A stretch of DNA of 64,000 nucleotides from Nocardioides potassii (GTDB lineage: Bacteria > Actinomycetota > Actinomycetes > Propionibacteriales > Nocardioidaceae), in assembly GCF_021648885.1 (NCBI RefSeq), contig NZ_JAKJHZ010000005.1:930001-994000 (forward strand), in the 5' to 3' direction. The position numbers and the translations under genes are program-made. Under the pieces are notes generated by a model, which had not been told where the DNA came from, made no database searches, and was given only the letters and a program-made list of their open reading frames with translations. Of this stretch, positions 1-64,000 are shown one piece after another. Within the stretch, counting starts at the first letter, position 1. The number at the start of each line of letters is the position of its first letter.

Positions 1-164
1 GTCACCAGCCCGGCCTCCCGCAGCACCCTCAGGTGCCTCGAGACGCCCGGGCGTGCGATCGGCAGTGCGTCCGCGAGCTCGTTCACCGTCGCCGGGTGGT
101 CGCGCAGGATCTCCAGCATCGTGCGCCGGCTCCCGTCCCCCAGTGCCTGCAGTACCGCGTCCAT
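1..164 (-). CDS. ArsR-type winged-helix transcriptional regulator (3' part beyond window)
   Basis: Only the first 54 codons are inside the window; the gene runs off the left edge. The translation starts MDAVLQALGDGSRR and continues through TVNELADALPIARPGVSRHL, the helix-turn-helix of ArsR/HTH_20-type repressors, in which recognition helix residues around PGVSRHLRVL contact the operator. No sensor residues are visible because the C-terminal part is missing. The start is ATG; the hexamer TACCTT lies 6 nt upstream with no Shine-Dalgarno sequence, which suggests a leaderless mRNA. The gene is divergent from the antiporter at 229 and probably controls itself and possibly that gene through the repeats between them. 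Family assignment is firm; the inducer and target are inference. Confidence 0.8.
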   Translation of the reverse strand, partial: MDAVLQALGDGSRRTMLEILRDHPATVNELADALPIARPGVSRHLRVLREAGLV

Positions 165-170
165 GGAACC

Positions 171-222
171 AAGGTAACCGATCGGGTACGTACCCGCAAG
201 GGTACGTACGAAGCCCTACCCT
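171..222. promoter_or_regulatory. Divergent promoter/operator: palindrome GGGTACGTACCC plus repeated half GGGTACGTAC
   Basis: GGGTACGTACCC at 184-195 is a perfect 12-bp palindrome and GGGTACGTAC recurs at 200-209, with starts 16 bp apart. They lie between TACCTT (171-176 on the minus strand, a likely -10 for the regulator) and TACCCT (217-222, a likely -10 for the antiporter). This is where an ArsR-type repressor would be expected to bind. Operator role is inferred from position and symmetry. Confidence 0.55.
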
Positions 223-228
223 GAAGCG

Positions 229-1938
229 GTGGAGCTGCTCACCCTCGCCATCGCCGCACTGACGGCCATCGTCGTCGCCGCCGTGCTGTCGCGCCGCACC
301 GGCATCGCCACTCCCCTGGTCCTGCTCGTCATCGGCATCGTCGTCAGCCTCGTCCCCAGCACTCCGGAGTTCTCGCTCGAGCCCGACTGGATCCTGCTCG
401 GCGCGCTGCCCCCGCTGCTGTACGCCACCGCGGTGCAGGTGCCGGTCGTCGACCTGCGGCGCAGCCTGGGCATGATCACGTGGCTGTCGGTGACGCTGGT
501 GGTCGCCTCCGCGCTGGTCGTCGGCGCTGCCGTCCACCTGGTCGTGCCGGAGGTGTCCTTCGCGGCCGGTGTGGCGCTGGGCGCGGTGGTCAGCCCCACC
601 GACGCGGTCGCGGCCACCGCGATCGGCAAGCGTCTCGGACTCCCCCACCGGCTGATGACGGTGCTCGAGGGCGAGAGCCTCTTCAACGACGCGTCGGCCC
701 TCGTGGTGCTGCGCACGGCGCTGCTGGCGATCACCGCCGGCTTCAGCCTCGGCGACGCCGTCCTCGACTTCCTCCGCGCCCTGGGCCTCGCGCTCGTCAT
801 CGGGTTCGCCGTGGGTCATGCCACGGTCTGGCTGCGCAGCAAGCTCGCCGACCCGGTCCTGATGACCGCCGTCAGCTTCATCGTGCCGTTCCTCGCCTTC
901 CTCCCCGCCGAGGAGTCCGAGGCCTCGGGCGTGGTGGCCGTCGTCGTCGCCGGCCTCGTCACCGGGCACCACGGCGCCCGCCGGTTCACCGCTCGCGAGC
1001 GGCTCACCGAACGCACCAACTGGCTGACCCTCCAGTTCCTCGTCGAGAACGGCGTCTTCCTCCTCATGGGCCTGCAGGTCGAGGGCCTGCTCCGCGACCT
1101 CGACGAGTCCAACAGCACGTTCGGCGAGGTGCTCGTCGTCGCGGCGCTCGTGCTCGGTGTCCTCCTCGTGCTGCGCACCGCCTTCGTCGCCGTCCAGGTG
1201 CTGGCCTTCCGCCGGCAGCAGCCCAAGCTCGACGCCATGCGCGAGCGGCTCTCCCTCATCAGCGACCGCGTGGACTCGATGGCCGAGGAGCCCCGGGTGG
1301 CGGGCGAGCGTGGCCAACGGCGGCTGTCGCAGTTCCGGCGTCGCGTCCAGCGCGGCCAGGCGGACGTCGACTACCAGGAGAGCGAGCCGATCACGGCCCG
1401 CGGCGGCGCCGTGCTGTCGTGGGCCGGCATGCGCGGGGTGGTGACCCTCGCGGCGGCACTGACCATCGGCACCGACGTCGACGAGCGCACCCTGCTCATC
1501 ACGGTCGCGTTCGTCGTCGCGGTCGCGTCCCTGCTGCTGTACGGCGGCACGCTGCCGCTGCTGATCCGCAGTCTCGGCGTCTCGGGCGTCGACCCCGACG
1601 AGGAGCGCGACGAGGTCGTCGACCTGTTCGGCGACATCACCGGTCGGGCGTCCGACGCCCTCGGACCGATCGACCGCATCGTCATCGACGGCCAGCGGAT
1701 CGATCCGGGGGTCGCGGCCGAGCAACTGGGCTGGCTCGAACGGATCGAGGAGCGCCGTGGGGACACCACACCGGAGGCACTCACCCTCGCCTCGCAGCGC
1801 ATGCTGCTCCACCGTCACTACATCTCGCTGATGCGTGACGCCCTGCACGAGGAGCAGGCGATCGGCGCCTACAGCACCGGAGCGCTCGCCCGCGCGTCCG
1901 CCCTCATCGACGCTCAGGAGCTGCGCCTCGAGCGATGA
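229..1938 (+). CDS. Na+/H+ (cation/proton) antiporter, CPA1 family
   Basis: Membrane exchanger of protons for Na+ or K+, 569 residues. About twelve hydrophobic segments fill the first 430 residues. Diagnostic stretches are SPTDAVAATAIGKRLGL followed by EGESLFNDASALV (the ND-type ion-binding helix of CPA1 carriers) and WAGMRGVVTLAAALTI near residue 400. Between about residues 330 and 385 there is a charged cytoplasmic insertion, and a soluble tail of about 120 residues follows the last helix. This resembles NhaP-type proteins with cytosolic regulatory tails. The start is GTG, with TACCCT 6 nt upstream and no ribosome binding site, so translation may be leaderless. The divergent ArsR-type regulator suggests expression control. 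Cation specificity cannot be read from the sequence. Confidence 0.9.
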   Translation: MELLTLAIAALTAIVVAAVLSRRTGIATPLVLLVIGIVVSLVPSTPEFSLEPDWILLGALPPLLYATAVQVPVVDLRRSLGMITWLSVTLVVASALVVGAAVHLVVPEVSFAAGVALGAVVSPTDAVAATAIGKRLGLPHRLMTVLEGESLFNDASALVVLRTALLAITAGFSLGDAVLDFLRALGLALVIGFAVGHATVWLRSKLADPVLMTAVSFIVPFLAFLPAEESEASGVVAVVVAGLVTGHHGARRFTARERLTERTNWLTLQFLVENGVFLLMGLQVEGLLRDLDESNSTFGEVLVVAALVLGVLLVLRTAFVAVQVLAFRRQQPKLDAMRERLSLISDRVDSMAEEPRVAGERGQRRLSQFRRRVQRGQADVDYQESEPITARGGAVLSWAGMRGVVTLAAALTIGTDVDERTLLITVAFVVAVASLLLYGGTLPLLIRSLGVSGVDPDEERDEVVDLFGDITGRASDALGPIDRIVIDGQRIDPGVAAEQLGWLERIEERRGDTTPEALTLASQRMLLHRHYISLMRDALHEEQAIGAYSTGALARASALIDAQELRLER

Positions 1939-1941
1939 GCG

Positions 1942-3222
1942 TCAGCGACGGACCTCGCACTGTCGCAGGACCTCGCCGCTGAGGCAGCGGTCCCGGCCGG
2001 CGCCGCCGACGAGGTCGTCGCGACCCGGGCCACCCACGAGTAGGTCGTTGCGGGCACCGCCGAACAGACGGTCGCGGCCGCCACGGCCGTACGCGGTCAC
2101 CTGCATGCCGCCACTCACCGACAGGCGGTCACGGCCCGCGCCGCCGACGTACGTCAACGGGCCGGGGCGTCCCGAGAAGCTGAGCTGCTCGACGCCCTCG
2201 TAGCGCGCTCGCTCCACCCCGGCGACCGTCACGTGCTTGCGCGGCACGCTGACGACGTAGCGCGACCCGCGGGGGAACTGCCGCTTCGGCGCCCGCAGCC
2301 GGACGGCGTCGCGCCCGTCGCCGCCGTCGACCTCGACCGTCTTCCCACGGACCAGGTCGGCGCTGATCTCGTCGTCGCCCGATCCGCCGTGCACGCTCGC
2401 GCCGTAGGACGCGAGGAGGAAGTCGTCGCCCTCGCCGCCGCCGATCGCGCTCCCCTTCCCTTGAGCCGTCACGCCGTCGTCCCCGCCGTCGCCGTAGAAC
2501 CGGTCGCGGCCCTTCTCCCGCGAGAGGATCAGGTCGTCGCCCTCGCCGCCGCGCGCCACGTCGTCTCCCTCTCCGGGCTGGATGTCGTCGTTGCCGCCGA
2601 GACCGCGGATCCGGTCGTCGCCTGCTCCGCCGTCGAAGCGGTCCGGGCCGTTCGAGCCGGTCAGCTCGTCGTCGTACGCCGACCCGACGATGCCGCCGGA
2701 GTACGCCGGGACCACGATCGTGTCGTTGCCCTCACCGGTCGCCGTGCCGGCCGACAGGTCGACCACGACCGGACCGGGTGCGCCGTCGAACCACACCGTG
2801 TCGTACCTGGCCGGCCGGTCGACGTCGGCGACCTCTGCGGACGCCGGGTCGTCACCCATGTCGATGTAGTCGTCGCCGGGCCCGGGGGTGATGATGTCGC
2901 CGTCGTAGCCGTCGTCGGGCACGTACTCACCGTCGCGGCCGCCGAAGATCCGGTCGTCGCCGGGGCCGCCGACCAGTGTGTCGCCGCCGCCGGACCCGCA
3001 GATCGTGTCGTTGCCCGCGCCGCCGTCGATCCGGTCGGGGGCGATGCCGCCGAGGATCACGTCGTCACCCGGCGTCCCCACGGTCTGCACACCGGGCGTG
3101 ACCACGATCGTGGGCACCTTCCCGTCGCACGTCGTCTCGGCCGTGGCCGGGCCGGTGGTCAGGCCGACGACACCGAACGGCGCCAGCGCGATCAGTGAGA
3201 CAGCGGCAGGCATGCGTCGCAT
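1942..3222 (-). CDS. Secreted hemolysin-type (RTX) calcium-binding repeat protein
   Basis: The protein has 426 residues. It begins MRRMPAAVSLIALAPFGVVG and has a Sec-type signal peptide ending near ATAETT. The mature part carries many glycine/aspartate nonapeptide repeats of the GGxGxDxux type (for example GGAGNDTICG, GGPGDDRIFGG, GGAGDDRIRG), which form calcium-filled parallel beta rolls. A region near residues 300-360 without repeats may be a small beta domain. The last repeat ends close to the C-terminus at a CLSGEVLRQCEVRR tail with two cysteines. GAGGAGA precedes the ATG by 5 nt and fixes this start; the reading frame is open far upstream but only as antisense of the next gene. No type I secretion genes are nearby, so export is probably by Sec. 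Ligand and function are unknown. Confidence 0.85.
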   Translation of the reverse strand: MRRMPAAVSLIALAPFGVVGLTTGPATAETTCDGKVPTIVVTPGVQTVGTPGDDVILGGIAPDRIDGGAGNDTICGSGGGDTLVGGPGDDRIFGGRDGEYVPDDGYDGDIITPGPGDDYIDMGDDPASAEVADVDRPARYDTVWFDGAPGPVVVDLSAGTATGEGNDTIVVPAYSGGIVGSAYDDELTGSNGPDRFDGGAGDDRIRGLGGNDDIQPGEGDDVARGGEGDDLILSREKGRDRFYGDGGDDGVTAQGKGSAIGGGEGDDFLLASYGASVHGGSGDDEISADLVRGKTVEVDGGDGRDAVRLRAPKRQFPRGSRYVVSVPRKHVTVAGVERARYEGVEQLSFSGRPGPLTYVGGAGRDRLSVSGGMQVTAYGRGGRDRLFGGARNDLLVGGPGRDDLVGGAGRDRCLSGEVLRQCEVRR

Positions 3223-3318
3223 GGTTCTCCTCGAGGTGGGGCCCCCGGTCGGGGCAGCGAGAGTCTGACGCAGCGAGCGGGCCAGGAGTTGTGTGGAGAG
3301 CCGTCCTAGGTTGGACGC

Positions 3319-4158
3319 ATGGCCCAGATCCCGACGTACGACCTGAACGACGGCACCTCGCTCCCCGCGATCGGCTTCGGCACCTATCCGCTGCGCGGCG
3401 AGGACGGCACCGCGGCCATGGTGTCCGCCCTGGAGGCGGGCTACCGGATGCTCGACACGGCGGTGAACTACGAGAACGAGACCGAGGTCGGCGAGGCGCT
3501 GCGTCGCTCCGGCCTGGCGCGCGACGAGGTCGTCGTGGCCAGCAAGATCCCCGGCCGCCACCACGCGTACGACGACGCGATCGCGTCCGTGCGCGGATCG
3601 ATCGAGCGTCTCGGCGTGGAGCGCACGGACCTGCACCTGATCCACTGGCCCAACCCGTCGCAGGGCACGTACGTCGAGGCATGGCGTGCACTCGTGCAGC
3701 TGCAGGAGGACGGCCTGGTGCGCTCGATCGGCGTCTCCAACTTCACCGAGGAGCACCTCGCCCGGATCATCGACGACACCGGCGTCGTGCCGGCGGTCAA
3801 CCAGGTCGAGCTGCACCCGCGCTTCCCGCAGGACCACATGCGCGAGGTCCACCACCGGCTCGGCATCCGCACCGAGGCGTGGAGCCCGATGGGCAAGCGC
3901 CGCGCTCCGCTCGACGAGGCCGCGGTCACCTCAGCGGCCGAGGCGCACGGCGTCTCCCCCGGCCAGGTCATCCTGCGCTGGCACGTGCAGCTCGGCTCGC
4001 TCCCGATCCCCAAGTCGGCCGATCCGGGGCGGCAGCGGCAGAACCTCGACGTGTTCGGCTTCGAGCTCAGCAGCGCCGAGATCGACGCGATCAGTGGTCT
4101 GGCGGAGGACGACGGGCGGCTCTTCGGCGGCGATCCGGACACCCACGAGGAGATGTGA
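3319..4158 (+). CDS. Aldo/keto reductase
   Basis: NADPH-dependent reductase of carbonyl compounds with a TIM-barrel fold, 279 residues, close to the family length for the AKR5-like group. The catalytic tetrad is visible: Asp and Tyr in RMLDTAVNYENE, Lys in VVASKIPG and His in LHLIHWPN. The cofactor-binding signature SIGVSNFTEEHL and the C-terminal PIPKSADPGRQRQNLDVF loop are also present. TAGGTT at 3307-3312 lies 6 nt before the ATG and there is no Shine-Dalgarno sequence, pointing to a leaderless transcript. The substrate is not predictable. The neighbour downstream has its own promoter-like element, so this is probably a single-gene unit. Confidence 0.92.
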   Translation: MAQIPTYDLNDGTSLPAIGFGTYPLRGEDGTAAMVSALEAGYRMLDTAVNYENETEVGEALRRSGLARDEVVVASKIPGRHHAYDDAIASVRGSIERLGVERTDLHLIHWPNPSQGTYVEAWRALVQLQEDGLVRSIGVSNFTEEHLARIIDDTGVVPAVNQVELHPRFPQDHMREVHHRLGIRTEAWSPMGKRRAPLDEAAVTSAAEAHGVSPGQVILRWHVQLGSLPIPKSADPGRQRQNLDVFGFELSSAEIDAISGLAEDDGRLFGGDPDTHEEM

Positions 4159-4183
4159 GGGGACGCTCGTTAGAGTCGCGGGC

Positions 4184-4921
4184 ATGCTGAAGACCACCGC
4201 ACTCAAGCGCGGCGCGGCCGTCGCCGCCTGCTTGTCCGTCCTCGCGTTCGCCGGCTGCGGCAACGAGGGCGACGGCAACGACACCGCGACGGACACGACG
4301 AGCGAGAGCCCCAGCCAGAGCCCCTCGACCTCGGAGTCCAGCGAGGCCGGCGGGGACACCACGACGTGCGAGTACACCTCCGACGGCCAGGAGCCGGCGC
4401 GCGACGTCGACCCGCCGAAGCCCGAGGCCCCCGCCGAGGACACGCTCGACGCCACGATCACCACCAACTTCGGCGACATCGGCCTCACCCTCGACGCGGC
4501 GTCCGCACCGTGCACCGTCAACTCGTTCGTGTCGCTGGCCGACCAGGGCTTCTACGACGACACGCCCTGCCCGCGCATCGGCGACCAGGAGGGCTTCGGC
4601 ATCCTCCAGTGCGGTGACCCGACCGGCACCGGCGCGGGCGGTGCGGGGTACTCCTTCCCCGACGAGCTCAGCGGCGACGAGACCTACCCCGCCGGCACGC
4701 TCGCGATGGCCAACGCCGGCCCCGACACGAACGGATCGCAGTTCTTCCTGGTCTTCCGCGACTCGCAGTTCCCGCCGAGCTACACGGTCTTCGGCACGAT
4801 CGACGACGCCGGGCTCCAGACGCTCCAGGCCATCGCCAAGGAGGGCAACGACGCCTCCAACCCCGCGGGCGGGGGCGCGCCCAACAAGCCGGTGACCATC
4901 GAGAAGGTCACGGTCGGCTGA
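4184..4921 (+). CDS. Cyclophilin-type peptidyl-prolyl cis-trans isomerase, lipoprotein
   Basis: Protein of 245 residues. It has a lipoprotein signal peptide with lipobox LAFAGC, so it should be anchored on the outer face of the membrane. A Ser/Thr/Asp-rich linker of about 60 residues follows, then a cyclophilin domain from about residue 85: ATITTNFGDIGLTLDA, then FYDDTPCPRI, NGSQFFLVF and YTVFGTIDDAGL. The domain catalyses proline isomerisation and would help exported proteins fold. The usual Phe-His-Arg active-site strand is altered here (CPRIGDQEGFGILQCGDP), as in many actinobacterial secreted cyclophilins. TAGAGT ends 7 nt before the ATG (leaderless type). The 3' end overlaps the convergent osmC gene by 14 nt. 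Confidence 0.9.
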   Translation: MLKTTALKRGAAVAACLSVLAFAGCGNEGDGNDTATDTTSESPSQSPSTSESSEAGGDTTTCEYTSDGQEPARDVDPPKPEAPAEDTLDATITTNFGDIGLTLDAASAPCTVNSFVSLADQGFYDDTPCPRIGDQEGFGILQCGDPTGTGAGGAGYSFPDELSGDETYPAGTLAMANAGPDTNGSQFFLVFRDSQFPPSYTVFGTIDDAGLQTLQAIAKEGNDASNPAGGGAPNKPVTIEKVTVG

Positions 4922-5375
4922 GCTCCTCGCCGGCGTCGAGGTAGACCACGTCCGCACCGAGCTGCACGGTCCGCGAGACCGTGCAGAGGCGGTCGCGGGA
5001 CATCTCGATCGCGCCCCGCACGCGCGCGCGGGCCGCATCGCCGTCGGGACCGTCGGGGAAGGCGATGTCGAAGCTGACCCGTACCCCCGTCAGGTGGTTG
5101 CCGTGCTCGTCGCGGACCTTGGTGCCGTCGGCGTGGACGTCGTACGTCGTGCTGGTGGTGCGCTTGTGGGTGATCGCCTCGACGTCCATCGCGCTGCACC
5201 CGGCGATCGCGGCGAGCAGGAGCTCCACGGGCGTGAAGTCGGGGTCCTCTCCCCCGGTGCCCATGAACGTCTCCCCACCGCGGACGTTGGTCGCCTTGAA
5301 GCGTCCGGGGCCGATGCGGGTGAGCTCGACGCTGCGCGGGTCGCCGGTCGTGCCGTCCGGGGTCTGGTCGTCCAT
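4908..5375 (-). CDS. OsmC family peroxiredoxin-like protein
   Basis: Thiol-dependent hydroperoxide-detoxifying fold of 155 residues. Both family cysteines are present, the first in LLLAAIAGCSAMDVE and the second in SRDRLCTVSRTV, with the intervening KRTTSTTYDVHADG strand typical of the OsmC/Ohr superfamily. An in-frame GTG nine bases upstream lies inside the hairpin at 5380-5413, so the ATG is preferred. The stop codon lies inside the last codons of the convergent cyclophilin gene. OsmC proteins act in the cytoplasm on organic peroxides; the substrate here is inferred from family only. Confidence 0.88.
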   Translation of the reverse strand: MDDQTPDGTTGDPRSVELTRIGPGRFKATNVRGGETFMGTGGEDPDFTPVELLLAAIAGCSAMDVEAITHKRTTSTTYDVHADGTKVRDEHGNHLTGVRVSFDIAFPDGPDGDAARARVRGAIEMSRDRLCTVSRTVQLGADVVYLDAGEELSRP

Positions 5376-5379
5376 GCAC

Positions 5380-5413
5380 GACACCCTGCCAGAGCGCGCT
5401 CCGGCAGGGTGTC
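5380..5413 (-). terminator. 11-bp perfect inverted repeat between the 47-residue gene and osmC
   Basis: GACACCCTGCC (5380-5390) pairs exactly with GGCAGGGTGTC (5403-5413); the 12-nt interior contains the self-complementary GAGCGCGCTC. It starts 10 nt after the stop of the small upstream gene and ends 5 nt before the osmC ATG. It has no T-tract, so it is either a GC-type terminator or an attenuator/RNA element controlling osmC. Confidence 0.65.
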
Positions 5414-5422
5414 GGTCCGCGG

Positions 5423-5566
5423 TCAGCGCGCGGTACGACGTGCCGCGCGGCGGGCGCGGCGCTCCTCGCGGCGGGCGATCTCCACGTCGCGCAGGAGCGC
5501 GCGGTCCTCGGCCGAGTGAGCCCGCGCGTCGACGAGGCTGAAGGCGAGGTGCAGCTGCGTGGTCAT
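5423..5566 (-). CDS. Small basic protein of 47 residues, function unknown
   Basis: Translation MTTQLHLAFSLVDARAHSAE followed by an Arg/Ala-rich helix (REERRARRAARRTAR) to the C-terminus. GGAAGGA lies about 10 nt before the ATG, a 17-nt hairpin lies in the leader and a strong inverted repeat follows the stop, so it is organised as a real transcription unit although very short. The amphipathic, highly basic tail suggests nucleic acid or membrane binding, but I do not recognise a family. Its frame does not overlap any other credible gene. Confidence 0.6.
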   Translation of the reverse strand: MTTQLHLAFSLVDARAHSAEDRALLRDVEIARREERRARRAARRTAR

Positions 5567-5583
5567 GGGAGATCTGTCCTTCC

Positions 5584-5600
5584 GAGGGCTTCCGGCCCTC
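5584..5600 (-). promoter_or_regulatory. Leader hairpin before the 47-residue gene
   Basis: GAGGGC (5584-5589) pairs perfectly with GCCCTC (5595-5600) around a 5-nt loop. On the minus-strand transcript it sits just upstream of the GGAAGGA ribosome binding site, where it could influence initiation or mRNA stability. From here to 5738 I see no gene. Confidence 0.4.
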
Positions 5601-5738
5601 ATGTGCGTGACGGTGGAGTAAGAAGTACCCGCTCCTTTGCGGCCCTTACATGGTAGAGAACCGCGCGCCCCGCTCCGGCATTCCCGGCGTCGTGATCTCG
5701 GACACCGGTCGTGACCGCGTCGGGGCTAGGGTGCGAGC

Positions 5739-6578
5739 GTGACCATCGAGCGTGCGAGGCGGCCCGGACCGTCGGTGAGGACCCGCGTCGTCGAGCACGC
5801 CGGCCACGGCGACGAGGCGGCCGAGATCGCGCGCGAGGACCGGCTCGTGACCGAGGAGCCCCTCGAGATCCGCGTCCGGACCGGTGGCCTCGAGCCGCGG
5901 CGGGCCTGGGTCACGATGCGCACCCCGGGCCACGACTTCGAGCTCGCTGCCGGCTGGCTGGTCAACGAGGGCGTGGCGGCACCGGGAGCGATCGAGCAGG
6001 TCGCCTACTGCACCGACACCGACCTCGACCCGGAGCAGGAGTTCAACGTCGTCACCGTCGCCCTGCGCGGCGCGGCCGACCTGCCGCACCGCCACACCGC
6101 CGCGTCCGCGGGCTCATCGGCGTGCGGCGTGTGCGGGAAGGACAGCGTGGCGGAGGCCCTGCAGGTCCGGTCCGCCGCACCGTGGCCGGGAGCGCGCCCC
6201 GACGCGGACGTCGTACGACGGCTGCCGGAGGCGCTGCGTGAGCGACAGGACCTCTTCGCCCGGACGGGCGGCGTGCACGCGGCCGGCCTGGCCGAGGCCG
6301 ACGGGACGCTGCTGGTGGTGCGCGAGGACGTCGGGCGGCACAACGCCGTCGACAAGGTCGTCGGTGCCCGGGTGCTCGCGGGCGAGCCTGCGGCGGCTGC
6401 GTGCCTCGTGCTGAGCGGCCGCGTGGGCTTCGAGCTGGTGCAGAAGGCAGCGGCGAGCGGGATCGGCTCGATCGTGGCCGTCGGGGCGCCCACGAGCCTC
6501 GCCGCGAGGCTGGCGAACGAGGCCGGGATCGCGCTCTGGGGCTTCACCTCGCCGGGTCGTTCGGTGAACTACTGCTGA
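5739..6578 (+). CDS. fdhD: Formate dehydrogenase accessory sulfurtransferase FdhD
   Basis: FdhD transfers sulfur from a cysteine desulfurase to the molybdenum cofactor so that formate dehydrogenase becomes active. The 279-residue protein has the family landmarks: EEPLEIRVRTGG near the N-terminus, HDFELAAGWLVNEG, the cysteine pair in SSACGVCGKDS that carries the sulfur, LFARTGGVHAAGL, REDVGRHNAVDKVVG and the C-terminal LSGRVGFELVQKAA. TAGGGT (5727-5732) lies 6 nt before the GTG start, another leaderless arrangement. No formate dehydrogenase gene is in this window, so the enzyme it serves must be encoded elsewhere. Confidence 0.95.
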   Translation: MTIERARRPGPSVRTRVVEHAGHGDEAAEIAREDRLVTEEPLEIRVRTGGLEPRRAWVTMRTPGHDFELAAGWLVNEGVAAPGAIEQVAYCTDTDLDPEQEFNVVTVALRGAADLPHRHTAASAGSSACGVCGKDSVAEALQVRSAAPWPGARPDADVVRRLPEALRERQDLFARTGGVHAAGLAEADGTLLVVREDVGRHNAVDKVVGARVLAGEPAAAACLVLSGRVGFELVQKAAASGIGSIVAVGAPTSLAARLANEAGIALWGFTSPGRSVNYC

Positions 6579-6642
6579 GCCTTGATCCTCGCTGGCGGCG
6601 TGGTGGCCCGCGGGTGTCGGTGCCGCGTCATACGGTCGCCCC

Positions 6643-7839
6643 GTGCGCATCCTCCACACGTCCGACTGGCACCTGGGGAGGTCCTTCCACCGTGAGGACC
6701 TCCTGGGCCACCAGGGTGCGTTCATCGACCACCTGATCGACGTCGTGGAGGCCGAGAAGGTCGACGTCGTCGTCGTCTCGGGCGACGTCTACGACAGGGC
6801 GCTCCCGCACGTCGACGCCGTCGCCCTCGCCGACGAGACCTTCGCCCGTCTCGCCGCCTCCCGTGCCCGCGTCGTGGTCAGCAGCGGCAACCATGACAGC
6901 GCCCAGCGGCTCGGGTTCGGCGCGCGCCTGATGGACCACGCCGGCGTCCACGTCCGCACCGACGCCTCGTCGGTCGGCACGCCCGTCGTGCTCAAGGACC
7001 GCCACGGCGACGTGGCCATCCACGCGATCCCCTACCTCGACCCGTCCGCGCTCCTCGACCCCTGGTCGCTGGGCCACCGCAGCCACGAGGCGGCGCTGGC
7101 CGAGGCCATGAGGCGCGTCCGCGCCGACCTCGCGTCCCGCGGTCCGAAGGCGCGTTCCGTGGTGCTCGCCCACGCCTTCGTCGCCGGCGCCGAGCCGTCG
7201 GAGTCCGAGCGGGACATCAGCGTCGGTGGCGTGTCCCGTGTGGCGACCAGCGTCTTCGACGGCATCGACTACACCGCGCTCGGCCACCTCCACGGCTCGC
7301 ACGTCCTCTCCCCCGGCCTGCGCTACTCCGGCTCGCCGTTGGCCTACTCGTTCTCCGAGGCCGACCAGGTCAAGGGGTCGTGGCTGGTCGAGCTCACCGC
7401 CAAGGGCTTCGGCAGCGCGAGCTGGATCGACGCCCCGGTCCCCCGCCGGCTCTCGCGCATCACGGGCAGGCTCGCCGAGCTCCTGAAGGACCCGACCCTC
7501 GCCGACCGCGAGGACGACTGGCTCCAGGTGACCCTCACCGACGTCCCGCGACCGGCCCGCGCGATGGAGCAGCTGCGGCGACGGTTCCCGCACACGCTGG
7601 TGCTGCAGTTCCCGCCGCCCGCCGCGGACCCGAAGGCACCGCCGCGTCCGGCCTCGGGCACGAGCGACCACGCGATCGCCCTCGACTTCGTCCGCCACGT
7701 GCGCGGCAGCAAGGCCACCAAGGCCGAGGCCGCGCTGCTCCAGGAGGCCGTCGACGGCTGCTGCCACGACCCCGACCAGGACGTGCTGATCGGCGTCGCC
7801 GAGAAGGCCGCAACAGTCGAGGCGGGTGGGGCCGGGTGA
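6643..7839 (+). CDS. sbcD: Exonuclease SbcCD, D subunit (Mre11-type nuclease)
   Basis: Metallophosphoesterase subunit of the SbcCD complex, which opens DNA hairpins and trims DNA ends. The five phosphoesterase motifs are all readable in 398 residues: DWHLGRSFH, VVSGDVYDR, SSGNHDSAQ, LAHAFVAGA and ALGHLHGSH, which bind the two manganese ions. The C-terminal third is the capping domain that contacts SbcC. The GTG start has TACGGT (6631-6636) 6 nt upstream and no ribosome binding site. The stop overlaps the GTG of sbcC (GTGA), so the subunits are translationally coupled. Confidence 0.96.
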   Translation: MRILHTSDWHLGRSFHREDLLGHQGAFIDHLIDVVEAEKVDVVVVSGDVYDRALPHVDAVALADETFARLAASRARVVVSSGNHDSAQRLGFGARLMDHAGVHVRTDASSVGTPVVLKDRHGDVAIHAIPYLDPSALLDPWSLGHRSHEAALAEAMRRVRADLASRGPKARSVVLAHAFVAGAEPSESERDISVGGVSRVATSVFDGIDYTALGHLHGSHVLSPGLRYSGSPLAYSFSEADQVKGSWLVELTAKGFGSASWIDAPVPRRLSRITGRLAELLKDPTLADREDDWLQVTLTDVPRPARAMEQLRRRFPHTLVLQFPPPAADPKAPPRPASGTSDHAIALDFVRHVRGSKATKAEAALLQEAVDGCCHDPDQDVLIGVAEKAATVEAGGAG

Positions 7840-10832
7840 GGCTGCACCACCTCGAGGTCACCGCCTTCGGTCCTTTCGCCGGGACCACCACCGTCGACTT
7901 CGACGCGCTCTCCGACGCCGGCCTGTTCCTGCTGAGCGGGCCGACCGGAGCGGGCAAGTCGAGCGTGCTCGACGCGGTCTGCTTCGCCCTCTACGGCGAC
8001 GTGCCGGGCGACCGCGCCGCCGCCAAGCGGCTCCGGTCCGACCACGCCGCCGACGACGTCGTGCCGCGCGTGGTGCTGGAGGCCACCCTGTCCGGGAGGC
8101 GCTTCCGGATCGACCGCTCGCCCGCCTGGACGCGCGCGAAGAAGCGGGGGTCCGGCACGACCACCGAGCAGGCCCGGGTCGTCATCTCCGAGCGGCGTGC
8201 CGGGACTGGTGACGGGGCAGGCGACGACGCGGAGTGGACCCCGCTCAGCACCAGGCTGGACGAGACCGGCCACCTGGTCACCCGCCTGGTCGGCATGACG
8301 CTCCCGCAGTTCTGCCAGGTCGCGATGCTGCCGCAGGGCCGCTTCCAGGCCTTCCTCCGAGCGCGCTCGGAGGAGCGGCACGACCTGCTCCAGCAGGTCT
8401 TCCAGACCGGCCGCTTCGACGACATCGAGCGGTGGCTGCGTGACCGCCGCGTCGAGCTCCGTCGTACGTCGCAGCAGCACGAGGCGGTCGTCGCCGACCT
8501 CGTGAGCCGGGTGAGCGAGGTCGCCGGAAGCGCTGCGCCCGACGGATGGACCGGGGACGCAGACGGGCTGCGCGCGTGGATGGGCGAGCTCACCACGTCT
8601 GCGGTCAGCGCCTCGGTCGCCCAGACCCTCCTCGTCGACGCCGCCTCCGCGGCCGAGGTCGCGGCCTCGGAGGAGTCCGCGGCCGGCATCGAGCTCGCCG
8701 GACGGCGGTCCACCTACGCTGCCGCCAGACGCGCCCGCGCCGGGCTCGACGCCGCTCAGGTCGAGCACGAGACCCGTCTGGACCGCGTCACCCAGGCGCA
8801 GCGCGCGGCTGGCGTACGCCCCCTCCACGAGCTCGCGGTCAGTGCCCGCGCGGAGGTGCGCCAGCTCGACCAGCTGAGCCGCGCCGCGCGCGACCGGTTG
8901 GCCGAGATGCTCGGCGTGACCCCGCTCGACGACCAGGAGATCGCCGAGCACCAACGCGCCGCCACCAGCACGCTCACCGAGATCGCGCGGGTGCGTCCCT
9001 TCCGGAGGCAGGCCTCCGACCTCGAGCGCCAGCTCGGCCGGCTGACCCGCGCGCGCGACGAGGCCGGCACCGAGCTCCTCCGCGTGCAGACGCGCGCGGA
9101 GGAGGTCCCGCAGGTGCTGGCTGCCCTCGAGCCCCGTCTGCAGGCGGCGCGCGAGTCCAAGGCGCTCGCCGAGGCGCTCACCGCCGATCTCGAGGTGCTG
9201 CGCTCGCGCACGCGCGCGGCCCGCACCGCGGAGTCGCTCACCACCCAGCTGCGAGGTGCGGAGCAGGCTCTCGCCGAGGCGACGCAGGCCCGACTGCTGG
9301 CGCGCGAGGCGCTGGTCGAGATCCGTGAGCAGCGACTCGACGGGATGGCGGCCGAGATCGCGGGCAAGCTCGCCGTCGGCGCCGACTGCCCGGTCTGCGG
9401 CTCGACCGACCACCCCCACCCGGCCAAGGCCGCTCCCGGCGCCCCCGACGAGGCGACCGAGCGCGAGGCGCGACGCGAGGTCGACGACCTCGAGGTGGTG
9501 GTCGAGGCACACGCCCAGCAGGTCCGCGGGATCGAGGCGCAGCGAGCGGCCGCGCTCGCCGAGTCCGGGGACTCCGTGGAGCACCTGCTCGTCGAGGAGG
9601 AGGCCACCCTGGCCAACCTCGAGCGCGCCCGCAGCGAGGCCTCCACGGTGGAGGCCTGGGTGGCCCGCGTGGAGGCGCTCACCTCCGAGCGCGACGCGCT
9701 GGCGCAGGAGCAGGCGGCGTTGAGCGCCACCACGACCCGCCTCGACACCGAGATCGCGGTGCTGGTCGCGAAGATCGAGGGGCTGCTCGAGCAGGTGGGG
9801 GCCGTCGTCCCGGACGCGGCGGACCTCGACGACCTCACCGCACACCTGCAGGAGGTCGAGCAGCTTGCCCGGGACTGCCTCGCCCAGACCGCCGAGCTGG
9901 GCCGCGCCCGCGCCACCGCCGCCAGCACCCAGGAGGCCGCCGACAGCGTCGCGGCAGCGGCCGGCTTCGACTCCTCCGCCTGGGCCGCCGCGGCTTGGCT
10001 CACCGACGCCGAGATCGCCGACCTCCAGCAGCAGATCGACCGTCACGAGCGCGAGGCGGCGCGCGTCGACGACCTGCTCGCCGATCAGCAGCTGGTCGAG
10101 TCCGCCGCGAGCGACCCGCCCGACCTCGAGGCCCTCGCTCAAGCGCACCACCGTGCCAAGGAGCACGCGGCGCAGGCCCGCGAGACCGACATGCGGCTGC
10201 GAGACCGGGGCCGTCGCCTGCGCGGGCTGTCCGACGAGATGGACGACGCCCTGTCCGCCTGGGCGCCGGTGCGCGCCGAGCTCGACCTCACGGCCGACCT
10301 GGCTGCCCTCGTCGAGGGCAAGCACGCCGACAACCGGTTCCAGATGCGTCTGTCCGCCTACGTCCTGGCCCACCGGCTGGGCCAGGTGGTCGACGCCGCC
10401 AACCTCCGGCTCGCGACCATGAGCGGCCAGCGCTACTCGCTCGTGCACACCGGTCAGCGCGGCGCCGGCGAGACCCGCGGCGGTCTCAGCCTGCTGGTGC
10501 GCGACGACTGGACCGGCGACTCACGGGATCCCGCGACCCTGTCGGGCGGCGAGACGTTCGTGGTGTCCCTGGCGCTCGCGCTGGGCCTCGCCGACGTGAT
10601 CACCGACGAGGCCGGCGGCACCGACCTCGACACGCTGTTCGTCGACGAGGGCTTCGGCTCCCTCGACTCCGAGACCCTCGAGGACGTGATGGACACCCTC
10701 GACACGCTGCGCGACGGCGGCCGGGTCGTGGGCGTGGTCAGCCACGTGCCCGAGCTCCAGACCCGCATCCCGACGCAGCTGCGCGTGCACCGCAGCCGCA
10801 ACGGCAGCCACACCTCGCTCAGCCTCGGCTAG
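7836..10832 (+). CDS. sbcC: Exonuclease SbcCD, C subunit (Rad50-type ATPase)
   Basis: SMC/Rad50-like ATPase of 998 residues that drives SbcD. Walker A GPTGAGKSS is at about residue 35. Two long Ala/Glu/Arg-rich coiled-coil arms flank the zinc hook CPVC at about residue 518, where two molecules dimerise. The ABC signature LSGGETFVVSLALALG is near residue 902 and Walker B (DTLFVDEGFGSLD) near 935. The GTG start at 7836 is inside the sbcD stop; the frame continues open upstream only because of codon bias. The first residues, VRLHHLEVTAFGPF, match the family N-terminus, which supports this start. Confidence 0.96.
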   Translation: MRLHHLEVTAFGPFAGTTTVDFDALSDAGLFLLSGPTGAGKSSVLDAVCFALYGDVPGDRAAAKRLRSDHAADDVVPRVVLEATLSGRRFRIDRSPAWTRAKKRGSGTTTEQARVVISERRAGTGDGAGDDAEWTPLSTRLDETGHLVTRLVGMTLPQFCQVAMLPQGRFQAFLRARSEERHDLLQQVFQTGRFDDIERWLRDRRVELRRTSQQHEAVVADLVSRVSEVAGSAAPDGWTGDADGLRAWMGELTTSAVSASVAQTLLVDAASAAEVAASEESAAGIELAGRRSTYAAARRARAGLDAAQVEHETRLDRVTQAQRAAGVRPLHELAVSARAEVRQLDQLSRAARDRLAEMLGVTPLDDQEIAEHQRAATSTLTEIARVRPFRRQASDLERQLGRLTRARDEAGTELLRVQTRAEEVPQVLAALEPRLQAARESKALAEALTADLEVLRSRTRAARTAESLTTQLRGAEQALAEATQARLLAREALVEIREQRLDGMAAEIAGKLAVGADCPVCGSTDHPHPAKAAPGAPDEATEREARREVDDLEVVVEAHAQQVRGIEAQRAAALAESGDSVEHLLVEEEATLANLERARSEASTVEAWVARVEALTSERDALAQEQAALSATTTRLDTEIAVLVAKIEGLLEQVGAVVPDAADLDDLTAHLQEVEQLARDCLAQTAELGRARATAASTQEAADSVAAAAGFDSSAWAAAAWLTDAEIADLQQQIDRHEREAARVDDLLADQQLVESAASDPPDLEALAQAHHRAKEHAAQARETDMRLRDRGRRLRGLSDEMDDALSAWAPVRAELDLTADLAALVEGKHADNRFQMRLSAYVLAHRLGQVVDAANLRLATMSGQRYSLVHTGQRGAGETRGGLSLLVRDDWTGDSRDPATLSGGETFVVSLALALGLADVITDEAGGTDLDTLFVDEGFGSLDSETLEDVMDTLDTLRDGGRVVGVVSHVPELQTRIPTQLRVHRSRNGSHTSLSLG

Positions 10833-10854
10833 CCCGTCCGCTAGGTTCGGGAGC

Positions 10855-12372
10855 ATGAGTGCGCCCGGGCTCGACCCGACCTTCAACGACCTGCCGCACC
10901 GCCGGCTCGGCGACGTGGCCCTCGCCCGGGCGCAGGAGCTCGGCGCCAGCCACGCGGACTTCCGGTTCGAGCGCAACCGCTACCAGTACCTCGGCGCGCG
11001 CGACGGTGTCCTGCAGACGGCGAGCGACGCCGAGGACCTCGGCTTCGCCGTCCGCGTCGTGCACGGCGGCGCCTGGGGCTTCGCCTCGGGTGTCGTGCTG
11101 ACCGACGACGAGGCACGCCGGGTAGCCGAGACCGCGGTGTCGGTCGCCAAGGTCGCCGCGTCGATGACCACCACGCCCGTCGAGCTGGCCGCCGAGCCGG
11201 TCCACGACGACGTCACCTGGATCTCGGGCTACGACGTCAACCCGCTCGAGGTGCCCACCCGCGAGAAGGCCGCGCTGCTGGTCGACTGGACCGATCGGCT
11301 CCGCACGGGAGTGGTCGCGCACGCCACCGCGTTCCTGCAGCAGGTGCAGGAGAACAAGTACTACGCCGACCTCGCCGGCACCCGGACGACCCAGCAGCGC
11401 GTACGGCTCCAGCCGGGGTTCGAGGCGACCGGCGAGGACGCCGACACCGGCATCTTCGACTCGATGGCCTCGATCGCCCCGCCGGTCGGTCGCGGCTGGG
11501 AGTACCTCGACGGCTCGCACTGGGACTGGGACACCGAGATCGCCGAGGTGCCCGACCTCCTCGCGGAGAAGCTCAAGGCGCCGAGCGTCGAGTCGGGGAC
11601 CTACGACCTCGTCGTCGACCCGTCGAACCTCTGGCTCACGATCCACGAGTCCATCGGCCACGCGACCGAGCTCGACCGCGCGCTCGGTTACGAGGCCAAC
11701 TACGCCGGCACGTCGTTCGCGACCTACGACAAGCTCGGCACGCTCCAGTACGGCTCGCCGGTGATGAACGTCCAGGGCGACCGCACGCAGGCACACGGCC
11801 TGGCCACCGTCGGTTTCGACGACGAGGGCGTGCAGACGCAGACCTGGGACATCGTCCGCGACGGCGTCCTCGTGGGCTACCAGCTCGACCGGTCGATGGG
11901 CCACCTCAAGCCCGAGCTCAACGGCGGGCGGTCCAACGGCTGCGCGTACGCCGACTCCCCCGGCCACATCCCCATCCAGCGGATGGCCAACGTCTCGCTG
12001 ATGCCCGGGACCGACGGCCTCTCCACCGACGACCTCATCGGCAAGGTCGAGCGCGGGATCTACGTCGTCGGTGACAAGTCGTGGAGCATCGACATGCAGC
12101 GGTTCAACTTCCAGTTCACCGGGCAGCGGTTCTACAGGATCACCGACGGCAGGCTGGACGGGATGCTGCGCGACGTGGCCTACCAGGCGACCACCACGGA
12201 CTTCTGGGGCTCGATGGAGGCCGTGGGCGGCCAGGGCACCTGGGTCCTCGGCGGCGCCTTCAACTGCGGCAAGGCCCAGCCCGGGCAGGTGGCGGCCGTC
12301 AGCCACGGCTGTCCGAGTGCCCTGTTCCGCGGGGTCAACATCCTCAACACGATCGACGAGGCGGGACACTGA
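10855..12372 (+). CDS. tldD: TldD-type metalloprotease subunit
   Basis: TldD forms a heterodimeric zinc protease with TldE/PmbA that degrades unstructured peptides and, in some bacteria, matures modified peptides. The 505-residue protein carries the HExxxH zinc motif as HESIGH at about residues 264-269, in the context WLTIHESIGHATELD, followed by the conserved GYEANYAGTSFA and the C-terminal GGAFNCGKAQPGQ region. TAGGTT (10842-10847) lies 7 nt before the ATG, although GGGAG immediately upstream could also act as a weak ribosome binding site. The stop overlaps the next gene (TGATG). Confidence 0.94.
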   Translation: MSAPGLDPTFNDLPHRRLGDVALARAQELGASHADFRFERNRYQYLGARDGVLQTASDAEDLGFAVRVVHGGAWGFASGVVLTDDEARRVAETAVSVAKVAASMTTTPVELAAEPVHDDVTWISGYDVNPLEVPTREKAALLVDWTDRLRTGVVAHATAFLQQVQENKYYADLAGTRTTQQRVRLQPGFEATGEDADTGIFDSMASIAPPVGRGWEYLDGSHWDWDTEIAEVPDLLAEKLKAPSVESGTYDLVVDPSNLWLTIHESIGHATELDRALGYEANYAGTSFATYDKLGTLQYGSPVMNVQGDRTQAHGLATVGFDDEGVQTQTWDIVRDGVLVGYQLDRSMGHLKPELNGGRSNGCAYADSPGHIPIQRMANVSLMPGTDGLSTDDLIGKVERGIYVVGDKSWSIDMQRFNFQFTGQRFYRITDGRLDGMLRDVAYQATTTDFWGSMEAVGGQGTWVLGGAFNCGKAQPGQVAAVSHGCPSALFRGVNILNTIDEAGH

Positions 12373-13769
12373 TGACCACGCTGCGCACCACTCCCCAGCA
12401 GCTCGTCGAGCACGCGCTCGCGACCTCGACGGCCGACGACTGCATCGTCATCGTCCGCGACTCCACGAGCGCCAACCTGCGCTGGGCCAACAACACCCTC
12501 ACGACCAACGGCGTGATGACCGAGGTCGCCGTGACCGTGGTCAGCTTCGCCTCGGTCGACGGCGGGATCGCCACGGGATCGGTCTCCGGGAGCGCGGCCA
12601 CGACCGACCAGGTCGGTGCTCTCGTCGAGGCCGCCGACGCCGCGGCGCGCGCGGGGTCACCGGCCGAGGACGCCGCCGAGCTGGTCGCCGACCGGACGTC
12701 CCCCGACTGGGACACCGAGCCGGAGACCACCGACATCGGCGTCTACGACGCCTTCGCTCCCGCCCTCGGTGAGGCGTTCCGCGAGGCCACGGGCGAGGAC
12801 CGGTTGCTCTACGGCTTCGTGAACCACGAGGTCACGACGGTCTACCTGGGCTCCTCGCGTGGGCTGCGCCTGCGCCACGTGCAACCGACCGGCCACTACG
12901 CGTGCACGGGCAAGGACACCTCACTCACCCGCAGCGCCTGGACCGGTGGCGCCACGCGCGACTTCCGGGACGTCGACGCCGCCGCGATGGCCGCGACCGT
13001 CAAGCAGCGACTCGCGTGGGCGGAGCGACGGGTCGACCTGCCGGCCGGCCGCTACGACACGATCCTGCCGCCCTCGTCGGTCGCCGACCTGATGATCGAC
13101 GCGTACTGGGGCGCGGGTGCCCGCGTCGCCCACGAGGGCGAGTCGGTCTACAGCCGGCGCGGTGGCGGCACCCGCATCCACGACAAGGTCGCCGCCCCCG
13201 GCGTGAGCCTGTTCTCCGACCCGGCCTACGCCGGCCTCGAGTGCGCGCCGTTCGTCATCGCGGGTGCGTCGGACAACACCGACTCGGTCTTCGACAACGG
13301 GCTCGCGCTCGAGCGCACCGACTGGATCCAGGACGGCCTGCTGACCGGCCTCATCCAGACCCGCCACTCCGCCGGGATGACCGGTCAGCCGGTGACGCCG
13401 ATGATCGACAACCTCGTCCTCGAGGTCGGCGACGGCGCCGGCACGATCGACGACCTGGTCGCCGGCACGCAGCGGGGCCTGCTGCTCACCTGCCTCTGGT
13501 ACATCCGCGAGGTGGACCCGCAGACCATGCTGCTCACCGGACTGACCCGCGACGGGGTGTACGTCGTCGAGGACGGCGAGATCGTCGGCGCGGCCAACAA
13601 CTTCCGCTGGAACGAGAGCCCGATCGACCTGCTCAACCGCTTCAGCGCCGCCACCACGTCGGTCCCGAGCTTCAGTCGCGAGTGGGGCGACGACTACTTC
13701 TCCCGCACCGCCACCCCGGCCCTTCGCATCCCCGACTTCAACATGTCCAGCGTCTCCCAAGGCGTCTGA
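12372..13769 (+). CDS. pmbA: TldE/PmbA-type metalloprotease partner subunit
   Basis: This is the paralogous, zinc-motif-lacking half of the TldD/TldE protease, 465 residues. It starts MTTLRTTPQQLVEHALATST with the ATG sharing its A with the tldD stop, so expression is coupled. The N-terminal strands (SANLRWANNTLTTNGV) and the C-terminal core (GLALERTDWIQDGLLTGLIQ, AANNFRWNESPIDLL) match the family. No HExxxH is present, as expected for TldE. No obvious precursor peptide gene lies next to the pair, so a general proteolytic role is more likely than a dedicated peptide-maturation role, but this is not decided by sequence. Confidence 0.93.
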   Translation: MTTLRTTPQQLVEHALATSTADDCIVIVRDSTSANLRWANNTLTTNGVMTEVAVTVVSFASVDGGIATGSVSGSAATTDQVGALVEAADAAARAGSPAEDAAELVADRTSPDWDTEPETTDIGVYDAFAPALGEAFREATGEDRLLYGFVNHEVTTVYLGSSRGLRLRHVQPTGHYACTGKDTSLTRSAWTGGATRDFRDVDAAAMAATVKQRLAWAERRVDLPAGRYDTILPPSSVADLMIDAYWGAGARVAHEGESVYSRRGGGTRIHDKVAAPGVSLFSDPAYAGLECAPFVIAGASDNTDSVFDNGLALERTDWIQDGLLTGLIQTRHSAGMTGQPVTPMIDNLVLEVGDGAGTIDDLVAGTQRGLLLTCLWYIREVDPQTMLLTGLTRDGVYVVEDGEIVGAANNFRWNESPIDLLNRFSAATTSVPSFSREWGDDYFSRTATPALRIPDFNMSSVSQGV

Positions 13770-13781
13770 GGATGCTCCTGC

Positions 13782-14063
13782 TCAGGTGAGGCGCTGGACG
13801 CGCTGGCGGTGCTGGGACTTGTTGTCGCCGTCGATGTCGGAGTCGCGGGTGCGGGAGATGTGGTCGACCTTCTCCTGGCTGCCCCGGACGGGCTGGGCGG
13901 CGATGAGGGTGTCGCGCTCGTAGGCGTGGGACTTGTCGGTGTTGCGGTAGTAGCGGTAGAGCGCCCAGTAGGTCGCCGCACCGCCCGCGGGACCGGCCGC
14001 GAGGATCCACGCAGGCACGCCGTCGCTCGCCATCACCACCACGTGGGCCAGGTCGACGATCAT
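13782..14063 (-). CDS. Small membrane protein (93 residues) of the SPFH/zinc-ribbon operon
   Basis: Translation begins MIVDLAHVVVMASDGVPAWI and has one clear hydrophobic segment (about residues 15-37, WILAAGPAGGAATYWALY) followed by a charged cytoplasmic tail rich in Asp, Arg and Gln. The ATG overlaps the stop of the upstream zinc-ribbon gene (ATGA), so the two are translated together. Its place as third gene after an SPFH gene and a zinc-ribbon membrane gene parallels YdjH in the Bacillus ydjGHI set; sequence similarity to YdjH cannot be judged by eye. It ends 12 nt from the convergent pmbA gene. Confidence 0.75.
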   Translation of the reverse strand: MIVDLAHVVVMASDGVPAWILAAGPAGGAATYWALYRYYRNTDKSHAYERDTLIAAQPVRGSQEKVDHISRTRDSDIDGDNKSQHRQRVQRLT

Positions 14064-15355
14064 GACGTCGCCACCAGGAGCCAGCCGGCGATGCCCTCGA
14101 GGAACGTGCCGACCGTGAAGGCCGCCGCGAGCAGCCGCCACTGCGAGACGGGGACGCTGCCCATGGTCTCCCCCGTCCGGGCGTTGACCGCGATGTAGTG
14201 CAGCATCCTGGTGTTCTCCTGGTAGTAGGAGTAGAGCCACACCGGCAGGTACATCGAGACCCACCGCGACCCGCCCACGTCCACCTTCTCGGCCTCCCAG
14301 CGCACGCCGCGGTCGAACTGCCCCAGCGAGCCCTCGACCTGTGAGCGCCCGATCGAGAGCAGCTGGTCCTGCAGCACCGGCTCGAGGTCCGCGACGTCGA
14401 GGTCGCGCTTCTCGCTGGTGAAGCCGACGAGGTAGCTGGAGTTCCACTGGACGGCGTTCTTGGTGTCGAACGGCAGCACCGTGTTGACGATGTTGTTGGT
14501 CGTCGAGCCGTCGAAGTTCGCCCGGTCGGCCGCGCCCTCGACCGTCAGGTCGTCGACGGTGAAGGCGACCGACCGGTCGACGCGGTAGACGTCGGCGGCG
14601 TAGTAGGTGGTCGAGCTGTCCCCGTGCTTCTCGGTCCAGCGGCGGGTCTGCACCTCCCCCTGGCCGACGTACGACGCCTCGGCGCTCGCGTCGATGACGA
14701 GGTAGGGCAGGTAGACGCCGAGGACGTTGTCCGGGACGAACTCCTTCTTGAAGCGCGGGTGCGCGAACAACCGCCGCTTGGAGGCGAACTCGCGGATCTT
14801 CTCGACCGCCTCCGCGTGGGTCAGCCGGAACGGCAGCACCGCGTCGGGCACCGCGCCGTTGGGCGTGCGCTGGTTGACGTTGAGCGTGTGGCGGCACCAG
14901 TGGCACCGCGCGTTCATCGCGTGCGCGGTGTCCACGACGACGTCGGCACCGCAACCGGTGCAGGTCATGGTGATCACGTCCTCGTCGGACGAGATCTCCC
15001 CGGCTCCCCCGGCGATGACCGTCCCCTCGAGCTGGTCGATGCCGACCCCGAGGCCGAACTCCTCCTCGACCCGCGCCTCGGACAACTCGTGGCGGCAGAA
15101 CAGGCAGATCAGCCGGCCGGTCGAGGCGCGCTGGCGCACGTCGGTCGACCCGCACTTGGGGCACCGGTTGACGCCGTCGGCCAACGACTCGTTGACCATC
15201 TCGATGCTCGGGCCGGGCTCGGGCTCGGCGCGAGCAGCCGCCAGCTCCTCCTCGAGCGAGAGCGGTGGCCCGTCGAAGACCGGGGCGTCCGGGTCGCGCG
15301 GAGGCGGGTCGGACGGCGACCCCGGGGACGACACGTCGGACGGCTCAGAGGCCAA
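14060..15355 (-). CDS. Double zinc-ribbon membrane protein (TFIIB-type zinc ribbon)
   Basis: Protein of 431 residues. A Pro/Glu-rich first 60 residues precede two zinc ribbons: cysteines 65, 68, 84 and 87 (RCPKCGSTD ... RLICLFCRHEL) and cysteines 132, 135, 151 and 154 (TCTGCGADV ... ARCHWCRHTL). A mainly beta middle region ends in YLPVWLYSYY and YIAVNARTGETMGSVP, a strand pair seen in zinc-ribbon membrane proteins of the YdjG type. A single hydrophobic helix follows (LLAAAFTVGTFLEGIAGWLL) at the C-terminus. It overlaps the SPFH gene upstream by 11 nt and the small membrane gene downstream by 4 nt. Likely role: membrane anchor or adaptor for the SPFH protein; this is inferred from context. Confidence 0.82.
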   Translation of the reverse strand: MASEPSDVSSPGSPSDPPPRDPDAPVFDGPPLSLEEELAAARAEPEPGPSIEMVNESLADGVNRCPKCGSTDVRQRASTGRLICLFCRHELSEARVEEEFGLGVGIDQLEGTVIAGGAGEISSDEDVITMTCTGCGADVVVDTAHAMNARCHWCRHTLNVNQRTPNGAVPDAVLPFRLTHAEAVEKIREFASKRRLFAHPRFKKEFVPDNVLGVYLPYLVIDASAEASYVGQGEVQTRRWTEKHGDSSTTYYAADVYRVDRSVAFTVDDLTVEGAADRANFDGSTTNNIVNTVLPFDTKNAVQWNSSYLVGFTSEKRDLDVADLEPVLQDQLLSIGRSQVEGSLGQFDRGVRWEAEKVDVGGSRWVSMYLPVWLYSYYQENTRMLHYIAVNARTGETMGSVPVSQWRLLAAAFTVGTFLEGIAGWLLVATS

Positions 15356-16541
15356 GAGCCTTGGCCTTCGCCGCGTCGTAGTCCTCCTGCGTGATGAGAC
15401 CGCCGTCGAGCATGTCCTTGGCGCGCTTGAGCACGGCGACCGGGTCCTCGGCGGCGGGCTCGGCCGGAGTGGCGGGAGCAGCCGGCGCCGCAGCAGGTGC
15501 GGCCGGCGCGGGTTGGCTGGTCGGCTGCTGGAGCCCGCCGAGCCCCATCCCGCCCGTGGCCATGCCCATCCCGATCAGGCCGCCCGGTCCGGCGTTCTCC
15601 CCGGCCGCCTCGATGCCGGCCGCGACCGACGCCTGCAGGTTGGAGTTGCCGCGCGAGCCGGACAGGGCGTCGGCGCGCTGGACGTTCTTGAGCAGCTCGC
15701 GGGTGTTCTCGTCGTACTCGATCGAGATGATCGCGGTCTTGACGATCTCCAGGCCGCGGTCGGTGCGCCACCGGTAGTTCTCCTCGACCGCCGCGGAGAG
15801 CGACTGCGCGAACCCGATGGAGTCCTGCTGCAGCCGCGCTATCCGGTTCCCCTTGGCGGGGTCGTTGGTGTACATCGAGAACGCGGGCGCGAGCGAGCCG
15901 ACGACCTCGTTGAAGAGCTGCTCGCCGGCCGGGTTGTCGATGTCGGTGAAGTCGAAGACGCCTCCCCCGGTGATCACGTCGGCGGACACGAAGTTGCGGA
16001 TGAAGGTCAGCGGGTCGGTGATCTTCAGGGTGTACGTGCCGCGGGTGATGGCACCGACCTGGGTGTTGAGGAAGGCGTCGTCCCAGTAGATCTCGGACTG
16101 CGTGCCGAACTTGTTGTTGGGCAGCTCCTTCAGCGTCACGAAGACCGCGGTCTGCTGGCTGCTCGGTCGGCCACCGAACTTGAAGCGCTCCCAGCTCTGC
16201 TTGATCAGCGAGTCGACCAGGCCGCCACCGGAGAAGACCGACTGCGAAGCGGTCTCGTCGGAGTCCCACACGTAGCCGCCGGGCTGGGCGGCGAAGCCGG
16301 TGAACGCGCCGTCCTGCAGCAGGACCAGGCCGTAGCCCTCGGGCACCACGATCTTGGAGCCGTTGGTGATGACCCCGTCGGAGGCGCCGGCGTTGGCGCC
16401 CCGGCCCTGGTTCTGGTCGCGGCGCACAGCGGGGAAGACCGCTGCGGTGGCGGGCAGCCCGTCGGGCACCGTGTAGAAGTCGAGCCACTGGTCGGCCAGC
16501 GTGCCGCCGATCGCACCGCTCACTGCCTGGAAGAGTCCCAT
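15345..16541 (-). CDS. SPFH domain protein with C-terminal SHOCT domain (YdjI / virion-core-like)
   Basis: Protein of 398 residues. It starts MGLFQAVSGAIGGTLADQWL and continues with a stomatin/prohibitin/flotillin-like core of the COG4260 (YdjI) type to about residue 290. Characteristic stretches are IVVPEGYGLVLLQDGAF, PLTFIRNFV and GLEIVKTAIISIEYDEN. An Ala/Pro linker (about 335-365) leads to a SHOCT domain in the last 33 residues (LKRAKDMLDGGLITQEDYDA), a short C-terminal oligomerisation/targeting module. SPFH proteins form membrane scaffolds; having no transmembrane helix itself, this one probably relies on the two membrane proteins encoded next. It leads the minus-strand operon. Confidence 0.88.
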   Translation of the reverse strand: MGLFQAVSGAIGGTLADQWLDFYTVPDGLPATAAVFPAVRRDQNQGRGANAGASDGVITNGSKIVVPEGYGLVLLQDGAFTGFAAQPGGYVWDSDETASQSVFSGGGLVDSLIKQSWERFKFGGRPSSQQTAVFVTLKELPNNKFGTQSEIYWDDAFLNTQVGAITRGTYTLKITDPLTFIRNFVSADVITGGGVFDFTDIDNPAGEQLFNEVVGSLAPAFSMYTNDPAKGNRIARLQQDSIGFAQSLSAAVEENYRWRTDRGLEIVKTAIISIEYDENTRELLKNVQRADALSGSRGNSNLQASVAAGIEAAGENAGPGGLIGMGMATGGMGLGGLQQPTSQPAPAAPAAAPAAPATPAEPAAEDPVAVLKRAKDMLDGGLITQEDYDAAKAKALGL

Positions 16542-16639
16542 GCCGTCCGTCCCTCAAACGTCCCGTGCGGGTGCCCTGCCGCCCCCGACCGCCGCCACAC
16601 TAGCGCTCGTCGCGATGTCCGGGCAGGTGCTTCGCGACC

Positions 16640-17980
16640 TCAGCGTGCCCCGGTCTGGAGCGCGGTCCAGGTCTCCTTCGTGACGACGCCGGTCGGGTCC
16701 AGGCCGACCCGGCGCTGGTAGCGGGCGACCGCCACGGCGGTGCGGTCCGTGACGACCCCCGTGGAGCTCGCCGAGCGGATGCCGGCGGCCCGCAGGGCGC
16801 GCTGGAGGCGCAGGGCCGACTTCCCGGACGAGCCGACCTTCATCAGCGGCGACGAGCCGCGGGCGAAGAGAGCCGTCCAGGTCGCCGCATCCGGCTTGCC
16901 CGTCTCGACCAGGTCGGAGCGGCGCTGGAACCTCTCCAGCGCACGTACGACGTCCCGGTCGAGGCGGCCGTCGAGCTTCCCCTTGTAGCGGGCGTTCGTG
17001 CGCAGCAGGCACTGGAGCGCCGTGACCCGGTCGCCGCGGCCGCCGGGCTTGAGGCGAGGGTAGGTCGGGAAGTCGAGGCGGGTCCGGCCGCATCCGAGCG
17101 TCTTCCGGGGCGCCTGCGAGCCGCCGTCGAGGTCGAGGAAGTTGCGGTCGACCGTGAGCGGGACACCGCCGTAGGCGAGCGTCGTGTGGGCCTCGTACTG
17201 GTGGACGCGCTCGCCCTGCCAGCTGTCGGCCCGCACCCACCGTGGGTCGATGTCGGCGTCGGCCTCGCCGTTGTACCAGGCGTACCAGACCTGGTCGGGC
17301 ATCTCGTACGACCCCGGCGAGAGGTTGGCCGCGTTGTCCAGGACATGGATCCCGGCCGACACGCTGGAGTAGACGCCCGAGCGCCGGCCCATCGCGTGCA
17401 GCTGGGAGGTCCAGCCACTGAGGAAGCGCAGCGCCGAGCGGCGGCAGTGGGTGTCCGCGACGTCCCACCCGCCCTCGAGGTCGTACCAGAGCGTGGTGGA
17501 GGCCGGGAGCCCGAGCTCGCCCGCGCGTGCCACCGCCGCGGCGGCCTCGGCGCGGCCCCGGGCGTCGGCGGCGGCGTAGTCGCCGGCCGGGTTCGCGTCG
17601 ATGCGGTCGGCGTAGGAGGAGCACGCGGTCTGCGGCCCGACCCAGATCGGCAGCACCCGCCAGCCATTGCGTCGCTGCTGGGCGACCCAGGTGGCGTCGA
17701 GGTGCGGCTGGCCCGGGTCGGTTGCCGTCGGCTGGCACGAGGCGGTGGAACCGCCGATGTAGACGCCGACGCCCCAGAACGGCGACGACGTGAGCCACGC
17801 GTCCATCTCCTCCTGGGTGGGCGCGCAGCGGGCGTCGAAGGCGTAGCCGGTGAGGCCGTCGGGACGGCGGTCCGCCGCCTGGGCGGCGCCGCCCCCGAGC
17901 AGCGTGGTGCAGACGGCGAGCGCAAGGGCCACGACGGCGGCGCGCGCAGGCAGGACGGGCAGGACAGGCAGGACAGGCAT
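16640..17980 (-). CDS. Secreted DUF1906 glycoside-hydrolase-like protein with two peptidoglycan-binding domains
   Basis: Protein of 446 residues. A signal peptide (cleavage near GGAAQAADRR) is followed by a DUF1906/Rv2525c-type TIM barrel from GLTGYAFDARCAPTQEEMDA to about residue 270; this fold is related to GH25-like hydrolases, and acidic residues in TTLWYDLEGGWD occupy the usual active-site strand. Two PG_binding_1 repeats make up the C-terminus (LKPGGRGDRVTALQCLLRTN and MKVGSSGKSALRLQRALRA). It should act on, or anchor to, the cell wall. GGGGGAG 8 nt before this ATG supports the start; an ATG 24 nt further upstream lacks such a signal. A beta-lactamase-like gene lies directly upstream on the same strand. 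Confidence 0.88.
   Translation of the reverse strand: MPVLPVLPVLPARAAVVALALAVCTTLLGGGAAQAADRRPDGLTGYAFDARCAPTQEEMDAWLTSSPFWGVGVYIGGSTASCQPTATDPGQPHLDATWVAQQRRNGWRVLPIWVGPQTACSSYADRIDANPAGDYAAADARGRAEAAAAVARAGELGLPASTTLWYDLEGGWDVADTHCRRSALRFLSGWTSQLHAMGRRSGVYSSVSAGIHVLDNAANLSPGSYEMPDQVWYAWYNGEADADIDPRWVRADSWQGERVHQYEAHTTLAYGGVPLTVDRNFLDLDGGSQAPRKTLGCGRTRLDFPTYPRLKPGGRGDRVTALQCLLRTNARYKGKLDGRLDRDVVRALERFQRRSDLVETGKPDAATWTALFARGSSPLMKVGSSGKSALRLQRALRAAGIRSASSTGVVTDRTAVAVARYQRRVGLDPTGVVTKETWTALQTGAR
17951..17977. repeat. Three 9-bp tandem units in the signal-peptide coding region
   Basis: CAGGACGGG, CAGGACAGG and CAGGACAGG follow each other without gap and encode the LPV-LPV-LPV run directly after the start codon. 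Copy-number slippage would lengthen or shorten the signal peptide n-region by three residues per unit without changing frame. Confidence 0.7.
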
Positions 17981-18015
17981 GGTGGTTCTCCCCCGAGACG
18001 ACATGTCCGGAGACC

Positions 18016-19305
18016 CTAGCGCGGGTGCCCGCCGGGGATGTCGACGTAGGGGTCGTAGGGCGTGCGCGTGTAGACGAACGTCGCGCACTCGAGGTGGCTG
18101 ATCGACCCGCTCGAGCGCCGTACGACGTCGAGCGTCTCGCCGCGGTGGTAGCCCATCACGCCCGTCAGGACGCCCTCCCCGGTGAGCTCGAACCGCTCCC
18201 ACAGCAGCCCGCCGCGGGCCATCTGCCGCAGCTCCAGCCCCTGGTTGTGCCAGCGCATCTCGTAGGCCGTGTTGCCCCAGAACCACACGCCCGGGACGCC
18301 GATCACCTCGCTCGGCAGCGCGGTGGTCGGACGCCACGGTGCCGGCCGCTCGTCGGAGGCGTCCGGGTCGCCCTCGATGAGCGAGATCGCGAGCTCCCTG
18401 GGCGAGATGCCGGTCGTCGCGTTGGTGAGCACCACCGACCCGATGCCGCTGTCCGGGTCGACCTGCAGCGACGCCATGAAGCCGGGCATCGAGCCGTCGT
18501 GGCCGACGAGGCGGCCGCCGGGGTGGACGCCCAGCATCAGGCCCAGCCCGTAGGTCGGCGTGACCGGTCGCCCCATCTCCTCCAGCGTCGAGGGCGCGAT
18601 CACCTGCGGGTGCACACCCGCAAGCACCTGGCCCCACGTCACGAGGTCGGCCAGCGTGGACCAGAGCTGGCCCGCCGGCGCCATCGCGCCCGTCTCGGTC
18701 AGCGGCTCGTGCACCCGGATGCCGGTGAAGTGGTCGACGCTCCAGCCGGCCTGCGCACCGGGCCGAGGCAGGTACGACGTCGAGCGCATGCCCAGCGGCC
18801 GGAAGAGCCGGTCGTTGACGAGGTCGCGCCACCGGCCACCGAACCTCCGCGCGACCACCTCGCCGAGCAGGCCGTAGCCCAGGTTGGAGTAGTGGAACCA
18901 CTCCCCCGGCCCGGCCACGCGTCCGGAGCCGTCGTTGGCGGCCACCAGGGTGGCGAAGTCGCTGCCGCGGGTGCGTTCCCACCACTGCCCACGCGGCTCG
19001 CTCTGCATGCCCGAGACGTGTGCGAGCGCGTCGCGCACGGTCACCTCGCCGTAGCCGATCTCGCCGAGGTGGACCGACAGATGGTCATCGAGGTCGAGCA
19101 GCCCCTCGTCACGTGCCTGCATCACCAGGACCGCGGTCATCGTCTTGGTGATCGAGCCGATGCGGTACTGCCCGTCGAGACCCGGCGCGTCACCGGCGCC
19201 GCCGGCCCACACCGCGCCGTAGCGGTCGAAGACGGCGCCGACCACCGACGTCAGCCGGCCGTCGGCCTGCGCGACGTCCAGCAGCCGCTGCCGTTGGTCA
19301 CTCAC
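18016..19305 (-). CDS. Serine hydrolase, class C beta-lactamase / penicillin-binding protein-like
   Basis: Protein of 429 residues. The nucleophile motif SxxK is S51-I-T-K54 in YRIGSITKTMTAV, the YxN motif is in WFHYSNLGYGLLG (about residue 137), and the third motif is HxG-like in LVGHDGSMPGFM. Such enzymes are esterases, D-aminopeptidases or DD-peptidases rather than true resistance enzymes. The last 100 residues form an additional beta domain. No signal peptide is visible. TAGGGT lies 7 nt before the GTG start on this strand, a leaderless arrangement. It is followed closely by the DUF1906 cell-wall gene, so the two may be cotranscribed. Confidence 0.9.
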   Translation of the reverse strand: MSDQRQRLLDVAQADGRLTSVVGAVFDRYGAVWAGGAGDAPGLDGQYRIGSITKTMTAVLVMQARDEGLLDLDDHLSVHLGEIGYGEVTVRDALAHVSGMQSEPRGQWWERTRGSDFATLVAANDGSGRVAGPGEWFHYSNLGYGLLGEVVARRFGGRWRDLVNDRLFRPLGMRSTSYLPRPGAQAGWSVDHFTGIRVHEPLTETGAMAPAGQLWSTLADLVTWGQVLAGVHPQVIAPSTLEEMGRPVTPTYGLGLMLGVHPGGRLVGHDGSMPGFMASLQVDPDSGIGSVVLTNATTGISPRELAISLIEGDPDASDERPAPWRPTTALPSEVIGVPGVWFWGNTAYEMRWHNQGLELRQMARGGLLWERFELTGEGVLTGVMGYHRGETLDVVRRSSGSISHLECATFVYTRTPYDPYVDIPGGHPR

Positions 19306-19342
19306 GGCACCGACCCTAGCTGCGGCCGGTCGCCGCGAGTAC

Positions 19343-22225
19343 TCAGTCCGCGAATGCCTCCGGCGGCGGGCACGCGCACACCAGGTTGCGGTCGCCGTAC
19401 GCCTGGTCGATGCGGGCCACGGCCGGCCAGTACTTGTCGGGGTCGATGCCCTGCGGGAACACCGCGACCTCGCGGGAGTAGGTGCGGTCCCACTCGCCGA
19501 CGAGCGCGCGGGCCGTGTGCGGCGCGTGGCGCAGCGGCGAGTCCTCCGGCGTCCACTCCCCCGCCTCGACCCGAGCGATCTCGCCGCGGATCGCGATCAT
19601 CGCGTCGCAGAAGCGGTCGATCTCGGCGAGGTCCTCGGACTCGGTCGGCTCCACCATCAGCGTCCCCGCGACCGGGAACGACATGGTCGGTGCGTGGAAG
19701 CCGTAGTCGACGAGCCGCTTGGCCACGTCGTCGACGCTGACGCCGCTCGACCTGGAGATCCCGCGCAGGTCGAGGATGCACTCGTGCGCGACGAGGTCGC
19801 CGTGGCCGCGGTAGAGCACCGGGAAGTGCTCGCTCAGGCGGTGGGCGATGTAGTTGGCCGACAGCACCGCGACGGCGGTCGCCCGGGTGAGGCCCGGGCC
19901 GCCCATCATCCGCATGTAGGCCCAGGTGATCGGCAGGATCCCGGCGGAGCCGTAGGGCGCGGCACTGATCGGGCCGATGCCGACGCGCTTGGAGTCCTCG
20001 GGGTGCGAGGCGTGCGAGGGCAGGTACGGCGCGAGGTGCTCGCGGACCGCGACCGGTCCGACGCCCGGGCCGCCGCCGCCGTGCGGGATGCAGAACGTCT
20101 TGTGCAGGTTGAGGTGCGACACGTCGCCACCGAACTCGCCGGGACGGGCGTAGCCGAGCAGCGCGTTGAGGTTCGCTCCGTCGACGTAGACCTGGCCGCC
20201 GTGGTCGTGCACGATCTTGCAGAGGTCGGTGATCGTGTCCTCGTAGGCCCCGTGGGTCGAGGGGTAGGTGACCATGATCGCGGCCAGGGTGTCGGCGTGC
20301 TGGTCGCACTTGGCGAGCAGGTCGTCGAGGTCGACCGACCCGTCGTCGGAAGCCTTCACCACGACGACCTTCATGCCCGCCATCACCGCGGAGGCCGCGT
20401 TGGTTCCATGGGCCGACGACGGGATCAGGCACACGTTGCGCTCGGTGTCGCCGTTGGCTCGGTGGTAGCCGCGGATCGCCAGGAGCCCGGCGAGCTCGCC
20501 CTGCGAGCCGGCGTTGGGCTGCACCGAGACCTTGTCGTAGCCGGTGACCTCGGCGAGCCAGCGCTCGACGTCGTCGACGAGCTCGCGGTAGCCGGTCGCG
20601 TCCTGCGCGGGCGCGAAGGGGTGGAGGTCGGCGAAGCCCGGCAGGCTCACCGGCTCCATCTCGGTCGTGGCGTTGAGCTTCATCGTGCACGAGCCGAGCG
20701 GGATCATCCCGCGGTCGAGCGCGTAGTCGCGCGACGAGAGCTTGTGCAGGTAGCGCAGCATCTGGGTCTCGCTGCGGTGGGAGTTGAAGACCTCGTGGGT
20801 GAGGTAGTCGGTGGTGCGGGCCAGCTCCTGCGGCAGGCCGGACGCCGTGTCGGAGTCGCCGCCGGTCGGTACGCCGAACGCGCGGAGCACCGCCGCGACC
20901 GTGGACGGGCTGGTGCGCTCGGACGTCGAGAGGCCCACGTGGTCCTCGTCGACCAGCCTCAGGTGCAGGCCGTCGCTGCGGGCGGCGCCGACGACCTCGG
21001 CGGCACGACCGGGCACCGACACGGTCAGGGTGTCGAACCAGGTGTCGTTGACGACCTCGACGCCGCCGGCGCGCAGGGTGGCCGCGATCCGGCTGGCGTG
21101 GTCGTGGGTCCGCTGGGCGATGCGACGCAGGCCGTCGGGCCCGTGGTAGACGGCGTACATCGACGCGACGACGGCCAGCAGCACCTGCGCGGTGCAGATG
21201 TTGGAGGTCGCCTTGTCACGCCGGATGTGCTGCTCACGCGTCTGCAGGGCGAGCCGGTAGGCCGGACGGCCCTCGGCGTCGACGGAGACGCCGACCAGCC
21301 GGCCTGGCAGGTGGCGCTCCAGGCCCGCCGAGACGGACATGAAGCCGGCGTGCGGTCCGCCGTAGAACAAGGGGACGCCGAAGCGCTGGGACGAGCCGAT
21401 GACGACGTCGGCGCCGAACGTGCCGGGTGCCTCGAGCAGGGTCAGGGCCAGGATGTCGGCGGCGACGACGGCGAGGCCGCCGCGCTCGTGGACGGCGTCG
21501 ATCACGGAGCGGGGGTCCCGCACCGCTCCGGAGGCACCCGGGTACTGCACCAGGACGCCGGAGACGTCGCCGTCGGGGAGGCCGTCGGCGAGGTCGGCGA
21601 CGACGACCTCGATGCCGAGGCCCTCGGCACGGGTGCGGACCACGTCGATGGTCTGGGGCAGCGCGTCGGCGTCGACGACGAACGGGCCGGAGGCGTTGCG
21701 CTGCGCCCGGCGCACGAGCGTCATCGCCTCGGCAGCCGCGGTGCCCTCGTCGAGCAGCGAGGCGTTGGCGGTGGGCAGGCCGGTCAGGTCGGCGACGACG
21801 GTCTGGAAGTTGAGCAGGGCCTCGAGCCGGCCCTGGGAGATCTCCGGCTGGTAGGGCGTGTAGGCGGTGTACCAGGACGGGTCCTCGAGCACGTTGCGCC
21901 GGATGACGGCCGGGGTGATCGTCGCGTGGTAGCCCAGGCCGATCATCGCCTCGGCGGGTCGGTTCTGCGAGGCGAGGGTGCGCAGGGCACGGGCAGTGGC
22001 CTCCTCGTCGAGCGGGTCGGGCAGGTCGAGCGCCGCCGCAGTCCGGATGCCGCCGGGGACCGCGGCCGACATCAGTGACTCCAGCGACTCGTGGCCGATC
22101 GCCTCGAGCATGTGAGAGACGGCGGCATCGTCCGGCCCGATGTGGCGGGCGACGAACTCACCGAGCACCGCGCTGTCGCCTGAGACGTCGCTCGAGGTGT
22201 CGTGGGAGGGGGTGGGGTCCGGCAC
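19343..22225 (-). CDS. gcvP: Glycine dehydrogenase (decarboxylating), P protein of the glycine cleavage system
   Basis: PLP enzyme that decarboxylates glycine and passes the aminomethyl group to the lipoyl arm of GcvH. At 960 residues it is the single-chain form with two homologous halves. [14 protein letters not shown] opens the N-terminal half; the PLP lysine is in [18 protein letters not shown] at about residue 708. Two GTG codons compete: the one at 22231 overlaps AAGGAG, whereas the one at 22225 has this Shine-Dalgarno sequence 5 nt upstream, so 22225 is chosen. A glycine riboswitch precedes it. gcvH lies 3 kb upstream on the same strand; gcvT is not in the window. Confidence 0.97.
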
Positions 22226-22230
22226 GGGCA

Positions 22231-22288
22231 CTCCTTGAGGTCACTCGGCTGACCTCCCCACTGTCGGCCAGGAGGCCTCCAGAGTGCC
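22231..22288 (-). promoter_or_regulatory. Expression platform of the glycine riboswitch (SD hairpins)
   Basis: On the minus strand a perfect 7-bp hairpin (GAGGTCA/TGACCTC, 22237-22256, 6-nt loop) ends at the base before the AAGGAG ribosome binding site (22231-22236). Separately, GGCACTC (22282-22288) is exactly complementary to GAGTGCC (22227-22233), which covers the end of the SD and the start spacer. The two pairings give alternative SD-exposed and SD-masked states; the switching model is inference. Confidence 0.55.
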
Positions 22289-22290
22289 AA

Positions 22291-22390
22291 CCCGTGCGGT
22301 CCTGGGTGCCTGAGAGGTTCCGGGAGGATTTGCCCCTTCGGCGCACTGCGACCGGTCCGAGGACCCGCCGCAACGACTCTCCCGCACGGG
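22291..22390 (-). promoter_or_regulatory. Glycine riboswitch aptamer upstream of gcvP
   Basis: The minus-strand transcript carries the glycine-aptamer core: GGGAGAGTC, then CGCCGAAGGGGCAAA, then CTCTCAGGCACCCAGGAC. The closing P1 stem is 9 bp and perfect (CCCGTGCGG at 22382-22390 with CCGCACGGG at 22291-22299). Only one full aptamer is present before gcvP, as in single-aptamer glycine riboswitches. It would raise gcvP expression when glycine is abundant. TAGACT at 22404-22409 is a possible -10 element. Confidence 0.92.
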
Positions 22391-22431
22391 ATGTCGGCGC
22401 CGTCAGTCTAGCGATACGCAACAGAAATGAC

Positions 22432-22460
22432 CGAAGCCGCCCGGTGACCGGGCGGCTTCG
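22432..22460 (-). terminator. Intrinsic terminator after the second merR gene
   Basis: A 13-bp perfect stem (CGAAGCCGCCCGG with CCGGGCGGCTTCG) and 3-nt loop begin 29 nt after the merR stop codon. On the minus strand a T-containing run (TCATTTCTGTT) follows. It separates the regulator transcript from the riboswitch-controlled gcvP unit. Confidence 0.85.
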
Positions 22461-22488
22461 CCGCGACGTGCGGGGTGGTGTGGGTGCG

Positions 22489-23100
22489 TCAGCCGGTCTG
22501 ACGGGCGGCGCGACGCGCGGCGAGCTCGTCGCCGGCGACGGTGGCGGGCGCCTCGTCGGCGGTCCGCTCGCTCGGCAGCTCGGCCAGCGTGCCCTCGATC
22601 TCGCGCCAGACGCCACCGATGGCGATGCCGAAGACGCCCTGACCGCCCTGGAGCAGGTCGATGACCTCGTCGTTGCTGGTGCACTCGTAGACCGAGGCGC
22701 CGTCGCTCATCAGGGTGACGCGGGTCAGGTCGTCGGTGCCGCGCTCGCGCAGGTGGGCGGTGGCGGTCCGGATCTGCTGGAGCGAGATGCCCGCGTCGAG
22801 CAGCCGCTTGACGACCTTGAGGATCAGGATGTCGCGGAAGGAGTAGAGCCGCTGCGAGCCGGAGCCGGCCGCGCCGCGCACGCTCGGCTCGACGAGGCCG
22901 GTGCGGGCCCAGTAGTCGAGCTGGCGGTAGGTGATGCCGGCGGCGTTGCACGCCGTCGGCCCGCGGTAGCCGGTGTCGCTCGGGAGCGGGGACACGTCGT
23001 CGTCGAAGAGCAGCCCCTGCTCCTCGGCCAGACCGGCGGCCTCGGCCGCAGCCTGCGCCACGGCGGGATCCACGCCCGGGTCGTTCTCGTTGCTAGCCAC
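22489..23100 (-). CDS. MerR family transcriptional regulator (Rv1830-like)
   Basis: Protein of 203 residues with a winged-helix MerR domain from about residue 45: GYRGPTACNAAGITYRQLDYW, ARTGLVEPS, QRLYSFRDILILKVVKRLLD and ISLQQIRTATAHL. The C-terminal part (YECTSNDEVIDLLQGGQGVF) is the effector or dimer region and has no metal-binding cysteines. The position after the BFN-domain gene and before gcvP is the same as Rv1830 in Mycobacterium. The GTG at 23100 is chosen because GGAGG lies 7 nt upstream; the frame is open further upstream but without a signal. Targets are unknown. Confidence 0.9.
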   Translation of the reverse strand: MASNENDPGVDPAVAQAAAEAAGLAEEQGLLFDDDVSPLPSDTGYRGPTACNAAGITYRQLDYWARTGLVEPSVRGAAGSGSQRLYSFRDILILKVVKRLLDAGISLQQIRTATAHLRERGTDDLTRVTLMSDGASVYECTSNDEVIDLLQGGQGVFGIAIGGVWREIEGTLAELPSERTADEAPATVAGDELAARRAARQTG

Positions 23101-23260
23101 AGCCAAGCCTCCACGTCGGTTCCTTCGCTGAGCAGCAACTCCTGGGGGAAGGGTCCGCGTGAGCCGGTCGGGCTGGCACCACAACGGTGGAGTTACAACG
23201 AAGACATCTCAAGGTAAGCCCGTGAGTTCGGGTTGTCCATCCGCCACGCGGCGTGTCGCA

Positions 23261-23289
23261 ACCCTCAACCTCTACTTGAGAGTGAGGGT
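23261..23289. promoter_or_regulatory. 29-bp dyad ACCCTCA-n15-TGAGGGT upstream of merR
   Basis: The 7-bp arms are perfect and inner CTC/GAG positions also match, giving an imperfect 29-bp palindrome of the size bound by MerR dimers. It lies between the BFN-gene stop (23302) and the merR start (23100). Its left part, CAACCCTCAACC (23259-23270), recurs as CAACCCTCAGCC before garA (25166-25177). The rest of 23101-23301 holds no gene. Confidence 0.5.
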
Positions 23290-23301
23290 CGAGCAGCGGT
23301 C

Positions 23302-23769
23302 CTACGGGGACTCGAAGTCGTCGGGCGAGACGTGGTCGAGGAACTCGCGGAACCGCTCCACCTCGTCCTCCTGCTCGGCGGGCACGGCGAGACCGGCCTC
23401 GTCGAGGACCGCTTCGGCGCACACGATGCGGCTGCCCGTGCGGAGCGCGAGCGCGATCGAGTCGGACGGGCGGGCCCCGACCTCCGCGCCGCCGTCGAAG
23501 ACGAGCTGGGCGAAGAAGATGCTGTCCTGCATGTCGACGATCCGCACCTCGACCAGTCGCTGGCCGGTCGCCTCCAGGACGTCGCGCATGAGGTCGTGGG
23601 TCAGGGGCCTGGGGGGCGTCACTCCCTGCTGGGCGAACGCGATCGCCGTGGCCTCCACGGCGCCGATCCAGATGGGCAGGTAGCGCTCACCCGTGACCTC
23701 CCGCAGCAGCACGATCGGCTGGTTGGAGGGCATCTCGACCCGGACTCCGACGACGTCCATCTCGCGCAT
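23302..23769 (-). CDS. Bifunctional nuclease (BFN/DUF151) domain protein
   Basis: Protein of 155 residues, essentially one BFN domain: VVGVRVEMPSNQPIVLLRE, YLPIWIGAVEATAIAFAQQG, DLMRDVLEATGQRLVEV and a conserved RPSDSIALALRTGSRI. The family is named for nuclease activity reported for some members; the actinobacterial version is the Rv1829 type. The C-terminus is acidic (EEFLDHVSPDDFESP). TAGGGT lies 6 nt before the ATG on this strand, so the gene may have its own leaderless transcript even though it sits between two merR genes. Catalytic function here is not proven. Confidence 0.9.
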   Translation of the reverse strand: MREMDVVGVRVEMPSNQPIVLLREVTGERYLPIWIGAVEATAIAFAQQGVTPPRPLTHDLMRDVLEATGQRLVEVRIVDMQDSIFFAQLVFDGGAEVGARPSDSIALALRTGSRIVCAEAVLDEAGLAVPAEQEDEVERFREFLDHVSPDDFESP

Positions 23770-23867
23770 GCAGCCACCCTACCCACGTGCGGTGAGGATG
23801 ATGATCCCTGTCTCCGACGGTCGGCTCGGGTCCGCTGCGCGTCCCGGACCGTACGGTCGGTCGGGGG

Positions 23868-24608
23868 TCAGCCGCGGTCGAGGCCGACCTTGACCAGCGT
23901 CGCGTGCAGGCGTACCGACAGGGCGGCGATCTCCGACGTGGCGTCCTCGGCCCGGCCGCGAGCGGCGGCGTCGCGACCCCGCGCGAGGGGGGCGACGACC
24001 TGCTGGACGAGCCCGACCTCGCGGTCGGCGGACGTCTTGAACGCACGCAGGTGACGCGGCTCGAAGCCGAAGTCGGCGAGCTCACGGGCGGTCTGGGCGA
24101 CCACGAGGGCGTCGCTGTCGAAGTGACCGGTGCCGGTGTGGGCGCTGACGAGGCCGAACTGCTCGAGCTGGCCCAGCAGCTCCTCGGATATCCCGGCCAC
24201 CTTGAGCAGCTCGCGGCGCGAGAGCCGCAGGTCGCTGGTCCGGCGGAACGACTCCGGGCTGGGCAGGCCGTCTGCGGCCAGCGCCACCTTCGGGACGGTG
24301 GGGACGACCGAGTCGATTGCCGGCGGCTCCATCCCACGGTCGATGGCGTCGAGGTGCTCGCCGATCACCTTGAGCGGCAGGTAGTGGTCGCGCTGCATCA
24401 GCAGGATGTAGCGCAGCCGGGCGACGTCGTCACCGGAGAACTTCCGGTAGCCCGCGGCGGTGCGCTCGGGCTTGACCAGACCCTGCTCCTCGAGGAAGCG
24501 GATCTTGGGGATCGTCACCCCGGGGAAGTCGGGGCGGAGCTGGTCGAGGACCTGCCCGATGTTGTAGCGGGCGCCGCGACTCGCGCCGGCGGACGTCGAG
24601 GCAGTCAA
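23868..24608 (-). CDS. ftsR: MerR family regulator FtsR
   Basis: Protein of 246 residues, similar to Rv1828/FtsR, a MerR-type regulator linked to ftsZ expression in corynebacteria. The DNA-binding domain is YNIGQVLDQLRPDFPGVTIP, IRFLEEQGLVKPERT and YRKFSGDDVARLRYILLMQR. A linker with Pro/Ser is followed by a second helical region (LSRRELLKVAGISEELLGQL) and a C-terminal dimer helix. The start is TTG, 4 nt after the garA stop; no better in-frame start exists before the conserved domain, so coupling with garA is likely. Gene order garA-ftsR-BFN-merR is conserved in actinobacteria. Confidence 0.88.
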   Translation of the reverse strand: MTASTSAGASRGARYNIGQVLDQLRPDFPGVTIPKIRFLEEQGLVKPERTAAGYRKFSGDDVARLRYILLMQRDHYLPLKVIGEHLDAIDRGMEPPAIDSVVPTVPKVALAADGLPSPESFRRTSDLRLSRRELLKVAGISEELLGQLEQFGLVSAHTGTGHFDSDALVVAQTARELADFGFEPRHLRAFKTSADREVGLVQQVVAPLARGRDAAARGRAEDATSEIAALSVRLHATLVKVGLDRG

Positions 24609-24612
24609 CGGC

Positions 24613-25137
24613 TCAGCTGTCCGGGTGGGAGGAGAAGAACACCAGGCGGTACTTGCCGATCTGCACCTCGTCGCCGTCGTTGAGGGCGACCGAGTCGATC
24701 CGGTCGCGGTTGACGTAGGTGCCGTTGAGGCTGCCCACGTCGCTGACGGTGTAGCCGCCGCTCGCGCGGCGGAACTCCGCGTGCCGGCGGGACACGGTCA
24801 CGTCGTCGAGGAAGATCTCGCTGTCCGGGTGCCGCCCGGCCCCCACGACGTCGGTGTCGAGGAGGAAGCGGCTGCCCGCACTGGGGCCGCGCTGCACGAC
24901 GAGGAGTGCGTGGCCCTCCGGCAGGGCGTCCACGGCGGCGGCGTCGACCGGGCTCAGCTGGCGGTCGGACGACTCGCGCTGGTCGGGGACGCCGAAGGTG
25001 ATCGTCGCTGTGGACTCGACCGGGCTGGCCACAGCGGTGGAGCCGGTGTCTTCCCCGGCGAGCAGCTTGGTGCCGCACTGGGCACAGAAGCGTGCGTCGT
25101 CGGGGTTCTGCTTGCCACAGGCGGTGCAGAACGGCAT
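24613..25137 (-). CDS. garA: GarA-like FHA domain protein with N-terminal zinc ribbon
   Basis: Protein of 174 residues. The C-terminal FHA domain (VVGAGRHPDSEIFLDD, VSRRHAEF, VGSLNGTYVNRDRI, GDEVQIGKYRLVFF) is nearly that of GarA/OdhI, which binds 2-oxoglutarate dehydrogenase and glutamate dehydrogenase and is switched by PknB/PknG phosphorylation. Unlike mycobacterial GarA, the N-terminus is a zinc ribbon with cysteines 4, 7, 18 and 21, and the phosphorylation motif ETTSVF is replaced by ESTATITF at residues 41-48. GAGGAGT precedes the ATG. Position after gcvH supports the assignment; whether the regulatory partners are the same is inferred. Confidence 0.88.
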   Translation of the reverse strand: MPFCTACGKQNPDDARFCAQCGTKLLAGEDTGSTAVASPVESTATITFGVPDQRESSDRQLSPVDAAAVDALPEGHALLVVQRGPSAGSRFLLDTDVVGAGRHPDSEIFLDDVTVSRRHAEFRRASGGYTVSDVGSLNGTYVNRDRIDSVALNDGDEVQIGKYRLVFFSSHPDS

Positions 25138-25164
25138 GGGTGGACTCCTCGACGGGATCGACGC

Positions 25165-25192
25165 TCAACCCTCAGCCGAGGGATGAGGTTGA
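25165..25192. promoter_or_regulatory. Inverted repeat TCAACC-n16-GGTTGA upstream of garA
   Basis: The arms lie 28-55 nt before the garA start and enclose CAACCCTCAGCC, which matches the motif before the second merR gene in 11 of 12 positions. It is a candidate site for FtsR or the other MerR protein, acting on the garA-ftsR transcript. Confidence 0.4.
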
Positions 25193-25265
25193 CGGTTGCA
25201 GCGAACCTATCAGCCGCGCAAGGCCGCGGCCCGACGAACCGGGTGCGAGTCAGCCGGCGCGGACG

Positions 25266-25652
25266 TCAGCCCGCGACGCTCGACTCGTAGGCGGCGGCAT
25301 CCATCAGGCCGTCGACCTGCGAGGCGTCGGCGACCTTGACCTCGAAGAGCCAGCCCGCCTCGTAGGGGTCGCTGTTGACCAGCTCGGGGGTCGAGTCGAG
25401 GGCGCCGTTGGTCGCCACCACCTCGCCGGAGACCGGCGCATAGATGTCGCTGACCGACTTGGTGGACTCGAGCTCGCCGCAGGTGTCACCGGCCGTGACG
25501 GTGTCGCCCACCTGCGGGAGGGAGACGTACACGATGTCGCCGAGGGCGTCCTGGGCGAAGTCGGTGATGCCGACGCGCACCGATCCTTCCGCGTCACCGG
25601 GGGTACGGACCCACTCGTGCTCGCTGGTGTACTTCAGGTCGTCCGGATACAC
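25266..25652 (-). CDS. gcvH: Glycine cleavage system H protein
   Basis: Lipoyl carrier of 128 residues that shuttles the aminomethyl group between the P, T and L proteins. The lipoylated lysine is in [27 protein letters not shown] at the start and [11 protein letters not shown] near the end are also diagnostic. AGGAGGAG lies about 8 nt before the GTG start. It leads into garA on the same strand after 128 nt, so glycine cleavage and nitrogen/2-oxoglutarate control are physically linked. gcvP is 3 kb downstream under a riboswitch; no riboswitch is seen before gcvH. Confidence 0.97.
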
Positions 25653-25711
25653 GGTGGGGCTCCTCCTGAGATGGGTGTCGCGAGGTGGGGTGGCTGCGCC
25701 TGTCCGGCAGG

Positions 25712-26473
25712 CTACTGGCCGTCGTCGAGCTCCGCATACCCAGGTCGCGACGACTCGCGGACGCTGGTGATCTCGACCTCCTCGAGCTCCTCGACCTCGA
25801 CGGTGGCGCCGTCCTCGGTCTGCAACGTCTCGATCGGACCGCTCGAGAAGGCGAGCGCGGTCTGGAGCAGGTGGGGGTCGCCGATCACGTCCAGCACGTA
25901 CGGCGACTCGAGCAGGCGGCCGTCGAGCTCGATGCCGCCGACGGCGTCCTCGAAGTGGCTGTCGGCACCCAGGCGGATCGAGTCGTTGAACTCCATCGCC
26001 TCGGCACCTGCGGTGCGGAGCTCCTGCACCGTGTCGAGGAGGGAGCTGACGGCCACCCGGCTGGTGGACTCGGTGATCGTGACACGCAGGCCCTGCCCGG
26101 AGACGGGCACCAGGCCGGCGACGATGTTGAGGGTCCGCACCCGCTGCTCGGCCTCGTCGAGCGCGGCCGAGCGGTTGGTCGACTCGTCCAGCAGCTCCTG
26201 GCGGCGGGCCTCGAGCCGGTCGACCTCGCGCCGGGCGCGCTCAGCGGTCCCGGTCAGGCCGTCGAGGACCTGGATGAGGTCGCTCTCCCGCACGCCGGAG
26301 TAGGTGTCGTTGGCCGCGTTGTCGCGGACCTGCACGACGAACGCGAAACCGAGGACGGCCAGGAGGACCGCCACCACGACCTGCCGGCGCGAGGGATGGG
26401 CGAGCGCGGTGCGCATCCGCCCCTCCTGCGGTTCCTGGTCGGGCCGGCGGTGCTCCGGCGCGGTGTCAGGCAT
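25712..26473 (-). CDS. DUF881 membrane-anchored protein (downstream copy)
   Basis: Protein of 253 residues with one N-terminal transmembrane helix ([18 protein letters not shown]), a coiled-coil stretch ([20 protein letters not shown]) and the DUF881 extracytoplasmic domain ([46 protein letters not shown]). Function is unknown; these proteins occur with SbpA near cell-division and envelope genes in Gram-positives. It overlaps sbpA by 8 nt. Its C-terminus is acidic. Paralogous to the gene at 26795-27694. Confidence 0.9.
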
Positions 26474-26798
26474 GGAACAGGTGCCGGCGGATGGCGGCGA
26501 CGTTGGAGAAGATGCGGATGCCGAGCACGACGACCACCCCGGTGGTCAGCTGCGCGCCCACGCCGAGCTGGTCGCCCAGGTAGACGATCGCGGCGGCGAT
26601 GACGACGTTGCTCACGAAGGAGACGACGAAGACCTTGTCGTCGAAGATGCCGTCGAGGTAGGCGCGCAGGCCGCCGAACACCGCGTCGAGGGCGGCCACG
26701 ACCGCGATCGGCAGGTAGTTCTGCAGGCCGACGGGGACGTCGGGGGCGAAGAGCAGCCCGGCGACGATGCCGACCAGCAGGCCCAGCGCAGCGATCAC
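26466..26798 (-). CDS. Small basic membrane protein SbpA (DUF1290)
   Basis: Protein of 110 residues with three hydrophobic segments (IAALGLLVGIVAGLLF, LPIAVVAALDAVFGGLRAYL and IAAAIVYLGDQLGVGAQL...). The core AVVAALDAVFGGLRAYLDG and VFVVSFVSNVVIA match DUF1290/small basic protein, first described in Bacillus next to divisome genes. It overlaps both neighbouring DUF881 genes (GTGA on one side, 8 nt on the other), so the three are made together and probably form a membrane complex; the last point is inference. Confidence 0.92.
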   Translation of the reverse strand: MIAALGLLVGIVAGLLFAPDVPVGLQNYLPIAVVAALDAVFGGLRAYLDGIFDDKVFVVSFVSNVVIAAAIVYLGDQLGVGAQLTTGVVVVLGIRIFSNVAAIRRHLFHA

Positions 26799-27694
26799 GG
26801 CGCGCTCCCCTCCCCTTCCGGTACGCCTTCGGGATCGGCGTTGAGCTCGATTGCATCACGCAGCGGCCGCTCGGGTGCTGCCGGCAGACGCATGTCGTCG
26901 ACATTCTCCGCCCGGTAGACCATGTCGAGCCCCTCGACCAGCAGAAACCACGCCTTGCCCTCGCTGGTGCCGAGCAGCCGGGCCTGAAGCGAGCGGGGGT
27001 CCCCGATGGCTTGCACGACATAGGGGGCGAGCACCGGTCGGCCGTTGACGTGGACCGCCCGACCGGTGTTGCGGATGCCGCCCAGGGCGTTGATCCGCTG
27101 GTCGTTGATCGCCACAGCCTCGGCCCCCGCGGCCCACAGGCCGTCCACCAGGGTCGCGAGGTCCTCGTCGCGGATCTCGTTGTTGACGTCGACGCCCTCG
27201 CGGTTGTCGACGGTGATCCGGACGCCCGGACCACGCACCGGGGCGAAGCCGGTGGTGAGCTCGGCCCGGTCGACGCGGGCAGCGATGCCGTCGAGCTGCC
27301 CCTGGACGGTGGTGCTGCTGCTCGCCACGTCGCGGTTGGCGCGGGTGAGCTGGCCGACGTCGTGCTGGAGGTCGGCGACCCGGTCGTTCTGCGCGTCGAT
27401 GCGCTCGACGAGGGCCGCCCTGCTGAGCTCGTTGACCCCGGCCTCCCGGTCGGTCTGCGCAGCCACGACGGCCGCCATGACGCCCAGGGCGACGACCGCG
27501 ACGACGCTCGCCCAGTGCGGGCGGCCCGCCGACGCCGGGGCCTCCCCCGCCTCGGCCCGCTTGCGGGCGACGTGGGCGTAGTCCTCGTCCATCGACCGGG
27601 CGGTGATGAGCGTCAGCAGCGGGGTGGTGACGTGCTCGGGCAGCGGGGCGCCGGACGGCGGGCGCTCCCGGGTGCCAGCCCCACGGTCAGCCAT
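26795..27694 (-). CDS. DUF881 membrane-anchored protein (upstream copy)
   Basis: Protein of 299 residues. A cytoplasmic leader of about 70 residues precedes one transmembrane helix (WASVVAVVALGVMAAVVAA), then a coiled coil (IDAQNDRVADLQHDVGQLTR) and the DUF881 domain (FAPVRGPGVRITVDN, AEAVAINDQRINALGG, PYVVQAIGDPRSLQARLL). Longer N-terminus than the downstream paralogue. It overlaps the phosphatidyltransferase gene by 8 nt. Role unknown beyond a likely envelope or division function. Confidence 0.9.
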   Translation of the reverse strand: MADRGAGTRERPPSGAPLPEHVTTPLLTLITARSMDEDYAHVARKRAEAGEAPASAGRPHWASVVAVVALGVMAAVVAAQTDREAGVNELSRAALVERIDAQNDRVADLQHDVGQLTRANRDVASSSTTVQGQLDGIAARVDRAELTTGFAPVRGPGVRITVDNREGVDVNNEIRDEDLATLVDGLWAAGAEAVAINDQRINALGGIRNTGRAVHVNGRPVLAPYVVQAIGDPRSLQARLLGTSEGKAWFLLVEGLDMVYRAENVDDMRLPAAPERPLRDAIELNADPEGVPEGEGSAP

Positions 27695-28286
27695 GGTCTG
27701 CCGCGGGCGACGTACGTCGGGGGGTGTCGCGCACCAGCGTGCGGACCTGCCACGCGTAGAGCACGCCGGCCCACCAGTAGAGACCTATCCCCCACCACGC
27801 GAAGGCCCAGCCGAAGGTGCGCGCGAGGTTGGCGACGATGCCGTCGCCCTCACCGAGCAGCAGGAGCGGGAAGGCGTAGAGGAGGTTGAACGTCGCGGCC
27901 TTGCCGAGGAAGTGGACCGGCAGTGCGGAGAAGCCGCGGGTGCGCAGGATGGGCACGAGCCCCCACAGGAGCAGGTCGCGCAGCGGCAGCGCGAGCGCCA
28001 CCCACCACGGGATGATGTCGCGCAGGTAGAGGCCGACGACGACGGCGAGGATGTAGAGCCGGTCGGCGACCGGGTCGAGGATCTCGCCGAGACGGGAGTA
28101 CTGGTCGAGCCGCCGGGCGAGCCAGCCGTCGAGGTAGTCGGTGAAGCCCGCGACCATCAGCACCACGAGCGCCCACGCGTCCGCCTCGGGCCCCAGCACC
28201 AGCCACAGGAAGAGGGGGACGCCGGCGAGCCGCACCACGCTGATGATGTTGGGCACGGTCCACACGCGCGACGCTTCCTCTGTCAC
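27687..28286 (-). CDS. CDP-alcohol phosphatidyltransferase family protein
   Basis: Integral membrane enzyme of 199 residues that transfers a phosphatidyl group from CDP-diacylglycerol to an alcohol. The signature DGxxARxxxxxxxxGxxxDxxxD is exact: DGWLARRLDQYSRLGEILD followed by PVAD. About five hydrophobic helices surround it. The acceptor is probably glycerol-3-phosphate or cardiolipin-type, as in PgsA-like proteins, but cannot be fixed. TAGGGT lies 6 nt before the GTG start on this strand (leaderless). It begins the operon with the DUF881/SbpA genes. Confidence 0.92.
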   Translation of the reverse strand: MTEEASRVWTVPNIISVVRLAGVPLFLWLVLGPEADAWALVVLMVAGFTDYLDGWLARRLDQYSRLGEILDPVADRLYILAVVVGLYLRDIIPWWVALALPLRDLLLWGLVPILRTRGFSALPVHFLGKAATFNLLYAFPLLLLGEGDGIVANLARTFGWAFAWWGIGLYWWAGVLYAWQVRTLVRDTPRRTSPAADHG

Positions 28287-28306
28287 GCCCAGACCCTATC
28301 CAGCAC

Positions 28307-29371
28307 TCAGCGTGCGTCGGCGACGGACACGTCGTGGTGCGCGGCGTCGCGGATCTCGCCGACGAGCTCCTCCAGGACGTCCTCCAGCGTCACCAGGCCG
28401 ACCACCTCACCGTCGCGACGCACGACCCGAGCCATGTGGGCGCCCTTGGCCTGCAGGCTCTCGAGGGCGTCGTGGAGCAGGTCGGTCGGGTTGACCGTCG
28501 CGAACGGGCGGATCCACTTGTCCTCGATGACCCGCGAGCGCTTGTCGTCGTCGGACTCGAGCGCGTCCTTGATGTGGAGGTAGCCGAGCAGGGCGCCGTC
28601 GGGCGCGGCCACCGGGAAGCGGCTGAAGCCGGTCGAGGCGCACACGGCCTCGACATCGGCGACGGTCGAGCCCGGCGCGACGGTGGCGAGCGTGTCGGGG
28701 GTCATGAGGATGGACTCGACGGACTTCTCGGTGAAGCCGAGGGCGCCGGCGAGGCGGTCGTACTCCTCCGCCTCGATGAGCCCCTCGCCGCGCGACTCCT
28801 CGACCAGGGCGGCGACCTCCTCGCGCGTGAAGCTCGAGTGGACCTCGTCCTTGGGCTCGATGCGCAGCAGCCGCAGGACGCCGTTGGCGGCCATGTTCAT
28901 CCCGGCGATCACGGGGCGCAGGACGGTGACGATGACCATCATCGGCGGACTCAGCACCATCGCGGCGCGGTCGGCACCGGCGAGCGCGATGTTCTTGGGG
29001 ACCATCTCGCCCAGCACGACGTGGAGGTAGACCACGATCGACATCGCGACCACGAAGGAGACCGGGTGGAGCAGGTCCTCGGGCACGTGGGTGGCGTGGA
29101 AGAGCGGCTCCAGCAGGTGGGCCACGGCGGGCTCGCCGATCGCACCGAGGCCGAGCGAGCAGACGGTGATCCCGAGCTGGGCGCCGGCCATGACCAGCGA
29201 GATGTTCTCCATCGCGCGCAGGGTCGTGCGGGCGGCCCGGGAGCCCTCCTGGGCACGTGGCTCGATCTGGCTGCGGCGGGCCGCGAGCAGCGCGAACTCG
29301 GAGCCGACGAAGAACGCGTTGAGCACGAGCAGGACGACGGCGAGGAGGACGCCGAAGAGGTCGCCGTTCAC
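28307..29371 (-). CDS. CNNM/HlyC-type membrane protein with CBS domains (first copy)
   Basis: Protein of 354 residues with a DUF21 transmembrane domain (LAVVLLVLNAFFVGSEFALL, ITVCSLGLGAIGEPAVAHLL, VLGEMVPKNIALA) and two CBS domains (ILMTPDTLATV ... CASTGFSRFPV; LLHDALESLQAKGAHMARVV). Such proteins are linked to magnesium or cobalt efflux. The corC_HlyC C-terminal domain found in the upstream paralogue is missing here, so this is the shorter form. The GTG start overlaps the stop of that paralogue (GTGA). Confidence 0.9.
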   Translation of the reverse strand: MNGDLFGVLLAVVLLVLNAFFVGSEFALLAARRSQIEPRAQEGSRAARTTLRAMENISLVMAGAQLGITVCSLGLGAIGEPAVAHLLEPLFHATHVPEDLLHPVSFVVAMSIVVYLHVVLGEMVPKNIALAGADRAAMVLSPPMMVIVTVLRPVIAGMNMAANGVLRLLRIEPKDEVHSSFTREEVAALVEESRGEGLIEAEEYDRLAGALGFTEKSVESILMTPDTLATVAPGSTVADVEAVCASTGFSRFPVAAPDGALLGYLHIKDALESDDDKRSRVIEDKWIRPFATVNPTDLLHDALESLQAKGAHMARVVRRDGEVVGLVTLEDVLEELVGEIRDAAHHDVSVADAR

Positions 29372-30771
29372 CGGGTACCTCCCTCGGCCGGGGCGGGGGC
29401 CGCCCCGGGACCGGACTCCGGTTCGGGCTGGCCGGCCACGACGCGCAGGTCGAGGCGGTCGATGCGCAGGCCGTCCATCCGCTCGACGGTCAGCGTCACC
29501 AGCCGCTCCCGCAGCTCGTGGGGGTCGGCGCGGTCGGGCACCGCGACCTCGACACGGTCCCCCGGCTGGGGGATCTTGCCGAGCTCGCGCATGACCAGGC
29601 CGCCCACGGTGTCGTAGTCCTCGTGGTCGGGGAGCTCGATCTCGGTGGCGTCCTCGACCTCGTCGGGTCGCAGGAGGCCCGACAGCGTCCAGCTGCCGTC
29701 GCGGCGCTGGCGGATGCGCGCGCCCAGGCGGTCGTGCTCGTCGGAGATGTCGCCGACGATCTCCTCGACGACGTCCTCGAGGGTCACGATCCCGGCGTGG
29801 CCGCCGTACTCGTCGAGGACGATGGCCATCTGGAAGCCGTCCTGCCGCAGCAGCGCGAGGAGCGGGTCGAGCCGCAGGCTGTCGGGCACGACGACGGGGC
29901 GCACCATCACGTGCTTGATCCGCGTGGTCGCACGCTCGTGGACGGGTACGGCGACGGCGTGCTTGACGTGGACCGTGCCGACGACGGTGTCCTCGGTGTC
30001 GAGGACCGGGAAGCGGGAGTGGCCGGTCTGGCGGGCGAGGTCGATCACGGCCGAGACGCGGTCGCCGTCCTCGACCGTCGTGGTGCGCACGCGCGGGGTC
30101 ATGATCTCGCCGGCGGTGCGGGTGCCGAACTCCACCGAGCGCTCGACCAGCTCGGCGGTGTCGGCGTCCAAGGTGCCCTGGTCGGCCGAGCGCTGCACGA
30201 GCGAGGCGAGCTCCTGTGAGCTGCGGGCGGACCGGAGCTCCTCCTGCGGCTCGATGCCCAGACGACGCACGATCGCGTTGGCCGAGCCGTTGAGCGCGCG
30301 GATGGGGCCCTTCGACAGCGCGGTGAAGGCACGCATGAAGCCCTGCGTCGTGCGGGCGGTGTCGAGGGGGCGGGCGATCGCGATGTTCTTGGGGACCATC
30401 TCGCCGAAGATCATCGTGAGCACGGTGCCGAAGGCGAGGCCGAGCGCGAGGGACAGCGGCGTGACGACACCGTCGGGCACGCCGGCGGCCGCCAGCGGGC
30501 CGTCGACGAGGTCGGAGATCGCCGGCTCGGCGAGGAAACCGATCGCCAGGTTGGTCACGGTGATGCCGACCTGGGCACCCGAGAGCTGGGTGGACAGCGA
30601 GCGCAGCGCGAGCTGGACGCCGCGCGCACCCTCGTCACCGTCGGCGGCGGCGCGCTCGACGCTCGGGCGGTCGACCGTCACGAGCGAGAACTCGGCGGCG
30701 ACGAAGAGTCCGCAGGCGACCACGAGGGCCAGGGACACGAGGAGCAGGAGCAGGGGGGTCACGACGCGCAC
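29368..30771 (-). CDS. CNNM/HlyC-type membrane protein with CBS and CorC domains (second copy)
   Basis: Protein of 467 residues: DUF21 membrane domain (VAEFSLVTVDRPSVERAAAD, TVTNLAIGFLAEPAISDLV, FGEMVPKNIAIARPLD), CBS pair (EIMTPRVRTTTVEDG, RQTGHSRFPVLD, LALLRQDGFQMAIVLDEYGG) and a CorC/HlyC-type C-terminal domain (WTLSGLLRPDEVEDATEIEL). It is the full-length member of the tandem pair. The start is GTG without a clear ribosome binding site; a second in-frame GTG lies 9 nt downstream. Family members export divalent cations; substrate unknown. Confidence 0.9.
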   Translation of the reverse strand: MRVVTPLLLLLVSLALVVACGLFVAAEFSLVTVDRPSVERAAADGDEGARGVQLALRSLSTQLSGAQVGITVTNLAIGFLAEPAISDLVDGPLAAAGVPDGVVTPLSLALGLAFGTVLTMIFGEMVPKNIAIARPLDTARTTQGFMRAFTALSKGPIRALNGSANAIVRRLGIEPQEELRSARSSQELASLVQRSADQGTLDADTAELVERSVEFGTRTAGEIMTPRVRTTTVEDGDRVSAVIDLARQTGHSRFPVLDTEDTVVGTVHVKHAVAVPVHERATTRIKHVMVRPVVVPDSLRLDPLLALLRQDGFQMAIVLDEYGGHAGIVTLEDVVEEIVGDISDEHDRLGARIRQRRDGSWTLSGLLRPDEVEDATEIELPDHEDYDTVGGLVMRELGKIPQPGDRVEVAVPDRADPHELRERLVTLTVERMDGLRIDRLDLRVVAGQPEPESGPGAAPAPAEGGTR

Positions 30772-31008
30772 CCGACGTTCGGTGCGGTCGTGCGGGGACT
30801 TCGACTGCCGTCCATGGCGCTGCTGGTGGTTCCTTCTGTCGGGGCCGGTCCGGGTCGCGGCGAACCCACAGACTACCGGTCGGCGCGGACTTCACCCCAG
30901 TCGTCGTGTCGCTTTGGGGAGGGGCCTGCCGGCCACCTACTCTGGGCGCACATCAGGGGTTCGTCATCCGGGACTCCCCTGGTCCGGGGCGGCGAGGAAC
31001 TTCTGTAG
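30772..31008. other. Divergent intergenic region
   Basis: No gene seen in these 237 bases. The sulfatase has GAGGAA about 9 nt before its ATG, and TTGGGG with TACTCT 18 nt apart (about 30910-30950) is a possible promoter for it. No palindrome stands out. Confidence 0.4.
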
Positions 31009-32511
31009 ATGCGAGCGTGGGCACAGTCGATCACGGCTGCTCTCCTGGTGGTCCTCGTGGCCGCGCTCGCCACGGTCACCGCCGACGGTGGGTCCCGCGC
31101 GTCCGAGGCAGGCTCGGTGCGGATGGTGCAGGGCACCCAGCAGCCGAGCGCGACTCCGCAGCAGCGGCCCAACCTCGTCTTCGTCCTCACCGACGACATG
31201 CGCGACGACGACCTCGACCACATGCCGATCACGCGCGCGCTGCTCGCGGACCAGGGCATGGAGTTCACCGACGCGATCTCGCCCCACCCGCTCTGCTGCC
31301 CCGCGCGCGCCCAGCTCGCGACCGGCCAGTACGCGCAGAACAACGGCGTCCAGCACAACCGCGGCGTGCACGGCGGGTTCCAGGCGCTCGACCCGACCGA
31401 GGAGGCCAGCGTCTGGTTCCGCGACGCGGGCTACCGCACCGCGTTCACGGGCAAGTTCCTCAACGGCTACGGCCCGCACGACGTCCGACCGGCCGGCTGG
31501 TCGCGCTGGGACGCCCTGACCCGCGGTGTCTACGACTACGTGAACTTCTCGATGACCGGCGACGGCGACCCGCACCGCTACACCGGCAGCTACATCACCT
31601 CGGTGATCGAGGACCACACCAACCGCGCGGTGCGTGACTTCGCCGAGTCCGGCGACCCCTTCGTCGTCTACGCCTGGCACCTCGCGCCGCACTACCGGAT
31701 CACGCCGGAGGGGGGTCGCGGCCTCCCGCCCGCCGCCCCGCAGGACCAGGACACGTTCCTCGACCAGCGCCCGGCGTCGTTCGACGACCCCGCCTTCAAC
31801 GAGGCCGACGTCAGCGACCAGCCCGCCTACCTCCGCCACCTCGCGCCCGCCTCGCGCCAGGAGGTGGCCGCCGAGAACACCGCGCGGCTCCAGGCGCTGC
31901 AGTCCGTGGACCGCGCCGTCGGGTCGCTCGTCGAGACCCTCGACGAGGAGGGCGTGCTCGACAACACCTACATCGTCTTCTCCTCCGACAACGGCTACTC
32001 GCTCGGCGAGCACCGGTTCATCGGCAAGGACGTGCTGACCGACGAGGCGCTCCAGGTCCCCCTGCTCGTCCGGGGCCCGGGGATCGCGCCCGGCAGCACC
32101 TCCGCCCTCCCGGTCACCCTTGTCGACCTGCCCGCGACGTTCGCCGCCCTGACCGGTGTCACGCCGCAGTGGTTGGTCGACGGCACCTCGCTGCTGCCGA
32201 CGCTGCACGGCGAGGACCAGGGCTTCCGCGACACCACGCTCATCCAGACCGGCCGCACGCTCGGCGACGGCTGGTCGCACCGCGGCGTGCGCACCGACCG
32301 CTACCTCTACGGCACCGACGGCACGGACGGGTTCCTGTACGACCGGCTCCTCGACCCCGACGAGATGGTCAACCTGATCGACGACCCGGCCTACGAACCG
32401 GTGCGTGCCGCCCTCGAGCTCCGCAGGTCCGAGCTCGTCACCTGCGCCGGGTGGACGTGCAACCAGCAGTTCGGGCCCCTGCCCGAGCCGGTGTCCGACG
32501 CCGCCCGCTGA
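31009..32511 (+). CDS. Secreted sulfatase
   Basis: Formylglycine-dependent arylsulfatase-family enzyme of 500 residues. It has an N-terminal signal sequence (ITAALLVVLVAALATVTA). Metal ligands are in VFVLTDDMRDDDL and SDNGYSLGEH, and the catalytic signature CxPxR is C96-C-P-A-R100 within PLCCPARAQLATGQYAQNNG; C96 would be converted to formylglycine by a sulfatase-modifying enzyme that is not in this window. GAGGAA precedes the start. Substrate could be a sulfated glycan or related ester; mammalian-like N-acetylglucosamine-6-sulfatases show similar spacing, but that is only a hint. Confidence 0.92.
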   Translation: MRAWAQSITAALLVVLVAALATVTADGGSRASEAGSVRMVQGTQQPSATPQQRPNLVFVLTDDMRDDDLDHMPITRALLADQGMEFTDAISPHPLCCPARAQLATGQYAQNNGVQHNRGVHGGFQALDPTEEASVWFRDAGYRTAFTGKFLNGYGPHDVRPAGWSRWDALTRGVYDYVNFSMTGDGDPHRYTGSYITSVIEDHTNRAVRDFAESGDPFVVYAWHLAPHYRITPEGGRGLPPAAPQDQDTFLDQRPASFDDPAFNEADVSDQPAYLRHLAPASRQEVAAENTARLQALQSVDRAVGSLVETLDEEGVLDNTYIVFSSDNGYSLGEHRFIGKDVLTDEALQVPLLVRGPGIAPGSTSALPVTLVDLPATFAALTGVTPQWLVDGTSLLPTLHGEDQGFRDTTLIQTGRTLGDGWSHRGVRTDRYLYGTDGTDGFLYDRLLDPDEMVNLIDDPAYEPVRAALELRRSELVTCAGWTCNQQFGPLPEPVSDAAR

Positions 32512-32532
32512 CCCGTCGCGCGTCCTGTTGCC

Positions 32533-33630
32533 ATGATGTCCGGCGTGCCCGAGGTCCTCCACCCTGTCGTCGTGCAGGTGCTGCCGGTGGCGGTGTTCCT
32601 CCTGGCGATCACCGTGACGGCCGAGATCGCCCAGCTGGCCGGCGTCTTCGACGTCGCGGCCCACGCGATGGCGCGCCGCGCCCGGCACCGCGTGGTGCTG
32701 CTGTGGCTGCTCTTCGCGGTGCTGGCGATCATCAGCACGATCGTGATGAGCCTCGACACCACGGCCGTGCTGCTCACCCCCGTGGGCCTGGCGATCGCCC
32801 AGCAGACCGGCATCGCGCCCATGCCGTTCGCCCTCACCACGCTCTGGCTCGCCAACACCGGCTCCCTCCTCCTGCCCGTGTCGAACCTGACCAACCTCCT
32901 GGCCGTCCACCGCTTCGAGGACCTGGGCGCGGGTCACGCCGACTACGTGCGGACGGCGGCGCCGCCCGCCATCGCGGCCATCGTCGCGACCCTGCTGCTC
33001 ATCGCCGTCCTGCAGCGTCGGTCCCTGCGTGGCACGTACGACGTCGACCCGCCGGCCGAGCCGCACGACAGCGTGCTGCTGGTCGTGGCGGCCGCGGTGT
33101 CGCTGGCGATCGGTCCGCTCTTCGCCGTCGGTCTCGAGCCCGCGGTCGTCGCCGTCGCCTCGGCCGCGGTCCTCCTCGTCGCCACGCTGTGGCGCGCACC
33201 GGGGCTGCTGCACGAGGTGCGCCCGCCGTGGCTGATGGCGGGCGCCTTCGTGGTGGTCGCCGGCCTGCTCCGCGCCGCCCAGGCCGAGGGCCTGCTGGAC
33301 TGGCTGGCACCCGCGGTCGGGACCGGCGCCCGGCCCCTCGACCTGCTCCACCTGTCCGGCGCGTCGGCGGTCCTGGCCAACCTCGTCAACAACCTCCCGG
33401 CCTACCTGGTCGTCGAGCCCTCCGCCGCCGACGACGTACGTCGTCTCGTGGCCGCGCTCGTCGGTGTCAACGCGGGCGCCCTGGTGACCCCCTGGGCCTC
33501 GCTGGCCACCCTGCTGTGGCTCCAGCGCTGCCGGTCGGCCGGGCTGCGGGTGCCCCTGCTGCGGCTCGCGGGCTGGGGCGCCCTGTGCGCGGCCGTCTGC
33601 GTGGGCGCGGCGACGCTCGCCATCCGCTGA
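32533..33630 (+). CDS. SLC13/ArsB-type anion or metalloid transporter
   Basis: Integral membrane protein of 365 residues with about ten hydrophobic helices. The repeated LDTTAVLLTPVGLAI and LWLANTGSLLLPVSNLTN stretches, and the matching half LVNNLPAYLVVEP, are typical of the ArsB/NhaD/DASS superfamily, whose members move arsenite, citrate, Na+ or other ions. At 365 residues it is shorter than ArsB (about 430). It follows the sulfatase by 21 nt and may be cotranscribed, which would suit export or uptake of sulfate-like anions, but specificity is undetermined. Confidence 0.8.
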   Translation: MMSGVPEVLHPVVVQVLPVAVFLLAITVTAEIAQLAGVFDVAAHAMARRARHRVVLLWLLFAVLAIISTIVMSLDTTAVLLTPVGLAIAQQTGIAPMPFALTTLWLANTGSLLLPVSNLTNLLAVHRFEDLGAGHADYVRTAAPPAIAAIVATLLLIAVLQRRSLRGTYDVDPPAEPHDSVLLVVAAAVSLAIGPLFAVGLEPAVVAVASAAVLLVATLWRAPGLLHEVRPPWLMAGAFVVVAGLLRAAQAEGLLDWLAPAVGTGARPLDLLHLSGASAVLANLVNNLPAYLVVEPSAADDVRRLVAALVGVNAGALVTPWASLATLLWLQRCRSAGLRVPLLRLAGWGALCAAVCVGAATLAIR

Positions 33631-33664
33631 CGACCCCGTCGTGCCCTGGTCCGATACTCCTCCC

Positions 33665-34591
33665 ATGCTCCTCACCCGCGACGACGTGCTCGCTGCCCGG
33701 GACCGCGTCGGCGACCGCGTGCGACGTACGCCCCTGCTCGCACCGTCCGGCACGGACCCCGCCTGGCTCAAGCTCGAGCACCTCCAGCACTGCGGCGTCT
33801 TCAAGACCCGTGGGGCGTTCAACCGCCAGCTCGCGGCGATCGAGCGCGGCGAGCTCGGTGACGCCGGCATCGTGGTGGCGTCGGGCGGCAACGCGGGACT
33901 CGCGCACGCCTTCGCCGCCCGCGCGCTCGGTGTGCGGGCCTCGGTCTTCGTGCCCGAGGCCGCGCCGGAGGTCAAGGTGCAGCGGATCCGCGCCTACGGC
34001 GCCGAGGTCGTGCGGACGGGGTCGGAGTACGCCGAGGCGCTCGCGGCCGCGATGCACTTCGGGCAGGCGACCGGCGCCGCCTTCGCCCATGCCTACGACC
34101 AGCCCGAGGTGGCCGCCGGCGCCGGCACGCTCGCCGAGGAGGTCCTGGAGGACGAGCCGTCGATCGACACCGTCGTGGTGGCGGTGGGCGGCGGCGGCCT
34201 CTACGCCGGCGTCGCTGCCGCGCTCCGCGGACGCGCCCGCATGGTCGCCGTCGAGCCCGCGGCCTGCCCGACGCTGCACCGGGCGATGCGGGCGGGTGAG
34301 CCCGTCGATGTCGAGGTCTCAGGCGTCGCCGCCGACTCCCTCGGTGCGCGTCGCGTCGGCGACGTGGCCTTCGCCGCCCAGCGGGCGGAACCGCCCGTGT
34401 CCGTGCTCGTCGGCGAGGACGACATCGTCGAGGCACGCCGGCGCCTGTGGGCCGACCACCGGATCGCGTCGGAGCACGGTGCGGCGACGGCGTACGCCGC
34501 CCTCCTGTCGGGTGCCTACTCCCCCGCTGTCGGCGAGCGCGTCTGTGTCGTCGTGTGTGGCGCCAACACCGATCCCGCGACGCTGGTCTGA
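33665..34591 (+). CDS. Threonine/serine dehydratase-like PLP enzyme
   Basis: Fold-type II PLP enzyme of 308 residues. The PLP lysine is in LEHLQHCGVFKTRGAFNRQL, the phosphate-binding glycine loop is VVAVGGGGLYAGVAAAL and the substrate-binding loop is VASGGNAGLAHAFAARALG. It lacks the regulatory ACT domain of biosynthetic IlvA, so it resembles catabolic dehydratase or serine/threonine ammonia-lyase forms. The ATG is chosen where homology to the family begins (MLLTRDDVLAARDRV); GATACT lies 6 nt upstream. The ASN loop is altered to SGGN, which suggests a non-standard substrate. Confidence 0.88.
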   Translation: MLLTRDDVLAARDRVGDRVRRTPLLAPSGTDPAWLKLEHLQHCGVFKTRGAFNRQLAAIERGELGDAGIVVASGGNAGLAHAFAARALGVRASVFVPEAAPEVKVQRIRAYGAEVVRTGSEYAEALAAAMHFGQATGAAFAHAYDQPEVAAGAGTLAEEVLEDEPSIDTVVVAVGGGGLYAGVAAALRGRARMVAVEPAACPTLHRAMRAGEPVDVEVSGVAADSLGARRVGDVAFAAQRAEPPVSVLVGEDDIVEARRRLWADHRIASEHGAATAYAALLSGAYSPAVGERVCVVVCGANTDPATLV

Positions 34592-34604
34592 GTCCGGAGC
34601 GCCG

Positions 34605-35519
34605 TCAGCGGCGGTGGCGGGGCGGCAGGTCGAGCGCGCGCGCCTTCGGGAAGATCGTCGACGGGTCCGGGACCGGGCCGTAGGGCCAGCCTTCGGGGAG
34701 GTGGTCGATCACCTCCACGATCTCGCAGGTGCCGAAGGGATCCACGACGTCGAGCGGGTCGCGCCACCCGACGAAGTAGACCCGGTCCGCGGTGCCGTTC
34801 TCCTGGCCGCCGTCGTCGCAGCGGATCTTGTCGACGAAGCCGTCGGGCAGCACGTAGAACGTGTCGTTGCCCTGCTCCCCGAACGCCTTGTCGGCGCCGG
34901 GGCCGAGGAAGAAGGTGTCGTCACCCTCGTCGCCCTTGATCAGCCAGTCGTTGCCCGGGCCGTCGATGAGGACGTCGTTGCCCGGGCCACCCTGGATCGC
35001 ACCGTCGTCTCCCGGTCCCCCGTCGATCCAGTCGTCGCCGGGTCCGCCAATGTGCTTGTCGGCCCCCTCGCCTCCGAACAGCCGGTCGTTGCCGGGACCG
35101 CCGTTGAGGATGTCGTTGCCGTTCTCGCCGTACGCGACGTCGTTGCCCGAGCTGGCGGAGACGATGTCGTCTCCCTCACCGCCGTAGATCGTGTCGTTGC
35201 CCGACCCGCCGTCGATCGTGTCGTTGCCGGCACCGCCCGCCACCCAGTCGTCGCCGGGCTGGGCGGTGATCCAGTCGTTCCCGTCGTCGCCGTTGATGGT
35301 GTCGTTCCCGTTGCCGCCGTAGATCCGGTCGTCGCCGCCGTACCCGCCGAGCACGTCGTCGCCACCGAGACCCATGATGCGGTCGGACCGGGAGGACCCC
35401 ATGAGCACGTCCGCCTTCGTCGACCCACGCATGGACTTCGCGACCGCGGCGGGCGAGGAGACGAGGACGGAGACGGCCACGACCGCACCGAGCATCGCTC
35501 GCGCACGTCTCACCTGCAT
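34605..35519 (-). CDS. Secreted RTX calcium-binding repeat protein (second copy)
   Basis: Protein of 304 residues. A hydrophobic N-terminus (MLGAVVAVSVLVSSPAAVA) is a Sec signal peptide. Nonapeptide repeats of GGxGxD type run from about residue 40 to 215 (GGDDVLGGYGGDDRIYGGNG and similar), densely packed in contrast to the first RTX gene. A non-repeat C-terminal domain of about 85 residues has two cysteines (IRCDDGGQENGTADRVYFVG ... GTCEIVEVIDHL). CAGGGG precedes the ATG. Codons within the repeats are uniformly high in GC. Ends 13 nt from the convergent dehydratase gene. Confidence 0.88.
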   Translation of the reverse strand: MQVRRARAMLGAVVAVSVLVSSPAAVAKSMRGSTKADVLMGSSRSDRIMGLGGDDVLGGYGGDDRIYGGNGNDTINGDDGNDWITAQPGDDWVAGGAGNDTIDGGSGNDTIYGGEGDDIVSASSGNDVAYGENGNDILNGGPGNDRLFGGEGADKHIGGPGDDWIDGGPGDDGAIQGGPGNDVLIDGPGNDWLIKGDEGDDTFFLGPGADKAFGEQGNDTFYVLPDGFVDKIRCDDGGQENGTADRVYFVGWRDPLDVVDPFGTCEIVEVIDHLPEGWPYGPVPDPSTIFPKARALDLPPRHRR

Positions 35520-35623
35520 CCCCTGTCACTCGTGGTCTGCGACGAAACTAGCGAGGATCTAGGGCATTCGTTGATCTTTCATGCGCCGGGGTCCGAAGGT
35601 ATGACGCGGTCGCACCCGGGAGG

Positions 35624-35662
35624 CGACGAGGGCCGCCTCCCGGTGGGAGACGGCCCTCGTCG
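35624..35662 (-). terminator. Long hairpin terminator after tRNA-Pro
   Basis: Two 18-nt arms (35624-35641 and 35645-35662) pair with only one G-U wobble around a 3-nt loop. It starts 6 nt after the tRNA 3' end on the minus strand. There is no T-tract, so it is a GC-type terminator or processing signal. Confidence 0.8.
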
Positions 35663-35667
35663 TTCGG

Positions 35668-35741
<74 letters not shown>

Positions 35742-35929
35742 AATGCCCCCGGCGCAAGGCCCGCGGAGCGAGGGGAACACTACCGCAGCACCGGCGCTGC
35801 CCATGAATCGGGCCACCCGGCCTGCGCGTCGACCACACGGGCTGGCCCGAGTGGGCCATTTCCACGCGTTCCGGCTGCGACCGGGGCGCGGCGCGGGGAG
35901 CATCGGAGCCCCGACCTGTGGGGGTTCCC

Positions 35930-36604
35930 ATGTCATCACTGCTGCGCCGCACCGGACTGACGGTGGCCGTCGTCGCGCTCGCGACGGGCCTGGCTGTCGC
36001 AACGCCGCGCGCCGACGCGGCAACACCCGACACCGTGGTCCGGGCGCCCGGCCACGAGGCCGACGCCGTCGAGCTGGCGGCGCAGGTGCGCGAGCGCCAG
36101 CACCGGCTCGCCTCCCTCTACCGGCAGGCCGACGCGCGGGACCGGGCCCTCCTCGGCCGCAAGGCCGTCCTCGCGCAGTACGGCTACCACGGCGACCCGG
36201 ACGACGTCGTCGCCGTGCTGCCGCTGGCGTCGTACTCGCTCTCGGCGGGATTCGGGCTCACCGGGCCGCTGTGGGAGGCCGAGCACGGCGGCCAGGACTT
36301 CGGGACGTACGTCGGTGACCAGATCGTCGCGGTCGCCGCGGGCGTCGTCACCGAGGTGTCGTACGCCGGCCCCTACGGACTGCGGACGATCGTCACGCTG
36401 CCCGACGGGACCGAGGTCTGGTACTGCCACCAGACGGCCGTGTCGGTCTGGCTGGGCGAGTCCGTCGACGTCGCCGACCCCATCGGCACGGTCGGGTCCA
36501 CCGGCAACGCGACCGGTCCGCACCTCCACCTCGAGGTACGGCCCGGCGGCGGCAGCCCGATCGACCCGATGGACTGGCTGCGCGCAGCGGGGCTGGACCC
36601 CTAG
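35930..36604 (+). CDS. Secreted M23-family peptidoglycan endopeptidase
   Basis: Protein of 224 residues. A signal peptide ([21 protein letters not shown]) and a helical region ([20 protein letters not shown]) precede an M23/LytM domain from about residue 110. Zinc ligands are readable: H in [11 protein letters not shown] with its partner D, and the HxH motif in [12 protein letters not shown]. Such enzymes cut peptide bridges in peptidoglycan. The ATG at 35930 is preferred over the GTG 12 nt upstream because GGGGG sits just before it. The stop overlaps the convergent der gene by 4 nt. Confidence 0.9.
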
Positions 36605-37980
36605 CGCTTGCGCTTCTCCCGCGGCTTCTGCTGGAGCACGATCGGCGTGCCGACGAAGCCGAACTCCTCGCGCAGCCGGCGCTCGATGAAGCGCTCGTAG
36701 GACGCCTCCAGCTTCCCGCTGGTGAACAGCACGAACGTCGGCGGTGCGACCGACGGCTGCGTGCCGAAGAGGATCTTGGGCTGCTTGCCGCTGCGTACGG
36801 GGTGCGGGTGCTCGGCGACGAGACGGCCGAGGAAGGTGTTGAGGGCGCCCGTGCCGACGCGCGTCTCCCAGCCCTCGAGGGCCTTGTCGATCGCCGGGAC
36901 GAGCCGGTCGACGTGCCAGCCGGTGCGGGCGGTGAAGTTGATCCGCGGCGCCCAGCGCACCTGGACGAGGTCGCGCTCGACCTCGCGCTCGAGGTAGTGA
37001 CGGCGCTCGTCGTCGACGAGGTCCCACTTGTTGAAGGCGATCACCATCGCGCGGCCGGCGTCGCGGATGGTCTGGATGATCCGCATGTCCTGCTCGGAGA
37101 CCGACTCGCTGGCGTCGAGGACCAGCACGGCCACCTCGGCGCGGTCGATGGCGGTCGAGGTGCGCAGCGAGGCGTAGTACTCGTGGCCGGAGGCCTGGTT
37201 GACGCGCTTGCGGATGCCGGCGGTGTCGATGAACCGCCAGGTGCGGTCGCCGAGCTGGATGATCTCGTCGACGGGGTCCACGGTGGTGCCGGCGGCGTTG
37301 TCGACGACGACGCGGTCCTCCTTCGCCAGCATGTTGAGCAGGGAGGACTTGCCGACGTTGGGCTTGCCGACGATCGCGATGCGACGCGGCCCGCCGACCT
37401 CCTCGAAGGACTGCTCCGGCGTCTCCGGGAGCGCCGCGAGGATCGCATCGAGCATGTCGCCCGACCCACGACCGTGCAGGGCCGAGACCGGGAACGGCTC
37501 GCCCAGGCCGAGGTTCCACAGGCCGTAGGCCTCGGCCTCGGTGCGCTGGTCGTCGACCTTGTTGGCAGCCAGCACGACCGGCTTGCCCGACTTGCGCAGG
37601 ATCCGTACGACGGCCTCGTCGGCGTCGGTGATGCCGACGGTCGCATCGACCACGAACAGGACGGCGTCGGCCAGCGACACGGCCACCTCGGCCTGGCCGG
37701 CGATGCGCTCGGCGAGCCCACGGGCGTCCGGGTCCCACCCGCCGGTGTCCACGACGGTGAAGACGCGACCGTTCCAGTCGGCGTCGTAGGAGACGCGGTC
37801 GCGGGTCACGCCAGGGCGGTCCTCGACGACGGCCTCGCGGCGACCGATGATCCGGTTGACCAGGGTGGACTTGCCGACGTTGGGCCGGCCGACCACGGCG
37901 AGGACGGGAGTCGGGCCGGTGGCCTCGCCGGGCTCGACGGACTCTCCGGGCTCGCCGCTGACGGCGTCGTACTCAGTCAT
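36601..37980 (-). CDS. der: Ribosome-associated GTPase Der (EngA)
   Basis: Essential GTPase for 50S ribosome assembly, 459 residues from this start. Two G domains are present, with G1 motifs GRPNVGKST and [10 protein letters not shown]4 motifs NKVD and NKWD, and a C-terminal KH-like domain ([36 protein letters not shown]) ending in the basic REKRKR. Alternative ATGs lie 12 and 18 nt upstream, but none has a clear ribosome binding site; the ATG at 37980 overlaps the plsC stop by 8 nt, the pattern seen through this operon. Same order (cmk-der) as in mycobacteria. Confidence 0.95.
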
Positions 37981-38722
37981 GCGGATGCTCATTTCCATGC
38001 TCGACGAGCCCGGTGTCGGGGTCGTCCTCGGATTGTCCCGCAGGAAGGGGCCCGGGCAAGGATCGGCGCGTCTGCGAGAGGGCGCTGTCCAGCTCGGACA
38101 GCAGGTGTCCCCGCAACAACACCGAGGTGGCGGCCACCTGTTCCCGCGTGCGGGGCCACGGCTGCTGTGTCGTCTGCCACGCCCGGCCGAAGACGACGTC
38201 GATCGTGTCGCCGGGCTCCGGGATCGAGCGGGCGCTCCCGGGGGCGCGCGTGCCGACCAGCGTCACGGGGACAACGGGTGCACCGGTCACCAGCGCGAGG
38301 TAGGCCGCGCCGTGGTGGAAGCGGCGGAAGTCGCCGCCGCCACGGGTGCCCTCGGGGAAGATGCCGAGCACTCCCCCGTCGCGCACGACCCGTAGCGCGG
38401 TCCGGACCGCACCGATGTCGGTCGCGTAGCGGTCGAGCGGGATCTGCCCGGTCCCGCGGAGGAAGCCCCCCAGCCGGCCGTCGAACATCTCCCGCTTGGT
38501 CAGCGCGTGCACCGGACGCGGCGCGAACGCCGCGAGCAGCGGACCGTCGAGGAGCCCGATGTGGTTGGCGGCGAGGATCACGCCGCCGCTCGGGGGCACG
38601 CGCTCGGGGTGGTGCACGGTGACCGGCCAGCGCCGACCCATCACCCGCACCGCGACGGGCCGCAGCACCCGCAGCAGGCGCGTGCGAGGGTGCTCGGCGC
38701 TGCTGGCGGGGAGGTCGGTCAC
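37973..38722 (-). CDS. Lysophospholipid acyltransferase (PlsC family)
   Basis: Acyl-CoA or acyl-ACP:1-acylglycerol-3-phosphate acyltransferase fold, 249 residues. The catalytic HX4D is in [13 protein letters not shown], followed by [13 protein letters not shown] for phosphate binding and [13 protein letters not shown]. The GTG start overlaps the cmk stop (GTGA), so an open frame extending much further upstream is not the gene. Such a transferase between cmk and der is common in actinobacteria. It acts at the inner face of the membrane in phospholipid synthesis; the acyl donor cannot be assigned. Confidence 0.9.
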
Positions 38723-39381
38723 GGTCGCGCGGACGTGGCCAGCCCGACGATGGTCTCGATGACCTCGTCGAGGGTCAGGTGGGTGCTGTCGACGTGCACG
38801 GCGCCGTCGGCCATCGTCAGCGGCGCCGTCGCGCGGCCGGAGTCGATCCGGTCGCGCTCGAGCAGCGACTGCTGCGTGGAGGCGAGGTCGGCGCCGCCCT
38901 CCTCGGCCGCGCGGCGCTCGGCGCGGGCGTCGGGGTCTGCGCTGAGGTAGACCTTGACCTCGGCCTGGGGCCACACGACCGAGCCGATGTCGCGACCCTC
39001 GACCACGATCCCGCCGTCGCCGATGGCCTCGCGCTGGAGGTCGAGCAGGCGGGCACGCACCTCGGGCACGGCGCTGACCGGGCTGACGGCGGCGTTGACG
39101 TCCGCGCTGCGGACCTCGACCGACACGTCGCGGCCGTCGACCGTGATGGTCGGCGCGAGCGGGTCGGTGCCGGACTCGATGCGGGGTCGGCTCGACGCGG
39201 CCGCCACGGCAGCGACGTCGTGCACGTCGACACCCTCGCTCAGCAGCCACCACGTCATCGCCCGGAACATCGCCCCGGTGTCGAGGTAGCGCAGCCCCAG
39301 CCGCTCGGCCACGCCCCGCGAGGTGCTCGACTTGCCCGAGCCTGAGGTGCCGTCGACGGCGATCACGAGGGAGCTGGTCAC
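38719..39381 (-). CDS. cmk: Cytidylate kinase
   Basis: CMP/dCMP kinase of 220 residues: P-loop AVDGTSGSGKSSTSRGVAER, LDTGAMFRAMTWW, VEGRDIGSVVWPQAEVKVYL and LLERDRIDSGRATAPL. The start GTG at 39381 places the P-loop at the usual distance from the N-terminus (MTSSLVIAVDG); an in-frame GTG at 39411 would overlap tyrA and adds nonconserved residues. The stop is coupled to the acyltransferase start. Confidence 0.95.
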   Translation of the reverse strand: MTSSLVIAVDGTSGSGKSSTSRGVAERLGLRYLDTGAMFRAMTWWLLSEGVDVHDVAAVAAASSRPRIESGTDPLAPTITVDGRDVSVEVRSADVNAAVSPVSAVPEVRARLLDLQREAIGDGGIVVEGRDIGSVVWPQAEVKVYLSADPDARAERRAAEEGGADLASTQQSLLERDRIDSGRATAPLTMADGAVHVDSTHLTLDEVIETIVGLATSARP

Positions 39382-39392
39382 GGGCGAGAAGA

Positions 39393-40496
39393 TTACCGGT
39401 GGGTCGTCCACCCGCGGGATTCGAGAGCGGCGAGCAGGTGCTCCGCGCGCGCCTGCTCCACGACCAGCTCGGTGAGGCCGACGGGGCGGCCCGGGTCGTG
39501 GTCGATGTGGACGTCCTCGATGTTGACGCCGATCTCGCCGGCGTCCCCGAACAGCCGCGCCAGCTCACCGGGGTGGTCGGGCACCGACACGAAGACCGAC
39601 CGCGTGGGACGCGCCGGACCACCGTGCTTGCCGGGGATCGCCGCCGTGCCGGCATTGCCGCGCTCGAGGATGTCGACCAGGCCGCCGTCGTCGCCTGCAC
39701 CGGACGCCACCGCCGCCATCAGGGCGTCGAGGTCCGTGCGGACCTCGGCGAGCAGGTCGAGCACGGCGCCGGCGTTGGCCTCCAGGATCTGCTGCCACAG
39801 CGTCGGGTCGCTCGCGGCCACCCGGGTGACGTCGCGGACGCCCTGGCCCGAGAGCGCGAGGTGCTCGGCGGGAGCGGCGGCCAGCCTCCCCGCGACCAGT
39901 ACGGCGGCCAGGTGCGGCAGGTGCGAGATCCGGGCGACCGCCCGGTCGTGCTCCTCCGGCTCGAGCCGCAGCGGCGCCGCGCCACACTCGAGCACCAGCG
40001 ACTCGACGAGCCCGACGGCTGCGGGGTCGGAGCCGGCGTGCGGGGTGATCGCCCACGGCCGTCCGTCGAAGAGGGCCGCGCTCGCGGCGAGCGGACCGGA
40101 GCGCTCGCTGCCCGCCATCGGGTGCGACCCGACGTAGCGGGCGAGCTCGCGCGGCGACACGCGAGCGGCGATCGAGGCCAGGGGCGCCGACTTCACGCTC
40201 CCGACGTCGGTCACCACCGCGTCGGTGCGCCCGAGCGCGTCGACGACCGCTCCCGCGATGGCCGACGGGGGCACCGCCACCACGACCAGCTGTGGTCGGT
40301 CGCCGGACGTCGCGGCCTGGCCCGCGCCGAGCCCGGTCGCCGTACGCACGTGCTCGGCGGAGGTGTCGCGCAGCAGGACCTCGAGGCCGAGGCGACGGCA
40401 CACGAGCGCCACCGAGGTGCCGATCAGCCCCGTCCCGACGACCTCGACCGGCCCGACGAGCGCCGGCAGCGAGTCCTCCGGCGCGGAGTCAGTCAT
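39393..40496 (-). CDS. tyrA: Prephenate dehydrogenase with ACT domain
   Basis: NAD-dependent conversion of prephenate to 4-hydroxyphenylpyruvate for tyrosine synthesis. In 367 residues: Rossmann GxGxxG in VEVVGTGLIGTSVALVCRRL, VTDVGSVKSAPL, the catalytic histidine region YVGSHPMAGSERSG and LVLECGAAPLRLEPEEHDRA. The C-terminal 65 residues are an ACT domain (SVPDHPGELARLFGDAGEIG), the usual site of tyrosine feedback. The start ATG overlaps the chorismate mutase stop by 8 nt. Together the two genes turn chorismate into the tyrosine precursor. Confidence 0.94.
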   Translation of the reverse strand: MTDSAPEDSLPALVGPVEVVGTGLIGTSVALVCRRLGLEVLLRDTSAEHVRTATGLGAGQAATSGDRPQLVVVAVPPSAIAGAVVDALGRTDAVVTDVGSVKSAPLASIAARVSPRELARYVGSHPMAGSERSGPLAASAALFDGRPWAITPHAGSDPAAVGLVESLVLECGAAPLRLEPEEHDRAVARISHLPHLAAVLVAGRLAAAPAEHLALSGQGVRDVTRVAASDPTLWQQILEANAGAVLDLLAEVRTDLDALMAAVASGAGDDGGLVDILERGNAGTAAIPGKHGGPARPTRSVFVSVPDHPGELARLFGDAGEIGVNIEDVHIDHDPGRPVGLTELVVEQARAEHLLAALESRGWTTHR

Positions 40497-40866
40497 GGCT
40501 GGTGGTCCGGCTGAGGTCGCGGCGCAGGTTGGCGGCACCGTGGAGGTAGACGTGGGTGACGTCGGCGCGCGGCAGCTCGGTCTCGACGTGGGCCATCAAC
40601 CGGACGACCCGGGGCATCGACCCCTCGATCTCGAGCTCGCGGGCGCACACCAGCGGCACGTCGGAGAAGCCGAGCTGACGGGCGGCGTAGGCGGGGAACT
40701 CGCTGACGAGGTCGCTGGTCGCGGTGAAGATGATCGAGATGAAGTCGTCGACGTCGAGGTCGTTCGCCTCCATCACGTCGGTCACGAGCTCGGCGACCCG
40801 GTCGAGCATGTGCTCGCGGGTGTCCTGCTCCAGCTGCGTCGCCCCGCGCACTGCTCTCACTGCCAC
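40489..40866 (-). CDS. aroH: Chorismate mutase, AroH (monofunctional) class
   Basis: Trimeric AroH-fold enzyme that rearranges chorismate to prephenate, 125 residues as usual for the Bacillus-type class. AVRGATQLEQDTREHMLDRV, DDFISIIFTATSDLVSEFPA, PLVCARELEIEGSMPRVVRL and HVYLHGAANLRRDL carry the active-site arginines and glutamate. TAACCT lies 6 nt before the GTG start on this strand, so an internal, leaderless promoter may serve aroH-tyrA inside the larger gene run. Confidence 0.94.
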   Translation of the reverse strand: MAVRAVRGATQLEQDTREHMLDRVAELVTDVMEANDLDVDDFISIIFTATSDLVSEFPAYAARQLGFSDVPLVCARELEIEGSMPRVVRLMAHVETELPRADVTHVYLHGAANLRRDLSRTTSHD

Positions 40867-40891
40867 GGGGACAGGTTAGTGGCGCCGACGC

Positions 40892-41695
40892 TCAGAGCTG
40901 CGCGCTGTCCATCAGCTCACCGAGCTCGGCCATCGTCAGCTCGCGCATCTCCCCCGACCTCAGCCGGGCGAGCGTCACCGGGCCGATCGCGGTCCGGGTG
41001 AGCCGCCGCACCGGGTGGCCGACGTGCTCCATCAGCCGCCGCACGATGCGGTTGCGGCCCTCGTGGATGGTCAGCTCGACGATGGAGCGGTTGCTGCCCT
41101 CGCGTCGCGGGTCGCCGCCCACCACGCGCGCCTTGCTGACGCTCACCGGCCCGTCGTCGAGCGTCACTCCGGCGAGCAGCTCGCGGATCGTCCGCACGTG
41201 CACCTCGCCCTCGACCTCCGCGACGTAGGTCTTGTCGACCTCGTGGGAGGGATGGGCGAGGTGCTGGGCGAAGTCGCCGTCGTTGGTGAGGATGATCAGG
41301 CCGTCGGTGTCGGTGTCGAGGCGCCCGACGTGGAAGAGCCGCTCGGGGCGGTCCGCGACGAGGTCGCCGAGGGTGCGCCGGCCCTCCGGGTCGGACATCG
41401 TCGAGACGACACCGCGGGGCTTGTTGAGGACGAGGTAGACCTTGTCGCTGATCGGCGGCAACCGCTTCCCCTGCACCCGTACGACGGCGGTGCGGGGGTC
41501 GACCTTGGTGCCGAGGCGCGTCACGACCTCGCCGTCGACCTCGACCAGCCCGTCGAGCATGAGCTCCTCGCACTTGCGCCGGCTGGCGACCCCTGACTGG
41601 GCGAGCAGCTTCTGGAGCCGGATCAGGCCGTCGTCGTCGACGTCGGGGCGCTGCGAGGCCGGCTGGGGGTTGTCGGGTGCGTCGTGGGGCTTCAT
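40892..41695 (-). CDS. rluB: 23S rRNA pseudouridine synthase, RluB/RsuA family
   Basis: Protein of 267 residues with an N-terminal S4 RNA-binding domain (RLQKLLAQSGVASRRKCEEL) and the synthase domain whose catalytic aspartate is in FHVGRLDTDTDGLIILTNDG, plus the KTYVAEVEG and GRNRIVRRLMEHVGHPV motifs. It isomerises a uridine in 23S rRNA. The ATG overlaps the scpB stop (ATGA). The scpA-scpB-rluB order is conserved in many Gram-positive bacteria. Confidence 0.94.
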   Translation of the reverse strand: MKPHDAPDNPQPASQRPDVDDDGLIRLQKLLAQSGVASRRKCEELMLDGLVEVDGEVVTRLGTKVDPRTAVVRVQGKRLPPISDKVYLVLNKPRGVVSTMSDPEGRRTLGDLVADRPERLFHVGRLDTDTDGLIILTNDGDFAQHLAHPSHEVDKTYVAEVEGEVHVRTIRELLAGVTLDDGPVSVSKARVVGGDPRREGSNRSIVELTIHEGRNRIVRRLMEHVGHPVRRLTRTAIGPVTLARLRSGEMRELTMAELGELMDSAQL

Positions 41696-42474
41696 GAGAC
41701 CTCGGTGCCGCCGTCCGGCTCGGTGCCCTGGCCGCTGTGGGGGGACGGGTGCGACGACGGGTGGGCAGCCGCGGGCGGGGTCGCCGGGTCCGGCTCGGCA
41801 GCCCCGGGCTCGGCCGCGGGTGCGTCGAGCCCCGCGACGCTGGCGAGCTCGTCCTCGAGGTCGTCCATGTCCGGCAGGTAGGGCGCGAGCTCGGGCAGCT
41901 CGTCGAGCGAGGTGATGCCGATGCGCTCGAGGAAGTAGGAGGTCGTGCGGTAGAGGTTGGCGCCGCTCTGCTCGTCCTGGCCGGCCTCCTCGACCAGCCC
42001 GCGGGTCAGGAGGGTGCGCATGACGCCGTCCACGTTGACGCCGCGGATCGCGGACACGCGCGCCCGCGAGACCGGCTGCTTGTAGGCGACCACCGACAGC
42101 GTCTCCAGCGCCGCCTGCGTCAGGCGGGCCTGCTGGCCGTCGAGGACGAACGACTCGACGACCCCGGCGAACTCCGGGCGCGAGTAGAAGCGCCAGCCGC
42201 CGGCGACGGATCGCAGGTCGAAGCCGCGGCCCTGCTCGGCGTACTCCGCGGCGAGCGCCTCCAGGGCCTCCTCGACCTCGCCGACCGGGTGCCCGACGAC
42301 GGAGGCCAGGCGCACCGCCCCGAGCGGCTCGTCCGAGACCATCAGGATCGCCTCCAGCGCCGGGCGGAGCTCGGCCACGGCGATCGAGAGGGTGTCGACG
42401 TCGTCCACCATGTCCACCACGTCCACCGCGTCCACCGCGTCCACCGCGTCCACCGCGTCGGTCCGGTCGCTCAC
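41692..42474 (-). CDS. scpB: Segregation and condensation protein B
   Basis: Winged-helix kleisin-associated subunit of the SMC-ScpAB condensin, 260 residues. Conserved parts are LRPALEAILMVSDEPL, GRGFDLRSVAGGWRFYSRPE, LTQAALETLSVVAYKQPVSR and VNVDGVMRTLLTRGLVEE. The GTG start overlaps the scpA stop (GTGA). Before the conserved domain there is an unusual run of VD-x units encoded by a tandem repeat, and the last 50 residues are Pro/Ala/Glu-rich; both look disordered. SMC itself is not in the window. Confidence 0.94.
   Translation of the reverse strand: MSDRTDAVDAVDAVDAVDVVDMVDDVDTLSIAVAELRPALEAILMVSDEPLGAVRLASVVGHPVGEVEEALEALAAEYAEQGRGFDLRSVAGGWRFYSRPEFAGVVESFVLDGQQARLTQAALETLSVVAYKQPVSRARVSAIRGVNVDGVMRTLLTRGLVEEAGQDEQSGANLYRTTSYFLERIGITSLDELPELAPYLPDMDDLEDELASVAGLDAPAAEPGAAEPDPATPPAAAHPSSHPSPHSGQGTEPDGGTEVS
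42403..42456. repeat. Six 9-bp tandem repeats at the 5' end of scpB
   Basis: Units GTCCACCAT, GTCCACCAC and four exact GTCCACCGC copies follow without gaps. Read on the minus strand they encode the VDA/VDV/VDM run in the N-terminus of ScpB. Unit length is three codons, so copy-number changes keep the frame. Confidence 0.85.
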
Positions 42475-43409
42475 TCGTCCGCTCCCTCGTCGTCCCCGCG
42501 GTCGTCCCCGCGGTCGCCTGCCCCGCCGTCCTGCGTCACCCCAGCATCATCGTCGGCCGCGTCGGCGCCGTCGAATTCGTCGGTGATCTCGATGTCACCC
42601 TCCTCGGCGCCGGTCCACCGCACGGTGAGCTCACCCAGCGGGCTCACCTGGTCGAACGACACGGCGCCCTCGCGGAACAGCTCCAGCAGGGACAGGAACC
42701 GCGCCACGGTGGTGAGCCGGTCGGGCGAGTCGCCGCAGAGCGCACGGAAGGTCATGGTGCCGCTGCGCCGGAGCCGGTCGGCGACGAGCTGCGCCTGCTC
42801 GCGCACGCTCACCTTGGCGGCGTGGATGTGCTGGAGCGAGACCTCGAGCACCGGCTTGGGCTCCATCGCCCGCGCCGCGAGCTGCGCGAACTGCTCGAGC
42901 CCGATGCCGATCAGCACCTCGGGCAGGAGCGTGGCGAAGCGCTCCTCCAGTCCGACGGCGCGCGGGTGGCGGCGCGACTCCGAGGCGAGGCGCTCCTCGA
43001 ACACCGACGCCACCTGCTTGAACGCGCGGTACTGCATCAGCCGTGCGAAGAGCAGGTCGCGCGCCTCGAGCAGGGCGAGGTCCTCCTCGTCCTCGACGTC
43101 GCCCTGCGGCAGCAGCCGCGCGGCCTTCAGGTCGAGCAGCGTCGCCGCCACGACCAGGAACGACGTCGTCTGCTCGAGGTCCCAGTGGTCGCCGAGGTTC
43201 TTCACGTGCGCGATGAACTCGTCGGTGACCTGCGAGAGCGCGACCTCTGTGATGTCGAGCTTGTGCTTGGCGATCAGGCCGAGCAGGAGGTCGAAGGGCC
43301 CCTCGAAGTTGTCGAGGCGTACGGCGAACGCCGGCGCCTCGCTCCCCGGCTCGAGGACGGCGGTGCCGCCGGCAGCGGTGTCCGACGCGGGGGTGGGCTC
43401 GGGGCTCAC
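42471..43409 (-). CDS. scpA: Segregation and condensation protein A
   Basis: Kleisin subunit that bridges the SMC heads, 312 residues. The N-terminal kleisin domain is FAVRLDNFEGPFDLLLGLIA, KHKLDITEVALSQVTDEFI and AATLLDLKAARLLPQG; the C-terminal winged helix ends with VARFLSLLELFREGAVSFDQ. A 45-residue acidic tail follows (DEFDGADAADDDAG). The GTG start overlaps the stop of the preceding small gene (GTGA), so ParA-like, RHH-like and condensin subunits are translated in series. Confidence 0.95.
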   Translation of the reverse strand: MSPEPTPASDTAAGGTAVLEPGSEAPAFAVRLDNFEGPFDLLLGLIAKHKLDITEVALSQVTDEFIAHVKNLGDHWDLEQTTSFLVVAATLLDLKAARLLPQGDVEDEEDLALLEARDLLFARLMQYRAFKQVASVFEERLASESRRHPRAVGLEERFATLLPEVLIGIGLEQFAQLAARAMEPKPVLEVSLQHIHAAKVSVREQAQLVADRLRRSGTMTFRALCGDSPDRLTTVARFLSLLELFREGAVSFDQVSPLGELTVRWTGAEEGDIEITDEFDGADAADDDAGVTQDGGAGDRGDDRGDDEGADE

Positions 43410-43768
43410 TCGTCGAGCAGCCGCTGCACCAGGGCGCTGTCGGTGCCCTGGGCCTCGAGGTCGGCGAGGACCAGGGCGAGCGCCTCGCGCACGAGGCGGC
43501 CGCGGTCGACCGCCAGGCCGTGGTGGCGGCGCAGCGTCAGCCGGGCGTGCTCGATGTCGAGCAGCTCGTCCGCGGTGACGTACACCGTCATCTTCTCGTC
43601 GTGGCGGACGCGACCGCTGGGGCGCTTGAGCCCGGACTCCTGGGCCTCGGCGTCGGCCGGGGCGTCGTCCGCGACGGCCCGGACGCGGCGGGGACGCCGC
43701 TGCTCCGGCGCGGCCTGGTCAGCGCCGGTCGTCGGCCGGAACAGGTCGTCCGCGGCCGGCATGCTCAC
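43406..43768 (-). CDS. Small ribbon-helix-helix-like protein between parA and scpA
   Basis: Protein of 120 residues. The first 56 are charged and probably disordered (RPRRVRAVADDAPADAEAQE). The C-terminal half reads as a ribbon-helix-helix: strand MTVYVTADEL (60-69), helix LLDIEHARLTLRRHHG and helix RGRLVREALALVLADLEAQG, the pattern of small dimeric DNA-binding partners of ParA ATPases. Both ends overlap the neighbours (GTGA with parA and with scpA), so the product is made with both. The GTG start comes from this coupling; an ATG two codons later is also possible. RHH assignment is by pattern, not by search. Confidence 0.72.
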   Translation of the reverse strand: MSMPAADDLFRPTTGADQAAPEQRRPRRVRAVADDAPADAEAQESGLKRPSGRVRHDEKMTVYVTADELLDIEHARLTLRRHHGLAVDRGRLVREALALVLADLEAQGTDSALVQRLLDE

Positions 43769-44802
43769 TCGGCGGGCCACCGGGTGAGCACCTCCTTGGC
43801 CAGCTGGCGGTAGGCGCTGGCGCCGGTCGACGACGACGCGTAGGACGTGATCGGCTCGCCGGCGACGGTGGCGTCGGAGAACTTCACGGTGCGGCGGATG
43901 ACGGTGTGGAAGACGGTGTCGCCCCAGGCCGAGACCAGCCGCTCCATCACCTCGCGGCTGTGGAGCGTACGTCCGTCGAACATGGTGCCGAGCACCCCGT
44001 CGATCTCGAGCTTGGGGTTGAGCCGCTCGCGGACCTTGTCGATGGTCGTCTTGAGCAGCGCCACGCCGCGGAGCGCGAAGTACTCGCACTCGAGCGGCAC
44101 GATCACGCTGTCGGAGGCGGTCAGCGCGTTGACGGTCAGCAGGCCGAGCGAGGGCTGGCAGTCGATGAGGATGACGTCGTAGTGGGCGATCGCCGGAGCG
44201 AGCACCCGCTGGAGCGTCTGCTCGCGGGCCACCTCGTGCACCAGCTGCACCTCGGCCGCGGACAGGTCGATGTTGGAGGGCAGCAGGTCCATGCCCTCGA
44301 TGCCGGACCCGACGATCACCTCGCCGAGCTTGGTCTCGCGGTCCATCAGCAGGTTGTAGATGGAGGCGTCCATCTCGTGGGGGTTGAGCCCCAGGCCGAC
44401 CGACAGCGAGCCCTGCGGGTCGAAGTCGACGAGCAGGACCTTGCGGCCGAGCTCGGCGAGCGAGGCGCCGAGGTTGATGGTCGTGGTGGTCTTGCCGACG
44501 CCGCCCTTCTGGTTGCACATCGAGATCACGCGCGCGTTGCCGTGCTGCTTCACGGGCGGCGGCTCGGGGAAGTGCGGCATGGGGCGGCCGGTCGGACCCA
44601 TCGGGGCGTCGAGCGGGGTGGCGTCGCTCGGAGCCACGATCGGCTCCTCGACGACGCTGCGCTCGAAGGGAAGGGGCTGGGTCACGGAGGGCTCGTCTCG
44701 GGGGAAGGTGGACGGTGCGGGCGAGGTGCGAGGTCGGTACATCGGCGGCATCTCGGAGGCGCTGCTCCCGAACCCGGGACCGCTGAACCCTGCACCACTC
44801 AT
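43765..44802 (-). CDS. ParA-family ATPase (Rv1708-like) of the scpAB operon
   Basis: ATPase of 345 residues with deviant Walker A KGGVGKTTTT at residues 99-108, VLLVDFDPQGSLSVGLGL, YDVILIDCQPSLGLLTVNAL and VIVPLECEYFALRG. The first 88 residues are a Pro/Ser-rich extension that is absent from plasmid ParA. This is the second chromosomal ParA found before scpA in actinobacteria, distinct from the origin-proximal ParAB pair. AAGGAG 5 nt before the ATG fixes the start. The adjacent RHH-like product is its likely DNA-binding partner; this is inference. Confidence 0.9.
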   Translation of the reverse strand: MSGAGFSGPGFGSSASEMPPMYRPRTSPAPSTFPRDEPSVTQPLPFERSVVEEPIVAPSDATPLDAPMGPTGRPMPHFPEPPPVKQHGNARVISMCNQKGGVGKTTTTINLGASLAELGRKVLLVDFDPQGSLSVGLGLNPHEMDASIYNLLMDRETKLGEVIVGSGIEGMDLLPSNIDLSAAEVQLVHEVAREQTLQRVLAPAIAHYDVILIDCQPSLGLLTVNALTASDSVIVPLECEYFALRGVALLKTTIDKVRERLNPKLEIDGVLGTMFDGRTLHSREVMERLVSAWGDTVFHTVIRRTVKFSDATVAGEPITSYASSSTGASAYRQLAKEVLTRWPAE

Positions 44803-44864
44803 GTCCGCTCCTTGCTGCTCGTCGACCTGGGCTCCGATTGCACCACGCCGGGCTGGCGAAACTT

Positions 44865-44880
44865 TGTCGACACGTCGACA
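44865..44880. promoter_or_regulatory. Palindrome TGTCGAC-AC-GTCGACA upstream of parA
   Basis: The 7-bp arms are perfect with a 2-bp spacer, 63 nt before the parA start. ParA/RHH or ParB-like systems usually repress themselves at such sites. The rest of 44803-45051 has no gene but contains TGTGCAC-type repeats (TGCACA-n4-TGTGCA around 45010-45030) between parA and the helicase stop. Confidence 0.5.
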
Positions 44881-45051
44881 GTTCGCCGTCGTGTTCCGCA
44901 GGGACCCTAGGACTGCCGGAGCGGGGTCACCAACACCTGGCGCCAGTCCCACAGGCAGCCGTCCGAACCTGTGTACGACGCCCCGGTGCCGTGCACAGCC
45001 ACGGCCGGACCTGTGCACAACTCTGTGCAGGGCCGGGAGTCGCGACGGACC

Positions 45052-47667
45052 TCAGTCCAGGCGCCGCATCGCGGTCGTGGCGAGCACCAGCTCGCCCGCC
45101 TCGTCGGTCGCGTCGCAGTCGACCGTCGCCTCGATCACCCAGTCGTGGTGGCCCTCCGGGTCGTGGATCGTCTGGCGCACGTCGCGCAGCCGGGACGTCG
45201 TACCGTCCTCGGCGCCGACGGGCTCACCGGTGCGCTCCTCCCCCACCACGAGCAGGTCGGGACCGCGGGCGTCGCCGTCGGTGAGCACGGTGTCGTGCTC
45301 GGCGTAGTAGTCCTCGATCGCCGCGTCCCACACGGAGCGGCCGACCACGACCTGCCGGGGCGGGTCGGTGCGGTCGGCGGCGGCGCGCTCGAGGCGGACC
45401 AGCACGTCGAGGTCGTCGCGCGCGACCGCGTCGACGCGCGCCCACATCGCGTTGCGCAGCATCACCCTGAACGGACGCTCCTGCTTCGACAGCGGCCGGG
45501 GCGGCGGGGGCGGCTCGTGGTGGGCGACCGCGCTGGAGACGTGGTCGGGGTCCGACAGCGCCTCCCACTCGTCGAGCAGCGAGGAGTCGGTCTGGCGCAC
45601 CGTCTCCCCCAGCCACTCGATGACGTCCTCGACCTCCGGCGCCCGGTGCGCCTCGGGCACCGAGTGCCGCAGCGTCCGGTAGGCGTCGGTGAGGTAGCGC
45701 AGGACCAGGCCCTCGGACCGGGCGAGCTGGTAGCGGCCGACGAAGTCGGTGAACCCCATCCCGTTCTCCCACATCTCGCGCACGATCGACTTGGGGCCGA
45801 GCGCGTCGTCGGGGAGCCACGGGTGGGTCTGCCGGTAGGTCTCGTAGAGCGCCTCGAGGAGCTCGCGCAGCGGCTGCGGCCAGGTGATCTCCTCCAGCAG
45901 CGCCATCCGCTCGTCGTACTCGATCCCGTCGGCCTTCATCTCACCGATCGCCTCGCCGCGGGCGGCGTGCTGCTGCGCCATCAGGATCTGCCGCGGCGCC
46001 TCGAGCACCGACTCGACGACCGAGATGATGTCGAGGCTGTAGGTCTCCGACTCCGGGTCCAGCACGTCGTAGGCCGCCAGCGCGAAGTGCGCCAGCGGCT
46101 GGTTGAGCGCGAAGTCCTCCGGCAGGTCGACGGTCAGGACGTAGCGGCGCCCGAAGCGGTCCGGCTCGTCGAGCCGGGTCACGATGCCGGTGCGCACGAG
46201 CGAGCGCGAGAGCCGCAGCGCGCGCCGGGCCAGCCGGAGGCGACCGCGCTGCTCCTCGTGCCCCTCCATCAGCAGCCGCCGCATGACGGGGAAGGCGTCC
46301 TCCTCGCGGGAGAGGACGTTGACCAGCATCGCGTTGTCGACCTTCATCCGGCTGGTCAGCCGCTCCGGCACGCCGGCGACGAGCTTGTCGAAGGTCTGCT
46401 CCGTCCACACCACGGTGCCCTCGGGCGCCTTCTTGAGCTGCACCTTGGACTTCTTCTTGCCGGCCGCCTGCCGCGCCGCGATCTTCGCCTTGGCCTGCTC
46501 GTTCTCGATCACGTGCTCCGGGGCCTGTACGACGACGTAGCCGGCCGTGTCGAACCCCGCGCGACCGGCACGGCCGGCGATCTGCTGGAACTCCCGCGTC
46601 CGGAGGACCCGCTGCCGGTTGCCGTCGAACTTGGCCAGGCCGGTGAACAGGACCGTGCGGATCGGCACGTTGATGCCGACACCGAGGGTGTCGGTGCCGC
46701 AGATGACGCGCAGCAGCCCCGCCTGGGCGAGCGTCTCCACCAGCCGGCGGTACTTCGGCAGCATCCCGGCGTGGTGGACGCCGATGCCGTTGCGCACCAG
46801 CCGCGAGAGGGTCTTGCCGAAGCCGGCCCCGAAGCGGAAGGCGCCGATCCGCTCCGCGATCGCGTCCTTGTCGACCTTCAGCCCGCTGGAGCCGAGCCGG
46901 GACTTGAGCAGGTTGGTGGCGTGCTCGACGGCCGCCGCCTGCGTGAAGTGGACGACGTAGACCGGGTCCTGGCCGGTCGTCACCAGCTCCTCGAGGGTGT
47001 CGTCGAGCGGCTCCATCGACCAGCGGAAGCTCAGCGGGACCGGGCGCTCGGCGTCGTCGACGACGGCGGTGTCGCGACCGGTGCGCTGGTGGAGGTCGTC
47101 GACAAAGAAGGAGACGTCGCCCAGGGTCGCGGACATGAGCAGGAACTGCGCGTCGACGAGCTCGAGCAGCGGCACCTGCCACGCCCACCCGCGGTCGTGC
47201 TCGGCGTAGAAGTGGAACTCGTCCATCACGACCAGGCCGACGTCGGCGGCCCGGCCCTCTCGCAGCGCGATGTTGGCCAGCACCTCGGCGGTGCAGCAGA
47301 TGATCGGCGCGTCCGGGTTCACCGCGGCGTCGCCGGTGAGCATGCCGACGTTGTCGGCGCCGAAGACCTCGATGAGCGCGAAGAACTTCTCGCTGACCAG
47401 CGCCTTGATCGGCGCGGTGTAGAAGCTCACCTCGTCGCGCGCGAGGGCGGCCGCGTGCGCGCCGATCGCGACCAGCGACTTCCCGGACCCGGTCGGCGTC
47501 GCGAGGACCACGTGGTTGCCGCCGAGGAGCTCGATGACCGCCTCGTCCTGGTGCGGGTAGAGGCCCAGGCCCTGGTCGACGACCCACCCGGCGTAGGCGT
47601 CGTACACCGCGTCGGGGTCGGCACCCGTGCGGATCCGGGTGTCGAGTCTCGCGGCGGCCTCCGGCAT
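45052..47667 (-). CDS. DEAD/DEAH-box helicase with DUF3516 C-terminal domain
   Basis: Superfamily 2 helicase of 871 residues. Motif I ATPTGSGKSLVAIGAHAAA, motif II VVMDEFHFYAEHDRG, motif III LMSATLGDVSFFVDDLHQ and motif VI QIAGRAGRAGFDTAGYVVVQ are all present, and the C-terminal 350 residues match the DUF3516 region seen in actinobacterial relatives. RNA or DNA substrate is unknown. The ATG is selected where family similarity begins (PEAAARLDTRIRTGADPDAV); the frame stays open upstream through a divergent gene. It is not part of the usual parA-xerD neighbourhood. Confidence 0.92.
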   Translation of the reverse strand: MPEAAARLDTRIRTGADPDAVYDAYAGWVVDQGLGLYPHQDEAVIELLGGNHVVLATPTGSGKSLVAIGAHAAALARDEVSFYTAPIKALVSEKFFALIEVFGADNVGMLTGDAAVNPDAPIICCTAEVLANIALREGRAADVGLVVMDEFHFYAEHDRGWAWQVPLLELVDAQFLLMSATLGDVSFFVDDLHQRTGRDTAVVDDAERPVPLSFRWSMEPLDDTLEELVTTGQDPVYVVHFTQAAAVEHATNLLKSRLGSSGLKVDKDAIAERIGAFRFGAGFGKTLSRLVRNGIGVHHAGMLPKYRRLVETLAQAGLLRVICGTDTLGVGINVPIRTVLFTGLAKFDGNRQRVLRTREFQQIAGRAGRAGFDTAGYVVVQAPEHVIENEQAKAKIAARQAAGKKKSKVQLKKAPEGTVVWTEQTFDKLVAGVPERLTSRMKVDNAMLVNVLSREEDAFPVMRRLLMEGHEEQRGRLRLARRALRLSRSLVRTGIVTRLDEPDRFGRRYVLTVDLPEDFALNQPLAHFALAAYDVLDPESETYSLDIISVVESVLEAPRQILMAQQHAARGEAIGEMKADGIEYDERMALLEEITWPQPLRELLEALYETYRQTHPWLPDDALGPKSIVREMWENGMGFTDFVGRYQLARSEGLVLRYLTDAYRTLRHSVPEAHRAPEVEDVIEWLGETVRQTDSSLLDEWEALSDPDHVSSAVAHHEPPPPPRPLSKQERPFRVMLRNAMWARVDAVARDDLDVLVRLERAAADRTDPPRQVVVGRSVWDAAIEDYYAEHDTVLTDGDARGPDLLVVGEERTGEPVGAEDGTTSRLRDVRQTIHDPEGHHDWVIEATVDCDATDEAGELVLATTAMRRLD

Positions 47668-47687
47668 GACCCGATCCAACCATCCGG

Positions 47688-47729
47688 CGGTTTCACCGCG
47701 GGAGGCGGCGCGCAACCGCCGTGAAACCG
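47688..47729. promoter_or_regulatory. Inverted repeat CGGTTTCAC-n24-GTGAAACCG between helicase and ABC exporter
   Basis: Perfect 9-bp arms at 47688-47696 and 47721-47729 frame a GC-rich spacer with its own GGCGG/CCGCC pair. It is in the 82-nt divergent gap, 21 nt from each gene. It is a candidate operator for a repressor of the exporter; GTTTCAC/GTGAAAC are also the half-sites of parS, but parS has no spacer. Confidence 0.45.
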
Positions 47730-47749
47730 GGGCGGCCCACGCTTCCACC

Positions 47750-48768
<1,019 letters not shown>

Positions 48769-48772
<4 letters not shown>

Positions 48773-49581
48773 CCACCCTCGCCCCCGAGACCCGACCGAC
48801 GACCGACCTGGCGCCGCGCGTCAGCCTGGCCGACACCGTCTCGCAGACCCTGACCCTCGCCTGGCGTGCCACCGTCAAGATGCGCCGCAGCCTGGAGGTG
48901 ATGTTCGACGTCACCATCCAGCCGTTGATCTTCACCGCGATGTTCGCCTACATCTTCGGCGGCGCGATCTCCGGGGACGTCAGCAGCTACCTGCCGCTCA
49001 TCATCCCCGGCCTGATCGGCCAGACCGTGCTCACGGCGTGCGTCGCCACCGGCGTGCAGCTGCGCACCGACCTCGACTCCGGCGTCTTCGACCGCTTCAA
49101 GGTGCTGCCCATCGCCCGCATCGCGCCGCTCGCCGGGCCGATGGTCGCCGACATGCTGCGCTACCTCATCGCCGCGGTGCTCACCTTCGTCGTGGGCATC
49201 GTCATCGGCTACCGCCCGGGCGGGGGGTTCGCCGGTGTGGCCGGCGCGATCCTGCTCGCGGTGGTCGCGGGCTGGTCCCTGGCGTGGATCTTCACGTTCT
49301 TCGGCCTGGTCGGGCGCAACGCCCAGGGCGTGCAGGGCATCTCGCTGCTCGTGATGTTCCCGCTGACGTTCCTGTCCAACGCGTTCGTCCCCACCGACAC
49401 GATGCCTCGCCCCCTCGAGGCGTTCGCCGAGGTCAACCCGGTGTCGCTGGTGATCACCGCCCTGCGCGACCTCGCCAACCACGGCCAGGTGACCGGAGCC
49501 GTCGGCTGGGCGCTCCTCGGGTGCGCCGTCGTCGTCGCCGTCTTCGCCCCGCTCTCCGTACGGCGCTTCAAGACGATGTGA
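48769..49581 (+). CDS. ABC-2 type permease, DrrB-like
   Basis: Six-helix membrane subunit of 270 residues paired with the preceding ATPase. Its ATG lies in the ATPase stop (ATGA). SLADTVSQTLTLAWRATVKM, PLIFTAMFAYIFGGAISGDV, LIIPGLIGQTVLTACVATG and NPVSLVITALRDLANHGQVT match the DrrB/ABC2_membrane family. It probably exports a hydrophobic compound. The last 14 nt overlap the convergent regulator gene. Confidence 0.92.
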
Positions 49582-52500
49582 GCCACCGGCGCCGCAGCCG
49601 GTCGACGACCTCGGCGGCGCCGGGCACCAGCTCCGGGCCCGGGCGGCCGGCCAGCTCCGCGACGAGCTCGCCGACCCGCCCGGGCAGCGCCGCGTCAGCG
49701 CGGGCGACCACTGGCTCCCACGCCATCACGGGGATGCTGCGGTTGTAGGCCCAGCGGTGCGCCACCGCCAGCAGCCGTACGGCGTCCTCGTGCTGCTCGG
49801 CCGGCCCGAAGCGCAACACCCAGGAGCCGAGCGCGACGAGGATCACGCCGTTGAGCGGCAGGTCGGAGAACCAGAGCAACGAGTCGGAGACCCCGCCCGA
49901 CGCCCCGAGCAGCAGGTCGCGCAGCTCGGAGGCCCGCGGATCGTCGTCGAGGTCGCCGTGGCGGACGCGGGCCACCAGCGCCGAGGACGCGGCGAGCATC
50001 AGCCACGGGTTGATCCCGGCGGCGGGGTCGGACTCGACGACCATCCGCACGATGTCGTCATAGCGACCGATCGCACCCGCGTGGTCGCCGCGGGCAAGGG
50101 CGAGCTCGGCCTGCGCCGTCAGCCACGTGAGCCGCGCTCCCATCTGCGCGGACTCGCCCTCCGGCTCGCCGAGCGCCTCCAGCATCGACGCTGCACGCTC
50201 GACGTCGCCATCGAGCAGCGGCGAGATGATCGTCGCCATCCGCAGGCTGTAGGAGTCCGTCAGCGAGTGCACGCGGGCCAGCAGGGGCCACGCGACCTCG
50301 GCGTGGGCCGACGCCCGGTGGTGGTCACCGGTCGCCATCGCGAGCTGGCTCAGCTCGGCGTGCAACGACGCGGTGAGGTAGGGCGGGAGCGGTCCGAGGC
50401 CCAGCGCCTGCTCCGCCCGGGCCCGCGCCTCCTCGACGTCACCGATGTTCTCGGCGACGATCGCCGCCCACATCAGCAGCGCGCCGGCGACGGCCGTGGG
50501 CTGGGTGGCGGCGAGGCGGGCGAGCCGCTCGGCGGCGTCCGCCGGCTCGGTCGCGACGTGCACGGTGTGGCCGACAAGGCCCCACACCCCCTCGGGCGGC
50601 CCGCCCTGGAGCAGCAGGTCGCGCAGCGCGCTCAGGTCGACTCCCGGCATCCAGCTGAGGTGGAGCATCAGCACGCCCGCTGCCTCGTGGGCGTGCGGGA
50701 CGAGGTCCGGCGGCACCTCCCAGCCGGAGAGCAGCTCGGCCGCCGGGTCGCAGACCGCGAAGATGCGCGGCTGGTCGCCCGTCACCGTCCAGAGGCTGCC
50801 CAGCAGCGCCACCAGTCGGGCCGTCACCTCACGGTCGCCGGTCGCCAGTGCGTGTCGCAGCACGTCGGTCAGGTTGTTCTGCTCGCGGACCAGCCGGTCC
50901 AGCAGGTCGACCTGGTGGTCGGTGACGACGAGGTCCACCGAGCGGTCCGCGAGCTCCACGGCCCACCGGCGCTGGGCGGCGGTCGCGTCGTCCAGGTCGC
51001 CGGCGTCGACCAGCTGCGCCGCGGCGTACTCCCGGATCGTCTCGAGGGCACGGAAGCGCGCGCTGCCGCCGTCCTCCCCCATCACGACCAGCGACTGCTC
51101 GACCAGCGCGTCGACCAGGTCGGGGCCGTCGACCCCGAGCACGCTCCGCGCGGTGGATCGGTCGAAGCCGTCCTGGAACACCGACAGCCACGCCAGTGCC
51201 CGCTGCTCGTCCGCGGCCAGCAGGTCCCAGGACCAGGCGATGACGGCCTCGAGGGTGCGGTGCCGGTCCGGGGTGCTCCGGTCGCGGCTGCGGAGCGCGG
51301 CGAACCGGTCCTCGAGCGCTGCAGCCACCTCCGACACCGTCATCGTGCGCACCCGGGCAGCGGCGAGCTCGACGGCCAGCGGCAGGCCGTCGAGGCGCTC
51401 GACGACCTCGCGCACCGCCTCGGGCTCGAGGACCGCGTCGGGGCGGGTGGCGGTGGCCCGCCGGACGAAGAGGTCCGCCGCGTCACCGGCCGACAGCTGG
51501 GTCAGCGGCACCGCCCGCTCCGCGGCCAGCCGCAGCGGCGCGCGGCTCGTCGCGAGCACCTGCAGGTCACGGGTGGTGGCGAGCAGGAACGCGACGAGCG
51601 TGGCGACCGGCTCGAGGACGTGCTCGCAGTTGTCGAGCACCAGCAGCGTCGGACCGGCGTCGAGCTCGGCCGCGATGCGGCTGCGTACGTCGGCCTGCTG
51701 GGCCGGGGTGAGGATGGCCCGTGTCGTCACCGACCCGCGCACGCCGAGGCCGGCACCGACCGCGGCGACGACGTCGTCGCCGGCACCCACGCCGACGAGC
51801 TCGACCACCCGCACGTGCGGGAGCACCGACTCCCGGGCGAGCGCCTGGGCGACGCTGGTCTTCCCGATGCCGCCCGGGCCGAGCACCGTCACCAGCCGGG
51901 ACGAGGCGAGGGCCGACCGCAGGCGCGCGAGGTCGTCGTCGCGCCCGAGCAGGGGCTCGCCGTCGTACCTCAGCCCCGTGCGCACCGGGTCGTCCGCTGC
52001 GAGCAGCTCCCGGTGCAGGCGCTGGAGCTCGGGCGCCGGGTCCACCCCCAGCCGCTCGGCGAGGTCCTCGCGGTAGGCCTCGTAGCGACCGAGCGCGACC
52101 GCCGGTCCGCCGATGGCCGCCATCGTGCGCAGGAGCTCGGCGAGCACCCCGGCGTCGTCGACCCACCGTGCGGCAGCGGCCTCGAGCAGCGGCAGGGCCT
52201 CGGCGTGCCGGCCCTGGTGGGCGAGCGCGCGGCCGAGGACGTCGTCCGCGGCGGCGAGCGTCCGTGCCGCCAGCGACCGCAGTCGGTCCACCGGCCCGGA
52301 CGCCTCGTCGTCCGCGACCGCTGCCAGCGCCCGGGCGGCCTCGGCCAATTCGGCGGCACGTACGGCGTCGCCCGCCCGCAGCAGCTCGCGCGCCTCGGCG
52401 ACGTGGAGGCCGAGCGCGAGCGCGTCGACCTCCTCGGGCGGCAGGCCGAGCCGGTATCCGGTCTCCGTCAGCTCGACCACCTCCGAGGCCGTCGCCGACC

Positions 52501-52696
52501 GCACGCGCGACACGATCACCTGCAGCGCCTTGCCGGGGTTGGCGGGCAGAGCGTCCTCCCACACCTGCTCGACGAGGTGGGTGACGCTCAGCCCGCGCGG
52601 CTCGAGGACCAGCGCGGCGAGCAGCGCCTGGGGGCGCGCCCCGACCAGCGGCACGCCGTCCCAGGTGGGCGGCCCGAGCAGCCGCAGCCGGATCAT
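49568..52696 (-). CDS. SARP/AfsR-type regulator: BTAD, NB-ARC-like ATPase and TPR region
   Basis: Large regulator of 1042 residues. An OmpR-like winged helix ([40 protein letters not shown]) is followed by a bacterial transcriptional activation domain to about residue 235, a P-loop ATPase ([20 protein letters not shown], then [20 protein letters not shown] and [16 protein letters not shown]) and a 500-residue helical repeat part. Proteins of this layout, like AfsR, switch on secondary metabolism or export genes. The nearest candidate target is the convergent ABC exporter. The ATG overlaps the xerD stop (ATGA), so it may be read from the xerD transcript. Targets unproven. Confidence 0.9.
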
Positions 52697-53616
52697 GTGT
52701 CGCGGGCCCGCGGGTGCGCGGTCGCGAAGACCTCCCGCAGGTTGTCGACCGTGACGAGCGTGTAGACCTGCGTCGTGGTGACCGACGCGTGCCCCAGCAG
52801 CTCCTGCACGACGCGCACGTCGGCGCCGCCGTCGAGCAGGTGGGTCGCGAAGGAGTGGCGCAGCGTGTGCGGCGACACCGACGCCGTCACGCCGGCGCGC
52901 TCGGCGGCCCTGACCAGCACCGCCCAGGCGCTCTGACGGGAGAGCCGGCCGCCGCGCGAGTTGAGGAACATCGCCGGCCCGCCGCGACCGGCACCGACGA
53001 TCTCCGGGCGGGCGCGGGTGAGGTAGGCCGCGACCGCGTCACGTGCGTAGCCGCCCACCGGCACGATCCGCTCCTTGCCCCCCTTGCCGCGCAGCAGGAC
53101 GGTGCCGTCGACCGCATCGAGGTCGTCGACGTCCAGACCGACCGCCTCGGAGATCCGGGCGCCGGTGCCGTACAGCAGCTCGAGCAACGCCCGGTCACGC
53201 AGCGCCAGCACCGTGTCCGGCGCGCCGGCCGCCTCGAGGATCGCCTCCACGTCGGACAACGGCAGCGCCTTGGGCAGCCGCTTCGCCGGGGTGGGCGGCT
53301 TGACCGCCGCGGCCGGGTCGGCGACGGCGAGCCCGTCGGAGACGGCGAACTTGTGGAATCCCCGCACCGCCACCACCGTGCGCGCCGCCGACGTCGCGCT
53401 CAGCGGCGGGTGCGCCTCGCTGCCCTCACGCAGGCTGACCAGGAACGCGGCCACCGTCTGCTCGGTGACCGCGTCCAGGTCGTCGATGCCCTGGGCCGCG
53501 AGGAACTCGTCGTACCTGCCCAGGTCGCGCCGGTAGGAGCTGAGGGTGTTGGCGGCCAGGCCGCGCTCGACCGTGAGGTGGTCGAGGTAGGTGCGGACGG
53601 CCCGGCCGAGGCTCAC
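52693..53616 (-). CDS. xerD: Site-specific tyrosine recombinase XerD
   Basis: Resolves chromosome dimers at dif with XerC and FtsK. In 307 residues: core-binding domain [20 protein letters not shown], then catalytic residues Arg in [15 protein letters not shown], Lys in [15 protein letters not shown], His/Arg in [20 protein letters not shown], His in [12 protein letters not shown] and nucleophile Tyr in QVYTLV. The GTG start is chosen by alignment of the N-terminus; a TTG 12 nt upstream with GAGGG is an alternative. Follows ald by about 20 nt on the same strand. Confidence 0.93.
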
Positions 53617-53635
53617 GCCGCCATTCAACAGGCCC

Positions 53636-54751
53636 TCACGCCAGGACGGTGTCGAGACCCACCGAGTCGATGCCGACGGCGTCGCCGACCGGCCCGTTGG
53701 TGAGCTGGCCGGCGTGGGTGTTGAGGCCCAGCGCCAGGCTCTTGTCGTCACGCAGTGCCTGCTGCCAGCCCTTGTCGGCGAGCGCCACCGCGTAGGGCAG
53801 CGTCGCGTTGGTGAGGGCGTACGTCGAGGTGTTGGGCACCGCGCCGGGCATGTTGGCCACGCAGTAGAAGACCGAGTCGTGGACCTCGTAGGTCGGGTCG
53901 TCGTGCGTGGTCGCGTGCGAGTCCTCGAAGCAGCCGCCCTGGTCGATCGCGATGTCGACGAGCACCGAGCCCGGCTTCATCCGCGAGACCAGGTCGTTGC
54001 TGACCAGCTTGGGCGCGGCCGCGCCCGGGATCAGCACCGCACCGATCACCATGTCGGCCTCCATGACCTGCTGCTCGATGGCGAGCTTGGACGAGGCGAG
54101 GCCGTGGACCCGGTTGTTGTAGCGCCAGAACGACATGCGCAGCTTGTCGAGGTCGGTGTCGAGCAGCGTCACGTCGGCGCCCATGCCGAGCGCGATGTTG
54201 GCGGCGTTCTGACCCGAGACGCCGGCTCCGATGATGACGACCTTGGCGTTGGCGACACCGCCGACGCCACCCATCAGGACACCGCGGCCGCCGTTGGCCT
54301 TCATCAGCGAGTACGCGCCGACCTGGGGCGCCAGGCAGCCGGCGACCTCGGACATCGGGTAGAGCAGCGGCAGGCCGCCCGAGGGCAGCTGGACGGTCTC
54401 GTAGGCGATGCCGGTGACCTTGCGGGCCATCAGCTCCTCGGTCAGGGGCTTGTCGGCGGCGAGGTGGAGGTAGGTGAAGAGGGTCTGGCCCTCCCGCATC
54501 CGTCCGTACTCCTCGGCGATCGGCTCCTTGACCTTGAGGATCATCTCGGCCTCGCCCCACACGTCGTCGGCCGTGTCGAGCATCGTCGCGCCGGCGGCGA
54601 CGTACTCCTCGTCGGGGATCTGCGAGCCCACGCCCGCGGACTTCTCGATCACGACGTCGTGACCGTGCTGGACCAGCTCGTGCACGCCGATGGGGGTCAG
54701 GGCCACGCGGTACTCGCGGTTCTTGACTTCCTTGGGTACGCCGACCTTCAT
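53636..54751 (-). CDS. ald: Alanine dehydrogenase
   Basis: NAD-dependent interconversion of L-alanine and pyruvate plus ammonia, 371 residues. [19 protein letters not shown] starts the protein; catalytic Lys and His are in [13 protein letters not shown], the NAD site is [20 protein letters not shown] and the substrate-binding part is [30 protein letters not shown] precedes the ATG. Useful under oxygen limitation or alanine feeding in actinobacteria. Product ammonia ties it to the nitrogen network of garA only loosely. Confidence 0.95.
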
Positions 54752-54828
54752 TCCTTGCTCCTAGGGTCAGAGAGGGGCCACGGGCGTGGCTCGCCTCACA
54801 GCGGGAGCGAGACTACTCCCGGACACGC

Positions 54829-55461
54829 TCAGGAGCCGTCGAGGGTGCCGCGCTGCCGGAGCACCTCGTACACCAGCACCGCCTGCACCAGTGGACCCTG
54901 CCTGACCCGCCCCTCCAGGGCGGCGTCGAGCAGGTCGCTCATGGGCACCCAGAAGTGCTGCATCTCGGCCTCCTCGTGGCGCATCTCGAAGTCGCCGCGC
55001 GGGGCGTGGGACAGCCCGCGCGCCAGGAAGATGTCGTGCACCTCGTCGCTGATGCCCGCGCTGCCGAACGTGCTCAACAGCAGTCGCCAGTCCGTCGCCT
55101 CGAGCTCGACCTCCTCGCGCAGCTCGCGCTTCGCGGTCTCCACGGGTGGCTCGTCGCCGGCGTCCTTGAGGCCGGCCGGCAGCTCGACGAACTCGTACCC
55201 GCTGGTGTGGCGGTACTGCCGCAGGCACATCACCCGCTCGTCGTCGTCGACCGCCAGGACGACGACCGCGCCCGGGTGCTCCAGGCTGATCCGGCTGAAC
55301 TGCTCGCTGTGGCCCGGCCGGGTGATCACGTCCTCGCGCAGCGCCACCACCCAGTCGTCGCGGTGCAGGTCGTGGGTCGACACGACCGGCCAGGACATCG
55401 GCCGGTCGGCGAGCGGTTCGTCGTCGGACCGGGTGGCAGCGTCTCCGGGGTCGGTGTCCAT
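54829..55461 (-). CDS. NUDIX hydrolase (ADP-ribose pyrophosphatase-like)
   Basis: Protein of 210 residues hydrolysing a nucleoside-diphosphate derivative, by position the Rv1700-type ADP-ribose pyrophosphatase. The Nudix helix is AGLKDAGDEPPVETAKRELR followed by EEVELEA: the RELxEE core is intact, but there is one extra residue after the first glycine and the terminal glycine is Glu. CLRQYRHTSGYEFVELPAG precedes it. TAGCGT lies 7 nt before the ATG, so it appears leaderless. Divergent from pepN. Confidence 0.88.
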   Translation of the reverse strand: MDTDPGDAATRSDDEPLADRPMSWPVVSTHDLHRDDWVVALREDVITRPGHSEQFSRISLEHPGAVVVLAVDDDERVMCLRQYRHTSGYEFVELPAGLKDAGDEPPVETAKRELREEVELEATDWRLLLSTFGSAGISDEVHDIFLARGLSHAPRGDFEMRHEEAEMQHFWVPMSDLLDAALEGRVRQGPLVQAVLVYEVLRQRGTLDGS

Positions 55462-55468
55462 GTCGTGC

Positions 55469-55512
55469 ACGCTAACCCAGCGGCCCACGCAGGTGGACAC
55501 GGTGATTAGGGT
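55469..55512. promoter_or_regulatory. Divergent leaderless promoters of the NUDIX gene and pepN
   Basis: TAGCGT (minus strand, 55469-55474) ends 7 nt before the NUDIX ATG and TAGGGT (plus strand, 55507-55512) ends 7 nt before the pepN ATG. Neither gene has a ribosome binding site. I do not see clear -35 elements. Confidence 0.5.
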
Positions 55513-55519
55513 CACGGGC

Positions 55520-57976
55520 ATGACGTTGTCGACCCTGACCCAGCACGAAGCAGCCACCCGCTCGGCCCTCCTCGAGGTCCAGCGCTACGACATCGCGGTC
55601 GACATGACCGGGCTGCTCGAGGGCGAGGTCTTCTCCTCCGTCAGCACCATCACCTTCACCTGCCGGCACCCCGGGGAGACCACCTTCGTCGACGTCGCGA
55701 TGGACGTCGCGCGAGCCACCCTCAACGGCGAGGACATCGACGTCTCGCAGGCCTCGGACGGCCGCCTGCCGTTGCCCCCGCTCGCGGCCGACAACGTCCT
55801 GGTCGTCGAGGCCAGCACGACCAACACCGGCACCGGCGAGGGCATCCTGCGCACCGTCGACCCGACCGACAAGCTCGTCTACGTCTGGACCAGCCTCGAG
55901 CCCGACGAGGCCCGACGCGTCTGGGCCTGCTTCGACCAGCCCGACCTCAAGGCTCCCCACCGCTTCGTGGTGACCGCCCCGTCGTCGTGGGTGGTCACCT
56001 CCAACGGTGCGCCGGAGTCGGTCGAGGACGCGGATCCCTCGGTGGGCTCGGACGCGCGGGTCTGGACCTACCCGGACACCCCGCGCCTGTCGACGTACGT
56101 CGTCGTGGTCAACGCCGGCCCGTTCCACGAGGTGCGGCGCCAGCACGACGGCTACGACCTCGGCTTCTACTGCCGCCAGTCGCTCAGGACCATCCTCGAG
56201 CGAGACCTCGACGAGCTCGTCACCCTCACCCGGCAGGGCCTCGCGTTCTTCGGTGAGCAGTTCGGCTACCCGTTCCCGCAGGAGCGCTACGACCAGGTGT
56301 TCGTGCCCAACCTCGGCGGAGCGATGGAGAACTGGGGGTGCGTCACCTACGGCGACGGCCAGCTCTTCCGCACTCCCCCGACCCACGCCCAGCGCAGCGT
56401 CCGCGCCGAGTTCGTCTTCCACGAGATGGCGCACATGTGGTTCGGCGACCTCGTCACGATGCAGTGGTGGGACGACCTCTGGCTCAACGAGGCGTTCGCG
56501 TCCTGGGCGGCCAACTGGGGCATGGCCGGCGCGTCGGAGTTCACCGACCAGTGGGCCACGTTCCTCGCCGTCTCGAAGCGCACGGCCTACGAGATGGACA
56601 TGAGCCCGGCCCGTCACCCGATCCGCAGCGACGTCGCGGACGTCTCGTCGGCGATGGCCAACTTCGACGCCATCACCTACGTCAAGGGCCAGAGCGTGCT
56701 GCACCAGCTCGTCGCCTTCATCGGCGAGGAGGCGTTCGTCGCGGGGCTGCGCGACTACTTCAGCCGCTACGCCTTCACCAACACCAGGCTCGACGACCTG
56801 ATGGACTGCTACTCCCGCGCCAGCGGCCGTGACCTCTCGGCGTGGACCGCCGCGTGGCTCGACGAGGCCGGGACCGACGTCATCACCCTCGACGGCGACG
56901 ATCTGGTCGTCGAGACCACCAACGGGGGCGAGCCGCGGCCGCACCGCCTCGACATCGCCGTCTTCGACACCTCCGGCGACGAGCTCGCTCCCGTCGGTCG
57001 GTCCTCCCACGAGGTCACCGGCACGCGCACGCCGGTCGAGCTCCCGGCCGGCGACCTGCGGCTGGTCAACGCGGGCGACCTCACCTTCGCCGCCGTACGC
57101 CCCGACGCGACCTCGCTGGAGCAGATGCTCACCCGCGTCGACCAGCTCGACGACCCCCTCGACCGGGCGCTCGTCGCCGCCACCGCCGGCCAGCTCCTGC
57201 TGCTGGGTCACGTGGCGCCCCGCGACGTGGCCGCAGCGCTCACCCGCGCGCTCGCGACCGAGACCAGCCCGGCCCTCATCGAGCCGTTCCTCGCCCAGGC
57301 ACTGCTGGTTGCCGACCGGTGGGCGCCGGCCGCGGAGTCACCCGAGCTGCTGCGCCGGCTCGCCGACGCGGTCGTCGGTCTCGTCGAGATCCCCGACGCC
57401 CGCCAGGCCGCGCTCCGCACGCTGGCCGCGTCCGCGTCGACCGTTGAGCACTGGAAGGTGCTCGAGGCGGCGGCCGAGCAGGCGACGGACCTCGACCTCG
57501 CGTGGCGGATGGCCACGCGTCGCTCCGAGCTGGGTGACTACGACGAGGACGTCGTCCGCCACCTGCTCGAGTCCGACCCCGACCCCGACGCCGGGATGCG
57601 CCGTCTCGCCGTCCTCGCGGCCCGCCCCGACGTGGAGGCCAAGGAGGAGGTGTGGCGCGCGTTCTTCGTCGACTACGCCGTCCCGGCCAGCCGCGAGACG
57701 CTGGTCCTCGGCTCGACCTTCTGGCGTCCGGGCCAGGCCGAGCTGCTGGCGCCGTTCACGCACCGCTACCTCGAGGAGCTGCACACGCTCAAGGGAGGCC
57801 TGCTCAACCAGGGCCTGACGATCCGGGCGATGTACCCCCTCGGTGCCGGCGACGCCTCCTTCCTCGCCGCGGCCGAGGAGGCCGTCCACGACGAGCGCCT
57901 CAGCTCCTACGCCCGCAACCAGCTCGGCGCGAACTCCTTCGTCCTCGGCCGGATCCTCCAGGCCCGCCAGCTCTGA
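55520..57976 (+). CDS. pepN: Aminopeptidase N (M1 family)
   Basis: Zinc aminopeptidase of 818 residues. The exopeptidase motif is GGAMENWG and the zinc site HEMAH (about residues 301-305) with the third ligand Glu in DLWLNEAFASW. N-terminal beta domain (VQRYDIAVDMTGLLEGEVFS), catalytic domain and ERAP1-like helical C-terminus (ARQAALRTLAASASTVEHWK) are in order. It removes N-terminal residues from peptides in the cytoplasm. The start ATG has TAGGGT 7 nt upstream; an open frame reaching far upstream is only antisense to other genes. Confidence 0.95.
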   Translation: MTLSTLTQHEAATRSALLEVQRYDIAVDMTGLLEGEVFSSVSTITFTCRHPGETTFVDVAMDVARATLNGEDIDVSQASDGRLPLPPLAADNVLVVEASTTNTGTGEGILRTVDPTDKLVYVWTSLEPDEARRVWACFDQPDLKAPHRFVVTAPSSWVVTSNGAPESVEDADPSVGSDARVWTYPDTPRLSTYVVVVNAGPFHEVRRQHDGYDLGFYCRQSLRTILERDLDELVTLTRQGLAFFGEQFGYPFPQERYDQVFVPNLGGAMENWGCVTYGDGQLFRTPPTHAQRSVRAEFVFHEMAHMWFGDLVTMQWWDDLWLNEAFASWAANWGMAGASEFTDQWATFLAVSKRTAYEMDMSPARHPIRSDVADVSSAMANFDAITYVKGQSVLHQLVAFIGEEAFVAGLRDYFSRYAFTNTRLDDLMDCYSRASGRDLSAWTAAWLDEAGTDVITLDGDDLVVETTNGGEPRPHRLDIAVFDTSGDELAPVGRSSHEVTGTRTPVELPAGDLRLVNAGDLTFAAVRPDATSLEQMLTRVDQLDDPLDRALVAATAGQLLLLGHVAPRDVAAALTRALATETSPALIEPFLAQALLVADRWAPAAESPELLRRLADAVVGLVEIPDARQAALRTLAASASTVEHWKVLEAAAEQATDLDLAWRMATRRSELGDYDEDVVRHLLESDPDPDAGMRRLAVLAARPDVEAKEEVWRAFFVDYAVPASRETLVLGSTFWRPGQAELLAPFTHRYLEELHTLKGGLLNQGLTIRAMYPLGAGDASFLAAAEEAVHDERLSSYARNQLGANSFVLGRILQARQL

Positions 57977-57992
57977 GCCGGGCAGCGCGTCG

Positions 57993-60585
<2,593 letters not shown>

Positions 60586-60589
<4 letters not shown>

Positions 60590-61785
60590 GGGAGGAGTCC
60601 TCGGACGTCGTGGGCGAGGTCGGTGGTGGTGCTCGAGATGGCGGGTGCGAGCTCGTCGACCCACTGCTGGCCGACGGGTGTCACGCTGATCGCCGCGGCG
60701 ACGGCGACCAGCCCGGCGAGCAGCGCACCCAGGAGGTGGCGCGGACGCACGGCGCCGTCGTACAGCCGCGGCAGCGCCGTTGCGTCGACGAGGTCGGGAC
60801 CGACCTTGAGGCGGGTCAGGAAGGTGCTGGCCAGGCCGGTGCGCCGACGGTCGAGGAACTCGGTCAGGGTCGCGTGCAGCCCGACCCCGACGATGAGGGA
60901 CGCCTCGTGCGTCGAGGCCAACAGCAGGGCGGCGTCCTCGGGGGTGGCGGTCGTCTCGAAGCGGAGCGGGCGGATGCTGAGGCGTTCGAGGTGCTCGATC
61001 GCGCTGCGCGGCGACCCGCGCTCGACCAGCACCACGACGTCGCGCGCCTTGCGCAGCACCGCCGCGCTCGGCAGGTCATCGGCCCCGCTGGTCAGCACGA
61101 CCACGTCGGGACGGTGCCCGGCCTCGACGAGCGCGTCGGCACCGCGGCCGACGCCGACCAGCACCGGCCGCTGCTCCCGGACGAACGGCCGGATCCCGCG
61201 CAGCTCGTCCTCCCAGCCCGGCGTCCGGACGACCACCACGACCGGCCGGCCGGCGACGTCGGTCGCGACGGCGGGGATCCCGTGGCCGTGGAGCAGCAGG
61301 TCCTGCTCGCGCCGCAGGAACTCGGTGGTGTTGTGCGTGAAGCTCTCGAGCTGGGCGGCGAGCCCGCTGCGGGCACGCGTCATCTCGGTGTCGACGACGT
61401 CGGCTGACACCTCGCGCCCCTCGGCGACGACCCGCTCCCCCACGTGGACGACGCCGCCGTCGATCCGGACGTCGGTGCCCTCCCTGAGGCGGTCGAACAC
61501 CTCGGGCCCGGCGCGGTCGACGACGAGCACGCCCGCCTGCACCAGCAGCTCGGGGCCGAGGTTGGGGTAGCGGCCGGAGATCATCGGGCTCGCGTTCACG
61601 ACGGCGACCACGTCGGCGTCGACCAGCGCCTGCGCCGTGTCGCGGTCCATGTCGAGGTGGTCCAGCACCGCGACGTCGCCGGGGTGCAGGCGACCGAGCA
61701 GGCTCGCCGTACGCCGGTGCAGCCGGGCGGGGCCGTGGACACCGGGGAGGGCAGGGGCAGGGCGGGAGCGGACGGCGAACTTCAT
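60586..61785 (-). CDS. steA: Cytokinetic ring protein SteA-like
   Basis: Protein of 399 residues. Thiamin-pyrophosphokinase-like catalytic-fold elements without obvious catalytic residues cover the first 330 (RTASLLGRLHPGDVAVLDHL, ALVDADVVAVVNASPMISGR, YPNLGPELLVQAGVLVVD) and a single helix at the end (LLGALLAGLVAVAAAISVTP) would anchor it in the membrane. Corynebacterial SteA/SteB act in daughter-cell separation; mctB here occupies the SteB position. Coupled to mctB by GTGA. Confidence 0.85.
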
Positions 61786-61800
61786 GACCGCGCCATGGTG

Positions 61801-63573
61801 TCAGCCGCTCGGGGGGCCTTCGTGGAGGCACGCCCGCTCGGGCGCGGCGGCTGCCAGGAGCTCGCGGGCGTGGGCGCGCGCGCTGTCGGAGTCCTCGACG
61901 CCGGCGAGCATCCGCGACAGCTCACGCTCGCGGTCGGCCTCGTCGAGCGTCACCAGCCCGGAGGTCGTGACCGATCCGTCGCTGGACTTGTGGACCACCA
62001 CGTGCCGGTCGGCGTAGGCCGCCACCTGGGGCAGGTGCGTGACGACGAGGACCTGCGAGGTGTGCGCGAGCGCGGCGAGACGACGGCCGACCTCGATGGC
62101 CGCCTTGCCACCGACCCCGGCGTCCACCTCGTCGAAGACGAAGGTCGGCACCGTGCCGGTCTCGGCGAGCGACACCTCGAGCGCGAGCATCACGCGCGAC
62201 AGCTCACCGCCCGACGCGCCCTTGTGCAGCGGGCGCGCATCGGCGCCGGTGTTGGCCGCGAGGAGGAGCTCGACGTCGTCGACGCCGTGCGACCCGGCGC
62301 GCAGCCAGCGTCCGTCGACGTGCAGCACGGGGCCGCCGGGCGTCTCGGGGGCCGCGACCTCGTGCTGGGACACCGCGACGGTGACGGTCGCGTGCGGCAT
62401 CGCGAGCGAGCTGAGCTCGTCGCTGACCGCCGATCCGAGCCGGGTGGCCGCGTCGGTGCGCTGGCTGCTGAGGGTGGCCGCGAGCGTGCCGAGCTCGGCG
62501 CGGAGCCGGTCGCGGCGGGCCTCGAGCTCGCCGACCTGGCCGTCGGTGTCCTCGAGGTCGAGGAGCCGCTTGGCGCCGTCCTCGGCCCACGCCAGCACCT
62601 CGTCGATCGTCTCGCCGTACTTGCGGGTGAGCGCCGTCAGCGCCGCCCGTCGCTCGGACACGCTCGCCAGCCGCGCCGGGTCGGTCTCGAGGCTGGAGGC
62701 GTAGGAGGCCACGTCGCCGGCGACGTCGACCAGGAGGTGGCCGAGCTCGGCGATCCGGTCGGCGAGCTCACCGGCGGTCGCGTCGTGCTCGCGGACGCCG
62801 TCGAGGGCCTGCCGTGCGGTGCTGGTCGTGCCCAGCGCGTCGGGTGCGCCCTCCTCGCTCGACAGGGCTTCGCGCGCGGTCTCGGCCGCGGTCCGCAGCG
62901 TGTCGGCGAAGCCGAGCCGGGTCTCCTCGGCAGCGAGCTCGACGTCCTCGCCCGGCCGCGGGTCGACCGCCTCGACCTCGCCGAGACCGAACCGGAGCTG
63001 GTCGGCCTCGCGGGCGCGTTCGCGCGCGGACCCGAGCACCTCGGCCAGCGTGCGCTCCGTCGCCGCGAGCTCGGCCCACAGGGAGGCGTACGACGCTGCA
63101 GTCTCCGCGAGTGCGGCTCCGCCGAAGCGGTCCAGCGACTCGCGCTGGGCACCCGCCCGCAGCAGCCGGTGCTGGTCGGACTGGCCGTGGACCGCGACGA
63201 GCGGCTCGGCGAGCTCGGCGAGCGTGGTCACCGGGACCGACGCGCCGCCGACCCAGGCTCGCGAGCGTCCCTGCGCCGCGACGTTGCGGGCCAGCACGAC
63301 CCGGTCGTGCTCGACCTCGCCACCGGAGTCCTCGACGGCCTCGCGGAAGCCCTCGAGCGCGGCGGTGGAGACGACGCCCTCGACCCGGGCCTGCCGGGCA
63401 CCGGTGCGGACGGCGCCGGAGTCGGCGCGGCCGCCGAGCAGCAGCCCGAGCGCGGTGACGACCATGGTCTTGCCGGCTCCGGTCTCACCCGTGATGACCG
63501 TGAGCCCTGGTCCGAGCTCGAGGGTCGAGGAGTCGATGACGCCGAGCTGGCTGATCCGCAGCTCCTCAAGCAT
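61801..63573 (-). CDS. recN: DNA repair protein RecN
   Basis: SMC-like ATPase of 590 residues for double-strand-break repair: LEELRISQLGVIDSSTLELG, Walker A GETGAGKTMVVTALGLL, coiled coils with Glu/Ala/Arg, ABC signature SGGELSRVMLALEV and Walker B TFVFDEVDAGVGG. ATG chosen at the conserved N-terminus; it overlaps the nadK stop by 8 nt. The nadK-recN pairing is general in actinobacteria. Confidence 0.95.
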   Translation of the reverse strand: MLEELRISQLGVIDSSTLELGPGLTVITGETGAGKTMVVTALGLLLGGRADSGAVRTGARQARVEGVVSTAALEGFREAVEDSGGEVEHDRVVLARNVAAQGRSRAWVGGASVPVTTLAELAEPLVAVHGQSDQHRLLRAGAQRESLDRFGGAALAETAASYASLWAELAATERTLAEVLGSARERAREADQLRFGLGEVEAVDPRPGEDVELAAEETRLGFADTLRTAAETAREALSSEEGAPDALGTTSTARQALDGVREHDATAGELADRIAELGHLLVDVAGDVASYASSLETDPARLASVSERRAALTALTRKYGETIDEVLAWAEDGAKRLLDLEDTDGQVGELEARRDRLRAELGTLAATLSSQRTDAATRLGSAVSDELSSLAMPHATVTVAVSQHEVAAPETPGGPVLHVDGRWLRAGSHGVDDVELLLAANTGADARPLHKGASGGELSRVMLALEVSLAETGTVPTFVFDEVDAGVGGKAAIEVGRRLAALAHTSQVLVVTHLPQVAAYADRHVVVHKSSDGSVTTSGLVTLDEADRERELSRMLAGVEDSDSARAHARELLAAAAPERACLHEGPPSG

Positions 63574-64000
63574 CGCGGTCTCCCCCGTCGGCCTCGCCGT
63601 TCTCGCGGCGCCGGCGTTCGGAGGCGCCACGCCAGCCCTCGACCGGCAGGTCGAACTTCGCGACGAGCCGGTCGGTGAACGGCGCGTGGTGCAGCCGGAC
63701 CAGCCGCACCGGCCGGTCGCCGCGGCGGACCTCGATGCGCGCGCCGGGCGGCAGGTCGACCGACCGTCGTCCGTCGCACCACAGGACGCCGGCGCCCTCG
63801 TTGTCGGACAGCACCTCGACGGCGAGCAGGGAGGTCGGCGCGACCACCATCGGGCGGGCGAAGAGGGCGTGCGCGCTCAGCGGCACCATGAGCAGTGCCT
63901 CGACCTCGGGCCACACGACGGGGCCGCCGGCGCTGAAGTTGTAGGCGGTCGACCCGGTGGGGGTGGCGCACACGACGCCGTCGCAGCCCCACCGCGACAA
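63566..64000 (-). CDS. nadK: NAD kinase (5' part beyond window)
   Basis: C-terminal 144 residues of the kinase that makes NADP. ATPTGSTAYNFSAGGPVVWP, the diagnostic NAD-binding loop, LSAHALFARPMVVAP and RLVRLHHAPFTDRLVAKFDL are present. The ATP-binding GGDGT region lies outside. The C-terminal 20 residues are charged (ERRRRENGEADGGDRDA), and the stop lies within the recN start. Confidence 0.95.
   Translation of the reverse strand: MSRWGCDGVVCATPTGSTAYNFSAGGPVVWPEVEALLMVPLSAHALFARPMVVAPTSLLAVEVLSDNEGAGVLWCDGRRSVDLPPGARIEVRRGDRPVRLVRLHHAPFTDRLVAKFDLPVEGWRGASERRRRENGEADGGDRDA

Follow-up and report, generated by a model that had tools for sequence, protein, structure and literature searches.

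A conserved operon, probably a lineage-specific form of the YdjGHI scaffold, whose third protein lacks the TPM domain

Three overlapping genes and their surroundings

The operon lies in what we call the window, the whole 64,000-nucleotide stretch of Nocardioides potassii DNA that was analyzed, and it consists of three overlapping minus-strand genes whose coordinates are exactly those claimed in the initial annotation (Table 1). The SPFH and ribbon genes have 11 nt in common, and an ATGA overlap joins the ribbon gene to the small gene. The products, described earlier as an SPFH protein with a SHOCT-like tail, a 431-residue protein with two ribbons and a 93-residue one-helix protein, were likewise confirmed from the sequence. 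Comparison with six close relatives gave dN/dS values of 0.07 to 0.15 for the SPFH protein, 0.13 to 0.34 for the ribbon protein and 0.22 to 0.43 for the small protein; because these are well below 1 for each, all three behave like real genes and are under purifying selection. The stretch 5' of the SPFH gene that holds the candidate hexamer is partly conserved in close relatives, and the TAnnnT motif resembles a housekeeping -10, with no hint of special stress control.

Table 1. Features of the operon (window positions)
Feature	Position	Strand	Remark
TAGTGT, candidate -10 hexamer (TAnnnT)	16597..16602	-	picked by eye
SPFH/Band-7 protein, YdjI homologue by sequence	15345..16541	-	398 aa, ATG start
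Band_7_1 (PF13421) match, residues 58-188	15978..16370	-	Pfam 24.2 bits, cut-off 24
SHOCT-like C-terminal tail, residues 371-396	15354..15431	-	PF09851, 24.6 bits against a cut-off of 27
Double zinc-ribbon, predicted tail-anchored protein, YdjG homologue by sequence	14060..15355	-	431 aa, TTG start
First CxxC..CxxC ribbon (C65, C68, C84, C87)	15095..15163	-	no cysteine varies among 21 sequences, Bacillus YdjG being one
Second CxxC..CxxC ribbon (C132, C135, C151, C154)	14894..14962	-	no cysteine varies among 21 sequences, Bacillus YdjG being one
Hydrophobic helix at the C terminus, approximately residues 405-429, predicted to be the tail anchor	14069..14143	-	read from sequence
Single-helix small protein in the YdjH slot, without TPM domain	13782..14063	-	93 aa
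Small-protein helix predicted to span the membrane, approximately residues 18-36	13956..14012	-	read from sequence; below hydropathy threshold

A peptidoglycan-binding, Rv2525c-like protein is encoded upstream on the same strand; the downstream neighbors are a PmbA/TldD pair on the opposite strand. Farther away, the window holds a plus-strand gene for an SbcC/RAD50-like ATPase (7380-10832) and a beta-lactamase-family gene with a DUF7586 domain (18016-19305). Elsewhere, the genome encodes three further Band_7 proteins and a single TPM protein. Searching the locus against the anti-phage defence profiles of PADLOC returned ribbon-level noise only, with no defence system matched, and a PHROGs search gave no informative match.

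Relationship of the ribbon and SPFH proteins to YdjG and YdjI

According to Ravi et al. (PMC11237479), YdjG combines two zinc ribbons with a YpeB-related, NTF2-like domain and a single transmembrane segment, YdjH belongs to the TPM proteins, and the Band-7 partner, which that paper prints as YdjL, has a zinc ribbon at its C terminus. Bacillus ydjFGHI loci were retrieved with a pattern derived from a published ydjG primer. Judged by sequence comparison, the 431-residue protein is a true YdjG homologue, as had been proposed, because it matches a Bacillus YdjG in phmmer (E=1.6e-20, 70.6 bits) and its eight ribbon cysteines are invariant, along with further positions, in an alignment of 21 members. 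The YdjG-family profile scores 455 bits on the window ribbon gene and the SPFH family profile 423 bits on the window SPFH gene, each profile having been built with the window protein included. Pfam Zn_Ribbon_TF reaches only 19 bits on the ribbon protein (cut-off, 29); to go by the family comparisons, the weak Pfam scores understate the kinship of both proteins to the YdjG and SPFH families.

The alignment of the window SPFH protein with Bacillus YdjI spans the SPFH region, the window protein having extra segments, and together with the family profile and the tree (see below) it identifies the SPFH protein as a YdjI homologue, in line with the initial annotation. Profile searches of the PDB gave ribbon-only and weak stomatin/HflC-type matches. 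AlphaFold models built from few input sequences were of low confidence (mean pLDDT 44 for the SPFH protein and 42 for the ribbon protein). The C-terminal helix of the ribbon protein also appears in its low-confidence model; some close relatives pass the hydropathy threshold for this helix, and the window protein falls below it.

Three forms of the module

Genome searches at class, phylum and order level found matches in 33/296, 33/396 and 77/293 genomes, respectively, with only eight of the 33 matching genomes of the phylum search above 200 bits, and we scanned the neighborhoods of 99 loci. Three forms could be distinguished. Type I, the form in the window, combines an SPFH protein with a SHOCT-type tail, the ribbon protein and the small protein (39 loci, counting six tails that the script pattern missed and that were read as the same segment). 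The SHOCT-like segment is kept across these loci, the three genes stay together with the small gene present in 39/39, and the small gene starts within an ATGA overlap in 32/38. Type II comprises 37 loci with a GYF_2-tailed SPFH protein and the ribbon protein, without a small or TPM protein, and five further loci have GYF_2-like tails; Pfam confirmed the GYF_2 tail in two type II proteins. Type III has an SPFH protein with a zinc-ribbon tail, the ribbon protein and a TPM protein (Pfam-confirmed in one), and the SPFH gene was seen in nine such loci, in one of them on the opposite strand; two further loci carry TPM with no SPFH gene seen. Tail type and third gene co-vary across the 99 loci: a SHOCT tail pairs with the small protein, a zinc-ribbon tail with a TPM protein and a GYF_2 tail with neither. 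The actinobacterial version proposed in the initial annotation is not a general one: among the loci found, two-gene GYF_2 loci are about as numerous, some loci have a genuine TPM YdjH, and the window form is one clade.

Exceptions to this layout are few. Where both genes were seen, the SPFH gene is in nearly all loci the immediate 5' neighbor of the ribbon gene; the order is reversed in L136 (genome G633), and in L136 and L180, both with zinc-ribbon tails, no TPM was found. The small gene does not adjoin the SHOCT-tailed SPFH genes of L199 and L206, the former of which adjoins serine-recombinase-like genes. Five deep-branching loci (L131-L135) have as third gene one that encodes one helix and a longer, helical-looking cytosolic part (166 to 206 aa in total); Pfam assigned no family to the single one that was searched.

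Several loci were of interest in their own right. Within one genus, type I and type II modules (L042 and L046, L051, L052) are each followed by a putative pyrH (UMP kinase, identified by eye), which suggests that the two are alternative forms at one site. Several ribbon-protein matches stand in a row beside a single SPFH gene in L049 (genome G012), suggestive of tandem paralogues. A type I ribbon and small pair on a viral-labelled contig (L198) lies beside an RND-efflux-like gene, again identified by eye; such genes are typical of Gram-negative bacteria, and the type I form may have moved between phyla. Bacterial SPFH operons also occur in several unverified "phage" records (L204-L212), which probably represent host DNA. 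Searches of viral collections with TPM proteins found none.

Phylogeny of the module

The ribbon-protein tree resolves type I as one clade (support 100), grouped with type III and apart from type II (support 99). The SPFH tree places type I with the Enterococcus/Clostridia proteins (97/85), several of which come from TPM-bearing operons, and splits the joint group of types I and III from type II (100/100), although the Bacillus row, on a long branch, falls next to type II. On the simplest reading of these trees, a TPM-bearing third gene would be ancestral within the joint group. The pairing of tail and third gene is striking, yet it reflects few independent events; because type I is a single clade, its inherited SHOCT/small-protein pairing amounts to nearly one event.

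Comparison of the small protein with YdjH

The small protein had been likened to YdjH. It does occupy, with an ATGA overlap, the slot that holds a TPM-domain YdjH in Enterococcus/Clostridia and in some relatives of the same order, and its predicted helix is immediately followed by basic residues on the C-terminal side; it lacks the TPM domain, and the likeness of its tail to that of YdjH is only suggestive. Pfam gave neither a family nor a TPM match, hhalign of all 34 small proteins as a full-family profile detected no similarity to YdjH (probability 1.3-4%), and an in-house profile-profile score against YdjH tails gave no match. The missing match is weak evidence, because even the YdjH of Bacillus reaches no more than 15.2 against the Firmicutes TPM tails used below.

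When helix and tail were taken together, basal small proteins scored 30.3 in hhalign over 54 columns against Firmicutes TPM C-termini, and 31.9 in another such comparison, both exploratory values since the basal subset was picked after the full-family test had failed. None of 200 full shuffles (mean 12.1) and none of 200 tail-only shuffles that kept the helix (mean 19.4, maximum 28.2) scored as high as 30.3. As controls, four unrelated single-helix families reached 11.6 to 25.0 against the same tails and true actinobacterial TPM C-termini 49.9. The tail columns alone did not beat shuffles (34/200 as high). When a profile of three Firmicutes TPM tails was run over 7883 ORFs, seven basal small proteins ranked 2-12, interleaved with true TPM proteins. 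These comparisons make the small protein at most a shortened YdjH, or else a replacement in its slot, and on balance it probably arose as a truncated YdjH.

Proposed function of the module and the alternatives

Starting from the genes, their homologies, their conservation and the observed pairing of tail and third gene, we consider it rather likely that the operon encodes the YdjI-YdjG(-YdjH) scaffold in a lineage-specific form, with an SPFH oligomer that would be recruited by two single-pass proteins and with no external sensor domain involved. By its fold class, the SPFH protein would form oligomers on the cytoplasmic side of the membrane. The tail-anchored YdjG homologue, with its two zinc ribbons and large domain predicted to be cytoplasmic, would hold it there, as may the small protein, which has a basic, probably cytosolic tail and no extracytoplasmic TPM domain; homology suggests this anchoring role for the ribbon protein and gene position for the small one. 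Without a TPM domain, sensing, if any, would come from the membrane or cytosol. The SHOCT tail, which occurs together with the small protein in the loci surveyed, probably serves as the docking element. The module would probably stabilize or organize the membrane under envelope stress and might recruit PspA encoded elsewhere in the genome. Recruitment of the scaffold by membrane proteins has been demonstrated in Bacillus only (PMC8581546), from which we infer it here by analogy.

Alternatively, the small protein could be a single-pass adaptor with no relation to YdjH that took over its place in the operon, the rest of the module working as just described. The absence of a TPM domain and the full-family profile comparison, which gave homology no support, would fit such an origin, and the slot does accept unrelated proteins, because the deep-branching relatives have a different third gene with a helix and an apparently helical cytosolic part. 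However, the basal members match the Firmicutes TPM helix plus tail above all shuffles and rank among true TPM proteins, and both trees nest type I with TPM-bearing loci, so that we regard an unrelated adaptor as possible, though doubtful. Somewhat more credible, if still short of what we favor, is a module independent of PspA, organizing membrane domains in a flotillin-like manner rather than recruiting PspA. The operon had been called PspA-less, and indeed no PspA homologue lies beside the actinobacterial loci checked, the window locus included, nor is pspA annotated in the module neighborhoods of Enterococcus, Comamonas, Tsukamurella and Vibrio; in B. subtilis, moreover, loss of YdjI or of YdjG/YdjH also affects membrane fluidity and cell-wall synthesis (PMC8581546). 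The label does not hold for the genome, however, which encodes one PspA homologue (C5:403219-403905) 540 kb from the operon. In B. subtilis, YdjG and YdjH are required for the membrane foci of YdjI and PspA, YdjH contacts both YdjI and PspA in two-hybrid assays, and YdjI contacts PspA (PMC8581546); the contacts with PspA, like the PspA homologue of this genome, speak against an independent module.

We think it improbable that the ribbon protein is a membrane-anchored DNA- or RNA-binding regulator and the module a signaling device. Its ribbons give weak matches to the TFIIB, RNA polymerase subunit P and S27e types, and Popp et al. considered DNA binding possible for the TF_Zn_Ribbon of YdjG (PMC9239133), but the matches are limited to the ribbon region, zinc ribbons also commonly mediate protein contacts, and no conserved regulator or target gene adjoins the loci. 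A bolder version of the favored scaffold reading, which we offer tentatively and rate below it, treats the SPFH tail (SHOCT, GYF_2 or zinc ribbon) as an interchangeable key to the third membrane partner and the small protein as a TPM-stripped YdjH, in a scaffold that would be independent of PspA and of any external sensor. The scaffold reading itself extends YdjGHI beyond Bacillus as a constant SPFH-YdjG core with a co-varying tail and third protein, yields a testable prediction of which part of the SPFH protein reads its membrane anchor, and points to a natural TPM-less version in which to ask what the TPM domain does. A literature search of partial coverage found no paper on the SHOCT/small-protein arrangement.

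Comparison with known systems

The available excerpt of PMC3581485 reports SHOCT as most often fused to Band_7_1, a pairing resembled by the Band_7_1 match and SHOCT-like tail of the window SPFH protein; the excerpt does not connect such proteins with YdjG or any small partner in the membrane, a difference from the window operon. The actinobacterial type II pairs share with the window an SPFH gene followed by a YdjG homologue and occur in the same genus, but they have a GYF_2 tail, lack a small or TPM protein, and are separate in both trees. The likeness to YdjGHI that had been claimed stands for two of the three proteins, those homologous to YdjI and YdjG, and the gene order differs from that in Bacillus. 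The B. subtilis pspA-ydjGHI operon (ydjFGHI) likewise unites a homologous SPFH protein (YdjI), the double-ribbon YdjG and a further membrane protein, whereas it includes pspA, which the window operon lacks, has a zinc ribbon in place of the SHOCT-like SPFH tail (the tail difference noted initially), encodes a TPM-bearing YdjH where the window protein is TPM-less, and runs G-H-I instead of I-G-third.

That order is found in the SPFH/hypothetical/TPM operon of Enterococcus gallinarum (WP_005472382, WP_003127086, WP_003127085) and in a similar operon on a related gut Clostridia-like contig. As in the window, the third gene of these operons has an ATGA overlap, no pspA adjoins, and the SPFH protein belongs to the subfamily with a long N terminus; they differ in the zinc-ribbon tail of the SPFH protein and the TPM domain of the third protein. 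Set beside these systems, the window holds a real, conserved operon, probably a variant of the YdjGHI scaffold in which a protein without TPM domain takes the place of YdjH.
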